64,000 nt of DNA from Rhizophlyctis rosea (lineage: Eukaryota; Chytridiomycota; Chytridiomycetes; Rhizophlyctidales; Rhizophlyctidaceae), in contig JADGJC010000232.1 in NCBI GenBank assembly GCA_027596075.1, positions 1-64,000 of the forward strand, given 5' to 3'. The notes beneath the pieces are model-generated. The model ran no database searches and had not been told where the DNA came from. It saw only the letters and a list, made by a program, of their open reading frames with translations. Shown one piece after another: positions 1 to 64,000 of the stretch (position 1 is its first letter; the number at the start of each line of letters is the position of its first letter). Both the position numbers and the translations under genes were made by a program.

Positions 1-1146
1 TTTCAGGGGAAGCCTTGTGGTAACGATCAGTGTTTTTTTTTTCTTCATGGTATTGCGCGGCCAGCAAAAGAGCACGTGTAGCCTACTTGCTCATGACGAA
101 TTACGAGGAACTTCATCGGATGTATTTTGGGCAGACTGTGACGTTTGGGGTAAGGCCCCGCCTACCCTCCCCTGCTCACGGCGTACCTGCCACTTCTTTT
201 TCCAAATTGGTTTGGACCCAAATACCCCAACCCCAGTTAGATGCAAACGGCTCCCTCCTCGTCAAAGCACAAGAGCCCGTCAACCTAAACGTCCACCCTG
301 ACGACGACGATTCGATGGCGGCTCACTTCAACCATCAACCACAGCAAGAGTAGAGGGATTTGAGAAATTGGAAGGGGGGGATGGTGGGTTTGATAATTGT
401 TGACCGGTGACCTGCAACACCCGACACAGACATGGAAAGGACGGTTTTTATGCACTTTCGTTCGGGAGCAGACAGGGGACACATGAGTGCAAAACTGTCT
501 CTCAAGATCGGCAAACAGCCAGACTAAAAGCGGGAGCCGGCGGTGAATGAGTGGATGAGCTGACTCTTACGGGATACGAAGAAGGGAAGCGGTGAATTGA
601 AGCCGCAGTATAAAAATACGCGGGTGCAAGGGAGCTACTTTCTAATCCAGAACAACATGGACGAATTGAAAGAAAAACTTTTTTTTTTTTTTTGCCTTTT
701 TTGGAGGCGGCATCTTCCCTTTCAGCATTTTGACAAAGGCGACGGCACATTATGGAGTTGCAGAGTGCTCTTTTTCCATGTGTATGCCCATCAGAAGAAA
801 CTCCATTATCGTAATCACGCTCCCGGAACATAGCAGGGTGGTTTTTGACTGGAGGGGCGAGACTGTGTGACCGCCCCGGTTTTGCTGCAGCATGTTGCAG
901 GATCACCGGGTATCAATTTGGACATTCAATCCCGACGACCCCCCCCCCTCTCCGGCGGGCCTCCCCAGTCCCAATCTCGATTCTCTCTTTCCAATTTTCC
1001 AGAAGGATGTCATGCAACACCGCGACATTGCTTCATCTCGCCATATAGAACTAACGCTCACGACTGTTGCGCAACGGTATTGCATCTCCAGGGCACTGCA
1101 TTATAGCGCTCTTGCAAGAAGTTGTCATGTTTAGCAGAATTTAAGC
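1..1146. other. gene-free left edge
   Basis: I see no convincing coding region. The open frames here are short, mutually overlapping and rich in low-complexity residues. One of them owes its lysine run to the poly-T tract near 679-693. A weak TATA-like run lies near 609. The stretch could hold the 3' flank of the gene at 1147-2091 or upstream sequence of a gene left of the window. Confidence 0.5.
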
Positions 1147-2091
1147 CTAACTCCTTTTTCCCGATCCATTATACCCCCCCGCCCTAGCGAAGCACCCCAC
1201 CCCGCCGCCATCGAACACACACCCATCAACTCCCCTTAATCTCCCCCTCCCCACCCTTCCTCCCACCACACGCTCAACAACCCTCGGAAACCGCCTATCA
1301 AACGCCCCACAAAACTCCTCCGCAAGTTCTGGCGGCACACACCACGTCCACTGCCGATGCTGCCCTTTACATTTCTTCAACTGCTGTTTTGCCGTGAGGA
1401 AGTCTTTTGCAAAGCGGCGGTGGGAGGAGCTGCATTGTTTTACGTCTGGGCGGATTTGATGGAGGTAGTCTATCCAGCTGATGGGGTGGGGGAGGGGGAC
1501 GTAGGAGGAGCGGCGGGGGGTGGTGGTGGGGATTTGGTCGTGTGGGAGGTCGGTGGACGGGGGATATGGTTGGTCGGTGATGGTACTGGAGGGTGTGAGT
1601 GGGTTGGAGGGATTTGCGGGGTGTTGCGGTGGAGGGGTGGACGTAGGGGATGCGGATACGGAAGGCGGTAGCGCGGCGGAGACGGGTGGAATGGAAGGAA
1701 GTGCTTTGGAAGACGTGTTTGAAGGCAACTGTGACGTGTAAGGCCGTCCCTCACTTCGCGATCTCACCCGGAAAGGATCCCTATCCGTAACCGGACGTTG
1801 AGCACTCGTGGAAGTAGTAGCGGGAGAAATAAACGACGGCGGCGGAATAGACGCTCCAAGCGATCGCTGCAAGTCCCCACCCTCAAACCCCAACGGATAC
1901 ATCCTCCTCGTAAACTGCACCGGATTCACTCCCAAAGACTGAATCCTCTGCACCTGAGTCGTCAATTTCGATATGGTATGTAACGACATCTCCAGCAGTT
2001 CTGACGGTAAGACGTGCGATCCTGCAGCCATACGATGCACGTCGATGATGCTTCTGAGATAGTCCTCGGACGGACCTTTTGCCGTGCTCAT
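1147..2091 (-). CDS. proline/serine-rich protein of unknown function
   Basis: A single-exon frame of 314 residues on the minus strand. The first ~75 residues look ordered and helical (start MSTAKGPSEDYLRSII). A Pro/Ser/Thr-rich linker covers about 80-200. A second ordered block (~205-275) contains HPISWIDYLHQIRPDVKQC and a Cys/Trp-containing helix-like stretch. The last ~35 residues are Gly/Arg-rich. I do not recognise the family. An ordered-linker-ordered layout is typical of fungal scaffold or regulatory proteins, but no function can be assigned. The gene lies downstream of CK2 alpha on the same strand, with 465 bp between them. The start is the first ATG of the frame. The low-complexity C-terminus could be an artefact if a last intron was missed. 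Confidence 0.55.
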   Translation of the reverse strand: MSTAKGPSEDYLRSIIDVHRMAAGSHVLPSELLEMSLHTISKLTTQVQRIQSLGVNPVQFTRRMYPLGFEGGDLQRSLGASIPPPSFISPATTSTSAQRPVTDRDPFRVRSRSEGRPYTSQLPSNTSSKALPSIPPVSAALPPSVSASPTSTPPPQHPANPSNPLTPSSTITDQPYPPSTDLPHDQIPTTTPRRSSYVPLPHPISWIDYLHQIRPDVKQCSSSHRRFAKDFLTAKQQLKKCKGQHRQWTWCVPPELAEEFCGAFDRRFPRVVERVVGGRVGRGRLRGVDGCVFDGGGVGCFARAGGYNGSGKRS

Positions 2092-2556
2092 TGTTTGTTG
2101 TATGGGATTCGAAGGAGGAAGGAGTTTAAGAGAGGGCGGTTGTGGTGTTGATGAGCGTACATGGTTTTCTGTGTGTCTTCAAAGTTTGGGATGAAGTGGA
2201 GTGAAGATGTTTAGTTCAAAAAGCGGAGCAGTAGTGCTGTGCAATTGGCATGTAACGTGTGGCGCAGGAATTCACATCATGCATCGCTCACCGATCAGAT
2301 CAGCCAACAATTATCAAAAGCTCAAAGACACCCATCCAATATCTCAACAAAAAACACCAAAGAAAGGCAAAAAGAAATAAAAAAAAAAGAACAAAATATT
2401 CACATTGTGGTTTTTTGCATACCGCCCGGAAAAGATCTCTAACACAAATACCTACATACATTTCTGTGTTGCAAAAAAAGCAAATCAAATTTAAAGAAAG
2501 CAACCATTCGCACGAAAATTGCCCTCCCTCCTCCTATCCTGTGACCCACGCCCCCC
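2092..2556. other. intergenic spacer between two minus-strand genes
   Basis: This spacer holds the 3' flank of CK2 alpha and the upstream region of the 314-residue gene. It is A-rich near 2340-2395 (runs of A). No gene seen. Confidence 0.5.
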
Positions 2557-4747
2557 TCATCCCTGCCTCACGGGCTCAAAGTACGGATGCGCCATAGCCT
2601 CCTGCGGCGTCAGCCGCTCCTGGTGGTCATACCGCAGGAGCTTGTCAAGGAAATCCAACGCCTCCGGTGAAATGTACTTTTCGTTTTCTTGCGTTACGAA
2701 CTTTTGCCACGGTTTTCGCGGGTACCTGTTTTTGAAGAGGATGGGGTATGAGGAACGACTGTGTTTGTGGGTGAGGGAATTTTCTTTGTGGTGTGCAAAA
2801 TACCCCCATGCGGTGAAATTTGCAGCTTTGAACCACCCTCCGTCATACATGCATGAACTTCATTATTCCGCCAACTCCTCCTCATTCTTATGGGCATGAG
2901 GACCGCTCCGTCATTCCCGCCTCTGCACACCTTCTCTCTCTCTGATCCCACAACTCTTCGTTTCTTCAATCCAGTCCTCCTGACCCGCTGCGTCATCCAC
3001 CGCCTCACCCCCACACATCTCGACCCATCCAGCGACTCCTCCTGCCACCACTCCACCCTAACGGACCATCCGCATCCCATCTCTCCACCCAAACCCCCAC
3101 CAAAAGGCTACAGGAAAGTCTCTGCTCACCTTCCCAAGATCTCATCAAACTGCGAATCCAACTCAATATCATACTTGTCCAAATAATTGAACAACTCCTC
3201 CGTCCCCAACACCTTCGCAATCTTCACCAGCTGATCGTTGTTGTCGTGCCCGTGGAAGAATGGCTCCTTACGGAAGATCTATATCGCACGACAGAGCAAA
3301 AATCAGTAACCAATCCGTAGAAACGTCTCTCAAGTTTCTCGATGGCGTTGAGTGGAGCCATCACGCCCTCCGCTCCTTTCCCCAAAAGAGAGAAAATCCT
3401 CAGAAGGTCTGACACCCACCATACTTGCAAACATACACCCCAAACTCCACATATCCAACGAATAATCATACTCCTGGAAATCCACCAACAGCTCCGGCCC
3501 CTTGAAGTATCTTGATGCGACCCGGACGTTGTATTCTGTTCCCGGGTGGTAGAACTCCGCCAAACCCCAATCAATCAATCGTAGTTGCCGTTTTTCGTGG
3601 TCGATCATTACGTTCTAAATTATCCCAAACGTCAAGAGAATCATGTGAAAATGTGCGATATAGAGGTGAGGCCAAGGGATACTTACATGAGGTTTGACAT
3701 CTCGGTGCATGATTCCTCTTGAATGGCAGAAGTCGAGGGCCTGAATGAATTGCGATTGAGCCGTCAGCCAACGCGTTCCCACAATTCACTGATTCCTCAA
3801 GCAAAAAAATTACCTTCAACAGCTCGTAAATGTAATATCGTACGTCGTAGTCGGTCAGTTTGGGATATAGGACTTTGAAGTCGGTGTTGTTCACGTATTC
3901 GAATATCAAGGCTGGTGTTTTTGACTGCGTTTTCATATGTTAGCGTAAGTGCCGCAAATGCCACATAGTGCGATTCCTTTCCATCCATTGCCATGTCCTT
4001 TTTCCCACGTTGCAAGTCGTTGCAATTCCATCTTTTGGAGATCCACTTTCGTGCCCATTTACCCCGGCTATAGATCCAGCAACACCCCCAGACCCACACC
4101 CGCTCCATTCGCCCGTCCTACAACCCTTCATCTCCCTTTCTGCCTCTAACTCCGCCTCCATCTCCCTCCACATCACAGCCTCCCCTCCAAATCCATCATA
4201 AGTATACTGTGGGCTGCCCGCACTTGTGTCAGCGGCATTGACGGGCTGCTCGCTGTGCCTCGCCAATCCATTGGGTGCTACCAGTAAAAGTGTGCTGCGC
4301 CCATTGGTGGCAGCTTCGCTGCTGTACTAATTTGCTTCGCAGATTGCTTACCTGAGGATCTCTGACAACATCCAACAACTGAATGACATTCGGGCCGCCC
4401 GACAGATTTTGCAAAATCTTGATTTCACGTTTAATCTTCTTCTTCTTGACGGGCTTCAAGACCTTGATGACGCATTTCTCGTTGTTTGCGATGTTGACGC
4501 CTTCGAATACTTCCGAGTATTTCCCACGCCCGACTTTTCGTACGATTTCATAGTTGTCTTGACCGCTGGATGAGTTGGAAGGTGAGCAGGAGTTGTCACA
4601 TGATACAGATAGCTGTATACAAATGCCCGTCAATAGGGAAGGACGAACGTACCCCCAAGCAATCTGCATGTTGTCATAATCCCAGTACTCCCGGGGCTGA
4701 TCTGAATTTGCGTTTGCGTAAACGCGGGCGATGCTTGATGCGGACAT
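2557..4747 (-). CDS. CKA1: casein kinase 2 catalytic subunit alpha
   Basis: Ser/Thr protein kinase CK2 alpha, an acidophilic, constitutively active kinase acting in nucleus and cytoplasm. Seven exons give a coherent 328-residue protein: 4653-4747, 4352-4565, 3814-3924, 3687-3740, 3420-3614, 3130-3278 and 2557-2725. Diagnostic pieces are the N-terminal [18 protein letters not shown], the glycine loop [11 protein letters not shown], the basic CK2 signature [13 protein letters not shown], the catalytic loop HRDVKPHN, and DWG in place of DFG. The CK2-type tail [19 protein letters not shown] follows. Length matches family members that lack the long vertebrate tail. The ATG at 4745-4747 starts the conserved N-terminus. 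The frame stays open upstream, but that part is unlike CK2. The 427-nt intron 3925-4351 carries a GC-rich hairpin element at its 5' end. The gene is divergent from CFAP20. Confidence 0.96.
4296..4351 (-). repeat. GC-rich mini-hairpin element at 5' end of CK2 alpha intron
   Basis: In the sense direction of CK2 alpha this stretch starts exactly with the splice donor GTAAGC. It holds two hairpins with 3-nt loops: ATCTGC-GAA-GCAAAT (one wobble) and GCAGC-GAA-GCTGC (4310-4322 on the plus strand). About 50 nt align with the element in the CFAP20 intron around 6017-6070, with the same order of hairpins and the same downstream ATGGGC..CAGC. It looks like a dispersed element rather than chance palindromes. 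Confidence 0.6.
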
Positions 4748-5408
4748 TTTGGGTGTGGTGATGGGAGGGGTACGAGGTAAGATATGGATGTTGGTTGTTA
4801 AGGTCTTTTGCGTGGAGTAGAGTAGTGACGGACAGACACGAGCGACTGGTGGGTATCGAGAGTGAATAAGCCAGCGCCCCGCCTTTCCGACGTTTGGTTC
4901 CGTTACGTAGTAGCGTCTGATATGGGACAGTGCGATAGCACGGAGAGGAGAGTGAGTAGCGGTGATACCCAGCTTCAAGAGATGTACGTTTTATCCAGAC
5001 TGATCTTTTTCCCACCCTTCGTCCGAGTGGATTAATGAGGAAGCAAGAAGGAAGACAGGTTGGGAGCGAAGTTATCGAGTGACTGGTGGCACAACAAGGC
5101 TGACTGCGATTCGGCTTTCGGAATGATGCATTCGGCCGAGGTGATGGTCAAGGGGGCTGAAATGAGACACGCAGCCACTTGAAAGCCACTACAAGCCCCA
5201 TTTGTCCAGACTCGAATGACATGCGCCACCTATAGCGTAAGCAGGTGTCGATCAAAGATCAAGGTGAAGGGACGAACTGTCTTTCCTCCTCGTTTTCCCA
5301 CGCTCGAAACTCTCCATCTTGCTCAACCTCACTTCGTTCCCACACCTATACCCGTTGTCTCCAATACATACATAGCTGTCTGGTGTTTCATAAAAGTCGT
5401 CACTCACC
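4748..5408. other. bidirectional promoter region CK2 alpha / CFAP20
   Basis: A 661-bp divergent intergenic region between the start codons of CK2 alpha (-) and CFAP20 (+). An open frame continues upstream from CK2 alpha to 4978, but it does not resemble the family and is probably 5' UTR. No other gene seen. Confidence 0.5.
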
Positions 5409-6596
5409 ATGTTCCGGAATACGTTCCAGGTAAGCACACGCTTCCAGTCTGGGTCGCCCAGACTACAAAACTCACCCGCCCCTCATTTCCACTCCAGTCC
5501 GGGTTCCTCTCAATCCTTTACAGTATTGGGTACGTCCTCTATATATCTTAACACTCCCTTTTACGCCCATCCTGCCCCAAAAACCCCCTAACCCACCCCT
5601 CTCCCCAACACACAGCTCCAAACCCCTTCAAATCTGGGACAAAAAAGTCCGCAACGGCCACATCAAGCGCATAACAGACAACGACATCCAATCCTCCGTC
5701 CTAGAAATCATCGGCACAAACGTCTCAACAAACTACATCACATGCCCAGCTCAACAAAACAGGACCCTCGGCATCAAATTGCCCTTCCTCGTCATGATCA
5801 TCAAGAATTTGAAAAAGTACTTTACGTTCGAGGTTCAGGTGCTGGATGATAAGAATGTTAGGAGGAGGTTTAGGGCGAGTAATTATCAGGTGGGTTTTGA
5901 GTATTTTGTTTTGTGCAACATTTGTGGTGTTATTTTGGAGCCGGAGCCGAGCGCCCGAGTGGCCAGCGAAGCTGGCTTGGTAGGCGCCAAAGTAGTCAGG
6001 GCGGCGCGAAGTCCCTGAGAATCTGCGAAGCAGATGAGTAAGTCAGCAAAGCTGACATATGGGCCCAGCGCCTACGTGAGCGCAGCGAACAGAATGCGAG
6101 GTTAGCTTGCGCAAGTGCGCGCGGCACAGTATATTGGGGCGGATGATGGATGCAAATTCATACTCCGAGGAGGCATGGGGCGAACAGACATCGGATTTTT
6201 CTGCCACATCCTGACATTGTTAACACTCTACAATTCCCTCACACAGTCCACCACACGCGTGAAGCCATTCATCTGCACCATGCCCATGCGATTGGACGAC
6301 GGCTGGAACCAGGTAAAGACAAACATTGCCAAATCGCACTTATCAGTGTCTTTTCACAATCTCCCCGTTCACTCACAATCAACTCACTCTCCCATCCCTT
6401 AACCCTCCCACAGATCCAATTCAACCTCTCCGACTTCACCCGCCGCGCCTACGGCACAAACTACATCGAAACCCTCCGCGTCCAAATCCACGCCAACTGC
6501 CGCATTCGCAGGATCTACTTCTCCGACCGGCTGTACTCCGAGGAGGAGTTGCCCCCAGAGTTCAAGTTGTTCTTGCCTATTCAGAAGCAGGCTTAA
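5409..6596 (+). CDS. CFAP20: cilia- and flagella-associated protein 20
   Basis: A small axonemal/basal-body protein (also called GTL3 or BUG22) found in ciliated eukaryotes; known members sit at the inner junction of doublet microtubules. Five exons (5409-5429, 5498-5529, 5616-5889, 6247-6312, 6414-6596) give 191 residues, close to the animal length. Conservation is very high throughout: [69 protein letters not shown] and ANCRIRR are all present. The first exon is only 21 nt (MFRNTFQ). The third intron (5890-6246) contains a cluster of GC-rich hairpins. The gene is convergent with the ENT transporter. It is the best evidence that the organism makes flagellated cells. Confidence 0.97.
5950..6125 (+). 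repeat. GC-rich hairpin cluster in CFAP20 intron 3
   Basis: Within the 357-nt intron are several near-identical small inverted repeats with three-base loops: GCCAGC-GAA-GCTGGC (5962-5976), ATCTGC-GAA-GCAGAT (6021-6035) and GTCAGC-AAA-GCTGAC (6042-6056), followed by the palindrome CTTGCGCAAG near 6106-6115. The 6017-6070 part aligns with the CK2 alpha intron element in the same transcriptional sense. Base composition is sharply more GC-rich than the surrounding intron. It could be a MITE-like or structured-RNA element. The string CGAGTGG near 5955-5961 resembles a tRNA A box, but no B box was found. Confidence 0.65.
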
Positions 6597-6911
6597 AGTG
6601 TAGGAATCGTCTGATTTGGGCTGGGTGATGAGTTACGTGGAAAGAGTTGTAGAAGATAGATACCCCCCTTTTCCTCCTGGAAAGAAATATATAAAATCCT
6701 CAATGAGGAGATTTTTAATCGATTGGGAATGGATCCCCATCATTTGGGGAAGAGAGGAAGTAGGAAAATCATCTACAGTTCCAAGCCTAAAACCCCGGCA
6801 AAAATTGCTCCTACGTGCCACCTTGGGCCAAAAATTCCCGCAGAACTTATCAAACTGTCCCCCCTCCACCTCCCATTGTCACACCCCAAAAACCCCCTCA
6901 CCCCCAACCCA

Positions 6912-8768
6912 TCACCCAACAAAAGGATTACACCCACACAACACCCCCCTAACCAAAAAACTCCCCACACCCCCAACCACAAGTCCCAAACTCAACCCAA
7001 CAACCATCACGTCCCCTACAACCCTCCCAACCCCCTCCTTCCCCCTCAACCCCACCACCCCATCCACACTCCGCGGCGCAAGCATCAAAACACTAGTTCC
7101 CAACCACCCGTTCGAGAAGGCAAACACGAAGAGGATGAGGAAGTAGGGGATGTCGGTGAAGAGGAGGGGGAGGAGGCGGGGGATGGGTGTGCCGGTGGGG
7201 GTTGTTAGAGTTATGTTGCAGAGCAGGAGGAGGGGGAGGAGGGTTGTGCGGAGAAGGGTGTGGAGGGGGAGGGAGGAGGGTGTGGGGAGGAGATGAGGGG
7301 AGAGGGCAAGGATTGAGCGGCCGGTCCAGTCGCCTAGATTGAAGCTTTAGGGGTCGGGGTGGGGTTGGTGAGAGGTGGTAATGGGAATGGACAGAGGGAT
7401 CCAAATCTCACGCCAATACAAACAGACATACGCAAGCATTCAAAAATGCCCAACGATAACGAAGAGCGCATGCCGAAAACGGTTAAAAGAAACAAGAACC
7501 AAGCAAACGAAAACATACCAAAAAAAATGCAACGTCAAAAAAATCTGCTCCCTCCTCTGATCCCCCCCACCACCAACCGGCAAGACACTCGACGTAATCC
7601 CCGGAAAAACCGACAACGTGATCAAAAAATTCACCATCACACAAATAGCATGTACAGTCACATACGGCCACACCTCCTTTAACGTCGCGATCTGCGGTCC
7701 ACCCTCAACACCATCATCAAATACAACGTCCGCATCACCGTTCACTAAACTTTCCGACGACGCGACGCTTTCGTATCCCGCGTGGTGGAGTTTCAGGTGG
7801 GGTATAGCGAGAAAACCTAAGATGGCGAGAACGCTGATGAAGATGTTGACGCTGAAGTACAGGGCCATGACGGCGTTGCGGGGTGTGGTGGGTGTGTCGT
7901 TGGTGGGTGTTGTGCTTAGGACGAGGTTGAATTGGACGAGGGCGGGGACGAGGCCGGCGAAGCCTTGGCCGGAGGAGATTGCGGTTGTGAAGAGGGGTGG
8001 GTAGCTTGCTGCCTGGGTGTATCGTTGTGAGGACAATGGATCTGCTTGCACGCAGGCTCTGATGTCATAAGTTCATACCACTCCCAATACTCCAGACAAG
8101 AACGCTGACGACACGCCGGATACGCCGACTAGGAAGATCGTCGCGTAGAAGTACGGATAGGGAGCCATCCCTGTGCTTGCGGCCATGGCTGCTGCTATGA
8201 TGAATGCTATGGCGCAGGATGCAAAGCCGAGGAGGATTCTAGTTGATAGGGAGACCTGAGGTGCATTGTCGGTTTTTTCGGTTGGTTTCATTTCGAGCTT
8301 AGTATACAAAACCCACCAAGATCACTCACGAATTGCGTCGGGCGAAGGAAAATTGCCGATCCAACAAAATTGAAGAACATGAATACGACGCTGAAGTAAC
8401 TTGGGAAGTTGTCGGCGAATGGTGTTCCTGTTTTTTGTGTGGTGGGTTTTGGGAGGTCAGCAAGGGCACAGAAGGAACACAAAGGCTTCGACGGCTTCTG
8501 CAACCCAATTCTTACCAGCGAAACGGAGATTGAAAAATGGAGCTGCAGTGATCCAGGTGTTCCATGCTGCGAGACCGGCGATGCCAAAGAGGAAGAATAT
8601 GGAGAGGCCGAGGATTTTGTGGGGGTTTACGCGAGAGGTGGAGAAGGGCGTGGAGAAAGGTGTGCTGGTGTTGGGTCTTGTTAGATTTGAGGTTCCTTCC
8701 TCTACTATTGAGTCAAAGTCCTCCGCCTCTGGGGTAGGTTCGTGTGGCCCTAATACTTGGGATGACAT
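6912..8768 (-). CDS. equilibrative nucleoside transporter (ENT/SLC29 family)
   Basis: A polytopic membrane protein expected to carry nucleosides or nucleobases across the plasma or vacuolar membrane. It starts MSSQVLGPHEPTPEAEDFDS. After a ~45-residue polar tail comes the first helix, GLSIFFLFGIAGLAAWNTWI, where the W-N-x-W/F pattern is typical of ENT helix 1. Later segments include YFSVVFMFFNFVGSAIF, the pair LLGFASCAIAFIIAAAMA and FYATIFLVGVSGVSSAFLSG, and the ENT signature GQGFAGLVPALVQ. A large acidic loop (VNGDADVVFDDGVEGGP) precedes the C-terminal helices, as in the family. At least three introns are needed (around 8440-8520, 8300-8330 and 8040-8075), and another joins the last exons near 7340-7460. 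The stop is at 6912-6914. Exon edges are approximate. The gene is divergent from the PPR gene, with 304 bp between starts. Confidence 0.85.
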
Positions 8769-9072
8769 TGTTGCGTAGTCCGTGTATACATGTGGGTTAT
8801 TGGTTTGAATGGCGCGGATGAGGTGGGAAGATCGTGGGAAAGGTCTGAAAGGCTGAAAAGGTGGGTGTGCTCTTAAGATTGCCGTTTTGGGTTTGATTGG
8901 ATGTTAGTCTGAAAATGAGTCCCAAAAATATCCCTCTTTTCACCTTCCTATCCTACAATTACATTTCACTCATTTTGTTACACCCGCATTCTAGCCAACG
9001 AGTACTTTCAATTTTATAAAGCAGTACCGTCTACCGCCCAGCTGGTTCGCCCCCTCTCTCAAAATACTCAGT
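8769..9072. promoter_or_regulatory. short bidirectional promoter ENT / PPR
   Basis: 304 bp separate the start codons of two divergent genes. An AT-rich patch near 9006-9020 includes ATAAAG about 55 bp upstream of the PPR ATG. No other feature seen. Confidence 0.4.
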
Positions 9073-10734
9073 ATGCTTGGGACGGCTAGGTGCACAAGCT
9101 GCTCCGCCGCTCCCATTGCACACATCCTCCTCTCCTCCTCCCGCCAAAATGTCATCCACTACCACCCAACCTCCATCCGTCGGAGCTACTCCTCCTACTT
9201 CAACAAAGCACTAGAAACCTTAACCGAAATACAAGAAAGTTACCCAAACCCGCCCACACAACACTCTTCCAAACCCCGGCAACATCCCCCGAAACCACTA
9301 TCTGACGCCACAGCATTCGCCAGTAACAACACAGCAGAAACATCACCCTCCAGCCAGCAAGATGACGTCCACGCACATGACGAGCACGAAGAATACAAGC
9401 GACAACGTCAGAAACATAACCCGAAAAAGTACTGCCAAAACCCTAAATGGGACGTCGACGACCTAGTAAATAACCTATCCACAACCCTAAAGAACGGAAG
9501 CACTCCCAAATTCGTCATGAAACACTGGATTCGCTGCTCCCGAAACCATGACGCAGTCAGCAAACTAACTCCCACCGAACATATTCTACCCCTCCTCCAA
9601 TCCCTCCTCAACAACCAACAAAGCGTCCGCCTCCCCGTCCTCTGGCGAACCCTCCAAATCCTCGACCGAGCCGGCAAAATCGACCCAAAAATACTCGCCC
9701 ACCTGATTAAGGAAATGCACCACGAGGACGCGTTGAGGCTTTACCACGAATTAGCAAAATGGAAGGTATCCCTCCACCCAGCCGTATGCAACACAATCCT
9801 ACGAAGATGTCTCCTCGTAGGCCGCTTACGTTTCACCGAGCAACTCCTAAAAGAAATGAAAGAACGTGGCTTCACACCAAACGCCGGCACGTATAGCATC
9901 ATGGCCCACGGATGCCTGGAAAAAGGCGAACTCCGACAAGCCCTCCACTACCTAAACGAAGGCGCCCAAAACACCACACCACCCACAATAGAAGACTGGA
10001 ACCGCCTCCTCCTAGTTCACGCCCGCAAAGGCGACGAAGGCAACTGCCAATCCCTCTTCCAACGCATCATGCAAGTTCACGGTGCGGCGGACCAGTACAC
10101 CTATAGTGTTATGATAACGTGCTTGTTAGTTAAACGAGACTGGAAGGGCGCGATAAACGTTTTGGGGATGATGAGACGGAATCTTGGGAGTGAGAAGGAA
10201 GTGGACCAGTCTGTGCATATGAACCAGATTCTTTGTTTCTTGTGTCAGAACAACTTGGTGGATGAAGCTGTGAAGTTTAAAGGGCAATACACAACCCACG
10301 GCGTAAAACTTAACTCCCGCGCCGGGCATGCTCTGATCGACATGTTCGCGAACCGGCGTCAACCGGATGACGCGCAGAAAATCATGGACGAGATGGTGGG
10401 CGCTGGCATTCAACTCGACGGAGCGTGTTGGTGGGCCTTGTTTCGTGCGTATAAGGGTGCGGGGATGGTGAATAAGGCCGAGGAGGTTGTGGAGGAGGCT
10501 TTGAGGCGGAGAGTGGGGATGAAGGTTGGGGAGTTGATTGGGATGGCGGGGGCGCTTTTGGAGGTTGGGAGGTGGAGAGTTGCGGGGAGGGTTTTGGAAC
10601 GGGTTAAGGGGATGGCGGGGGTTAAGAGGCATGTGGTGGAGGGGTTGGAGATGAGAATTAGGAAGTTGGAGGAGGTTGCGAGACGGAATGGGGTTGGTGG
10701 GGTGGGTGGGCCGTCAGGGGAGGTTGTGGTATGA
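9073..10734 (+). CDS. mitochondrial pentatricopeptide repeat (PPR) protein
   Basis: A single exon of 553 residues. The N-terminus is rich in Arg/Ser/Ala with no early acidic residues (MLGTARCTSCSAAPIAHIL, then SSRQ and RRSYSSYF), as in a mitochondrial presequence. A polar linker follows (~60-130). From ~150 onward come tandem 35-residue helical repeats with PPR hallmarks: VSLHPAVCNTILRRCLLVGR, FTPNAGTYSIMAHGCLEKGE, AADQYTYSVMITCLLVKRD, KLNSRAGHALIDMFANRRQ and IQLDGACWWALFRAYKGAG. PPR proteins bind organellar RNA in a sequence-specific way; fungal members act in mitochondrial transcript stability or translation. The particular target is unknown. The last ~60 residues are basic and Gly-rich. 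Confidence 0.9.
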   Translation: MLGTARCTSCSAAPIAHILLSSSRQNVIHYHPTSIRRSYSSYFNKALETLTEIQESYPNPPTQHSSKPRQHPPKPLSDATAFASNNTAETSPSSQQDDVHAHDEHEEYKRQRQKHNPKKYCQNPKWDVDDLVNNLSTTLKNGSTPKFVMKHWIRCSRNHDAVSKLTPTEHILPLLQSLLNNQQSVRLPVLWRTLQILDRAGKIDPKILAHLIKEMHHEDALRLYHELAKWKVSLHPAVCNTILRRCLLVGRLRFTEQLLKEMKERGFTPNAGTYSIMAHGCLEKGELRQALHYLNEGAQNTTPPTIEDWNRLLLVHARKGDEGNCQSLFQRIMQVHGAADQYTYSVMITCLLVKRDWKGAINVLGMMRRNLGSEKEVDQSVHMNQILCFLCQNNLVDEAVKFKGQYTTHGVKLNSRAGHALIDMFANRRQPDDAQKIMDEMVGAGIQLDGACWWALFRAYKGAGMVNKAEEVVEEALRRRVGMKVGELIGMAGALLEVGRWRVAGRVLERVKGMAGVKRHVVEGLEMRIRKLEEVARRNGVGGVGGPSGEVVV

Positions 10735-11886
10735 TTGTAAGTAAGAGCAGTAGAACAATCAACCACGCTTTTTGAAGGCTTACGTATTACGTGGATCGGT
10801 CGCCATTTCTTTGACACGAACCTGCACAGCGCCTGATGGGTGGTAAGACTCTTTTTCTGGCCGCAGGAGGGAAACCTTGGATAAGGGAATGGTTTTGAAA
10901 AGGGTCTTCCTCACGCTACTCCAAATGCTTTTAGGAGGAAACGAAGATGGGTGAATCGACGCTCTTCATTTCAATGTGCAACAATGGTCTCATATACGCT
11001 TGTACCTTCCCACCATGCCCATCCCTTTACGGCCGCAATCTTGAGGCTAAACGCAAGACCCTCCAAAGGAGACTGTGCATTGTGTAACGAACGGCGCCCA
11101 CGGGTTTAAGGGTTTGCTACTTAGTACTTGCAACCACTTAAGTACAATTCATCTTGAAGGGCAGCGCTCCCTCAACAATCCGCATGAGTACAGTCTGTTC
11201 AAATGATGAGGTACCAAATGACTTGCCTCCATTCGCACCCGGAACATGGCCGGCAAGGTTACTGACAGCGTCCTTGAACCGGGCAACGTGAGACCTTGCG
11301 CGGATAACACAATGTCACATAAGAAGCTATGTGAGGGTACAGCAGCACTGGGAGGATTGCTATTGGGAAGGTTCTGCATGCCTTTTGACAGCACAGATTG
11401 CTTTGGTGCATGTAAATGAGATAATTTGAGGATGTGCCGTAGGTGCCATTTCCAACTCCCGAGGCCAGACCCATTCGATGTGGTGTTGTGACTGCCCCAT
11501 GTGGCGAAGCGCAGGAGGGCAAGAGCACTGTAATAACCTATCTACTCAAATCAGGTGACTTTGGCTTAGCTAAATTGCGGCTGAGCTTAACCCAGCCGGC
11601 TAAGTCGGCTACAAATCAATTCGGCACTGTCATGCAAAATCGAATTTCCACAACTGAGCCTCTTTCTCGAAGTCCGGAGTCTGAAGAGACGTCTCCTTCT
11701 AGCTGCCTTCTCCTGATTATCAGGCATGAGTTCCATTTTCAATGAATACAACCCACACCCGCTTTATCCTGAACCTGTAGTCTCCAGTTGAGGCTTCAAT
11801 ACACCTACACTCTATCTGCCTTTTGTGTAATCTTCCCGCTTTGCTGTCGCACCTTATATTGAACTTTCACTGTCACATACCCTCCA
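10735..11886. other. 1.15-kb gene-free region upstream of the Crinkler-like gene
   Basis: No supported gene. The open frames here are shadows without recognisable motifs. A small inverted repeat AGCCG-7nt-CGGCT lies at 11594-11610. A stretch near 11458-11520 resembles one near 17410-17465, upstream of the orphan acidic gene (see findings). Confidence 0.4.
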
Positions 11887-14517
11887 ATGTCCAACCAAGA
11901 GCTCCTTGACTTTCTCCCTCCTTTGGACCCGCAAATCCTGAAGATACTACAAAAAACCCCCCTGGAGGAAAAAGACATCGCAGAAGCAGACGTGCAGCGA
12001 CTCAAGGACTTCTTCCTTCTCAAGGACGTATCGGACCCGAAGTCAGACGTTTTTGCCCGAATTCTCTATCGTACTCTTTCTCAAGAAGGCAAATTATATC
12101 GCATCCACAAAGACAAGAAAGGTGAGCAATCTCAGTCAGTCACTACCATCATTGATATACGGAAGCTTTTTGGAATTGCTGGCGGTGCAATCTCAGGTCC
12201 CAATTGAAAAAGAAAGTTGTCACGAAATCCTTGAAGGCTGACCAATGTGTCCCCATCCCACTTCAGATGACGTATTGGAAGCCGCGGGACGGGGATTTTA
12301 TGCCCTTGACAAGCTCGCACTTGCCACGTTGAAGGCTTTAAGCGAAGAGTGTGCAGACCAGCTCTGTCATCCATCTGCGTATCCCGAGTCCAATGCGGTG
12401 TTCAAATTCCTACCACGTTGTTTCCACTGGCTCGGAACCCTGAATCCATCCCATTATCCTTCCTTCGCAATGCGCCCATTTGCAATGACCGACAGTCGTC
12501 GCGCTTTGCTCCGCTCCTTTGCCCCATCAGTTGAACACTTCCCTTCAGTTGGTCAGAAGCCGGTGCTGCTCGTAGCCGAACAGGGAGTGGGAAAGACTTA
12601 TTTCATGGAAGGGCTGCTCCTCAGTGTGAGTGCCTTTCACCGTGAAAAAGTCATTCCCATCTACCTATCCTTGACCACCAAATCCTTGCCATCTCGAGCT
12701 ATCTACACTGCACTGGTCTTAGCCGGATATGGTGACAATTCAGAAGTGAGAAAAGTGCATTTGTCTGCATTGCTCAACTTCTGCAAATCCAAGGGCATTG
12801 CCTTATTCCTGGTCATAGATGAGTTGCAAGAAGGGGCTGCTTGGGAGGATGTGGGAATGGTGAATACCCTGCACGAGGAGCTTACAGTTTTGCGCGAGGA
12901 ACAAGCAGGAGTTTGGATTCTTTTGACGGGCTCCTCTCAGTACACCCCACAACTTGCCTTCGGCGAATATGCCCCCGTTAGCCAGCCGGAAAAACGTTTC
13001 ATCCATTATAAGACCTTTGCACGGTGTCTTAAACGGGACCGCGTGACGACGAAGTTCGATAAGCCCATCACATCCAAAGTTGAGTTCATCCGGATGGTTG
13101 ATTGCGTTCTTGCGCCTGAGGGGGTTGATTACGACTCAGATTTTTGGTCGTTAGAGGTCATAGGGAAGGGAGGTAGTGAGATGGAGATAGACAAGGACGA
13201 AGATGAGGATGAGGGGGGATTGTGGGAGGAACGGATGGCACGGCTTTATTTAGTAACGGGAGGGAACATGCGCAAATTGTTTGGGGGGGAACGAGTCCAA
13301 TGGCTCAAACCGGGAGCGGGCCGGGACGGTTTGACCGAACCTTCGGAAGAAGTGATTTTGGCCCTCATCCGTGAGGAGGCATTACGTTACGAGAAGCGGG
13401 TTGCGGCTGCTCAGGGGGGTGTCAGATCGGATATGGCGTATGTAGCAGTTATCCAAATGCTCTATGAGCACAACCTCGCACTGATGAAGGGACCTGAATT
13501 GGAGGACGACCCGACAAGATTTCAACTGTTCGACCTCCAATCCGTATCGCCAGCTGAAGTTTCAAAACTTCACCAAGTGCCCTTGACCGATATCTTCGAT
13601 TTGGCGGATGATGGGTCTTTGAGCTTGCGATTGGCGGAGGGGGGGAAAGAATGGAGTTACGCTTCCTTTCCACGTCCATCCATCTTCATAGCCCTCCTTT
13701 ATCTCAACAAATTGCGAAATGCGGACGTCACAACGGAGGAAATATGGATGGCCCGCATCATCTTCAGTTCGGCCGGCATCGGGCTTGAGCACGTGCTCAA
13801 CAAAGCAATCTTGAGAAATGGCGGGCTCATTGGTCCTCAAGGAACAATTCCAGTAAGCGCGTATGCCGGGGAGTTCCTGTCCGTCATACCTTCTCTGCAA
13901 AACGGAACACTTTCGGAAAAGGCGTGGAAGCACACCACGCTCGCAACTCCGGTGGTTCTAGTTCTGATAGACGACTTGACGCGCGCAACAAATGCGTTGA
14001 ACGAACAAAATCAAGGGAAGAGGGTGAACTTTGGCAAAGCAGAGAGGCTACGGCTCGCAGAGAATCTGGACGGCCATTTGTTGCGTACTTATCCTCACAA
14101 CAAACCTGGTGGCGGCGCTGGTAAGCACTTTGGGCGTGAAATTCATTTGCATCATACCATCTTCTTATTCAAGTTTCAATTTCACCAGATGCTGTCCTCT
14201 TTTGGAAAGACGAGGTTCATCTGTTGCAGTATAAGCTTGGCGCCAGCCTTTTGACGTCGGAGATGGTTGATGAAATTTGGGCGAAACTGGAGAAGGCTGG
14301 TCATGCCTTGCGCCAGTTATTCTCACTGGTCGGCTTCCAGCCAAAACTCCTTCTTCATCTGCTGACTACACGTCCCATGGTACAGGATGGCAGGACCACT
14401 TTCAGTCAGCACAACGTGAAGGTGTGGGACCGTGACATCTTGAAAGATGTCTGGCCTGACGCCATTAAAGAAGTGTCAAATCAGGTTGAAAAGGCGAAGG
14501 GTATATTTGCTGGATAG
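11887..14517 (+). CDS. Crinkler-like protein: P-loop NTPase plus nuclease-like C-terminus
   Basis: Three exons (11887-12121, 12267-14120, 14189-14517) join in phase to give 805 residues. After a ~78-residue N-terminal helical region comes a P-loop NTPase: Walker A AEQGVGKT (GKT ~187-189), Walker B ALFLVIDE (~258-264), and a sensor-like LLTGSSQ (~305). An acidic insert (EIDKDEDEDE) sits near 385. The C-terminal ~250 residues include GLEHVLNKAI, VSAYAGEF and, across the last intron, DAVLFWKDEVHLLQYK. The D/E..QxK pattern resembles restriction-endonuclease-fold effectors of the Crinkler-RHS (CR) class, which combine an NTPase with such a nuclease. No classic LFLAK header is visible at the N-terminus. 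There is no signal peptide. It is unrelated to flanking genes and sits between two gene-free stretches. Other AAA-type ATPases with unknown C-termini remain possible. Confidence 0.7.
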
Positions 14518-16078
14518 AGGGGGGGGGGGGGGGAATAGGGGGATGAAAAGGTGTAATTAACAGGCAGAATGGATGCGGCTCTGAAGTGATGCGCATATGT
14601 AGATTATGTTTTGTAGTATGTAACATGTTTATGAATGGGAAGATCATTTGTAAGATAAGATTGCTTTTGCATATGTAATAGACGCAAAGGAAGTCGTGCT
14701 GCGAAGTCATTGTTATTATTACAAACAGGGGCAATTGGCTGAGGCTGAGAACTTGTTGCTCGTCAGCTTGAAAGAGTTCGGGCTTGGAAAATGAAGGGCA
14801 AGGGCAACGGCGGCTTGCAGACGGTATACTGATATAATAGCTTTACAAGGAGAGGTGGACGAGCATTATGGGAGGAGCCGGATTTGCAGGGACATGGTCC
14901 GAGATGGCGCTTTGTGATCACGGGCTGGGGAGAAATTACTAAGTACAGTATTGTAGGGGATGGACAGCAGGCATGTCGGCAGCTCATACTATGTGTGCAG
15001 AAGGAGATCGAAGGATGAATGGGTGTGTCTATCTAGAGTCGAGAACATGGGGGCGAATGGTGACAGGAACGATTGGAAATGTAAATGATGCTCCGGCAAC
15101 GCATTAAGAGCAAAGTGGGGCGGCAGTAATTGACAACGTAGAAGCTAGCTTGAGGAAATGCCGTTCGTGAAAGAAGCCTTAGCAATGTAATGCGGTAGGC
15201 GCTGCGGCGAATGAGGGATTCCTTGAGGTTCTGTAATGTCAAGGGGCGGGTAGTTGGGGGATAAAGTTGTACCAAAATGGAGACGGGAATATTGCTCAGA
15301 TGAGAAGCAACGACACGGGGTGAATTGGTCATCCCTCTCTGCAGCTTATGGCGGTGTTGTCGAGTTATCGTTGCACAGAAATGGCACTACATGTCCTGGC
15401 GCAGAAGAGTTTTGTTTGCTCGCCCTTTGTTGAGATTTGCACAGTCACACTGTAATTTCATGCGTTGGATTTTTCAAGCATGCCGCAAGTTGGTGTGGCT
15501 TTTCACCGTTCCAGATGCGGTCTTCATGAACCTGAACGAATAGCAAGTTGAACGCCCTTATTTACCACATCAATCAGAACAATCTTGCAATACTCCCTTT
15601 CAGAATTTGAACAGATTGAATGCATAGATGGAAGCATGGATTTGGACAAAACTCCGTTTCTGACACTTGGCGAGACAGGCATAATGTTGATCGATTCGAG
15701 CATGCGAATACTTTATCATTCATGTAAAGGATGGCGTCTCAACATCCGTAGGGCGGCACTCCACATGAGAGGTACCGGTAGCGAGCAGCAGAATGGATAG
15801 GAAATATTTGGGTCAGTCTCAGACTCTCAGACAAGCCTTGTGGCTTAGAGGGCGATTACCTCAGCAAGACCCTTTTGGGGAAAAACCTCAAAGCCCGCAC
15901 CAAAATTGATGTGGGTCCGCAGTCACCAGAGCCATGGAAGTCATTACTGTCCGTGTAGCAGAAAGCACTGTTTCACCCCTTCCGGCTCGCCACCTCTTAT
16001 ATATAGCCAGCAGAATGTAGCAGTCAAAATTGTGCGACCACTCCATTCATTCCAACTCCACTCCGCAAACTTTCCACC
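14518..16078. other. 1.5-kb gene-free region with poly-G tract
   Basis: A run of 15 G at 14519-14533 starts two bases after the stop codon of the Crinkler-like gene and could form a quadruplex in the transcript. The rest has only short frames lacking recognisable motifs. I see no RNA gene or repeat that I can support. Confidence 0.45.
15998..16005 (+). promoter_or_regulatory. TATA box of DUF899 gene
   Basis: TATATATA lies about 75 bp upstream of the ATG at 16079 in an otherwise mixed-composition region. This is a plausible core promoter spacing if the 5' UTR is short. Confidence 0.4.
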
Positions 16079-16898
16079 ATGCCAACGATTGTCTCTCCGG
16101 AAGAATGGACCACCGCCCGTCTTGCCCTCCTAACCAAAGAGAAAGAACTCCAACGTCTCCGTGACGACCTGGCTGCCGAGCGTCGCAACCTCCCTTGGGA
16201 ACGCGTGCCGCCCGCCAAACTCGAAAACTACGCCTTCGTCGTTGACTCCAGCGGAAAGACCCAAACCCTCCACGACTTATTTGACGGCAAGACGCAGCTC
16301 ATCGTCATTCATCTTATGTTTGGCCCTAAAGCTGAGAATCCGTGTCAGTCGTGCTCCTTCTGGGCTGATAGTTATAATGGCGTGGATGAACACCTGAAAC
16401 ATCGGGACACGAGCTTTGTTGTTGTTTCGAGGGCGCCGATCGAGAAGGTAAGGCGGAAGGAAGTTGCATCTCAACCAAGCCGTTTGTTTATTTGGAAAAA
16501 CATCTTTCTTATTTGCTCAGATCGAACACCGCAAATCTCTCATGAATTGGACATTCAAATGGGTCTCCCAATCCGCAACATCAACCTTCAACCAAGACCT
16601 CGGCGTCTCTCTCGACGCAGGCATTACCCCAACCGTCCCTTACAATTACACCCAACCCATCCCGCAAGGCGAAACAATCAAAACCGCGTCCGAAATGCCC
16701 GGTGTTAGCGTATTTAGCAAGGATCCGGGTAACAAAGAATCTGGGGAGATTTACCATACGTACTCTACCTTTGCGCGAGGGGTGGATGGGTTGAATGTTG
16801 CGTACCAGTTCTTGGATTTGACGCCGAAGGGACGGGATGAGGACGGGTTGGCGTGGCCTATGGCGTGGGTGAGGAGGAGGGGGGAGTATGAGGATTGA
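16079..16898 (+). CDS. DUF899 family thioredoxin-fold protein
   Basis: Two exons (16079-16447 and 16521-16898) join in phase and encode 248 residues. The N-terminal helix VSPEEWTTARLALLTKEKELQRLRDDLAAERRNLPW is typical of DUF899 proteins. It is followed by a thioredoxin-like core with LIVIHLMFGPKAENPCQSCSFW and VVVSRAPIEK. The CxxC-like PCQSCS lies where thioredoxin-fold proteins carry redox cysteines. The C-terminal half includes GVSVFSKDPGNKESGEIYHTYSTFARGVD and a WPMAWVRRR end, also family features. The biochemical role is not established; a redox or peroxidase-like activity is inferred from the fold. The family is mainly bacterial, so an old transfer into fungi is possible. The gene stands alone between two gene-free stretches. 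Confidence 0.85.
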
Positions 16899-17753
16899 GG
16901 GGGTTTATGGTGGGTGTTGGGGACGGGTGGGTAAGGAATAGGCTGGGTAGAAGAGGTCCCTCCCCCCATGTCCACTATCGGTACCTTTTGTGCACTTTCT
17001 CTACAACATGAAATAGGTTTTGTTCTTTAAGACAGGTGAAGTGGCTTCGCCACCAGGTCTGTTAGGACATGTATAGTTGGCGTGCCGGGGATTGTTTTTG
17101 ACAGGTATAATCTATCACCGTAGGCAACTAATTCTGTTTTTTGCTACGATTGCCACAATCGATCGTTGCAATTCTCTTTACCAAAACGACCCCCTTGTAC
17201 AAGGGATTTGACATTGAGCATTCTCGGCATTCCTAGGCTCTAAGGATATGCTCAAGGATACGCTCAAAACCTTGATGTCTCGGATGACTGTCCGCTTGTG
17301 GTTTTGAAACAGGGTCGCCCGTGGTTTTGATCCATATTTCTTAGTCTTGGAAGAAAGGGCAGTTTGAGACGGTAGCAAGATGGAAGGGCAGTTTAAGACT
17401 GATGGAAAAGGCCAGTGCCGGGCTATGTGGTATTGTGACTGTGCCGTCAAGCGCGGCGCAGGTGTCAAGTTTTGACAGGTTTTTGACAGTTTTTTGGAAA
17501 CAACTGAAACTGCGAACCTTTGTCAAGGACGCGTTTAGTCCCATGCTTTGTCTGAAATCTGGACTGAGACTCTGTCCGATGAATCAGCGTGCCTGACTCT
17601 GCATTTCCCATTTGGAGGTTGATGTGCGCTCGTTTTCGCCTGTCGATTTTATCATGCAGATTGCTCTCGCTATTTTTTGAAGGTACGGCAAAAGAGTACA
17701 ATGCTGTCAAACCCTCCCCTCAAAACTAACCATACCCATTCGTTTGCTTGAAG
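16899..17753. other. gene-free spacer with hairpin
   Basis: No gene seen. It contains the hairpin GTGGC-TTC-GCCAC at 17041-17053, of the same stem-TTC-stem type as the intronic elements. Around 17410-17465 it has a segment resembling one upstream of the Crinkler-like gene. Confidence 0.45.
17041..17053. repeat. GC-rich mini-hairpin GTGGC-TTC-GCCAC
   Basis: A perfect 5-bp stem with a TTC loop, the same architecture as the hairpins at 4310-4322 and 5962-6056. It lies 3' of the DUF899 gene. Confidence 0.4.
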
Positions 17754-19568
17754 ATGCTTCAAACACCATCCGCCAACTCCCTCTTCAAAGGTCCCACCAT
17801 CGAAGCAGAAAAGGAAATCAAAGTCGAAGAAGGCACAACAGTCAATACTGCTATACCAACGCCACCCCCCAATACCATAAAATCCTTCGAGTTTGCCGAC
17901 GACGGAACTGGGAGGGAGAAACTCAGCAGGACAAGGCCTCTTTCGCGGTTCTGCGTAGTTAGCATCTGCAAGCGAATCATTGGAAGGAACTACCAATCAG
18001 GCCATACCCACAAGTTTGAGGACTCGGCAGTTTTGAAGGCGTTGTCTTCCGAACTCAGAATCACACCCGCTGACGCATTCCTACGCTACGTGGCAAAATG
18101 CATGAGCACTAGAGTATCTTTGGATCCGACCAAGCTTGAGACTCTCAAACTTCTGGCGGAAGTTCTGACGGATAGCTATGATGTTGATTCGGAGGACGGT
18201 ATCCATTCGACCGGGCGGTATTTGGTGTGGGGAGATTACATCATTCTGAGTTGTGAGGACAGTCAAGCGGTGTTCATTGCTCAGGCCTGTCAGCAGTACC
18301 AGCTGGGAGATGCATCACTTGGATTGTTGGCGGATGTCCCTGCGGTTCTCTCAACGCCGGTCGACCATTCCACTCCACCATCTGCGGGAACACCGGACCT
18401 TGGGGACGAAATTGCTATTACGGCAGATTATGGCGTGAGCGCTCACCTGCATGTAAGATGTTATTCTTCCTTGTAATGGATTTTATGGCTGCTTTTATCT
18501 CTCGAGTGACAGTGGTATATTTGATAATTACCTTGCAGGAATACCAAACACAACGCAATCGACGAGAGGTGATTGTTCCGGAGAGTGACGAAGAGTTTGA
18601 CAGCTGCGAAGCTCACCGTGTTTTGAGAGACGGAAAGCCGTCTGGTGGCGACGAGTCAAGAAACGTAATATGTTACGGGCACAGAGCTGTGGGCGATCCT
18701 GTGGATACCGACATGATCGTGCCCGATAGTGAAGATGAAATGGAAAACCAACGTGGAGCTGTTTCTGATGATGTGCATTCGCAAGCCGATGATTTTCACT
18801 TGGACCGCTCGCCTTCTCAACTGGCCAGATCTCCAGGTGAGGAAATGATGACTTGGGTGATTACTGCAACTATGCTAACAGGTTTTTGACGCAGCAGAAC
18901 TTGACGATGACATTGACGCTATGGCCACTGACGAAAGTCCGCACCATCAAGAACCGGCGGTGGACGCAGCAGACCCTGATGACAACATTGATGATATGGT
19001 TGCCGGCGAAAGTCAGCACACTGATCAAGAACCGGCGATTGTCATCCGTGAGGTAAAAGCGCATTTTGGGTAGTTGTCCTTCGGAAAGCACGCTTTTCCC
19101 TGAGCTACCTACATGTCTTCAGGACCCACACTTACATGCGGATTTGACCCCCTACAATCTGCGACCTAAAAGGTTCGATCTACCCATCCAAATATTCAAA
19201 CGACAGTCCATTTCCGCTGTTTTGGGTGGAAATGCCCAACAGCCATACCCAAGAGCAGCCCCAGCCAAGCGTGCAAAACTCTACGGCAGAGGGATGCGGT
19301 ATGCCCTGAAGCAAAAGGTGAGCTAAGTACAAACTGTTCAGCCAGTTGTAACAATCCACTCAAATAACTTTCATCATCTACACAGCAATGGAACCACCTC
19401 GGCCCAAGACAGCCCGGCTGTCACGGAGTCCTCTCGGACCATGTCACCAAAGAAGGTCTAAACCCAACAGGCTTTTACCTCGTCTTCAACACCGCCTACA
19501 CGCCCGGCCTTGCCCATTTCGGAATCTACCGCTCCGTCGACGAAAGATATTTCACCTCAGAACAATGA
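17754..19568 (+). CDS. orphan acidic protein; reading frame interrupted by TGA at 19566
   Basis: Five exons join in phase (17754-18452, 18539-18836, 18895-19052, 19123-19317, 19386-19568), giving 510 residues. I do not recognise the family. The N-terminal ~200 residues look globular (SAVLKALSSELRITPADAFL, KLETLKLLAEVLTDSYDV). The middle holds two similar acidic motifs, VIVPESDEEFDS and MIVPDSEDEMEN, resembling SUMO-interacting motifs. Two degenerate copies of a ~20-residue acidic repeat (DDDIDAMATDESPHHQEP and DDNIDDMVAGESQHTDQEP) follow. The last exon is basic then globular (FYLVFNTAYTPGLAHFGIY). The frame stays open and protein-like for 85 codons beyond the TGA, to 19823, which suggests that a Trp codon became TGA. 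It may be a pseudogene, a truncated allele, a readthrough gene or a base-call error. Confidence 0.6.
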
Positions 19569-19823
19569 GCCCAGCTACCCACACGAGAACGGGACCGGTG
19601 GGTGCAGAACTTCAAATGGGGAAAAGAGCAGCGGATAGCGTTTCCGCAATTTCCGAACCCTCCGAATATGGAAGACATCCAGAATCTGGTGGATAAAGGC
19701 CTTCTGAATGTTCCCTATACGGTTGTGGAATTCCTACAATATGATGAGGAGGTGGTTCGTCTCATTGCGGCGAAGGAGGCGGGGCAGGATGATGAATATG
19801 TCCCTCTTGGTAGACGTAGTTGA
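19569..19823 (+). pseudogene. in-frame continuation of the orphan acidic gene after TGA
   Basis: Directly after the TGA the same frame continues for 84 codons to a TAG-type end at 19823. The composition is protein-like: AQLPTRERDRWVQNFKWGKE, then FPQFPNPPNMEDIQNLVD. No splice donor or acceptor near 19566 is convincing, so a skipped intron is less likely than a point change. Whether these residues are ever translated cannot be told from the DNA. Confidence 0.45.
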
Positions 19824-20371
19824 GATTGGTGCGATATTTTTGTGTTGTGCCACATTGCCGTGTGTATAATTCGGGTTGTATGTGAGACTGATGGAAGGCG
19901 AATGACTCCAGGAGTATGGATGTAGTAGAGTAACGATTTGATGGGATGTGTGTAGCCCCCAACGCCGCCTTTGCTTGAGGAGGACCTGGCTCAATCTGTA
20001 ATAGCATATTCAAAGTCTTTCGCGGGATGTATGACGTTGCATTACCCTCTCATACTCCCCTGAATCACATCATATACACCAAAGCTTTACATACTCTTTT
20101 GAAAATCCACCAAATTGCGATGTTGCTCAAGTTTTGTGTTCAAAGGATAGACCATCGTGTTCGGGGAAATATGAATTATTATGTGAATTATTGTTGAATA
20201 TTTTACCATACAGATGACATATCACCGATCCCAATTTTGGTCTACTAAACTGGCTATTATCCTGTCCCGAAGCAACTGCGTACAGGGAGACTTCATCGCA
20301 CTACACTACTTCGCATTTGAGGAATTGGTCTCCCCGCCAAAGACTTTGGGTTCTACTCATTATGGGGCACT
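19824..20371. other. convergent intergenic region
   Basis: 548 bp between the 3' end of the orphan acidic gene (+) and the stop codon of the glucan synthase (-). AT-rich, with no gene seen. Confidence 0.5.
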
Positions 20372-23300
20372 TTACGGTCTAGCCAACTGCTCATTCCTGA
20401 AGTAACGCATATAGCCAACCGGCACAATCAGTTGGAATATCAGAGCTATCCAAAATACGGGATTGGTGATGGAGAGGAGGGGGGATGAGGTTGATCCGTC
20501 AACGATTGGGTCTGGGAATACCGTGCCGAGACCGTGTTTGTCTGGTGCGGTCAGCCGACCGATGATGACGGCTAGACCGCCGAGGAGTTGGCTCATCATA
20601 AGAGTGGAAGCAAGATGGAAGCGGGTAAGGGTCTATGTGATGATGAGGTCAAACAATGAAGCTGACGACCATTGCAAGTTGAACGATGGTCAAACCTGTA
20701 GCAACATCATGCCGAGTCCGATATTCTGGATCGCATCAAGAACACCCAACCATAGCCATAAGCTTGTGCCCAGGGCAGGACCAGCCGCTCCACCCCAAAC
20801 CAAGTTCGTACCAATTCCAGATGTGCCCCTAGATCGTGAAGTCAGCGCACAGTAGACAAAGGATGGGTTAGATTGTCAGCACTCACCACCACATCTGGGC
20901 CCATCGCGGTGCGATTAACCCGACAGCAAACACAGGAAGCAGCCATGAATGGGCTTTACTGGCATAATACAATGCCATAATCATCAGCACCCATATCACG
21001 ATGAAGAAGATGCCAACCAGAACCAAGGTGTAAAGAGGTGCGAGTGACGAATGCCAAAGGTATGTCCATGTGCGGCCGTAAGAACCCGCCAGCCAGTAGT
21101 TTTGAATGACGCCGCTAAGAATGTACCAAATCACCAGTTTTCTGGGGAACAAGGCAAATGAGTATGGAACTTTATAGAGCGCCAGCATCGTCAAGGACAG
21201 AGGGTCCTCACCTGGCCCAAAGCGTGTTCAACTCTGCCGGGATCCTCGGCGGCATACACTTGTAAAAGTCCGGCAGTCCCTTCACTAACAAGCCCCAGAA
21301 GGCTACAAACACCAATCCAAAGACCCAAGCAACGAGCGTAACCGCAACACTCGGTCCGATAATCTCCTGGACGACACGATCACCCTTCCCCGCCGTCTTG
21401 CCCCAATACCACAACCCACTCATCCATAGCAATCTCCCGCATTCAACAATCCCAGCTCGACTGACCCACAACCCAGTGGTGGCACCGGATTCTTCACCAA
21501 AGTTTAAAGCAAAATAAAGGGATCCGGAGGCGGAAGCACTGGAGTATATGAGGGCGGCGAGTTTTTGTGTTATGAGGATTCCGGTTGAGCCGACGATGCG
21601 ACGGGGGATGCCGAGGAGGAAGAATGATAATGCGTATAGCAGGAATGGGACGGACACGGTGTAGCGGAATGGATACCGGCGGTAGAAGCAGGTCCAAATC
21701 ACTGGAGCAGGAAATGGGGCATATGAGATAAATGGGATGCTGTGGTTACATTATTGATTTGAGACTTACCGGTGGCAACAATGAAAACCGATGCAATAGA
21801 ATAGAACGTGCCATCGTCTTGACTTGATTCCCCCGTCATCAGCGTCAGCTGGAACGAGGTGACAGCAAGAAGTTGACCCAGGATGATGATGATGCTGTAA
21901 ATGGGCCACGTCCGCGTGAGCCTCCATCGCATCAGATTGACCGCAAACTTCTCAAAACCGGTTCTTTTTGCGTTTGCGGAGGTGACAGGAGGAGGGATGG
22001 GTTGGATTGCTTCGTCCTCTCCGCTTCCTGCGGCAAAGTCGGTGAACGTCCCGCGTATTGCCATTGTGGTTGTTGCTGCTCGTGGACGGGTTGGGCGGGA
22101 ACCGACGAGGGTGTCGGTGTAAGGACGGAAAGAGGTGAGGGAGAGGGCTCGCATGCGGTTGGATTGCGGTGTTGGAGGTTGCTCGGGGCGGTTCAGTGGG
22201 TTTTGAGTGAAGGATAAACCACGGCTTCGCAAGCCTTTACGTCTCAGAGTAGCACTCGATGCCCTTGAGCGTCCATACTGGCCCTTGGCGGCAGCTCTTT
22301 CGATGGTCGAGTACTTTCTGGCAACAGACGCAAGATCTTCGAAGTAGCTGGTGGCTTGATCCTTCAAGAATGCATCAATGGCGTGGACTTGCATCGATGA
22401 GGTTGGTGTCATGGTTGCCATTGATGTAAGGAAGCGTTCGGCAATTTGGCCGTCATGGTCGGTGAAGCTGTGTAGCGGTTTGTCGTGGTTGTAATCGCCA
22501 AATCGGGACACTTCCTTCAGTTCGAGCATGTAAGCCGGAAGGAGGGACTTATTGGCATCGAAGCTGTGTCTGGCTGTATTGTCGAATTTGGTGGACTGAG
22601 AGGAGGAGTCCGTGGGAGTCGAAACAGTATCCTCTATCCTCCTTGTTGTTTCCGGCTCTTCATCGTCGTCAAGGTTGGTGAGATGAGCAGGTAGGGATGG
22701 GGAAGAGGCATTGATGAAGTTGTGAAGACCTGGCAGCATCTCGCCAGTTTCAGAATTCTACATGACAAAATGCAAGGAATGGATCATTAGAGCATGAACT
22801 CAGACCAAGATGGGTTTGCGCGAACAGCATTCGAAGACTTGGAAACCCACCATGTGTAACTGCCAAGAGCCCGGATGACTCTGGCTCATGATTTCCTGCT
22901 CGCCAACTCCCCGACTGTCCCGCTCAGAATCAGCCTCTTGCAGCGGCGTCGCATCAGCCATGTCGGGCAAGTGCGTTTCGGGATTGAATCCGTCAGACGC
23001 CTCCAGCACGGACATGTACAACGAATCCAATGCCGTCAACCAATCCTCCACCGGGAAGCGTTGACGTAGCGCACAAGCACGCATCTGAGACCTTACAGCC
23101 TCACTCGACTCCAGCGCTTGCGTGATAGCTTTCCAGAACTGTTGATGAAGATGGAGAACTTCGGCTGATTCGATAGGGAACCACCATCCAGGCATGGTAC
23201 CCAATCCACCAACAAATGCACCAATCCCCAACGCTCCATACCGCCCATACTCGACCGCTACAAGTCCAAATGGCTCATCACGACTGGGGAGGAGGATAAA

Positions 23301-26300
23301 GTCGCAGGAATGGAAGACTTCCTTCGGCACAAATGTGAACTCCGCTTTGACGTAGCAGCGAGTAGGATACTGTTTGGCAAGGTATTGGAGTTTCAATGCT
23401 GCGAGTTTGCCATGAAGGTCGATGATGGGTCCGACGGCAATGAGTTGGACTTTGGGGTATTTCTCAAACATCAGAGGAGCCAAGTCAGCGATCAGGTCTA
23501 CACCTTTTTGATGAGACCATCGACCGACGAAGAAGATGAGGTCTGCTTCCGGGTCTTCGGCGAGACCTGCCCATCGTTGAGCAAGGCGTTTCTGTTCGGC
23601 GCGGAAAGAGATCATTTCAGGTGTGAGCGCATCAATTTCATCATGAGGTTCCACAAGTCCCTCAGCGCCGAAATCAACCGGGTTGGGATTTGGCACCGAC
23701 CCAATGTTGCTTAGTCCCCACAATGTTGGGTACCGCGCCAGAGCTCTCTTCGAGTAACGACTCGATACCCCAACGGCGCCCACACCGCGCTGATTGATTC
23801 GAAGGTAGGATGCGGCAGCATGTAAGAGGTTGAATGTGTTGCCGAATTGGATGTAGGTTTTGACGACTTTCTTGGGCAAGTTGAAGACGGAACAGAGTTG
23901 TTTGAGCTCTTCTCTCGAGCGCAATGGCCAAAGACCTTGAAATTCGGCGTTGTGGAGGGAAAGGGCGCAAGGGATTTTCTTTGGAAGGAGGTAGAGGGGA
24001 GCTAGAGCACCATGGTAGTCGTTGATATCTGAAGTATGAGTGGGTCAGCTTCAATTTTCAATTTCGACCATAATGAGGGAATTACTCACGATAGAAGTCC
24101 GCATTGAACCTCACAATCGCTTCGGCAATGCATTGGTTCCAAACAGAGTAGAAAATGGCCGCTTCTAAGTCATCCATTCTCGGGGGATACGGGTCGGCTT
24201 TGGGTCCAGCAGCAAAAACCCCAGCGCTTAGCAGGACATAGGTGATCCCCGGCACTTCATATGTCGAGACATCCACCATGTAAGTCCGTCCGAGAACGAC
24301 AACTTCCATGGGTTGTTGAGGGGTGCCCCGTTGGTAGGTTACGTCGTGAAGTTTGGGAATTACCCAGATGAGGTGCCTAATGGTTTGCAAAGATGTTATT
24401 AGATATGTAGGAACAGGCTGAGACGGAGGAATGTGTTTGCGTCCTTAGTGGTGGTCATATGTTTGGCCATCAGTCCGGCAATAGCACCCAATCCACCAAT
24501 ACGAACTTTCACATTCCAATCCGGGATCTAATATGTAAAGATCAACGGTGTCAGCTTATCAATGTCGATGGGTAACGAAATGTAAGATATTATATCTCAC
24601 CTCATACTCCAATGTAGCAATCAAAAGTCTAAATTTCACAACCTCTTCTCCCTTCTTCTCCGCCTCCTTCCGTTTCCACCACCATCCAAGAATCAGCCCC
24701 CGGATCCTTTCCAATAAACCAACTTTCCCACCACCATCCTTCCCAAACCGATTGAACACAATCCGATACGTCACATACTTGAACATCATAACCGCAACCA
24801 CCCCACCAACAATAGGCACCAATCCCAACACAATGAACACAAACAAACTCGTCCGCGGATTTCCTGTAGGTATCAAAGAATACCTCCTCGTCGAATCATC
24901 ATACGTCAAGATCCACGCCAAAAAATCCTCTGGCGGCGGCGGGATAGTGATGTAATTCTTTGTTTGGGACGTGGGAGCTAACCGGTCGATGACGCCGTCA
25001 CCGTCGAAATCGCCGTAAAGGAAGGACATGTCGCCGTGCATGTCAATTTGGACGAAGGTGGGGAAGGTCCAATGGATAGGAATGGCCCATTGGGAGTTGA
25101 CAAAGCTGAACATTGTGGCGGGGGTGTTGGATTTTGTCCATTCGGTGTGGTTGCCGCGGAGGTAGAGGTTGGGGTGACGGCGGGTTGGGAGGGTGGAGGA
25201 GAGAGGGGCGTGGAGGCGGTGCGTGGTTGTTAGGGCGGAGGAGTAGTACTGTGCGTATGGAGGGAAGTTAGCGATATGGACTCGGTCTTTTCCTTTGGAG
25301 CGATTTTGAACACTCTACTTACATCAATAACAACCATCTCCGGCACACCCTTATCCAACCCATCAAAAGCCGAACTATCCAACCGCATCACATCACTGTA
25401 CTTTTCCCAACCCCTCCACGTCTTCCCATAGTCAACTGACATCCTAACCATATCTGCTCCTTTGGCGCCATGATTCAGGACATACCCACCATCACTATTT
25501 TTCTGCAACACCGTCGTGGAATAATTGTAGGAGGTATTGATCAGCGGATTGGTGACAAGACCCGTCCGAAAGATGCGTCGGAAGAACGGGAGCGTGGGGA
25601 GTGCGAGGGTTATGGTATGGATTCCGTCGTTGACTGAGGTGAGATTGGCGCTGAACTCGTATGTGCTTTGTGGGATGCCGGGGAGGGAAGTGTCAGTGTA
25701 TGGGCGGCAGGAGATGGAAGCGATGTCGAGTTTTGGTGGAGGGCTCGCAGTCGAGGTAATGTTGATTGATGCGGCGATTTGAAGGCAGTTCGACAAGGGC
25801 TGGGAGAATCGGATGGCCAAAGGGATGGACAAGGATGCCGTGTTGTCCGGTCTGAAAATTCTCTCATCGTGGAGTGGAACAGCGTCCGTCACAACTGGCG
25901 GAGGCGGCTGAAAGTTTCGACTATCCACCCATGCACTGTACCCGAACTTTGGTAAGGTTATGCTTTCAATGCAACCCACACCTGCTCGTAAACCTTGTCC
26001 CAAGGTGATGTTCTGGTAGGGTGGGAGGATGTTGACGATGGTTGTTCCCGCCGGGAAGGGTGCGTTGATTGCATTTGCTCCGGTGCAGGACGAGGTTTGG
26101 GTGATTGTGGTGTTGGAATTGGTGTACAGCAACCATACCGGCGTCGTGAGTTTGGATTGAGGTTGAGCGGGAAGGTAAGTGCGCTCGACGGAAAAGATTC
26201 CAACTTGAGTCGTGTAGTTGACTGAGCCCGGTAGTCGTTCTTCCACCACCCACTTCCCCCACTGATTGACGGCGAACCCGTCTTTAAGGACTGGATACTG

Positions 26301-28389
26301 CTCCCGTGCCTGGAAGAGCCTTTGGAAGAACAAGAAGGTCTTCTGCGTGTAATCGAAATGATCCCGACTCTGACTATCGTCCATGCAACCCGCACGCGCA
26401 GCCGTAAACGAGCATTGAAGAACTTTTCCGACGCATTGCCTTGAAAGCATCCATGAAGCTGCCAGGCAAAGCTCGACGACATTGGCTGCCTTCCGAAAAC
26501 GTAGTTCTCCACCACACCATCGAGCAGGTACAAGTCTTGTTCTTCGCCATAGTACATCAAGGGAATGCCGGGGAGAAGGAAACTCGTCATGAAATTCCCA
26601 ACCGCTGTTTCGCCACACCGTCGTCCATGGCAGCCCAGCGAATGACGTCGTGGTTCGTGACACCCCACATGTGACGAGGGTCGAATTCACCCGTCATGGC
26701 GTTGAAGAAGTCGTCGTTGATGAGCATTTGTTGCCAAGCTTCGACGATGTCTGGGGAGTAGTCGTAGCCGGCGCGGTCGTTGGTGTCGAGGCGGAGGAAG
26801 CGTTCAATGTTGCGGTAGAAGCTGGAGGTTGGCTTGTTAATTGAGCAAGGTGATGTAGGTAGATAAGTCATACCAAAACCGAACACATACCTGTAGTGGA
26901 AAGTATCGGCATCGTAACTCGCATCCTCCCAAACAAACTTCCTTCCACCCCTCTTCGTTTTATCCAAAGCTTCATCCAAACTCTTCACCCTCATATCCGG
27001 CTGCACGCCCCTCCCCAAAAACAAAGATCCATAATCTCCACCAGGCGTAATCTCCCCACTAATGTAGAAATTCTGTTTTCCGACCTTCCTAGCACATTCC
27101 CTAATGTCCTTGCCAAACCGATTGGCCATGACGTTGGTGACTTGTGTTGCCTTGTCGACCCGGAAGCCGTCAATATCGAGAGCTTCAACGAGAAGGCAGG
27201 AGAGGTGAGTTAGGCGGGAGGAGATGCGCGGGAGGTAGTCGCGGAGACGGTCTTGTACAGACGCGAATTTGGAGAGTTGGCGTTTCCATTGTGGGTAAAC
27301 ACCAAAGGCCTCGAGGTCGCCGAATTGGTTGAAGTCTGAGGAGTAGCAGCCGGGTTCTGTGCGGACGGTGGTGTTGGGAAGCGGGAAACCATCTATTTTG
27401 GTGATATGTCGCTTCAATGTGTGTGTTTGGATAAGATGCAATACCAGTGACGTTCTCACCTTCGCCCCAAAACTGCGGAAGTTGACAGGTCGGATCCCAC
27501 ACATCACCACCTTCGATCGAGAAGTCGGCATACTGCTTGATGAATGGGTTTGTGCCTTTCCACTTGATAGGATATTCCTGCACGTTGAAGGGTGCCGACT
27601 TGTTTGCAAACCCGTCGAACTGAACCAAATCGCCCAGGGTGCTTAGAGTTATGTCAAGAATGACGTAGATACCCAGCTTGTGAGCTTCGGAAATCATATG
27701 CCTCCATTCACTGACGGTTCCAAAGTGGGGATCGAGGACGGTGGTGTCTAGCGGGTTGTAGGAATGATAGTCGGTGGGGTTGTTTACGAATGGAGGTCCT
27801 GAGATGTAAAGACCGCGGCAGCCTATTGCTTGAATGTATGGGAGGTGGCGGATCAGGCCTGCAATGTCGCCGCCGAAGCGGAGATTGACCTCTGTTTGGT
27901 TTGCGTAGTAGATGAATCATGAGTAAAAGCATTCCGGAGTGTACGACTTCGTTGCGAAGGTCGCAACAAAGTTGCGACCGGGCCTGAACCAAATAGTCGC
28001 CCCACAACCACAACACCAAAATAAGATTTGACTTTTTTTGAGAAGCTTAACATACCATATGGGTCATATTCCAAACTCCGTTCGTCAACATTATTGTTTG
28101 TGGGATCTCCATCAGCAAACCTGTCCAACATGACCGTGTAAAACGGCACTCTCCAGTTCTTCGGACTTTCGAAGTATGTATGGGCGGATGTTCCATTGTT
28201 GTCATCGTTCGAGGCTGCAGCGACGTATTTTGAAGGGTCCGTCACATCATATGCGGCGCCATTGATGTTATATGCAGAATTTTGAACAGTGCGGGGAGCG
28301 GCCTGGACGGCATTTTGGTCAATTGAGAAGACGATGAGGAAGGTGAGGAGGAATGCATGGACGAACTGCATAGGAGTCCAATGCATCAT
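20372..28389 (-). CDS. AGS1: alpha-1,3-glucan synthase
   Basis: A very large multi-domain plasma-membrane enzyme that makes cell-wall alpha-1,3-glucan. From the N-terminus: a signal peptide ([15 protein letters not shown]), then an extracellular GH13 amylase-like domain with [28 protein letters not shown] (nucleophile Asp), [13 protein letters not shown] (acid/base Glu) and [11 protein letters not shown] transmembrane helix ([21 protein letters not shown]) is followed by a cytosolic GT5 glycogen-synthase-like domain: [16 protein letters not shown] near 24470-24520, [28 protein letters not shown] and [15 protein letters not shown] Ser/Pro-rich linker leads to a C-terminal block of ~10 membrane helices, as in known Ags proteins. 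There are many introns. Two frame breaks (near 26598 and 26425) each look like one missing base in a short run. The ATG at 28389 is preferred (A at -3); 28398 and 28371 are alternatives. Confidence 0.93.
26424..26599 (-). other. two single-base frame breaks in the glucan synthase amylase domain
   Basis: Going 5' to 3' on the minus strand, the frame carrying [13 protein letters not shown] must shift by one missing base at the GGG run (26597-26599) to continue with [19 protein letters not shown]. It must shift again at the AAAA run (26424-26427) to continue with [16 protein letters not shown]. All three pieces match the family in order, and no splice sites fit. Both breaks are at homopolymers, so consensus error is the simplest explanation; real mutation would inactivate the enzyme. 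Confidence 0.75.
27947..27979. repeat. alternating hairpin array in glucan synthase intron 1
   Basis: The stretch reads as three alternating complementary 7-mers, GTTGCGA-AGG-TCGCAAC-AAA-GTTGCGA. It can therefore fold as either of two hairpins; the second extends to a 9-bp stem (27959-27967 with 27971-27979) around an AAA loop. A 5-bp CTTCG-TTG-CGAAG overlaps its left side. It lies in the first intron of AGS1. Confidence 0.6.
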
Positions 28390-28398
28390 TGTATACAT

Positions 28399-30545
28399 CT
28401 AATGTCTAGTTCTATAAGCTCTATTTGGAGGACATAAATGGACAAGTATTGACTGACGAAGCACCTAGATATATAATAATGTTTATCGCGAACCGCCTGT
28501 TGAGTTTCCAAGTCTGACGTTCCTGATGAATCGCCACGCCTTCTTTCATCATGCCTCAGCACAACTGTCTTCTGTATTTCTGTTCCGCAGTGGTGTCGTC
28601 CCATTCGACCATGTTCCGCTTACTGCAGCTCAAACCGCCTCTTTCACTTGATGTGGTTGCGGCAGGCGCAACCACTTTTGCTCTGCACCGGGTCAACAGG
28701 GATGTGAGCCTCCTGCTCCCTCCTGTGCACTTTGACTGCTTGTGAATTTTATCAGGTTTAGACGCCTCAAAAAGGGGATATCCACCTGAGGCGGTTTTTG
28801 CGGTGTTCCAGTTCCTTCAAGAGCTTTTCCAGCTTCTTCCAAATGTCCGCATCCGGGGGTCAGCAGATGGGACCACAGCGTGCTTACAATTGCATAGCCT
28901 ATAATCAACCGTCCAAGTGGCTATGGCTCTACAAACTCCACTACAAAATATGCTCCGGCTTTGCTGAAAATCACGAGGCAATCAAGGAGGAGAGCAATCA
29001 ATTTTGGGGCGATGCGCCAAGGAGAGTGCTTGTCTTTCTAATTTTGACGTCGGTGAATGGTCAAATGTCTTCATTCCCTTCACGGACTGTGTACGCACCA
29101 CACCTGTCAAACTGTGGTGTACAATATGAGATGCCCAATCGTAACAAGGCTTGCCTTCACAGAGATCGGGCCCTGTTGCCCGAATTGCCACGGTATGTCC
29201 CATTATTTGGGCGGGTACCAATTTGACACCTCCGATTATGGATCTCCGCAAGGTTCCGCGCTCTGATGGGCTCTCGACTTGTGGCTCAGTCCGAGCGATC
29301 CATGTTCCCATACCTCGGAGCACTAAGTTGCACATTCGGAGCTCATTTTATAACTTTTGTACGTCTTGTACGTCAACTATGCCAAGCCTCATAGCACAGT
29401 TGGCTCCCCACCCCTACGCGTCCCTCGAGTCCTTGACCACCAAGATCGGGGTGTGATAGCGACTCTCGAGCGATGCGCCTCAGGTTCGACATCCGTCAAA
29501 GTGGCACTCTACTCCTTCAGTTTTGGCCTCATTCGCCATCTAGCAGAAGTCGCAAACAAGCCATGCTGGACCGAGAAGCCTCGCCTAGCATAAGAGGAGA
29601 TTGGTATACGCCAGCTTGTCTCCCGAAGGGTGCACGCGGTCATTCCATAAAGACCCATTCCTAGTAACGAAAGATGGCTTGCCAGTCTCTCATTGAACTT
29701 CAGTCGAGAAGGCCATGGACAAGCCGTCATCTGTTGGGCGTGTCTGCGGCCGCGGCTTTCGGAGCCAGTTTGCAGCCTGTTTCCGGGCATTCCTATCGTC
29801 AAGGGACATGGCGCAAAAAGCTTTTCAAAATGTCTCCTTGACCCCTTTCTCCATCAGCAAACATACAACATAACTCCTTCTCTGTAGTGCATTGGTGAGC
29901 ATTTTAGTGATTGGAACTGATTGCATTTTCCAAGACGCTCATCATCCGAAATCACTGTTTCCTCCGGCAACGCAAGTCCGGTGTAACAGAGCCGTTGAAC
30001 AAGCCTATCACTCAACCGTTGACCAAACCCCCTTTGCAAGGGCAAACATTTCCAAAAGCAGACTTTTGCAATGGCTCGAGCGGAATGTGCCGGAAAGACG
30101 CATCCTTCCCATTCCTCAACATCAGGTTCACTGCACGCAGTTGCACAAAGAGGCCAATACAGCAACCTTGTCTGGTTCTCATTTTGCGTTGCCTCAACTT
30201 CCGTCAATGCTGATGCGCCCGGACGGTGATGGCCCAATATGAGCGGCAAATCAGCAAAGTCTATCCAAAAGGAGAAATCTGAACGGCATGGTGCCCAATT
30301 CCAAGTCCATGTGGCGTTTAGCGACGGATAGGAAGATTCCTACATATGCAATGCGATGATAGCATTTCCCTCTTCCCTGTTACCTCTCCTTCGCTTTAGG
30401 TGGAGGCCTATAGACTTATAGAAATAGAGTAGTTTTCGGGTGGACCGCTTACGGGACCCTGTCTATGCGTGTCAGGCCATAATAATATACTTACTCACTC
30501 CTCATTATTGGACGGAATTCACCGCATAATAACCTCATACAAAAA
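28399..30545. other. 2.1-kb gene-free divergent region AGS1 / trefoil oxidase
   Basis: No supported gene in either strand; the frames present are short and carry no recognisable motif. It includes a 9-bp-stem inverted repeat at 28653-28675. The region must hold the promoters of both divergent secreted/cell-wall genes. Confidence 0.45.
28653..28675. repeat. inverted repeat GTGGTTGCG-5nt-CGCAACCAC
   Basis: A perfect 9-bp stem with a GCAGG loop, about 270 bp upstream of the AGS1 start. Its core GTTGCG / CGCAAC is the same as in the hairpin array of the AGS1 intron. Confidence 0.5.
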
Positions 30546-33373
30546 ATGCGCTTGGAACGCACCTTTCTGATCCTGTCATGCGTCGCAACGGCGACACAGG
30601 CGGTGAGCCTGTCTCCTTTGCTGAAAAGAGCCGTTGGTGACGCCTGTCCCGCTACGCCAGTCGCTGCTGCCGCTAGGCTTAATTGCTGGAATGCTCAAAC
30701 CACTCCGGCTAGTTGTGTTGCATCTGTAAGTGTGTTAAGATATTCGATCTCCATTACAGCGTCCAACTAGAAAACCACATAGGGTTGCTGCTGGAACGTC
30801 CTCTCCGCCGGAACCGCCGGACCAAACTGTTACATTCCACCAACGCCCAATGCGCCCACCTGCCCCGACGTTACAGCCGCTCAACGTATCGACTGTGGAA
30901 ACGCGCAGACTACTCCGGCTACATGTGTGGCTCAAGGATGTTGCTGGAAGGCGTTGCCGGCGGGGACTGCTGGACCTTCCTGTTACAAGGCGCCGATTGC
31001 GCGAAATACGTGTCCTGCGAACTCCGCCCGCTGCTACCGAGAGGGTTGGGTGTGCAAAGGCTACTGCGTTGACGACTCCGGCGGGGTGTTTGGATTTGGT
31101 GGGTGGTGTTGTTGTTTTGTAAAGTGTATAGTTATTAAGGAAGCTAAACTAATACTTTTTGGTTAGGGCTGCTGCTGGTCCGCCCTTCCACCCGGCGTGG
31201 TTGGCCCGAACTGTTTCGCAAACAAACCGAAAGCGGCCCTGTGTCCCGTCGTCGCCGCCGCACAACGTATTGACTGCGGTAACGCCAACACTACTCCTCA
31301 ATCTTGCGTCGCGAACACGAAATATTGTTGGGCTCCCTTGCCAGCTGGACAAGTTGGACCCAACTGTTTCTACAGTCCTGAACAAGTCCCGGCAGCGCCA
31401 ACCACGCAACCCAAGGACTGTCCCGCTGATCCCTACCCCGCCTTTGCTAGGGTGGATTGTGGACATGCCAACACGACTCCTGCTGGGTGTAACGCTTTGG
31501 TAAGTCTGACTGTCAGTGAACCGATTCTTTTCAATGGATGCATTCTGATCATCTTGTCTGCATTAGGGTTGCTGCTGGAGCCCACTTCCAGCTGGTACAG
31601 AAGGCCCCTACTGCTACAAGACCGCCCTATCCGCCTCCGCCGGTCCTCCCGGTTCCGACCCGGGAACACCTCTCAAAGCCACCGTCGCCAACCCAGGCGC
31701 GTTCAATTACTTCGTTACCTCTCCGATTGTTCCCCTCTCCGTGGCAGCTATCCCCGGCACAACCCAAGTCCTCCTCATCGAACGTGAAGCTGGCGGGAAG
31801 AAGGGTACCACGCACACCTACACCTTGAACTATGCCACAGGAGCCTTTGCTCCGTTGACGATGAAGACCGATATGTTCTGCGTGGGCGGGAGCATGATGT
31901 CTGATGGTCGTATTGTTGCTATGGGCGGGTGGACTGGAGCGCCTTCATTGCATGGTATTAGAGTCTTTACTGCTGGTGGTGACTGGGTAAGTTCTGAACT
32001 TGTCTACTATATCGTAATGACCCCTTGCTCATGTAACCGATTTACAGCAAGACCAATACGACGCCGCCCACCTCCTCGTCCCCCGCTGGTACCCTTCCGC
32101 CGTTCTCCTCCCCTCCGGCAAAATCTGGGTCCTAGGCGGCGCAACCGACATGCAACCCCCCGGCGTAGTCCAACCCAACGCTGAAATCCTCCCCACCGAC
32201 GGCAAGCTCTACACACCCCCACTCCTCGCCCTCCCCGATTTCGTCCTCTACCCACATGCACACTACATCCACGCCGACACCAACCGCAACACACCTAGCA
32301 TCTGGTTATTCGCCGGTCGGAGGTCTCAGCTCCTCTATCCCGAAAACCTCGCTACACTCGTCGAGTTGCCCCTCGCCCCGCCTGGAAGTCGCATGTACCC
32401 CGCTTCGGCTGCCGCAGTCATGTTGCCCTTGATTGCAGACGCACAGAACAACGTCCCACCCGCACAGATTGTCATCTGTGGTGGAAGCACCAGCGAAGCA
32501 GGCGCGGTCGTCGACGCGCCGGCGTTAGATACCTGTGTTCGTACCACACCTTCATTGGGAACCAAAGCAACATGGCTGGTAGAAAAGATGCCCGCTCCAC
32601 GCGTAATGGGCGACATGGTCGCCTTACCGGATCGGACATACCTCATCCTCAACGGCGCCCGTATCGGCACCTCAGGCTTCAACCGCGCAGCACGTGACCC
32701 CATCCGTACGGCACTCATCTACAACCCAGCCGCACCTGTCGGTAGCCGTTTCAAAACCGTTGCAACGTCGCCGCATGCGAGGTTATATCATTCTGAAGCT
32801 ATCCTGATTCCCGATGGGAGGGTGTTGGTAATGGGCTCTACGCCGAACTATGATGGGAATATTGAGGTGACGCCTTTGGGACCTATTCATATGAACGATC
32901 ATGTTATTGAGGCTTATAGTCCGCCGTATTTGACGAGTGGGATGAAGAGGCCGGTTATTGGGACGGTTGCGGGGACGTGGGGGTATAATACTTTGTATAC
33001 CATTACGGCGACGATTCCTACGGGTGTTTTGGGCAACATTTAGGTGACGCTGATGACTCCTGGTTTCAGTAAGTTTTCCTGGCACTAGTCTTTTCCATCT
33101 CTCAATCCATCGTTACTCAACCAACTCTCACTCACAGTCACCCACGCAACCCACATGGGCGCCCGCATCGTCGGCTTGCTCATCACCAACACCCGCAAGA
33201 ACGGCAACACCGTCACCATCACCGTCCGCTCGCCCAAGAACAACCAAATCGCACCGCCGCAGAAGTACATGCTCTGGGTTGTCGATAACGGAACTCCCTC
33301 TGTTGCCAAGTGGATCCAGGTCGGCGCGGTGCCAGCAGCTGTCACCAAGGCCAACTGGCCGAAGTTCATGTAG
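30546..33373 (+). pseudogene. secreted copper-radical (glyoxal-type) oxidase with five trefoil domains; frame interrupted
   Basis: Exons 30546-30725, 30783-31098, 31167-31499, 31567-31986, 32048-33068 and 33138-33373. A signal peptide (LERTFLILSCVATATQAV) is followed by five Cys-rich trefoil (P-type) modules, each with C..R.dCg.a.tTP..C...GCCW.....g...C. The fourth has KYCW in place of GCCW. Then comes a glyoxal-oxidase (AA5-type) domain. Expected copper-site residues are visible: Cys in DMFCVGG, Tyr in RWYPSA, Tyr-His in RLYHSEA, and His in THATHMGAR. Such enzymes oxidise small aldehydes or alcohols to make H2O2 outside the cell. Two lesions exist: one extra base in the CCC run at 31027-31029 inside trefoil 3, and an in-frame TAG at 33041-33043 where the family context suggests Gln. 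The TAG would remove the last copper-ligand His. It is either a young pseudogene or an intact gene with sequence errors. Confidence 0.85.
33041..33043 (+). other. in-frame TAG in the oxidase domain
   Basis: The frame runs IPTGVLGNI-TAG-VTLMTPG, where the oxidase domain continues normally after the stop. CAG (Gln) to TAG is one transition. The preceding TTTAG could act as an acceptor, but the upstream residues are conserved coding sequence, so an intron is unlikely. Confidence 0.65.
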
Positions 33374-33951
33374 ATTGGTTTGCTGCACCTTAGTCGACTG
33401 TAGCTTTCTCCTTTCCCTTTGCTTCCTTATCGTACATTGCTCATTTCACTTGGACTTTCCCCCTTGTCGTGTTGGTGTTTTGGTGTTTTCTTTCCTTCTC
33501 CCTGCCTACATTTGATTAGATAGTTACAATTTGTTTTGTTTTGCGCATGGCAGCGCCTGTGATGTGCATAGGTACCTTGGCTGTGCCCCAGATTGATTTG
33601 GGTCCCTTGCGACTGGTTATTTACCTCATTTGAACCTCCCCTCTTTTTTCTAGTTACTAGTGTGCTGCGATACGGGTTTCTTAATAGACGTGATTGAGCT
33701 GCAAACCTGATTTTTGTGGTCCGTAATGGGTATGAATCAAATTCATGTGCTCCAATTCCGATCTGTCGCGTTAATCCACTACGCTATGGGAAGTTGGGAG
33801 CGCGTCACTGACTTGGCTTCTCCGCACAAGACTTTTGAACCTCCTCAATTCAATTTCGTTGCTAACTCAAGCTTCGTACTTTCAGAACGATTTATGTCAT
33901 CGCCCTTGTTATATACGTTAGGGTGTGCAAAAACTCTTGCCTTACTCACCT
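33374..33951. other. 3' flank of oxidase gene
   Basis: T-rich 3' flank with no gene. At 33767-33790 it contains a 24-nt inverted copy of the 5' part of the downstream tRNA. Confidence 0.5.
33767..33790 (-). repeat. truncated inverted copy of tRNA-Arg 5' part
   Basis: The minus strand reads CCCATAGCGTAGTGGATTAA then CGCG, identical to the D-arm region of the tRNA at 33952-34025. The flanking bases do not complete a tRNA fold, so it is a fragment, perhaps a degenerate tRNA copy or tRNA-derived element. Confidence 0.6.
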
Positions 33952-34025
33952 GGCCCCATAGCGTAGTGGATTAACGCGTCAGACTTCTAATCTGAAGATC
34001 CTGGGTTCGACCCCCAGTGGGGTCG
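33952..34025 (+). tRNA. tRNA-Arg (anticodon UCU)
   Basis: Full cloverleaf: acceptor GGCCCCA with TGGGGTC (33952-33958 with 34018-34024), a D arm beginning GCG and closing CGC, anticodon stem TCAGA/TCTGA around loop CTTCTAA (anticodon TCT), variable AGATC, and T arm CTGGG-TTCGACC-CCCAG (34001-34017). Discriminator G. No intron. It decodes AGA. Confidence 0.95.
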
Positions 34026-34032
34026 TTAATTG

Positions 34033-34120
34033 TGAATAATTTCCACATTTTTGCTGTTCTTTAGTTCACCGTTGTTTGAATACTTTCCACATTTTTGCTG
34101 TTCTTTACTTCACCGTTGTT
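34033..34120. repeat. two-copy 44-bp tandem repeat downstream of tRNA
   Basis: The unit TGAATA..TTTCCACATTTTTGCTGTTC.. occurs twice with period 44 (34033 and 34077) and only a few differences. It lies right after the tRNA gene. Confidence 0.8.
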
Positions 34121-34534
34121 GGTGATTTCGTGAATAATGTCCATGCCCTCCTCAATACCGGAACACTTTTTGTCCAATCTCTACTGTCGATCTTCCACAA
34201 TGCAGCGAAACACATCTTGGCGACAAGCAGCGTCACTAAATTTTTCCCCCATCCCGCCGGAACGAACCGATCCAGTAGCAACACGTCACTTGACATCCAC
34301 TTCGACAAAACAATAACTGTCATTTGTACAAAACAATAGAGATTCGTCAATCAACAAGAGAAACATAATTATACAATGACGCACGAACGTAAAGTCGGTC
34401 GCGTCGGGAATCAGCCAATTGGTGTCAATAAGGGTATGTCACAAAAGCCGATCTATAAATTGCCTATTATCGAGCTGCGATTGGAACTGATGGATCTTGC
34501 TCGATAATCTGCATTTGCATCGATCATCATGCCA
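34121..34534. other. intergenic spacer
   Basis: No gene seen between the tandem repeat and the stop codon of the CCDC6-like gene. Confidence 0.5.
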
Positions 34535-36262
34535 TTAGTATCCTTCTTGTAGGAAGAGTCCGACAGACAAACCACTCATCATACCTGGCCTAACAAACCC
34601 GTTATCATATGGACTCCCCACCCCACTCCCAACCTCATCCTCTGCCCCCGACACCCTCCTCACCGGAATGCCCCTCGTCGACCTCGACCGCTCCAACCTC
34701 GTGTGCCCCGCCGAACTCGGCACAACCGTCGGCAGCACCGGCGGGTACGTCTTGTCAAGATCGTCGACCGGTATCGCCAATTGCGTTCGCAGCTTCAGGA
34801 CCTCCTCCCGGAGCTTGGAGTACAGATCCCGACACGTGTTTGCTCCGTCGTCGTATTCGCGTTCCATGTCGATGAGCTTTTGTTTGAGAGAGTTTACCTG
34901 TGTGGGGGTGTGAGTTATGGGGGTGGTTTCGTTTGATGGAAGTTACAGTGGTGCACCGCACCTCAGCTTTGAGCATCTCGATCACGCCCGGAGAAATTGG
35001 CGCAAGGTCGATCATGGACATGGACGAGCTGGGACTATGTGATGGGGGCCATTTCTTTACCCTGCAGACGCTTTCAATGAACAATCAAGCAAAGCAAACG
35101 TCAAGCCTTATACGTACGGTCCAAGAGCAGGCGACGTCAACCCTTGTTGCTGCTGCAGCGATTGCAACTGCTTCTGTAACCGGTTGACGATGAACTCTTG
35201 CTCTTGTTCCAATGCGATCTCCATGTCGACTTTCTCCTTCTGCAGCTGGAAGTGGAATGATGGTAAACATTTGCAGCGGCAACTTGGATTATACATTTAA
35301 ATGTTCTTACTTGTCGCAGTTTCTGTTGCAGGGTACTCGTAATCATTTCTTCTTCGTGCTCGACTTTGAGAAGAAGCTCGCTCTTTTCCTTCTTGAGTGA
35401 GTTGATGCGCTTGAGAAGTTTGTTGGATATGTATTCCTCTTCTTGTTCGGCTGATGCTTGCTAAAGGTGATCGTCAATTCACGCTCTTCACAACGTCAAT
35501 AACCGTGACAAGATACCTACCAGATTCACAGTAAGTTGCCGCAGATTCTGGTTCTCCGCCCTACATCAACCGAGTTACCATCGCGTGTATCACTACCACA
35601 TCAATGACAGTCGCCATCCACCACGCATACCTCAAAATATTAACATGCCCACACTCCATCTCCAGCTCAAACCTCAACTTCTTAATCAAAGCCTCCTGCA
35701 CATCAACGCGTTCCTTCAACTGCCTCGCCAAATCCCTAACAACCCCCAAATCCTCCGACTCAAACGCGGCTTTGTACGTTGCTTCGTTTATTGATGATGT
35801 GCTGTCCGTCCGGTTATATAATTACTGTCATTATCCAAACATGTATTTCATCCATGAAACGAAAACCCAAACTCACCTATCACCACCACCAACCCTCAAC
35901 TCCTTCAACTGCTTCTCAAACACAACCCCACGCTCCATCTGTTCTTCACTCAAACTCGCCAGCGACTCCTCCAAATCCTTCTTCTCGCGATGCACGTGCG
36001 AGAGGTGGAGTTGTAAGGCATCGTTGACGGATTGTTCGTTTTGTTCGACGCGTGTGAGGAGGCCTTCTTTGTCCTGTGAGTGTGATGTGGTTAGAGGAGG
36101 GTGTATCGGTCCAAGCGGAGGGGCAGGGGAAGGGGGTGTTTGTGGGGGGAAGAGGATGGCGATCTTTACGTTGGTTAGCTTTGCGAGTGCGGCGGCTTGT
36201 TCGCGGACGAGAGCTTGGAGCTCTTCGACGGTGGTGGGCAAGGGGTCTGGTAGAGTTGCCAT
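34535..36262 (-). CDS. CCDC6-like (DUF2046) coiled-coil protein
   Basis: A long coiled-coil protein built from about eight exons. The frames, in order, give VEELQALVREQAAALAKLTN, a Gln/Glu-rich helix with HREKKDLEESLASL, LIKKLRFELEMECGHVNIL, EQEEEYISNKLLKRINSLKKEKSELL, KVEHEEEMITSTLQQKLRQL and KEKVDMEIALEQEQEFIVNRLQKQLQSL. The repeated pattern 'EQEEE(Y/F)I.NKL.K.I..LKKEK.E' and 'LEQEQE..VNRL' is the CCDC6/H4 signature. A disordered Ser/Pro-rich C-terminus (GHTRLERSRSTRGIPVRR) ends at 34535. In animals CCDC6 is a scaffold in DNA-damage and phosphatase signalling; the fungal role is unknown. The start at 36260-36262 opens the first helix. Exon edges inside are approximate. Confidence 0.82.
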
Positions 36263-36725
36263 TGTTCCGACGTCTAACTGTAGATGTTGACGCGCGGAAG
36301 GAGGGTAGTTGAAAAGGATGGGGGGTATTTAAAGGGGGAAGAGTGGAAGGGTGTCGAATCAATTGGGTGAGTGTGGAGTGTTCAAGATGGTGTGGCGCGG
36401 CAATGCAATGCAGGGAGGCAAATTGCCTTTGGCTGGGTTGATCTTGGGTTTTGACACCTCCTGCAGGGAAGAGTGGGATGCGCAGACCTTATGATGAATC
36501 GGAGAATCGGCATCCCTTGCGTGACCGTTTTTCGAATGCACAATGTAAACAAACTAAGCAAATATTTATCCTTCATTATGGTAAACATAACGCTGATCTT
36601 GACTTACAGAGGACCGCGCTTTGCAAACCACACCCGTCAACGATTTCCCATTTCATTACACGCAGCAAAGACCTCGCAAATCTACCAAATCCCCATCCCT
36701 ACCTACCCTACCCAAGGCCCCCGAC
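36263..36725. other. spacer between CCDC6-like and GlnRS genes
   Basis: 463 bp containing the upstream region of the CCDC6-like gene (TTTAAATA near 36325) and the 3' flank of the tRNA synthetase. No gene seen. Confidence 0.45.
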
Positions 36726-39309
36726 CTATTTATCCTTCTTGCTATCCTCCTTCAACGTAACCGTCCTATTAATAACATACTTCCCCTTCTCCACATCCGA
36801 ATCCTTATCTACACAGAAATATGCTACCCGAACCGCCTGGAACTTATCCTCAACCTTCAACCCGCGAATCCCAACCTCCACAAACGCATCAGAAATAACC
36901 TGCAACGAATTCGGATCAATATCCGTCATCCACCCTCCCAACTTGCTATCTAACGGGTTCTCGTGCTTAAAGAGGTTGGAGTACACCCGCGCCTCAACCT
37001 TCACAGGCGAGTTGTGCTTGGGTGATTCCGCAACCCATTGGATGAAGGTCTTGGGCTTCTTCGCTGGTGTGGTGCCATTCTCGTACTTGGCTTTGATTTC
37101 GACAATTTTGCCTTGGGCGTCCTTGACGACTTCGGTGGCGGTGATGGGGTAAGGGACGTTGAGGAGGCCGACGCTCTTGCCCGGTGCGAGACGGTAGAAG
37201 TTGGGGTCGTCCACTTCGCGGAAGTCGGAGGCGTCGATGTAGACGGTGCGGGTGAAGGGGATGGTGTGAGTGCCCATGGAGTCGTCGCGTGGTTTGTTGG
37301 CAACGGTGAACTCTTCTACGTGGTCATCGGGGAGGTTGGTGAGAGTGACTTTGAGGGGCTCGAGGATGGCCATGAGGCGGGGAGCGATGTCGTTGAGGTG
37401 GTCGCGGACGTACTTCTCGAGACGGTCGACACGGATGACCGTATTGGCGGTGGTGACTCCGATATCCCGGACGAAGGCGTTGATTGCTTCTGGTGTGAAA
37501 CCACGTCTGCGGACGGCGGGAAGTGTGTACAACCGAGGATCATCCCAACCCGTTACGATCCCTTCATCCACCATCTTGTTCAACTTCCGTTTCGACAGGA
37601 CCGTGTTGGTAAGGTTCAACCGCCCATACTCCCACTGCACCGGCTTGTAGATCTCAAGCGCATCCACCAACCAGTAATACGATTCCCGAGAAAGACGGAA
37701 CTCCGTTGTGCAAAGTGAGTGAGTGATGTCCTCGAACGAATCACACAGACAATGCGTGTAATCGTACGTAGGGTAGATACACCATTGGTCGCCAGTCCGG
37801 TGGTGGGGCGTGTATAGGACACGGTACGCCACCAAATCCCAGAATTGCGGGTTAGGGTTTTGCATGTCCATCTTCATCCTCAAAATCGCCTTCCCTTCCT
37901 CGTACCGACCGTCCTTCATCTTCTGGAATTCTGCCAATGACTCCTCAATGGGCCTATTCCTGTGGCGACACTCCTTCCGTGGACCCCTCTCTTCCCCACC
38001 CCGATCCGCATTCATCTCCTCCGCTGTGCAGTGGCAAACGTACGCCTTATCCCTCTTGATAAGATCGACCGCAAGTTCATACAAGCGCTGGAAGTTGTCC
38101 GACGAATAGGTAACCTTCCAAGGTTCATATCCCAACCATCGCACAGTTTCCAAAATGGACGTGAAATATTTCTCCTCTTCAGCCTCAGGGTTGGTGTCAT
38201 CGTATCGGAGGTAGCAGTGACCATCGAAAGCAGCAGCGTAACCGAAGTTGACATTGATTGCCTTTGCATGCCCGATGTGCAGGAAACCATTCGGCTCTGG
38301 TGGGAAACGTGTCAGCACCTTCCCACCGGTGCGCTTCAGATGCTCCTTCATCAGCTCAGGTTTGATTTGCGGGTTCCCTCCAGGTTTGTGCAGCCGAGCC
38401 AGCTCGCCCTCCGAGATGAACCGAGTGCTCTTTGCCATTTCTGCAATCTTGCCAGGCGCCGCCGTGTCCGCCTCTGTGGTTTCTGCTGCGGCTTTCACTG
38501 GTTTAGCTTCCTTCGGTTCCGCCTTTTTCTATATTGCAGAGTGTTCATAAATCCACATGCGTGAGATCACTAGCGCATTTGCCTACCTTTCCCTTTGCAC
38601 TATCCCGCTCATCCTTGGGCCCCAAAGTTGCAAGAAGTTGTTTATCCAATTCTTCCTTCACAGCTAGCGAGTTTGCCCATTTAAGCTCCGCCCGTAATGT
38701 GCTCAATAAAGACCCTAGCAATTGGTAGCGCTTTTCGAGAAGTTCGTCTTTCCGCGCACCGAGCAGTTCTGATACGGCTCTGATGATTTCCTCCTGAGTG
38801 ATCACAACGCCTGATGGGACGTTCAGTGATCTGCTGGCATCGTGGATTGAATGGACATCACATACCAACACCACAAGATTCGTCGAAAGCGGCATCGTCA
38901 ATCTTTTCGACATTCTCAGCGAACTTGATAGCAGCTAGAGGAAAGGATATCAGCAAGAACTGAGCCGCGTCCTCCCTCAATGGTGCAACAGTACCTGCAA
39001 GCTGCTCGTTGGTCTTCAGTCGTCCACTGACAAGGGCTTTTGCGATGTAGCCAAGGTGAGGAGCGGATTTCGGGGTAGATTCTGAGGCTAATTTATATAG
39101 CAAGGGACCGGCACTAGAAGCGTCTTGCACGGGACCAGCCTGCAGATGCATGAGTTATAGCTTTCAAAGTCCAACTGCACAGAAAGTTGCCCTACCTCAC
39201 GGATAACAGTTTCAAGCTTGGGAGCAAGCTTCTTGTTCTTCAAAGTCTCCTCAGCTTTGGTTTTCGACAAACCGATTGTCTGGAAAAGGGCAGCTAGATC
39301 GTCTGACAT
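36726..39309 (-). CDS. GLN4: glutaminyl-tRNA synthetase
   Basis: A class I aminoacyl-tRNA synthetase charging tRNA-Gln with glutamine in the cytosol. Several small 5' exons encode the eukaryote-specific N-terminal domain: SDDLAALFQTIGLSKTKAEETLKNKKL, then HLGYIAKALVSGRLKTNEQLAG, then VGVVITQEEIIRAVSELL. The large last exon (~36726-38529) holds a Lys/Glu/Ala linker and the catalytic core: TRFPPEPNGFLHIGHAKA (HIGH motif), YLRYDDTNPEAEEEKYF, and VLSKRKLNKMVDEG (the KMSKS-type loop). The C-terminal anticodon-binding domains follow, with EWxxPLN-like variants. GlnRS and GluRS are close relatives; the Asp-Asp-Thr-Asn-Pro and SKRKL strings favour GlnRS. The start is the ATG at 39307-39309, opening the conserved N-terminus. 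The gene is divergent from the Vps39-type gene. Confidence 0.95.
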
Positions 39310-39841
39310 TTTGCCTGTTGGTTGGGTACGTTTGACGCGTTGTGTGATCGCAGTGGTGGAAAGAGGGATCCGACGCGGTGTTATATACGGAGTGACTATC
39401 GATGGGGTATTCCAGCGAGTCTTTATCAGTGATATGGTACTCCGTATGTTGAGTATTCCCCTTGATAGCATGCAGCCTTGTTTTCTCACACCTAGATCTT
39501 GTTTGGGTGAGGAAGAAAGCTGGAGGGGACCCGGGAAACACATGCACACCCGTCAGTTTCTTGAGGGCCACCACGCGATAAGTGATTGGGCTTGTCAGAG
39601 AGGCATATGTGTGTGGGTGACACATCGTGCGTCATCCGATGGGCCAAACCCAACTCGACCTCCCTTGCCTGCCCTTGCTCCTTTCCAACTCCATCTTCCC
39701 AATTCATCGTCGCGCGCACTTCCCCAGCCAACTGGACACATGGGAGGTTCGGAACCACTCCAATGAGAATACACCGGAGCTGAAGCCTCCTCGTCGAGAC
39801 CGCGACACTCCGTGCATATCTAAGGTCGGAGGAACCGAGAC
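39310..39841. promoter_or_regulatory. bidirectional promoter GlnRS / Vps39-type gene
   Basis: 532 bp between divergent start codons. No coding signal. A poly-pyrimidine stretch precedes the plus-strand start. Confidence 0.4.
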
Positions 39842-42800
39842 ATGGCAAGCTCCTCCGCCTTTGCACCATTCCGTGTCGTCACACTTGCCAAGGACCTGAA
39901 GTTGGAAGAAGCTCCTGCACCTCAAAGACCCTCCCTATTCAGTAAATCCTCTGTACTTGGGCAAGTCAGCGGTGGCAGTACTTCCCCTCCTCCTGGCTCT
40001 CCAAACCTCTCTGCAGCGCGGGCAAGTGTGGACGCGGTCGATCTGTGCGGTAGGGTAACCACCTGCGCTGTTCGCGCGTTTGAAAGGGCACCACCATAAC
40101 AGAGCTATTTTCAGAAAATAACTTGTATATTGGTACCTCGGACGGGCATCTATTACACTACACTTTGGGGAAGGATATATGGGACAATAATACTGTGAGA
40201 ACAGCACCCACTTCAACTTGAGGACCGAAGCAACAGTGTATTCACGTGATAACCCGCTCCAGATAACATATGAAACAAACCTAGTAATCAAAAAGGACCT
40301 AAGCGGAGGGAGGCGGCGGATCGACTCAGTTTTGGCAATTCCATCGGAGTCGAAGATCGGGGTGTTGACTGGTAAGCATGTGACGGCTCACGACATTATA
40401 CATGTATTCGTTGTTGAAGAAACATCTTTTAGACGCGTCCATCACATTTTACGATGCAAATACCCTTGCACCCATATCGCCTGCCCCTGCAGTGAAGGCA
40501 GTCACCAGTTTTTGCGCCGATAAAGCTCTCAGCACTCCACTACCAATATGCATTGCAAGACGGCGGACTTTGCTTTGCGGGACTCTTGGGAGGGGCTTCT
40601 CCCTCGAGAAGGTATGTGCCTGCACATTCAACAGCGGTAATGCATGACAGAGGCTCATACTGCAGTAGGAATTGCCAATGCCGGATGGGGCGAATGTAAT
40701 GGTGCGGTACGAGTCAGACATTTGTGCTGCGGACGGTCAGCAGTACAAGATAATACATTTGGACGATGGCGAAACAATACCCTTGTTTCCCTATGACCGC
40801 AACGTCATGCGGCCCGTCATAGCAGCAATGATAAAGGGCGAGTTCTTACTTGGAACAGCGACGCCGCAAGGTGGTGGGCTTGGCATGTTTATCTCGTCGG
40901 ATGGAAATCCCATAAGAGGTATGGGCAGATTTTGCTGAGCAAATCGCTTGAAGATATGCTAATGAGAAATTTGCAACAGGCACTCTAGAATGGCCAGCAA
41001 TCCCCAGATCAATAGGTACGCTCGCAGCACAGTCATATTCCCTTCCACATGCTTACCAAACAGTCAGCCTTCCAATTCCCCTACATCATCGCCCTCCTCA
41101 GAAACAACGTCATAGAAGTTCACAACCTCTTCACGCAAAAACGGGTCCAGAAAATCATGATACCCGCCTCGGTCGAACCCAGATTCTTAATCGAGGCATC
41201 GTTCGATTTGCAGTCGACAGATTTGGAGACCGGGCATGCGTGCAGTGTCAAGGTTGCCGTGGCGTGTAAGGAGGCGGTGTTGGGATTGCGGATGATTTCG
41301 TTGGAGGGGCAGATTGATTTGTTGTTGGAACGGAAGAGTATTGATCGGGCGGTGGCGTTGGCGGAGCAGATGATGCAGGGGATGCCGGATGAGGATGGGG
41401 AGAAGAAGGTGCGAATTGGGAGGTGGTGATATTTGGACAACGGATATGAACTCACTACCGTGATTTGATTAGCGGGCAACATTACGGTCACTATATCAAC
41501 GAGCTGGACTCGTGTATTTCCGCGACACGCTTTTTGATGAGGCGCTGGATTTGTTCAAGAAGAGTCAGTTGGATCCTCTGTTGTTGATTGCGTTATACCC
41601 GGAGTTTGGGACGTCGGGGGAAGCGAATACGCCATCTGGCGGGCATTGGTTGACTGAGATGGGGACGATTGACGATATTGGTATGCACTTTGGTCGAGAT
41701 ATGCGTTTGACTGCGAGATATTAATGGTTTCCGTTAGTTCGCGTAAGCTTGCAGCGCAACTATCCAGATGCAGACCCGGAAACGATCTCTTCTTTTGGTG
41801 CGGCGCTGGTGGCAACTGCTAGGGTATGTGCGCTCCCAGGAGTTGACGAATGCCTGCAACCTGACACTCCTTTCGCAACAGGAAATGCTCGAAAAGTATC
41901 TACTGTTCGCACGGGAGAATAAGGCGGGGATAGGGCGGCTGGAGGTAAGCGGATAGAAGAACAGTAGCGGACGGATCATATTGACCGAAATCATGCAGGA
42001 GATCGACACGGTGCTGCTAAGAATATATGCTGAGAATAATCCTACCGCCATGTACCGGCTTTTGTCGGGGCCAAATTATTGCCAGTTGGAGGAGTCTGAA
42101 AAGTACTTGTTGGGCAAGAAGGTATGCAAACTCATGTAACATTTGTTCTTGTGGGGGACTGCGAACTCATGCCCCGTTGCCTCAGAAATATTATGCGCTG
42201 AGTCTACTATATCGGCACCATAATTTGATGAAGAAGGTGTTGGATATGTGGATTAAGTAAGAGTTGTCTAAATTGTGCGATTTTGGCTTTTGTGTTGCTC
42301 ATATGTTTCGTTGTTCCAGAATCGCATCAAACGAAGTGGAGGATCCGGATTTCCCTGGCATTGCACTTATTGTTACGTTCTTGTCGGAGACGGAGGATAA
42401 GGAGTTGGTGTGGAGATACGCTGATTGGGTATCGAAGAAGGATGTTGGGTTGGGTGTTCAGGTTTGTGGTTTTTGATGATTTTTGCTTTGCCCTCGGTTT
42501 TCCGCCATGCCCCGGGTTACTGTCCAAGATTTGTTTGTTTACTCCTCTTTCTTTGCATATGCGCATCCTCTCTTGCATCATCACCAGATATTCATAGATT
42601 GGAAAGGCCCACCACTGGATCCGGACGATGTGCTGGAGTATTTGAAGCCTTTTGGGACGGCGGGGAAGCGGTATTTGGAGCATTTGGTGAAGAAGTTGGG
42701 GAATAAGGTTGGAATCGTGAAATTCTCATGCGATTTGGGTAGGCGACATATATTGATTTGGGAGAAATAGGATGAGAAACGACATACGGCTCTATGTCTC

Positions 42801-44111
42801 CTTTACGTGGATGAAGTTCTGCAATATGCGGGGCAGGATGGGTTTGATGCTATTGGTTAGTTTCTCGGACGGGTCTTTTGTTTATTTTCAGCAGTTTTGT
42901 TGACTAATAAATAATCACATTGGTAGAATCGGCATACACATCCCTCGACCCACGTCCCCTCTTCCTTACCTTTTTGCGATCACGCCCCGACGACCCGCTC
43001 AGCAGGGCGCGCGCGCAACTGTTGGAGTATTTGGAGACGTCGGAGTGGTATAGTGTGCGGGGTGTAGGTGCGAAGGTGGAGGATGTTGAGAGGTTGTATG
43101 CGGAGAGGGCGGTTTTGCAGGGGGAGGTTGGTGTTTTATCATACCCTTTTGGGACTTTACTGGCGGTAAACTGACATGTCGTGTTGTGACGAAACTAGAT
43201 GGGAAACCACGAAGCGGTATTAAGATTGCTTGTGGAGAATGTTGGAGACCATGTTGGGGCTGAGCGGTATTGTGTTAGGGCACCGGCGGTGCCGAGGGTG
43301 GTGAGGAGGGGTTCGGGGACGGGGAGGGGGGGTGTTGCGAGTGTGCGCAGTAGTGGTGCGGGGTGGGCGGAGGGGGAGCAGGACGCGTTGAGGAGGAGTT
43401 TGATATTTATGTTGTTGAGGTTGTATATGGGGGTTAAGCATCCGTAAGTTTTTTATTCGCTTCGATTGAATAGCTTTGGATATGCGGAAGGCTGATGTCT
43501 CCCTTGTTCGGCAGAGATGTGAATGTGACGCATGTGATTCGGATACTTAATACGTATGCGGGGGATTTGGATGTACTTCAGGTGAGTTTTGTTTTACCAA
43601 GGCTGCTGGGATGTTATGAGTTTTGTTTACTTTGGCGTGTTTACTGTTTACATTGCGTATTTGTTTATCGGGGCTGAGCTACCCCACAGTTCATACGGCT
43701 GTTGCAACCGATACTTTATTCACACACTTCTGCTCCATGACAGGTCATGAAACTATTACCGGATCACTGGTCATTGGAGATGACCAGTAGGTTTTTGGCG
43801 TCTGCTATGCGGCAGAGTTTGCATGGGTATCGGGAGGGACAGGTGGTGCGGGCTTTGGCTAGGGGGGAGCATTTCAAGGTTCGTCGCTACGCCATCATTA
43901 CCGCTTTGGGCCTTTAGTCTCACAGCTCATCACTGCTCAAAAGGTAAACGCAAACCTAATCGAATCCTACCAATCCTACCCGCCCATCCACATGCCGCCC
44001 GAAGGAGCAGCGTGCGCGGTGTGCGGGAAAGTAGTGAAAGATCCGACGGTGTTTGCGAAATTGCCGGATGCGGAGGGATTGATCGCCCACTTACATTGTA
44101 TATCAGATTGA
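39842..44111 (+). CDS. Vps39/TGFBRAP1 (Vps3)-type vacuolar tethering subunit
   Basis: About 16 exons, most joined by short in-phase introns. The protein starts MASSSAFAPFRVVTLAKDLK. A CNH/beta-propeller-like N-terminus follows (NNLYIGTSDGHLLHYTLGKD; VIAAMIKGEFLLGTATP; YIIALLRNNVIEVHNLFTQK). Next comes the helical solenoid with the signatures LYFRDTLFDEALDLFKKSQLDP, LLLIALYPEF, KKYYALSLLYRHHNLMKKVLDMW, and LLVENVGDHVGAERYC. The C-terminal Vps39_2-type zinc knuckle has CAVCGKVVKDPTVFAKLP and ends HLHC. Such proteins are the Rab-binding ends of HOPS (Vps39) or CORVET (Vps3/TGFBRAP1), acting in endosome-vacuole fusion. The knuckle and solenoid do not let me separate the two confidently; TGFBRAP1/Vps3 is slightly favoured. 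No frame breaks seen. Convergent with shugoshin. Confidence 0.85.
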
Positions 44112-44349
44112 AATTTTAGTTCTTAGAGGGGTTTTTTTGTTTAGTTTCTTTTGTAAATCTTGGTAATGTGGTAAGATTTGTTTGCATATAGGAAGATATA
44201 TTTTGTTTTTCGTGGAGATGGGATGGTTGGTTGAGTCAGTGGGTTATTGGAGGACTGACACTGTTTACATGTGGGCGCTGCCGACTTTTGCACATTGAAG
44301 GGACCCAACTGATGTCGCTTGCACTACTGTACAAATTAAACCGTGATGA

Positions 44350-46301
44350 CTACCTGGACCCACTTCTCACAACTGGCTTCTCTCCAAAAGGTTTTCTTTT
44401 CCCCGTCGTGTTCACCCTTGGAGATGCCGTGGCGTTCTCTTTGCCGACAAGCTCACGCATTTCGCGCGGTTTGTTCTTCGAAGGTGTTGTGGGCGATGGA
44501 GCGGACGAAGGTCGGAAGGGACTTGCAGGAGATGCATGAGAGCTCATTTTGGTGGGTGCTGAGGTCGCGTCGTGGGAGTTGGCGGGCGAAAATGGACGTG
44601 GTGGGGCAGATGGTTTGGTGACTTCCGCTTTCGATTCTGTTGCCGGGGCTATGTTCGTTTGAGGCTTGTTCAGGGTAAAAGTATGGTTATCTCCTGCAAT
44701 ACACCGGTCAGCATGCATTATTTCAAATCTGTTGATGGTCTCTTGGTCATTGCTCAGTACCTTGTCGTAGTTTGCTACAAAGCAACGCAAGCGAATGTCA
44801 ATTCATTGCTTCACTCACCAAACGCCTACATTCCCGAACTCACCTTCGTAGAGACGGCAATGCATAACTTACCACGCCTTGTCGTCGACCCGATCGTGTT
44901 GTAGTAGGAACTGAGGGAGATGATGGCCGTTGTTTATTCCGAATAGTGATGTTGTCTTCGTCTTCTGGTCGGGTGATGCTCTCCTGACTGTTTCGTGCCG
45001 GATATTCCCGTTCATCGGCTGAAAACTTTGAGGTGCTTTGATGTTGCCGCCCGCTATCGTCTTTAGTTGTGGCTTCTTGATTTTGTAGGACCTGGGCTGT
45101 CTTTTTCTTGCTTCGTTGCGTGGATCTGCTCGATTTCGACACGTTCCCCATATCCGGCCATTGCTTGTGATCCAGTTTGCAATCATCACCCAGTAGCGGA
45201 CCATTTTGCTGCAGGCTGCCGTCATCCGTTTCCTCCACCATTTCTTTCACAACATCCAAAACTTTGGAGGGGCCACTATCGGGCCTGTTGATGACAGTCA
45301 GTTGCTGGTTCCGCCAATATGGAGTGGGCATCTTACTTTGGCAGTACGGTGCAGCTTGATAGCTCAAACTGTTCCAAACCATCAACAGAGTTTGTGAATG
45401 AACTGGTATGAGCGCCTTCCAGCGGTGAAGCGAAGAGCATCTAAGTTTTGCACTTAAGACGTTGGCATTAGTGCTTAGTGAAATTTTGCTGCGCACCTTC
45501 GATGATTCAACATCGGGCTTCACTCGATCAGATTGAGGACTGTCTGAATACGACACGGCTGCGGCAACCATGTCAAAAATACCAATTCATATGCAAAGTT
45601 TGATTGACACCTACTAAGCTCCCCATTGTTGCAAGATTCTACGATGCGCTTCAGGCCCGGGATGATGCGGCCATCTATCAAGCTGGTCTTTGTCTTCACA
45701 ACGTCTGTAAATGATTCTAGCACGTCAAGTGTCATTTGACAGAATAGCTGCAGCGTCCAAGGTTAGCATAGGTGTGCATCGAGTGGAGGATGCCTTCGGA
45801 CAGTGAAGATGATTACCTGCATGTTATCGAGGCGCTCTTGGCTTTGTCGGTGCTCAAGTCGGACATTCGCGTCTGTGAGCCGTTCGTTTGCAGCTGTGAG
45901 ATGTGTGATTTGTGCATGGAGGTCGAAAACCTGTGACTGATGAAAGCAGTTGTTTGTATGATAATCGACTTCTGTTCGAAAGCGTAGCTACCAACAGCAA
46001 GACTGCTCCTTTGGTCGTCCAACTTTCGTATTTGCGTAGCATATAATGCGTTCACACGTATGATATCGTTGTTTTGTCGCTGGTATCCTTGACATCGCTT
46101 TTTCGCTGGAGAGGTGCATTGCTTAGTACGAGCTGAAGTCGGCATATGAGTGTTACATCCCACACCTTGCTCTGCCTCTTGAGCTAGACCGCATGTGCAC
46201 CCATCTATGCGTTTTTCTACCTGTAGACATCTCCAGCGTCAATATTCGAGGGTCTTGAGGAGTCTGAAATCGGAACACTTATAACTTTGTCTTACCTTCA
46301 T
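44350..46301 (-). CDS. SGO1: shugoshin
   Basis: A protector of centromeric cohesin that recruits PP2A in meiosis or mitosis. The N-terminal coiled coil is visible (RQNNDIIRVNALYATQIRKLDDQ, then HAQITHLTAANERLTDANVRLEHR). A long polar middle follows, and near the C-terminus the shugoshin box reads RSGRRQGVVSYALPSLR, then SKLRQGD. The SKLRQ part is encoded by a 14-nt microexon (44761-44774) between a 69-nt intron (44775-44843) and a 66-nt intron (44695-44760). The frame closes only if this microexon is included. A Ser/Pro-rich tail ends at TAG (44350-44352). The start is uncertain: ATG at 46299-46301 would give a two-codon first exon followed by VEKRIDGCTC; an internal Met is possible. Divergent from the dsRNA-binding protein gene. 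Confidence 0.85.
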
Positions 46302-46625
46302 GATTCTATTATCTGCAAATGGGACTGATGAACAAAGCGCGGAAACAACGAGGTGAGAAGCGCGGGTCAGTAATATGCAGTTGGTTAAGTGTCCGTGTAT
46401 GAAAAGGTTTTCGACAAAGATGGCGAGGAAAGATGGAGGAGGAGCGTGGGAAAATGGACAGAAGTGGGCAATATTTAGGGAAGTGACCGCGCCACTTCCC
46501 CAATTCGTGATCGTGCCGTTGATTTTGACAACTTGGTCCCAGCCCTTCTCACCCCTTCCTTCCTTCTCTGCTCAATCTAGCGATCTTCCGCAGCACTTGA
46601 CAAGCGGCACGCGCAAAGAAGAGCA
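46302..46625. promoter_or_regulatory. bidirectional promoter shugoshin / dsRBD gene
   Basis: 324 bp between divergent starts. No coding signal seen. Confidence 0.35.
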
Positions 46626-48473
46626 ATGGCCGCCAACGGAAACAACCCTGTCATAGAGGTGGATCCCCGCGACCACCCTTCCAAGGCCGACGCTCCCGGC
46701 TATATCAGTGCCCTGCACCAGTACTGTCAAAAGAACCAGTTCCCCATGCCGCTCTATACATATCCGGCAGATGAGATCAACGCTGGCAAGCTGCAGTCAG
46801 CCTTCTATCTATACCCAGTCAGCTTGACCGTGAATGGGCACGAATTTCGTGGAACGGGATTCCAAAACAAAACGGATGCCAGGCAATGTCTAGCGTACGC
46901 TGCGGTGAAGCACTTTCGAGATGTGCTGAAGGTACCGTACTTCTCAGCGGAGGCTTGGGTGTCAAAACTGCAAAGATTATGCCAAGGTGTGAGGAGATTA
47001 CCATTTGAGATAATTCATTGTTGGCAGTACGCTGACACTCTGTCGTAGAACGCCGACAAGAATTACCGAAGTATGACATATCACAAGCTACCAATCCTGG
47101 CCCGTTTCGAGGAAGGGTGGAAGTTTTCACTCAAATCTTTGAGGTGACGCATTTTGATAGAAGCCTCCAGACTTTTCCCCGGCTAAACTTCGCTACAGAG
47201 TTCGTATGATTTTCCCAAAAAACAAGAAGCAAAGGAGGATGCAGCTCGAGTGGCATACGAAACACTGTCACAGGCACTTAGTGATGGATGGGCGCCATCG
47301 AGTGTGACCAATACCCCACCGACTGAGAGCAGTGTAAGAACGACTGGTGACGACGGTGCGGACATGAGTGGAGCTGATATTGGTAGGAAGTTGTCTCGCT
47401 CGTTACCAATGCCATGCCATTCCTCATGAGCACAAACAGTCCCAAAAGCTTTTGCCTCGTACGACAAAGCATTGGACGAGCTTCTGAGGATCAACGAAAA
47501 GCTTGGAAAGCGGATGGGTGGGCCCAGTGGTTTCAAGTTCGAACGGCACGAGGAAGCGGATCATACACCGCCAAAATTCATCTCCACTGTCATTGTGAGG
47601 GCTGCGAAATATACATGTGAGCCAGCTGCGAGCAAAGCAGCCGGCCGCGAAGATGCCGCGAAGAAGGCGTACCTTGACCTGTACCCGAAAGCTGAAGTCA
47701 CGTCGAACTTACCAGCAACTCTCGAAGTTGGCGAATCCATTCAGACAGCAAATCCCGCAAGCAGCGCTCACAATTCACCCACTCCACCGGATATGATCCC
47801 TCCAGTTACACCTGGGAACACGCGAAGCGCAGCTTCAGCCCCGTCGGAATCTCCCCTGATAACTCCAAAACAAGAAGACGAGGCACCTGCGTCCAATGGC
47901 TTTTTCACCAATTTATGGCCTTGGCGTCCCCCCACCACTGGTCCCAATCAACCTTCCATTGCCGCTCCCGCTTTCACTTTCACTGGCGCTCAAACCCGCA
48001 AACGTTCTATCGATGACACCAACACCACTCCCACTCCCAATCGCAAACGTTCCTGCGGCGACAGCGTCCCCACGCCCACCACCAGCCCAACACAAAAGCG
48101 TCCCCACGAACACACACAAACCGAATCATGCTGCTCAACCGCCGCCGCCGACTGGAGCTACGAAAGCGACAACGAGGACGGTCTGATAGAACCCTACCGT
48201 TCCCGAACCGACAGTAAAGCTCAGAAAGCAGTAAAAGACGACACGGAGTCGTATACGCAGAAATTGAAAATCATGTGTGAGGGGAGAGGGTATAGTTTGG
48301 AATGTGATTTTCACCATTCGGAGAAGAAGGCGGGGGTTGGGTGTCTTTTGAAGGTTGCTGGGCAGACGTTTGCGAGTCAGAGGTCGCATCGGGGGCATAA
48401 GGCGGCGAGGGAGGATGTGTGTGGGGATGCGTGGAAGTATTTTGTGAAGGTGCATCAGGGGTCGTGGCCTTAG
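46626..48473 (+). CDS. multi-dsRBD double-stranded RNA-binding protein
   Basis: Four exons or so. Module 1 (first exon, to 46931) is a clear dsRBD: PGYISALHQYCQKNQFPMPLY, VSLTVNGHEFRGTGFQNKTD, then ARQCLAYAAVKHF. Module 2 begins RSMTYHKLPILARFEEGWKF and ends with the typical basic helix KKQEAKEDAARVAYETL. Module 3 is preceded by ALDELLRINEKLGKRMGG and ends KAAGREDAAKKAYLDLY. A Ser/Thr/Pro-rich linker (about 47690-48230) follows, and a fourth module at the C-terminus ends HKAAREDVCGDAWKYF. No helicase, RNase III or deaminase domain is visible. The role could be in RNAi, RNP assembly or dsRNA sensing; none can be chosen from sequence. Confidence 0.75.
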
Positions 48474-49275
48474 TGGGCGATATGTACATGGGAGTTATAG
48501 ATACCAGAGGAGGTCTGGATCCAGTTCCGCGGGCGGGACAGGAGACGTCTTTGCATGATGTAGGGGAACAAAACGCATGTATAGTCGAATGTAATATACC
48601 TCCTGATTTTGTTTGTTCTTCACTAACGCTTGTATTTTGATGTGGTCCCCCCAAACATCTCAGAACGCTTCAAATGACAGCATTGTGAGATGACTGGGCG
48701 GTTCGCACCCTGTAGGACTTACCAACTCAAATCTTTGTTCCCCACGAGCAGGATTGGGATGTCGTACCCATCCATGTCGTTCATGATATGCCGCTCATGA
48801 TATGCGCTGCCGCATATGCAGGTGAAGCGAGTCATATCTGACGAGTGGGGAGCAAAGATTTGCGATAGGATCGAAGGGACATTCTCGGCCACTTGTCGAA
48901 CTGTTCAGCACTTGTAGGAGCGTGGTGCCTTGTCGACAGGACTTATGCTGACCTTCCTTCTGAATTGATTTGTGCTTGATGGCTTAAAGGCCTCGTTATT
49001 TGCAAAAGGAATCACTCAGGCTACTAAGCCATTGCCCAAGTATTGTCGTCGGTTCGGTGTCGAAAGGTGTTACCAGCTAAGACCAGTAGGACTCACTGAA
49101 TAGAAACAGTGTCAACTCGGAAGGTACGAAAGAGTTGCCCTTGGTTGGCTGTTTATGGGATCACCAGATCAGAGCAGGCCTTAAAAGTGGAGCCTCAACA
49201 GAGTGCATCAGAAGAAAAACAAGGACATGATCAAATTCACGCGGACCGGAAAAATGCAGCATACAACCCCATTAT
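48474..49275. other. gene-free spacer
   Basis: About 800 bp downstream of the dsRBD gene with no supported gene. Confidence 0.45.
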
Positions 49276-49381
49276 GGTCCCTGGTGGGAATTGAACCCAC
49301 TTGCACAGCCAACCTTTAGTGTCGTCCAGCACGATTTGCTATCGCAAACACAACCACCCCGCTGTATCGAGCTACAGGAAC
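49276..49381 (-). tRNA. possible intron-containing tRNA, isotype undetermined
   Basis: On the minus strand the ends pair as a 7-bp acceptor (GTTCCTG with CAGGGAC). A canonical T arm GTGGG-TTCAATT-CCCAC (B box GGTTCAATTCC) precedes the 3' acceptor strand, and a T run lies ~25 nt downstream. Total length of ~106 nt implies an intron or long variable arm. The D arm and anticodon arm do not fold in a unique standard way, so the anticodon cannot be read. It could be a decayed tRNA. Confidence 0.4.
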
Positions 49382-49979
49382 ATAGTGATGGCCGTAGCCC
49401 ATATGCCCCCAGCGTAGCCACGGTTCCCCCCGGATTGGGGTACTCTACAGCAGAGTATGTACGGTTATAGTAAGGCACTGGATTTAGGTCAGGATGGACG
49501 GTGCACCGGCCAAGTGTGACGAATGTCCTTGGACAAACGATGGCACTTTCCGACAAGGACGTGTCGTGACTATTGGAAGTGTGGGAAAGAAGGTGGGAAG
49601 TTGGGGAAGAAGAGAAGAGGGAGAAGAGGGTCGGCTAGGTTGGGGATCACAATTCAATTCGCCAAGCAAAGGCGCAGTTCAACTCAAGCCACACAACAAG
49701 GTGGCTTGTATGGAGGTCGGGTCTCAACCCCCCTTCCTTCCTTTTATTGAATCCTCAACCCCAAATATTTCCAACAAACTTACTCCCTGCAAAGCACATC
49801 TACTGACCAATAACGCCCAATACGGCTGCAAACTACTCAAATACCCTCGTCTCAATAGTCGCCCCCAACGCTTTCTCACCATAACCAGTCCTGCTTCTCA
49901 CACTTCCAGCTCATCTGTAGATCGCTTCGCACCCACTTCCACCACACCTTCCACTCTCCTCCAAACTTACAAACCAAAA
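49382..49979. other. spacer upstream of LSm6
   Basis: No gene seen. An open frame that runs through this part into LSm6 is accidental, because the family N-terminus starts at 49980. Confidence 0.45.
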
Positions 49980-50464
49980 ATGGGCGACGCACAACGGAAA
50001 TCTCCAGCCGACTTCCTCAACAACGTCAGACACAAGCCCGTTATTGTGAAGCTGAACTCAGGAGTGGAATATCGCGGTAAGTTGTCGGCTTCGCGGCAAA
50101 CTATAAGTCAGACCCCTCGCGCTAAAAGCAGGGCGTGCAACTTCTCAGGAACTCTTGCATGTTTGGACGGTTACATGGTACGTGTTTGTGGAAAGACTGT
50201 CGGAAATATGACCATGATGATGCTTGGAAAATGCCCCTTCATTCAGCCGATAACTAAATTCACACAACCCCCTCTTCATCAGAACATCGCACTTGAGCAC
50301 ACTGAAGAATGGGTCAACGGCCAACTAAAAAACACATACGGCGACTGCTTCATTCGAGGAAACAATGGTATGACATCGCTGAATCAGGAAAGGCAGGGTG
50401 CGTCACTAATGCGAATTGGGCCATTATAGTGCAATACATCAGTCCCGCAACACGGCAACAATAA
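49980..50464 (+). CDS. LSM6: U6 snRNA-associated Sm-like protein LSm6
   Basis: A component of the LSm1-7 (mRNA decay) and LSm2-8 (U6 snRNA) rings. Four small exons encode about 78 residues: MGDAQRKSPADFLNNVRHKP, VIVKLNSGVEYRG (Sm1), TLACLDGYMN, then IALEHTEEWVNGQLKNTYGD, CFIRGNNVQYIS (Sm2) and a short tail ending at TAA 50462-50464. The length is that of LSm6 in other fungi and animals. Intron donors GTAAGT, GTACGT and GTATGA are visible; the first exon ends at about 50076. Confidence 0.95.
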
Positions 50465-51234
50465 CGCGAGCGTGAGCATCCATCCGATCTGGCAAAAGCT
50501 TTAATTGTACATAGCGGCGAATACATCCTTGTTGATATACAGCAATTTTTCCCTGTGGGAGGACCTCTGGACTTACTCTATCCACCTCGAAGAGATCTAA
50601 ACAATCATGCCAATCGCCCAAGTTTGGAGAATCGCTTTGAAGGGTGCGACAACAACGGAGCAAATCATGGCAAGATCAGGACCCAGCTGAAGGAAGTGAC
50701 GAATTTACCGTTCGTGTGATGAGACGAGGCGGGTGTCCGATTGTCAGATTGTAACGAGCCCTCAGCGTCTCAACGGCGGCTGTGGGTGTGTGGGCTTCGG
50801 GTGTGAACTTTTTGACCACATCGACCAATACGCCACCATGTACATTGTAGATTGGTCGATCGAATGAAGCGGTTTCAACCCGCGTTGGACCTCGGTGACT
50901 GTATAGGATCATTGAGATTTCTGAGACGGAAATGCGTTGAGGTCATATTAAGGAATTTATGCCCATCAGCTGCATCATGCACTATCGACACTTGGAAAAC
51001 GAGTAGGTACAATCAAATACCATCAAATAGTGATGAGGTTTGTAAAGTCGAATCACATATAGTTTCCCCTTCCGCCATCCCCAGTCAAATCCGTCACAAT
51101 GCACGACACAAAGCGCCATCATCATCATAGTGATAAAGCAGTGATACAGATAACATGGTTACGACACATACTCTACATTTATGCACATTTTTCATACAGA
51201 GAATCTACAACAATCACAAGATATCCTAATCACA
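50465..51234. other. convergent spacer, possible small frame
   Basis: 770 bp between two convergent genes. A minus-strand frame at 50676-50912 (78 codons) has protein-like composition but no recognisable motif and no clear exon partners, so it is not called. Confidence 0.4.
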
Positions 51235-52444
51235 CTACCCTTGGTTCTGCCTAGAATTCGCCGCAATCCATGCACCCAAACTCAACGGATTCCTTGTCTG
51301 GATGTACACCCTCCCAGGACCGGTAAACCGACACACCTTCCCTTCCCCACTCATGATAGCTCCCATAATCCCACCACCAGCACTCTGCAAAGTGTACCTT
51401 ACACTCGCATGCCATGCAACCAAATGCCCGTTATCAACGATGTAGTCTTGGCCAGGTGCCAGATCAATGGGGTGGATGGCACCAAGGGAGGATACAAATG
51501 CCAGTCCTTGTCCCGATAAGCGGGTAACGAAGAGACCTTCACCGGAGAAGAATGCTTGACCGAGGTTTTGCACATTGGTGGATTTGTTGACGCCCATGGT
51601 GGAGGCGAGAAAGCCACCACCGATGATCCAGTCGTCGCGACCGTTGAGTTCGAGGCAGATGACGTCTGCGTACATGTCGGGGGCTACAAAGACTTCGCCG
51701 GGGCCGTTGGCGGCTGTGAAGGTTTGGGAGAATGTTTCTCCTGGTGTGAACATGTTCTTGAGCTAAGACAATTGTTTGGTTAGTTTCATTGCATTCTTGT
51801 GTCATCGGTCAAAATAGAATGGCAAGTGCATGGTATACCTTCATCTTCCCTTCCAACTTGATATTTGCGCTGTGGGCAACCATTGACCCAGCCTTCGCTT
51901 TGATTGCCTTTCCAAATGTCGACATGTCAGCGATAAGATCTTCGCACCTTCGGGATGATTGCCTGTACTCACCACATTGGGCTGCATGACAAACTTGACC
52001 ATGGTGTTACAGTCTCGGTACATGATCTCGTAATGGACGCCCTGAATGACCTATTAGCAACGCCATTGAACGTTGGGATAAACAAACTTTTCGGATGCAC
52101 ACCTGCGAATCCCCCACAACAGGTCCCAAACTAGCAGCAGCACCAGCCGGTTGTCCAAACTGCGGAGCGGGATGGTGCGGTTGCTGGCCCGGGTGAGGAG
52201 CAGCATATTGAGGATGTGCCGGAGGTGCAGGGTACTGTCCAGCAGGAGAAGGATATGCTACTGGCTGTTGAGGAGCGGCATATCCGGCTTTCTCGCCTTC
52301 AGCAGGGGGAGCACCTGTTGCTGGTGGTTGACCATACGGTGTGGGAGGAGGTGCATAGTGTTGTTGACCGGGAGGTGGGTAGGGCTGACCGGGGGGAGGG
52401 GCATAGTGAGGGGGAGCGCCGCCTGGAGGGGGTTGGTAGGACAT
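51235..52444 (-). CDS. AIM24-family protein with proline-rich N-terminus
   Basis: Exon 1 encodes a ~110-residue tail of Pro/Gly/Tyr/Gln repeats (YQPPPGGAPPHYAPPPGQPY and similar). Later exons encode an AIM24 (PF01987-type) domain: GVHYEIMYRDCNTMVKFVMQP, KAKAGSMVAHSANIKLEGKM, FTAANGPGEVFVAPDMYADV, then WIIGGGFLASTMGVN, FFSGEGLFVTRLSGQGLAFV and IVDNGHLVAWHASVRY. The family is a beta-roll domain found in bacteria and fungi. Yeast Aim24 is mitochondrial, but this protein has no presequence, and the P/Y/Q tail resembles tails of proteins at vesicles or condensates. Function unknown. The start at 52442-52444 is the first Met before the tail. Confidence 0.85.
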
Positions 52445-52898
52445 GTTTTAATGAATTGGAACGCGGAGAGTGGAGCGCAATGGACAAGATGAGACTGGGT
52501 AGATGGTTTGTTGGTGGAAGAGAAGTTCGTGGTCTGTTTTGTTTGTTTACATTTTGTGGAAGGATGCGGGCCTGCACCGGGCCTGCGGCAGTGCAGTGAG
52601 CTCCGGATCACACGACGAATGCCAACTTTGTGGGACCTTTGTGTTCAACGCGTAGCAACTTGAAGCCAGGGTGCGTTAGCTTACGAAGTTTCTTGTTAGC
52701 GGGCCTGATGGCGCTGAAACACTCCTGGATGCGATGCTGCGCGGGATATGTACACAGATGTAGATTGATAGCAATCGTCTGTACATTCTACCGAGAGAAC
52801 AACCAAGACGCCCAGAAAAGATGTCTTATTTGAAACTTTGCAACTGACATGTTTCAAAAAAGTTATACAAATCCCACAGCTGATCGTCAATTCGCACT
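52445..52898. other. spacer upstream of AIM24-family gene
   Basis: 454 bp; no gene seen. It holds the promoter of the AIM24-type gene and the 3' flank of the next minus-strand gene. Confidence 0.45.
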
Positions 52899-53600
52899 TC
52901 AACATCCACCCCCTCCATCCCCCCCACCACCTCCACCATCTCCGCCCCCATCTCCCCCATCTCCCCCATCTCCCCCATCCCCTCCGCTCTTCTTTCTCCT
53001 TTGATTCTCCGCCAACGCCAAAGCCGTAATCACTATCCCCTCAACAACTTGATCACTCAAACCCCTCCCCACAACATCTATCTGACCCCATTTATGCTTC
53101 ACTCCCTTCGCCTTCTCATAATACGCTATCGGATTCCCTTGCCCATCCTCCAACACCAAAGCCCCATGACTCCCAAACTTGCTCCTAGGCTTCCAATACC
53201 AAATCTGCCCACCCGTACCCGGTACCCTCCACTTCTTCGAAAACAGCCCATCCGATTTGATCTCCGTCGCGCCCTGTCCGTCCGTAAACTCGATATCGAT
53301 TTTAGACGAGATGGCGTGAAATTTGACGTTGGCGAGGAGGAACCTGTCGCCTTTGAAGATCTCCATATCGGGTTTGGAGGAGAATGCGCCGTGGAATGTT
53401 GCTGAGAAGGCGATGGTTTTCATATCTGGGAGGAGGACGTAGAGGTTTTTTGGGTGGGTGGAGAGGAAGGTGCCTTTGTCGACGTAGATGTGGAGGGCGA
53501 GGGAGTTGTTGGGTGGGTTGTAGTAGAAGCTGTTGTTCGTCGGGGCGCCGGGGCCCCAGGACATTATGGAGCGATCTTGGGTTTCGTGGGAGGTCGCCAT
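52899..53600 (-). CDS. tubby-C/LURP1-like (DUF6593-like) protein with Gly-Asp tail
   Basis: A single exon of 233 residues. The body (1-205) is a beta-rich domain: PTNNSFYYNPPNNSLALHIY, GAFSSKPDMEIFKGDRFLLA, GGQIWYWKPRSKFGSHGALVL, then EDGQGNPIAYYEKAKG. This resembles small fungal DUF6593/tubby-like proteins, in which substrate is unknown. A C-terminal helix (VEGIVITALALAENQRRKK) precedes a low-complexity Gly-Asp tail, (GGD)n ending GGGC. A helix, a basic cluster and a Gly-rich tail in this order also occur in scramblase/LURP-one-like proteins. The family call is tentative. The sequence is intact. Confidence 0.65.
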   Translation of the reverse strand: MATSHETQDRSIMSWGPGAPTNNSFYYNPPNNSLALHIYVDKGTFLSTHPKNLYVLLPDMKTIAFSATFHGAFSSKPDMEIFKGDRFLLANVKFHAISSKIDIEFTDGQGATEIKSDGLFSKKWRVPGTGGQIWYWKPRSKFGSHGALVLEDGQGNPIAYYEKAKGVKHKWGQIDVVGRGLSDQVVEGIVITALALAENQRRKKSGGDGGDGGDGGDGGGDGGGGGGDGGGGC

Positions 53601-54073
53601 CGTGGGCAGTGTGTAAAAAAATATTGATGTGGCACTCTCGATTGCGGATGGTCTAAGTTAAGTTGGTGTTATCGATAAACTTGGTTTTCAAATATGCGAT
53701 CGTCACTGAGAAAACAGGAATTGTCAAGCAAGCTTTTATAACATTTTGGCATTCGCGGGTTGGGATGATGTGGGGTGGACCCGTTTGGACCACCTGCTTA
53801 TTTATCATCCAAAGCACTCTGGGCTATGCGGGCGATTTTGGCTTTCTGCACATGATGTAGTCCGTCATCGTCTGACGAGGTGACTGTCCCTCCATCCGCC
53901 ACCAGCCAGATGTAAACAAACACAAGCGCTTCAAGCCCCCAAAGGAGGCAAGTTCGCCCTGCCGCAAAGTCATCTTCAGAACCCACATGTGCCCGCCCGC
54001 ATGCCGTTCCCGTAGGTAGCATACCGCACTCTCTTGATTGAGTCCGCTCAATCGCCGTCTTTACATCTCAACT
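53601..54073. promoter_or_regulatory. bidirectional region between DUF6593-like and NLR genes
   Basis: 473 bp between divergent starts; no coding signal. Contains the presumptive promoters of both genes. Confidence 0.4.
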
Positions 54074-57000
54074 ATGTTCCGATGGACGCGTCGGTTCAAT
54101 CTGTGGATTGGGCAAAACGGTGGTTGGTCTGACAGTAGCCAAGGGGCTGCCAAGACCACGGCAGCTGCTTACACCTCTGGCGAAAGCTTCTCCCACAAAG
54201 CGTCGATACCAACTCATGACGATGTTCTTCAAGGAATAACTTCTACACCCCACACGCCGACGAGCCTTCAAACTGCAAAATTGGGACTAGGTACCCCGGC
54301 TATGCCGACAATTGATACCAGTGCGCTCGCTTTACCATCCTATCCTTTAAACACGGATACCTCTCCACAATTATTGCATACTTCCCACAACTCTAAAGAC
54401 TTTGATGTAATGATCAGCTACTGGTACATTGAACGACACTATAATATCCCATCTACCCATAACACTAACAACCCATTTGTTCCAGCTGGGCAAACAAAGA
54501 AGAGGTCATTCGAGTCAAGAACGCGCTGCAGCAAATGACAAGTTATTGCATATGGATCAACGAGCAGCGAATGCCTGAAGTTGGGAACATCTACCAAGGC
54601 ATGTTTGATGGACTCAGCAGAAGCAAAGTTGTTTGCGCCTTTTTGTCCGCTCATTATGAGGTATGTCCAATTCCAAACCATACCAACTGCAAGAATCTCG
54701 CTGATACGCTCGTCATAGAACTCTACGAATTGCTTTCGCGAGCTGTGCTATGCAGCGGATCGCAAACAACCCATCGTTCCTGTCCGGATGGATTATGGTC
54801 CTTTCACTTGGTCACACGTAATCACTGCTGGAAGCTTGTACATCGATATGTCGGACGCGACATTGAACTGGAACCAGACCATGGAACAGCTCATCGCAAA
54901 TATAGAGTCGGCCTTGTCCAAGTGGTCCTCTACCCGTGTCCAAACATCCGCTTCCTCAAATCCCACCACATTACCTCACCCACCTGCCCCATCCATTCCT
55001 TCACTCAAAGCGCTGCTCGCCCCCGCTGACCTGGAGACGATGGAGAACGACATTGATGAAGTGTATCGCAAGCGCCTTCCGGGAACACGGGAATGGCTTT
55101 TGGATGATGTAGAGCGTTGGGTGCACGACGCCAGTTCCCGCTCTGTGTTTTGGTTAGTTGCATCTGCAGGAGCGGGGAAGTCTGTGGTGGCAACGTGCGT
55201 GATAGAAAAGCTACGGTCTCTGTCAATCCTCGGTGGTTTTTTCGTATGCAAGTTTAGTCGTGCGGATCGGAACAGTCCTGCACAATTGATTCGAACTGTA
55301 GCATTTCAACTTGCGGTTGAATACCCTGTTGTAGCGGAATGCATTCAGGACCTTGAAGCTCGGAAGCCCGGTTTCGTAGCTACAGCCAACGTATACCGTG
55401 CCTTTCAGGGCTTGTTGATGGAACCCCTCGCCAAACTGCAATCCACGACACCCAAGAGCTTTGTCATTGTGATAGATGCTCTCGACGAATGTGGAAAGGC
55501 TACCTCACCGGAACGGAAGGAATTGCTTCAGGCGCTGGGGAACGTGGCTCTTCCACCGAATGTAAAGTTGTTCATCACCAGCCGCCCTGAGCCAGATATC
55601 CGTGAGGAGTTGGAATCGGTTGATCCATACGAGATAGTATTAGACGAGGAGCGGAACCGGGCGGATCTTCTACTATATGCTAAAAACCGGGTGAAGCGGA
55701 AGTTCCCAAGAGCAAGTGATGAAGACAACGCAAAACGCGCCGAAGATCTTGTGGAGCAATCACGCGGGCTCTTCATCTGGCTGTATCTGGCATTTGAGGA
55801 ATTGCGAAAGACATCGGATGTCATGGGAACGTTGGCGTTGCTTAGTGATGGGAAAGGAGGTCCGGCGGATCAAGGGAAGGATGAATTGTATTCTCGGACG
55901 CTCGCAACTGCTTTCAATGGGATAGACGATGAAGAAGGGTGGTGTGGGAAATTCAGGGACATCGTTGGGGCTATCATTGCACTTCAAGCCAGTCTAGGGA
56001 GGGAAGCACTCAGCGGTCTCCTCGGGATTCCAGAAGTTTGCATTGACGACACGTTGGCTCGCATTGCTTCCTTACTTTACATTGCGGACGACCAGATCCG
56101 TCTTATCCACAAGTCCTTGGCCGACTTCCTTCTCCATCCAGATCGATGTACAGATAAACGTTTCCAGATAGATTTGAAAGCATGTGAGAGCCGGGTCGCG
56201 AACGGTTGCTTGCGTTCTTTGAATTACGGTCTACGCAATATGTGTCAGTTGGACCCCAGTTTGCTCAATTCGGAAGTCTCGGACCTTGAGGATCGAATGC
56301 TGCAGAATATTCCTCGGCATGTCTTGTATGCTACTATACACTGGATTGACCATTTTTGCACTGCTACGTTGACACCAGAGCTCCTGTCGCAATTTGATCG
56401 ATTTCTGAAGGAGCATGTGTTGAATTGGTTGGAGGTGGTCAGTGTCTTGGGTGCAGTACCGGCGACAACCATAGACTTGCTCAAGTTGGACGATTGGGTG
56501 CTGTCGGATGTGAGGAGTGTACTGGTAAGCCATACCTATTGACTCACTTCCAGCATTCCAGCCTGCTAAAGTCAAATCACAGATCAACACCACGTCATTG
56601 GAGCTCGTTCACGATCTTTCCCGCTTTATCCAAGACTTCGCAGTCCCAATCACTCAGAGCGCACCGCACATTCGCATTTCAGCTGCACCATTCTGCCCTA
56701 CTGAAACCGCCTTATTTCGCATGTATCGACATCACCTAAACGTGGAGGTCAAAGGGCGGGCAGATTTGTATTGGTCCGCATGCGTCCGCACCTTCGAGGG
56801 ACATGAGGATGTGGTCACATGCCTCGCTGTAACCTCGGATGGAAAGGCATTAGCGACTGGATCGCGGGATGGAAGGGCCAAAATTTGGAACCTCCAGGGT
56901 GGAGATCTTGTCCAGGGTTGGGAGAATACCCAGGAGGTTGTATCCATTGCGATCACTGAAGATGGGGCTTGGTCAGTGATTGCTGTCAAGCGCAGCAATG

Positions 57001-58649
57001 ACGTCAAAGGCATTGCGGAGATATTAGATAACCGCCGGGGCAAAGTTGTGTACGTTCTGCGAGATGCTGAAGAGTACTTCGAAAGGGTGGCAATCACATC
57101 AGACGGGCAGGCAGTGATAACGTGCGGTGGAATTTTTGCGAAGGTCTGGGATGCCAGCACTGGCAGCCTCCTGCGCACCTTCGAAAGCCATGTTCTCCGA
57201 AAACCATGGGTGTGCACGTCGGGTCAAGTAACAACGTGGTCTGTGCAGGATATTGATTGGTTGGGGCATGTATGGGATCCGCGAGAGGGGAAAGTCCTGC
57301 ACACTCTTGAAGGCGGGGATGAGTTTAACACTTTCGGGGCACTAACACCAGATTCACGGTACTTGGTGACCATGGCTCACCATTACGCAACATTATGGGA
57401 CACTCAAGTGGGAACGCGCCTGCATCAGCTTGAAGGGCACAGCGATTATGTACGATGTTGTGCAATAAGTGCGGATGGGCGCACAATCGTGACGGGAGCG
57501 GAGAACGGTGTTTTGCTTGTGTGGGATGCGGAGAATGGAAAATCACGGCAAACACTCCGGGGTCACGTAGGCCCAGTACTATCGGCGGTGATGTTCGCGG
57601 AGGGACGTAAGGTCATCACGAGCTCACATGACGGGACCGCGAAAGTTTGGGACTTGCAAATGACCAAGCGTACGCAAGTTTTTGAAGGGCACTCGGCAAC
57701 TGTCCTTTGCTTGGCGGCAACACCAGATGGATGCACCATAGCGACGGGATCATTGGATGGGACTGTACGAATGGGACGGTCGGAATGGCACACTTCGACA
57801 AAATCTTACCTCGAAAAGCATTGCCGATTCAAAAAACTCCTTCTTCAACGAGCGCAGTGAAACTACTGTGGCCCTGACAGCTGATGGCTGGGTGGTGGGA
57901 AGTATTGCGGCGCAAGGCTCAACGACTCTGAGATTGTGGGACACTCGAACGGGAGAGGCATTGGCTGTATGCAACATTGGGGAACACGTCAAACTTCAAA
58001 GCTTGAAATTTGCGATCATGCCCGATGGTCGAAGGGTAGTCATCACCGGGCAAAGTTCCGTCCAGATTTTGGATACCACCACTGGCACCATCCTTTATAG
58101 TCTGCAGCACAGTTTGCACCACTTGTCGACCAGCTTACAATTACTCCACCAATCAGTGAACTCAGCTTTTTCGAGCAGATGGTTTTGACACTTCATTGGG
58201 GCCGAATGATGTGCGACGTTGCAATATTGCTGGATGGACGCACTGTCATCGGCTTAGACGAATATATTGTGATCATATGGGATGCAGAGGAACGCAAAAT
58301 ATTGCAGATTTTGGTTAATGGTGGTTCTCGCGAGAAGCTGGGGATGATTGTTTTAGCCGATGGCATGGAAATCATTATTCACACGTCCAAAAACACAAAA
58401 ATTTGGAAGGGAACACGAAGGGGGACGTCCATATCTTATCGCGAAGCCAGCTCTGATGAGAAGTCGGACTTTGGGTGGGAGGGCACGCCGGTGGATAGGA
58501 ACGGTTGGATTTACGACATTGTGGGCCGTCGAAGGGGTTGGCTGCCTAGTCATGTCAGAGGGAAGATGGGAATGGGACAAGCGGGCATTTTGGCAATCTT
58601 CAACGAGAACCAACGAGCCACGTTTGTCAAGGGCTGGTTTCGAACGTAG
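54074..58649 (+). CDS. TIR-NACHT-WD40 (NLR/STAND-like) protein, with two frame breaks in WD40 region
   Basis: Exons 54074-54423, 54486-54660, 54719-56524, then 56583 onward. After a ~110-residue Ser/Thr-rich leader comes a TIR domain: DFDVMISYCWANKEEV, IRVKNALQQ, CIWINEQRMPE, SRSKVVCAFLSAHYE, NCFRELCYAADRKQPIVPVR. The Glu of FRELC (about residue 183) aligns with the NADase Glu of SARM1-type TIRs. A NACHT domain follows: Walker A ASAGAGKSV (GKS ~328-330), Walker B VIVIDALDEC (~427-433), and FITSRPEP. A winged-helix/helical region holds IRLIHKSLADFLLHPD. From exon 4 come WD40 repeats (FEGHEDVVTCLAVTSDGKAL, LEGHSDYVRCCAISADGR and others). The WD40 frame shifts near 57770 (one extra base) and 58113 (one missing base), both restoring WD-like sequence. 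Role inferred: self/non-self or pathogen sensing. Confidence 0.85.
57765..58116 (+). other. two compensating frame breaks in the NLR WD40 region
   Basis: The frame ending GSLDGTVR must shift +1 near 57770 (AA) to read EWDGRNGTLRQNL; the next frame must shift -1 near the TTT run at 58113-58115 to read APLVDQLTITPP. Typical short introns do not fit: the only GT..AG span at the first site would remove WD-like sequence. Either a mutated receptor or consensus errors. Confidence 0.65.
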
Positions 58650-59250
58650 TTGGTTGGGGTTAATAGGAATGGGACAGTCTATCTTGTGTTTCTCAGTTCG
58701 GCGGCAGTGGGTGGATGTAGCGACTTAAATGCTCAAATGGTGCCGAAAGCTTTGAAGTGTCGCGTAGTCTGCTGAGGGTGACAGATCAGGAGAATTCGGC
58801 TGGACATGCGCAACTTGATGGTGATGAAACGCGCAGTGTGGTGGTAGGGGTTTCGGCATAACAGATGCAGATGGGAGGGAGGGTCGGCAAGGCGGAAGGT
58901 GCTGGTGGGAGCATATAGTGAGTCATGTAGAGTGGAAGAGCCGCGGTCGGAAAATCTGAACCTATTGGGTAAAGTGCTTTCATTACGTTTCATGTAGTCG
59001 GATTTTGTGCTAGTAAGCGTAAATGTTCGGTAATATATCATAGAATGCCAAATGTCATAAATGCTGTCACCATGTTCGTTGTTGCAACACTGACAGGTTG
59101 GTACTTTTGATATATGGTGCGATGGGCTTTTCTAGCTCGAAGCAAAGTGAACGTCCATAATCCTAATTTGATGCAAAGACATGTGCTTCTACATATCCGT
59201 TTCTGCAGAAACACATCATTTACAGGTATTCCTTTCAGTATGGTTGTTCT
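58650..59250. other. convergent spacer
   Basis: 600 bp between the NLR gene (+) and the F-box-like gene (-). No gene seen. Confidence 0.45.
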
Positions 59251-60813
59251 CTACGAACCCAGAAGCGCGTCCACCTCCCTCTTCCCAATTCTTCTCCGCT
59301 TTCCCCTTTCTGGAGTTCTGTCAGTAGAATCCCTAGATTCTACCACGCCGTCTTCCTGCTTCCATTGTTTCCCTTTCCCTTTCTTATTCTTTACCAAGCC
59401 ACCTCCATCCACAATTTTCTGCCGCTCCTCCGCCCGTTCCCTCAACCACCCCAACAAGCCCGCCAACCGAGCCGGCATTAAACCACTATACTTCCGCCTC
59501 GTTCTATACTCCTCCACCCATAACTCGCATTTCGCCACCGTTGGCCGCCACTCGATTCTCCCATCCCTAATCCACCCTTCCAGCTCCGTAAAGTAATCCC
59601 GCTTCGAAGTATACCCATGGGTAGTCTGCACGCTCCAAGTTCCCTTGATAGGCAATGTCGACCCAACCCCTGCAGCCAGCCGTTCCCCGTGTATCAACAC
59701 ATCCCGCATGAGCTTATCAAAGTCCCGCATAGTCCGGCACCAGGTGGTATTCCGTTCCGAGGTAGGGCAATGTTTCTGAAAGGCAGCAATGGCTGAACAC
59801 CATCCGTCCAAAGGCATTCCGTTGCGTGCAAGATCGTCAAGGATGCGTCTAAGATCTCCGTCCTCTAAACTAGCACCATCTGCAACCCATGGCTCTATCT
59901 TATCTAAGAAGGTGGATTTGCGGATCGCGTGCTGAAGCGCCCAGGATTTGGCAGTGTCGCTTAAGGCGCTTTGGTTGAGGATATGGGGACATAGGAGCAT
60001 GACACCTTGAAACACGCCCCAGTGGTCGCTGGCTTCGATAAGGTGTTGCAAGTGCTGATCAAAAGCAATTTTGTCGGATGGTGGGGCATTAGAGTAGATA
60101 CTTCGCAGAATATCAACCGTGGAACGATAGACAAGGTATTGACGTACTCGAGGAAGGAGGTCTGATAGCTTGATGTGCTGGCGGACTTTTGGATGTTGCA
60201 GCATCAATCTTTCGGTAAGTGTCGGAGGCGCATTTTTGTTGATGGTGGGGAAGTAAGTTGCCATTGGGAACATTTCATCCTCCAGCATCAATTTAACCAT
60301 GTCATCAACAGTAACGTTGTCAGTGCTGGAGGCTTGCTCGAAGATTCGACCGAACCGTGAGACGGACCAGGGAAGCACCTTGCCGAGGATAATGAGTATG
60401 ACATCACGGGAAGGACGGAGCGGGGTTGGAGGATACCATTCGGGGAGTTTTGTTCTGACGGTGTCGGATACTGCTGCCAAGGGACCAAATCGTGGAACGT
60501 CCAGGAGTGTCTCAATATCAATGAGTGGAGGCTTGGGTCCGGCTAATATGGCAGCAAGCACAGCACCGTTGGATTGCAGAGCCCACCGAGGAAATTGGGT
60601 CAGGCGGGAAAGAGCTTTATGACGCGGAGTAATCTGGAACAGGGCGGTAGCAGTTCGAGGGTTGTGAGTGAAATTATGTAGGCGGACCGAGGTGCATTCC
60701 AACGTGCGCATGCACGTCAAGGGTAGGTATTGGAGGATGAGAAGGAGGACATCGTCGTTGATAGTGGTAAGGGTTGGTGGAACATTGCCAAGGGGAGTAA
60801 CATTATTGGCCAT
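59251..60813 (-). CDS. F-box-like protein
   Basis: A single exon of 520 residues. The N-terminal ~50 residues fit an F-box: LTTINDDVLLLILQYLPLT, CMRTLECTSVRLHNF. F-box proteins link substrates to SCF ubiquitin ligases through Skp1. The remaining ~400 residues are helical and lack clear LRR, WD40 or Kelch repeats, so no substrate class can be guessed. The C-terminus is basic (KNKKGKGKQWKQED; ERGKRRRIGKREVD) and could be a nuclear localisation signal. The start at 60811-60813 is the first Met of the frame, 28 bp upstream of which the sequence becomes unlike protein. The frame is intact. Confidence 0.7.
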   Translation of the reverse strand: MANNVTPLGNVPPTLTTINDDVLLLILQYLPLTCMRTLECTSVRLHNFTHNPRTATALFQITPRHKALSRLTQFPRWALQSNGAVLAAILAGPKPPLIDIETLLDVPRFGPLAAVSDTVRTKLPEWYPPTPLRPSRDVILIILGKVLPWSVSRFGRIFEQASSTDNVTVDDMVKLMLEDEMFPMATYFPTINKNAPPTLTERLMLQHPKVRQHIKLSDLLPRVRQYLVYRSTVDILRSIYSNAPPSDKIAFDQHLQHLIEASDHWGVFQGVMLLCPHILNQSALSDTAKSWALQHAIRKSTFLDKIEPWVADGASLEDGDLRRILDDLARNGMPLDGWCSAIAAFQKHCPTSERNTTWCRTMRDFDKLMRDVLIHGERLAAGVGSTLPIKGTWSVQTTHGYTSKRDYFTELEGWIRDGRIEWRPTVAKCELWVEEYRTRRKYSGLMPARLAGLLGWLRERAEERQKIVDGGGLVKNKKGKGKQWKQEDGVVESRDSTDRTPERGKRRRIGKREVDALLGS

Positions 60814-61228
60814 TGTCCAAGCAGGCTGTAGGGATTAAGAACGATAAATAGCTACACCTGCGGCCTCTTCAATCGCGGTCTTACCTTTGGTGTAGCAACT
60901 GTGAAAGATGGTGGAAGGAAGGAGGGAAGGACTGGTGCAGCTCGGATGCTCATGCCAATCAAGATGGCTTCGCCAATCTCCCAGGTGGCGGCTAAGTGAC
61001 AAAGCCACCTGGCACAGCCATGAGTGTGGGCCAGGTGGAAGTTGGATAGAAATGCTCCAAAAGTTGACACCTGCGGGGAAACAACAAAATCGTTACACTG
61101 CAACTTGGTGATCTATTTTTCACAAAATCTACAAGAAACGTATATGTTCTACATATAGTCCTACATAACATTCGCACAGAACATATACGACGCGATCAAC
61201 ACGTCGTCCTTTAGCGCACCACTCCTAT
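60814..61228. other. spacer with inverted repeats
   Basis: 415 bp between two minus-strand genes. It holds a hairpin TGGC-TTC-GCCA (60965-60975) and a 9-bp-stem inverted repeat CCAGGTGGC/GCCACCTGG (60981-60989 with 61004-61012), plus a further CCAGGTGG at about 61031. Confidence 0.5.
60965..61012. repeat. pair of inverted repeats, mini-hairpin type
   Basis: The left hairpin has the TTC loop seen at 4310-4322 and 17041-17053. The right one is a perfect 9-bp stem with a 14-nt loop. They belong to the dispersed hairpin class or are local palindromes; no sequence longer than the stem core is shared with the other sites. Confidence 0.45.
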
Positions 61229-62721
61229 TTAGATGAAGCGAGTAACACCATCAGGGTACTGGTCAAAAATCTTGATAGGGTACTGGTCCGCAACAGCCTG
61301 GTACCCAGCAACGCTAGGGTGCAAGAAATCACCCGAGTTGTACTCATCCGCCAAGATAGATCCATTGGTCTTGCTCCTCAAGATCTTATCAAAGTCAATA
61401 ACAGCATCGAACCGGCCAGAGTTCCTGATCCAGTCGTTGACCCTTTGGCGGGTCTTCTCCCTCTCAGGATCAGAGTAAGGTTGGATGGACGCGTTGGCAG
61501 GGGGAGCGCAGAAGGGGGTGATGGTGGTACCGAAGATGGGGAGTCCGACGGCGTGGACCTTGGTGATGATCTGTTTCAAGGCCCGGATGACTTGGTCTCC
61601 GGCACGTTGTTGGGAAGCGGCGTCGATAGCAGCAGTACCGATGTCGTTGACACCCTCGAAGATCTGGACGTACTTGACACCAGAGTGGGAGAGGACGTCG
61701 CGTTCAAGACGGGAGAGGGTGTTGGGGCCGAGACCGTCGGCGAGGATACGGTTACCACCGGCGGCTTGGTTGGCGATAGCGATGTCGGTACGCTTCTCCT
61801 TGTTAAGGAGACGGCCGAGGAGGAGGTCGGGCCAGCGGTTGTTAGCGTTGGTGGTGGAACCGCGACCGTCAGTAATGGAGTCTCCGATGATAGAGAGGGA
61901 GACTTGAGATTCGGGGAGCCAGGCCTCAACGGCAGTGAGGTAATACCTATTGTATAAACATAATGAGATCGACATCCCAAAAGGCCATGAACAGATACAA
62001 ACGGAAACGAGCATATATGTTCATGTACATACCAATGAGCAGTGTTAGCAGCCTCCGCACCACCAATAGTCTGAGCCGCAACCTGGTTTCCAAACGCCAT
62101 CCAGCTGGTAGTCCTAGACCCAGGGTGACCAGTCATGTACCCGCCGGTCTGCCCATTCTTCAAGTAAATAGTGACGGCAACAACAGTCTGGCCCTTGACA
62201 ATCTTGAAGTCAATCGGGTCAGAAACAGCCAGAGCACCCTTCACAACGTTGATGCTGGCGGAGCCCTCATCAAAGGTAACGCGCTGGACAGTCTCGGGCT
62301 TGATCTCGTTTCCTCCCGCAGTGTTGTTAGGGGGGAAGGCGATGGTGACTTCGTCAATGGTGACATCAGTCAAACCGAAAGCGTTGGAGAAACGGAGACG
62401 GAGTTGGGTTGCGGGGAGGGAGAGTTGGATGGTTTGGCGGAGGGTGGAGTTTTGGAAGACGACATTTGTTTGGTTCTGCAGAGAGTTGACATATCAGAAA
62501 CTTTTGTATTTCAAGCGTCGAAACCAAGATGTGCAGGCTTTCAGATTTGCATTATGCCAGATGACACTTACGAAGGGAGCGCCAGGCATGTTTTGTGGTT
62601 CAACCAATTGGGGCATGTTAGCCCAAATGTTCACCCAATGACCCCTCAACTTGGTGGTCGCCGCCTGGGCGACCGCGAACAGGACGCAGAGAGCGAAAAC
62701 CAATGCACTGAATCTGGCCAT
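61229..62721 (-). CDS. secreted GDSL/SGNH-family hydrolase
   Basis: Three exons or so on the minus strand. Signal peptide: ARFSALVFALCVLFAVAQAA. An N-terminal beta-rich domain follows (GHWVNIWANMPQLVEPQNMP; LRLRFSNAFGLTDVTIDEV; TGHPGSRTTSWMAFGNQVA). Then comes the SGNH catalytic domain: block I SLSIIGDSITDGRGS (nucleophile Ser), GGNRILADGLG (block II Gly), VKYVQIFEGVNDIG (block III Asn), and ADEYNSGDFLHPSVAGYQ (block V Asp and His). It is likely an extracellular esterase acting on plant polysaccharide or lipid esters; the substrate is not deducible. The sequence is intact. A TATA box lies ~70 bp upstream. Confidence 0.9.
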
Positions 62722-63937
62722 CTTTTACCTTTCTCTAGTATCACGAAGGAAAGTATCAACCACGCAGCACCGTCTCCTCCTCATCCTCTCTTTATACCAC
62801 CCAACCCTCACCTCCCTCCAGCATGTGCCCCATCAACCCAAACGAAGTCCACCCTACCATTTTCATCCGAAGCGGCTTGCCCTTCCGTAAACACGAACGC
62901 GTTCAACCCGCGGAGGTGGTGGGACACTCGTGCCATAAGTAATACGGAAAGTATGAGTCGAGTTCGTACGACGCTAATATTCCGTGTACGACGCCGAGAT
63001 GGGCCGCCTCCTTGCCGAGTAACACTGTTTTGAGTAAGACTTGTCGCGTCGCTTGCTGTTCATCTCGGCCGACTGCCCGAGTGTTTTTCCGAGCAGTTTT
63101 CGCTCTGAAGACTGTTATACATTTCATCCTGTCAAACTATTTAGGACCCGCTATGCACACGGGATGAATGTGCTCATGGTAGCCACCGAGGCATAACGTT
63201 CAATTTTGGTGTCTCGTGGGGCATCTCCCCTGAGAATTCATTAGACTTGTTAGGTTAGATGAACCCTTGATGGGTGTCATTTCTGGAGCAGAGTGAGCAG
63301 CACCGAGGGCACCGACGCGTCACGTTTTCCCCTTTGCGCAGCATCCTGTTTTTCGCGCCTTTGCTTCTGCCCCAAAAAATGTAGATGGACGTGTGTCAAG
63401 ACGGTTCAAATGGGGGAATCATGTGCGGGATGTATGTCGTAAATTTATGTTTGCGAAATACCAAAAGTTGCTGAAGTGCTGGTGCTATGAATGCGTTTGA
63501 AACTTTACAGGTCTTGCGCCCTTCTTGGCGACCCATTATATTCGTCATGAACACTCAAATACTTCAAATCTAAGAAACAATATAGCAGCACATGCATCTT
63601 ACGACAGTGGCCGGAAGCAATGCTTTGGCCATCGCCAATGCTTGACCTTTTGAGCATTGAGGAGTCATTATCGAAGGAGGAGTCTTGAAGCCGAAAAGCT
63701 TGGTGAGATTGGCATGCAGATGAACTTTGGTGGCACGGCAGCCACATGAACCCTGACATCCTGTCAATCTTCATTTGTTTCTTCCCCACCATCTTGGTGT
63801 TGTGCTAGCTCTGAATACTGATCACCCTCCCCATTGTAATATATGTTGTGCCAAGACATCAGCTTAGAATCAGCATCAGTCCCAACTCCGAAACCGACTC
63901 CTTCCTTCAGACGCTCACCACATCACATCTTGAGAAT
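62722..63937. other. 1.2-kb spacer before right-edge gene
   Basis: No supported gene. A 95-codon minus-strand frame at 63505-63792 has no recognisable motif. Confidence 0.45.
62790..62796 (-). promoter_or_regulatory. TATA box of GDSL hydrolase gene
   Basis: The minus strand reads TATAAAG about 70 bp upstream of the start codon at 62721, a good core-promoter position. Confidence 0.5.
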
Positions 63938-64000
63938 GTACCGTTATCGCCCCACTGACCGCGTCCTACTCGAACCCGAACCCCGCATCCCCTTCGTCAT
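63938..64000 (+). CDS. start of a gene cut by the window edge
   Basis: An ATG at 63938 opens a frame that runs to the edge (MYRYRPTDRVLLEPEPRIPF). The composition is protein-like, but too little is present to name it. Confidence 0.35.

Follow-up and report, generated by a model that had tools for sequence, protein, structure and literature searches.

The NACHT-WD40 body is typical of fungal self/non-self receptors, while the TIR domain is an NAD-cutting module in plant, animal, and bacterial immunity. A locus on the plus strand of a 64,000-nucleotide (nt) stretch of DNA from the soil chytrid fungus Rhizophlyctis rosea (Chytridiomycota), here called the window, raises the question as to whether the two occur together in a fungal gene, and what such a gene would encode. 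Curated profiles, a conserved gene structure, coding constraint, and the existence of a gene family support a predicted TIR-NACHT-WD40 protein in this early-diverging fungus.

A predicted TIR-NACHT-WD40 gene in R. rosea

Splicing of positions 54074-54423, 54486-54660, 54719-56524, and 56583-57860 gives a predicted product of 1,202 amino acids with TIR_2, NPHP3_N/NACHT, and WD40 domains. The putative start codon is the ATG at 54074, as chosen in the first-pass annotation of the window. Exon 1 (54074..54423, plus strand, like all features below) encodes an N-terminal region and the first TIR strand (FDVMISY, 54401-54421); residues 1 to 111 had no Pfam match in a scan of the predicted product. 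Exon 2 (54486..54660) carries the middle of the TIR domain (CWANKEEV ... FLSAHYE), and exon 3 (54719..56524) carries its second half, a linker, the NACHT domain, and the region after it. Exon 4 (56583..57860) encodes a pre-propeller region followed, from about 56781, by WD40 repeats up to the stop of the frame. Introns 1 and 2 are 62 and 58 bp long. Intron 3 (56525..56582) is approximate, as the deposited model is spliced differently at this point and is longer by a few residues.

The first-pass annotation had placed a TIR domain at residues ~110 to 210 and proposed a profile search as a check. The TIR_2 profile (PF13676) matched over its whole length (1-122/122) at residues 112 to 234 (54407..54895, introns included), with an E value of 3.8e-17 in the 1,202-amino-acid protein and of 1.1e-17 (65.0 bits, against a curated cut-off of 28 bits) in its first 504 residues. 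In a profile search of the fungus's own genome, exon 2 by itself gave a TIR_2 match (C149:54475-54657) of 27.1 bits, just below that cut-off. The NACHT domain read from the GAGKS and IDALDEC motifs was likewise borne out: residues 297 to 464 (55082..55585) matched NPHP3_N (E 4.6e-31, 108.7 bits) and NACHT (PF05729, 33.3 bits against a cut-off of 26.7), and contain a Walker A motif (SAGAGKS, 55163-55183) and a Walker B motif (IVIDALDECG, 55466-55495), both of which characterize the NTPases of NLR/STAND proteins. WD40 repeats, also proposed earlier, matched their profile at E 2.9e-39 (132 bits) in the 1,202-amino-acid protein and supply the C-terminal superstructure-forming repeats of such proteins, in a series that is broken at about 57770. 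A structure search (VIA-align) with the 906-amino-acid model of the R. rosea protein P0003 listed 50 matches, with WD40 proteins at the head.

The deposited protein for this gene, HDV00_004768 (P0001), contains none of the TIR domain and begins at residue 230 of the present model. This is what would be expected if TIR and NACHT belonged to two neighboring genes fused by our gene model, a reading that we consider highly improbable. A single open frame (54719-56542, 607 amino acids) holds both the second half of the TIR domain and the NACHT domain and is free of stops over residues 176 to 777, so the link between the two does not depend on splicing alone. Introns 1 and 2 interrupt the same codons in the same phase in the paralogous locus L015, and the protein deposited for L015, P0002, is spliced at them. 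Four further deposited R. rosea proteins (P0002 to P0005) join the same parts, P0004 and P0005 with a 5'-truncated TIR. The joining of TIR to NACHT and WD40 in one gene, as first proposed, thus stands on profile matches, a shared open exon, and introns common to both loci. Comparison with L015 also points to coding constraint, with pN of 0.181 and pS of 0.815 over 134 TIR codons and pN of 0.255 and pS of 0.832 over 211 NACHT codons, pS being saturated in both. As the deposited protein lacking its TIR illustrates, domains of this sort can drop out of public gene models for chytrids.

Genome-wide, TIR_2 matched at 23 places in R. rosea, including the window's own. An NPHP3_N match follows within 3 kb 3' on the same strand in 12 of these 23, and in 11 of the 23 the distance to a downstream NACHT match is within 1.5 kb, which further argues against two separate genes. 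None of 34 HET matches in the genome lies near a NACHT domain.

A conserved glutamate and a candidate receptor mechanism

The glutamate of the FREL motif, read earlier as an NADase-type residue, is E183 (NCFREL, 54740..54742). Its column is invariant in each of three alignments, whose rows overlap and are related: 8/8 and 9/9 rows in two that include the window and 13/13 in one without it. A profile of the family's TIR domains matched Cat1, Roq1, RPS4, tir-1, AbTIR, and SARM1 in the PDB, and the alignments place E183 in register with a glutamate in RPS4, Roq1, and Cat1. The residue at this position, in helix C, is presumably catalytic in TIR NADases, making E183 a putative catalytic glutamate. 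A PDB search with the TIR frame of another locus (L009) gave no matches, a TIR-only homologue search (P0002 residues 8 to 145) reduced 50 candidates to two, P0002 itself and P0003, and PADLOC gave a single weak match (PDC-S66, E 5e-4).

Beyond the TIR-NACHT genes, the R. rosea TIR matches include genes of TIR-Sel1, ankyrin-TIR, and TIR-NB-ARC-TPR layouts. With so many TIR genes in one genome, the TIR domain of the window could instead be a nonenzymatic adaptor that recruits other TIR proteins. We regard this as unlikely: the glutamate, which we take to serve NADase activity, is invariant among the rows compared, and the matches of the family profile to plant NLR TIRs and Cat1 run through that residue.

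We conclude that the gene probably encodes an NLR-type (STAND) receptor in which a TIR effector sits on a fungal NACHT-WD40 body. In such a receptor, the WD40 propeller would sense either a ligand or an altered protein of the host, upon which the NACHT domain would exchange nucleotide and oligomerize. Clustering of the TIR domains could then create a composite active site, with E183 assisting in the cleavage of NAD+, and the resulting signal nucleotides or loss of NAD would lead to cell death or defense. What the sequence itself shows is the domains and their order, the conserved splices and glutamate, and the gene family; ligand sensing, oligomerization, NAD+ cleavage, and an immune role are inferred.

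The receptor body groups with chytrid NACHT proteins

The first-pass annotation had proposed a search for orthologues in other chytrids, and related TIR-NACHT proteins are present in Borealophlyctis nickersoniae and Rhizoclosmatium. In a phylogeny of NACHT domains, a branch with 100/99 support sets apart three bacterial or metagenomic TIR-NACHT proteins. The NACHT domain of the window falls among those of chytrids, on the fungal side of this branch; the receptor body is therefore fungal. The earlier suggestion that the layout is nearer to the STAND systems of animals, plants, and bacteria thus holds for the TIR domain but not for the body.

One Rhizoclosmatium protein, P0052, matches LRR, TIR, and NACHT profiles, and we rejected it as a TIR-NACHT-LRR receptor. 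Its F-box-like/LRR part lies before the TIR domain, and P0124, which by eye looks very similar, starts (MATGGVKSYN) at a point within P0052; a fusion of gene models probably accounts for the LRR part.

Comparison with known receptors

Plant NLRs such as Roq1 and RPS4 place a TIR domain before a STAND NTPase, with NB-ARC and LRR. The family TIR profile matches both (E 1e-6 and 2.4e-6, respectively), with the glutamate in register, whereas the R. rosea gene has NACHT in place of NB-ARC and WD40 in place of LRR. Bacterial TIR-NACHT-TPR proteins (P0119 from Oceanidesulfovibrio and P0088) also carry a TIR domain before an NPHP3_N-type NTPase, but have TPR where R. rosea has WD40, and their NACHT domains fall across the 100/99 branch. 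Amphioxus likewise joins TIR to NACHT, or to NB-ARC and WD40, in genes described from this animal (PMC2575513). Searched by name in the open-licence literature, TIR-NACHT and TIR-NB-WD40 layouts turned up for amphioxus.

Among fungal receptors, the HNWD NLRs of Podospora (HET-E, HET-D, and HET-R; HET-NACHT-WD40) share the order of effector, NACHT, and WD40. The R. rosea gene is set apart from them by domain content, in having TIR_2 and not HET: HET (PF06985) was absent among the nine Pfam families reported at E ≤10 for the first 504 residues, a search whose filters drop most matches above ~0.1. It also differs at the DNA level. The WD40 repeats of the HNWD family are strongly alike, through concerted evolution. 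Tandem Repeats Finder, which usually misses copies less than ~70% alike, returned no rows for 54000-59000 of the window or for loci L010, L015, and L024, so within that detection limit no HNWD-like near-identical WD40 repeats are seen.

It was a fair remark of the first-pass annotation that TIR has rarely been described in fungal NLRs, although such reports exist: one published clause places a TIR domain at the N terminus of chytrid NLRs and names neither gene, species, nor repeat type. What the R. rosea gene adds to that clause is a family, its gene structure, and the annotation error.

A possible TIR origin of HET receptors

Passages in three papers describe HET as a remote relative of TIR (PMC4986451, PMC9815663, and PMC12881547), and part of a review of plant TIRs credits fungi with TIR-like HET in place of TIR (PMC9153377). 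One scenario, which we advance tentatively and think doubtful, is that the chytrid TIR-NACHT-WD40 family keeps the older form of the fungal NACHT-WD40 receptor, with a true TIR effector, and that the HET-NACHT-WD40 receptors now found in Dikarya were built on this NACHT body when TIR was exchanged for or turned into HET. If so, fungal incompatibility would be tied to TIR/NADase immunity by descent and not by analogy. When an alignment of chytrid TIRs (A3) was compared by profile with a single HET-NACHT protein (P0018), the probability was 0.2% and the E value 0.31, and the aligned region lies outside any nameable HET part; kinship of TIR and HET thus rests on the papers and was not seen in this comparison. 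R. rosea itself has at least 34 HET matches, so in its lineage TIR was not simply replaced by HET at a later time. With TIR and not HET before NACHT (12/23 versus 0/34), this chytrid offers a test case for the descent of fungal non-self receptors from TIR-type NADase receptors.

The reading frame breaks within the WD40 repeats

The first-pass annotation had drawn one continuous gene to 58649. This does not hold, as the frame stops at 57860 and the homology shifts frame before that. At 57765..57773, WD40 homology passes to another frame, with first-frame alignments ending at 57773 and second-frame alignments beginning at 57772. In tblastn, homology to the paralogues P0002 and P0004 lies in the second frame between 57772 and about 58116, then in the first frame again at 58218-58643. 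The out-of-frame remainder (57772..58649) encodes further WD40-like repeats and, at the C terminus, a conserved tail (GRRRGWLPSHVRG ... RATFVKGW). The first switch is poorly explained by an intron: nine frame-shifting GT-AG pairs spaced 40 to 140 bases apart exist there, but the flanking alignments meet and no repeat residues are lost. At the second switch, 25 such pairs of 40 to 140 bases were found.

As now assembled, the sequence encodes a product that ends at 57860, through truncation or assembly error, and this copy may not work as a full receptor. It may be a truncated or decaying family member. That the gene was once complete and is now a pseudogene, encoding at most a TIR-NACHT-partial-propeller protein, is a possibility that we take seriously without favoring it. 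The switch at about 57770 and the return by 58218, with homology preserved before and after, are consistent with decay, as are a deposited model that likewise ends at 57860 and the fact that 57500-58649 matches only itself in the assembly. An assembly error would look identical, however, the exons for TIR and NACHT are open and show constraint relative to L015, and a truncated NLR may still function. For the family as a whole, we retain the reading of a TIR-bearing NLR-type receptor; the paralogue P0002 (1,349 amino acids) continues through to the conserved C terminus.

A gene joining TIR, NACHT and WD40 domains

The first-pass annotation had the exons at the front of the gene right: joining window positions 54074-54423, 54486-54660, 54719-56524 and 56583-57860 on the forward strand yields an open protein of 1,202 aa. 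Pfam profiles matched all three domains it had named, with TIR_2 at residues 112-234 covering the full profile (E = 1.1e-17), NPHP3_N at residues 297-464 (E = 4.6e-31), a NACHT profile match above its cut-off, and WD40 repeats (E = 2.9e-39); the TIR_2, NPHP3_N and WD40 E-values are beyond chance. The NACHT carries a Walker A motif (SAGAGKS) and a Walker B motif (IVIDALDECG). Because a single stop-free frame of 607 aa (54719-56542) contains the second half of the TIR together with the NACHT, the TIR-NACHT fusion does not depend on any predicted splice.

Contig 149 of the R. rosea assembly (44.1 Mb, 634 contigs) contains the window, and the species is placed in Rhizophlyctidales, Chytridiomycota. 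The protein deposited for this gene is P0001 (Rhizophlyctis rosea HDV00_004768), with 100% identity across 70% of a 777-aa query. Its third intron differs slightly from that of our spliced model and its stop is identical. It starts at residue 230 of the model, close to the end of the TIR match, and the TIR is therefore absent from this public record.

In the sequence as assembled, the gene does not run uninterrupted to 58649, the end initially proposed, as homology switches frame before that point. In tblastn searches with P0002 and P0004, two other deposited R. rosea proteins, homology to the WD40 end follows one frame to 57773, a second from 57772 to about 58116, and the first again at 58218-58643, where the C-terminal tail of the paralogues (GRRxGWLPxHxRG ... 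FVKGW) is recognizable. Either the assembly is wrong at this break or the gene is truly truncated; the sole match to the DNA of 57500-58649 in the R. rosea assembly was the window itself. The C-terminal DGW ... GWLP motif of P0002 and P0004 resembles the DGW ... WVP/WLP of other NACHT-WD40 proteins (P0046, P0077, and P0118), and one loose pattern was matched by 5 of 52 compared proteins of at least 700 aa.

TIR, and not HET, accompanies NACHT in the R. rosea genome

Profile searches of the assembly, made exon by exon and giving lower bounds, returned 23 TIR_2, 29 NPHP3_N and 34 HET matches. Twelve of the 23 TIR matches lie no more than 3 kb 5' of an NPHP3_N match on the same strand, versus none of the 34 HET matches (Fisher P = 2e-6, though paralogues are non-independent); none of the at least 34 HET matches falls within 5 kb of any of the 29 NPHP3_N matches. 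One further TIR-NACHT, on contig C103, was recognized by eye in upstream sequence, its TIR half being unscored by Pfam. Three NACHTs (C75 at 24985, C290, and C157) have no TIR_2 match within 5 kb, a search that weak TIRs of the C103 kind would escape.

WD40 repeats are clearly downstream of the TIR-NACHT at 8 of 13 loci (the window, C75, C375, C285, C491, C398, C616, and C9), a set of 13 that includes C135 and C103, both represented by short pieces only. At C301 the WD40 match is weak, below the curated cut-off; at C371 the frames scanned gave no match; and at C31 ZZ zinc fingers take the place of WD40 repeats, in a downstream frame that may belong to another gene. The C285 locus holds the TIR second half, NACHT and WD40 in one open frame of 1,926 aa, in which about 700 residues precede the NACHT. 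At C491 (774-2150), a WD40 match is followed in the same frame by TPR matches, either a mixed repeat array or an adjoining gene read through.

Other TIR layouts are also present. At two loci (C99 and C10) a TIR frame is followed by NB-ARC and TPR frames, which is a second TIR-NLR type within R. rosea. Elsewhere, a TIR frame precedes a frame with Sel1 repeats (C2 and C11), and a single open frame combines ankyrin repeats with a TIR (C249, 4706-5404). A 713-aa frame on C57 (3957-6095) has a strong central TIR (E = 1.3e-18), with no further Pfam match at E = 0.001 and no PDB sequence match at 0.01.

Conservation of the TIR and its putative catalytic glutamate

Both TIR introns of the window gene fall at the identical codon and phase in the paralogue that encodes P0002, the junctions in this comparison reading TACTG|GTAC ... 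CAG|CTGGGC and CATTATGAG|GTA ...; the paralogue as spliced by our script equals deposited P0002 over 695 residues. Between the two genes, pN/pS is 0.181/0.815 for the TIR (134 codons) and 0.255/0.832 for the NACHT (211 codons), values that demonstrate constraint and give no rate, since silent sites are saturated. If anything, these sequences suggest more constraint on the TIR than on the NACHT.

The glutamate of NCFREL (E183) is invariant in our three TIR alignments (8/8 rows of A2, 9/9 of A3, and 13/13 of A4, which omits the window and has three bacterial or metagenomic rows), whose row sets overlap and were selected as relatives. The A3 profile matched 33 distinct PDB sequences at E values up to 0.01, including Cat1 (1.4e-11), Roq1 (1e-6), RPS4 (2.4e-6), tir-1 and AbTIR, with SARM1 close to the threshold. 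Five alignments were printed, one to Cat1 and two each to Roq1 and RPS4, and in these E183 aligns with Cat1 WCWDEL, Roq1 WCLEEL and RPS4 WCVREL; in TIR proteins of this type, the matching glutamate presumably serves NAD+ cleavage. An AlphaFold model of P0003, another R. rosea protein (906 aa, mean pLDDT 75.9), has alternating strands and helices in the TIR region; when the model was compared with known folds, WD40 chains took up the list of matches. By analogy with NLRs, the window protein probably follows a scheme in which the WD40 repeats would sense, the NACHT would switch and assemble, and the TIR domains would cluster and cleave NAD+.

Relatives and history of the TIR-NACHT layout

Among the matches listed in homologue searches were TIR-NACHT proteins of Borealophlyctis nickersoniae (P0006 and P0122) and Rhizoclosmatium. 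The latter are R. globosum P0031, which has WD40 repeats and a TIR identified by eye and alignment, and Rhizoclosmatium sp. JEL0117 P0052. A second R. rosea genome (HK097) encodes TIR-NACHT protein P0121. P0123 of B. nickersoniae and P0124 of R. hyalinum comprise a TIR and the beginning of a NACHT, and Physocladia obscura P0125 has a NACHT and, by eye, a TIR-like start, the remaining TIR being absent. These come from the best 120 of 171 matches (7,998 candidates scored) and the best 120 of 220 (8,000 scored), so further relatives may have been overlooked.

In a tree of 45 NACHT rows, the NACHT of the window gene falls within a ten-row set (support 99/90) of nine rows labeled TIR-NACHT, from R. 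rosea (one from HK097) and Borealophlyctis, plus C103, labeled as lacking a TIR despite its TIR half. Three bacterial or metagenomic TIR-NACHTs are separate (100/99), and the 21 Dikarya rows form a set (98/90) that adjoins Physocladia (94/80) amid chytrid lineages. The chytrid TIR-NACHTs are not a single clade, requiring four changes, at least two of them forced by starred branches; this count treats C103 as lacking a TIR and the uncertain C135 as having one, and scoring C103 as TIR would reduce it. Such scatter would fit either several gains of the TIR or an old TIR-NACHT with losses. The tree is no more than suggestive, given its hand-picked rows (45 of 253), an alignment of 198 columns, its rooting by outgroup and the presence of two long branches.

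TIR in Chytridiomycota NLRs has already been reported in one clause of PMC9815663, and according to a passage of PMC9153377 it is the TIR-like HET that fungi have. Our searches of the open-licence literature turned up no account of a chytrid TIR-NACHT family, its WD40 partner, or the TIR-versus-HET contrast within one genome. An old TIR-NACHT body to which HET was added later in Dikarya is conceivable, if somewhat doubtful: a profile comparison of A3 with one HET-NACHT protein (P0018) found no TIR-HET similarity, and R. rosea has HET genes of its own, both of which count against that history.

Neighbors of the receptor gene

Adjoining the gene is a frame at 52902-53657 on the reverse strand whose match to DUF6593 falls below the threshold (23.4 bits versus 27). 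Ordinary neighbors in the window are a class I tRNA synthetase of the E/Q type (36729-38528, reverse strand), a PPR protein (8995-10731, forward strand) and a tRNA-Arg (33951-34026, forward strand).
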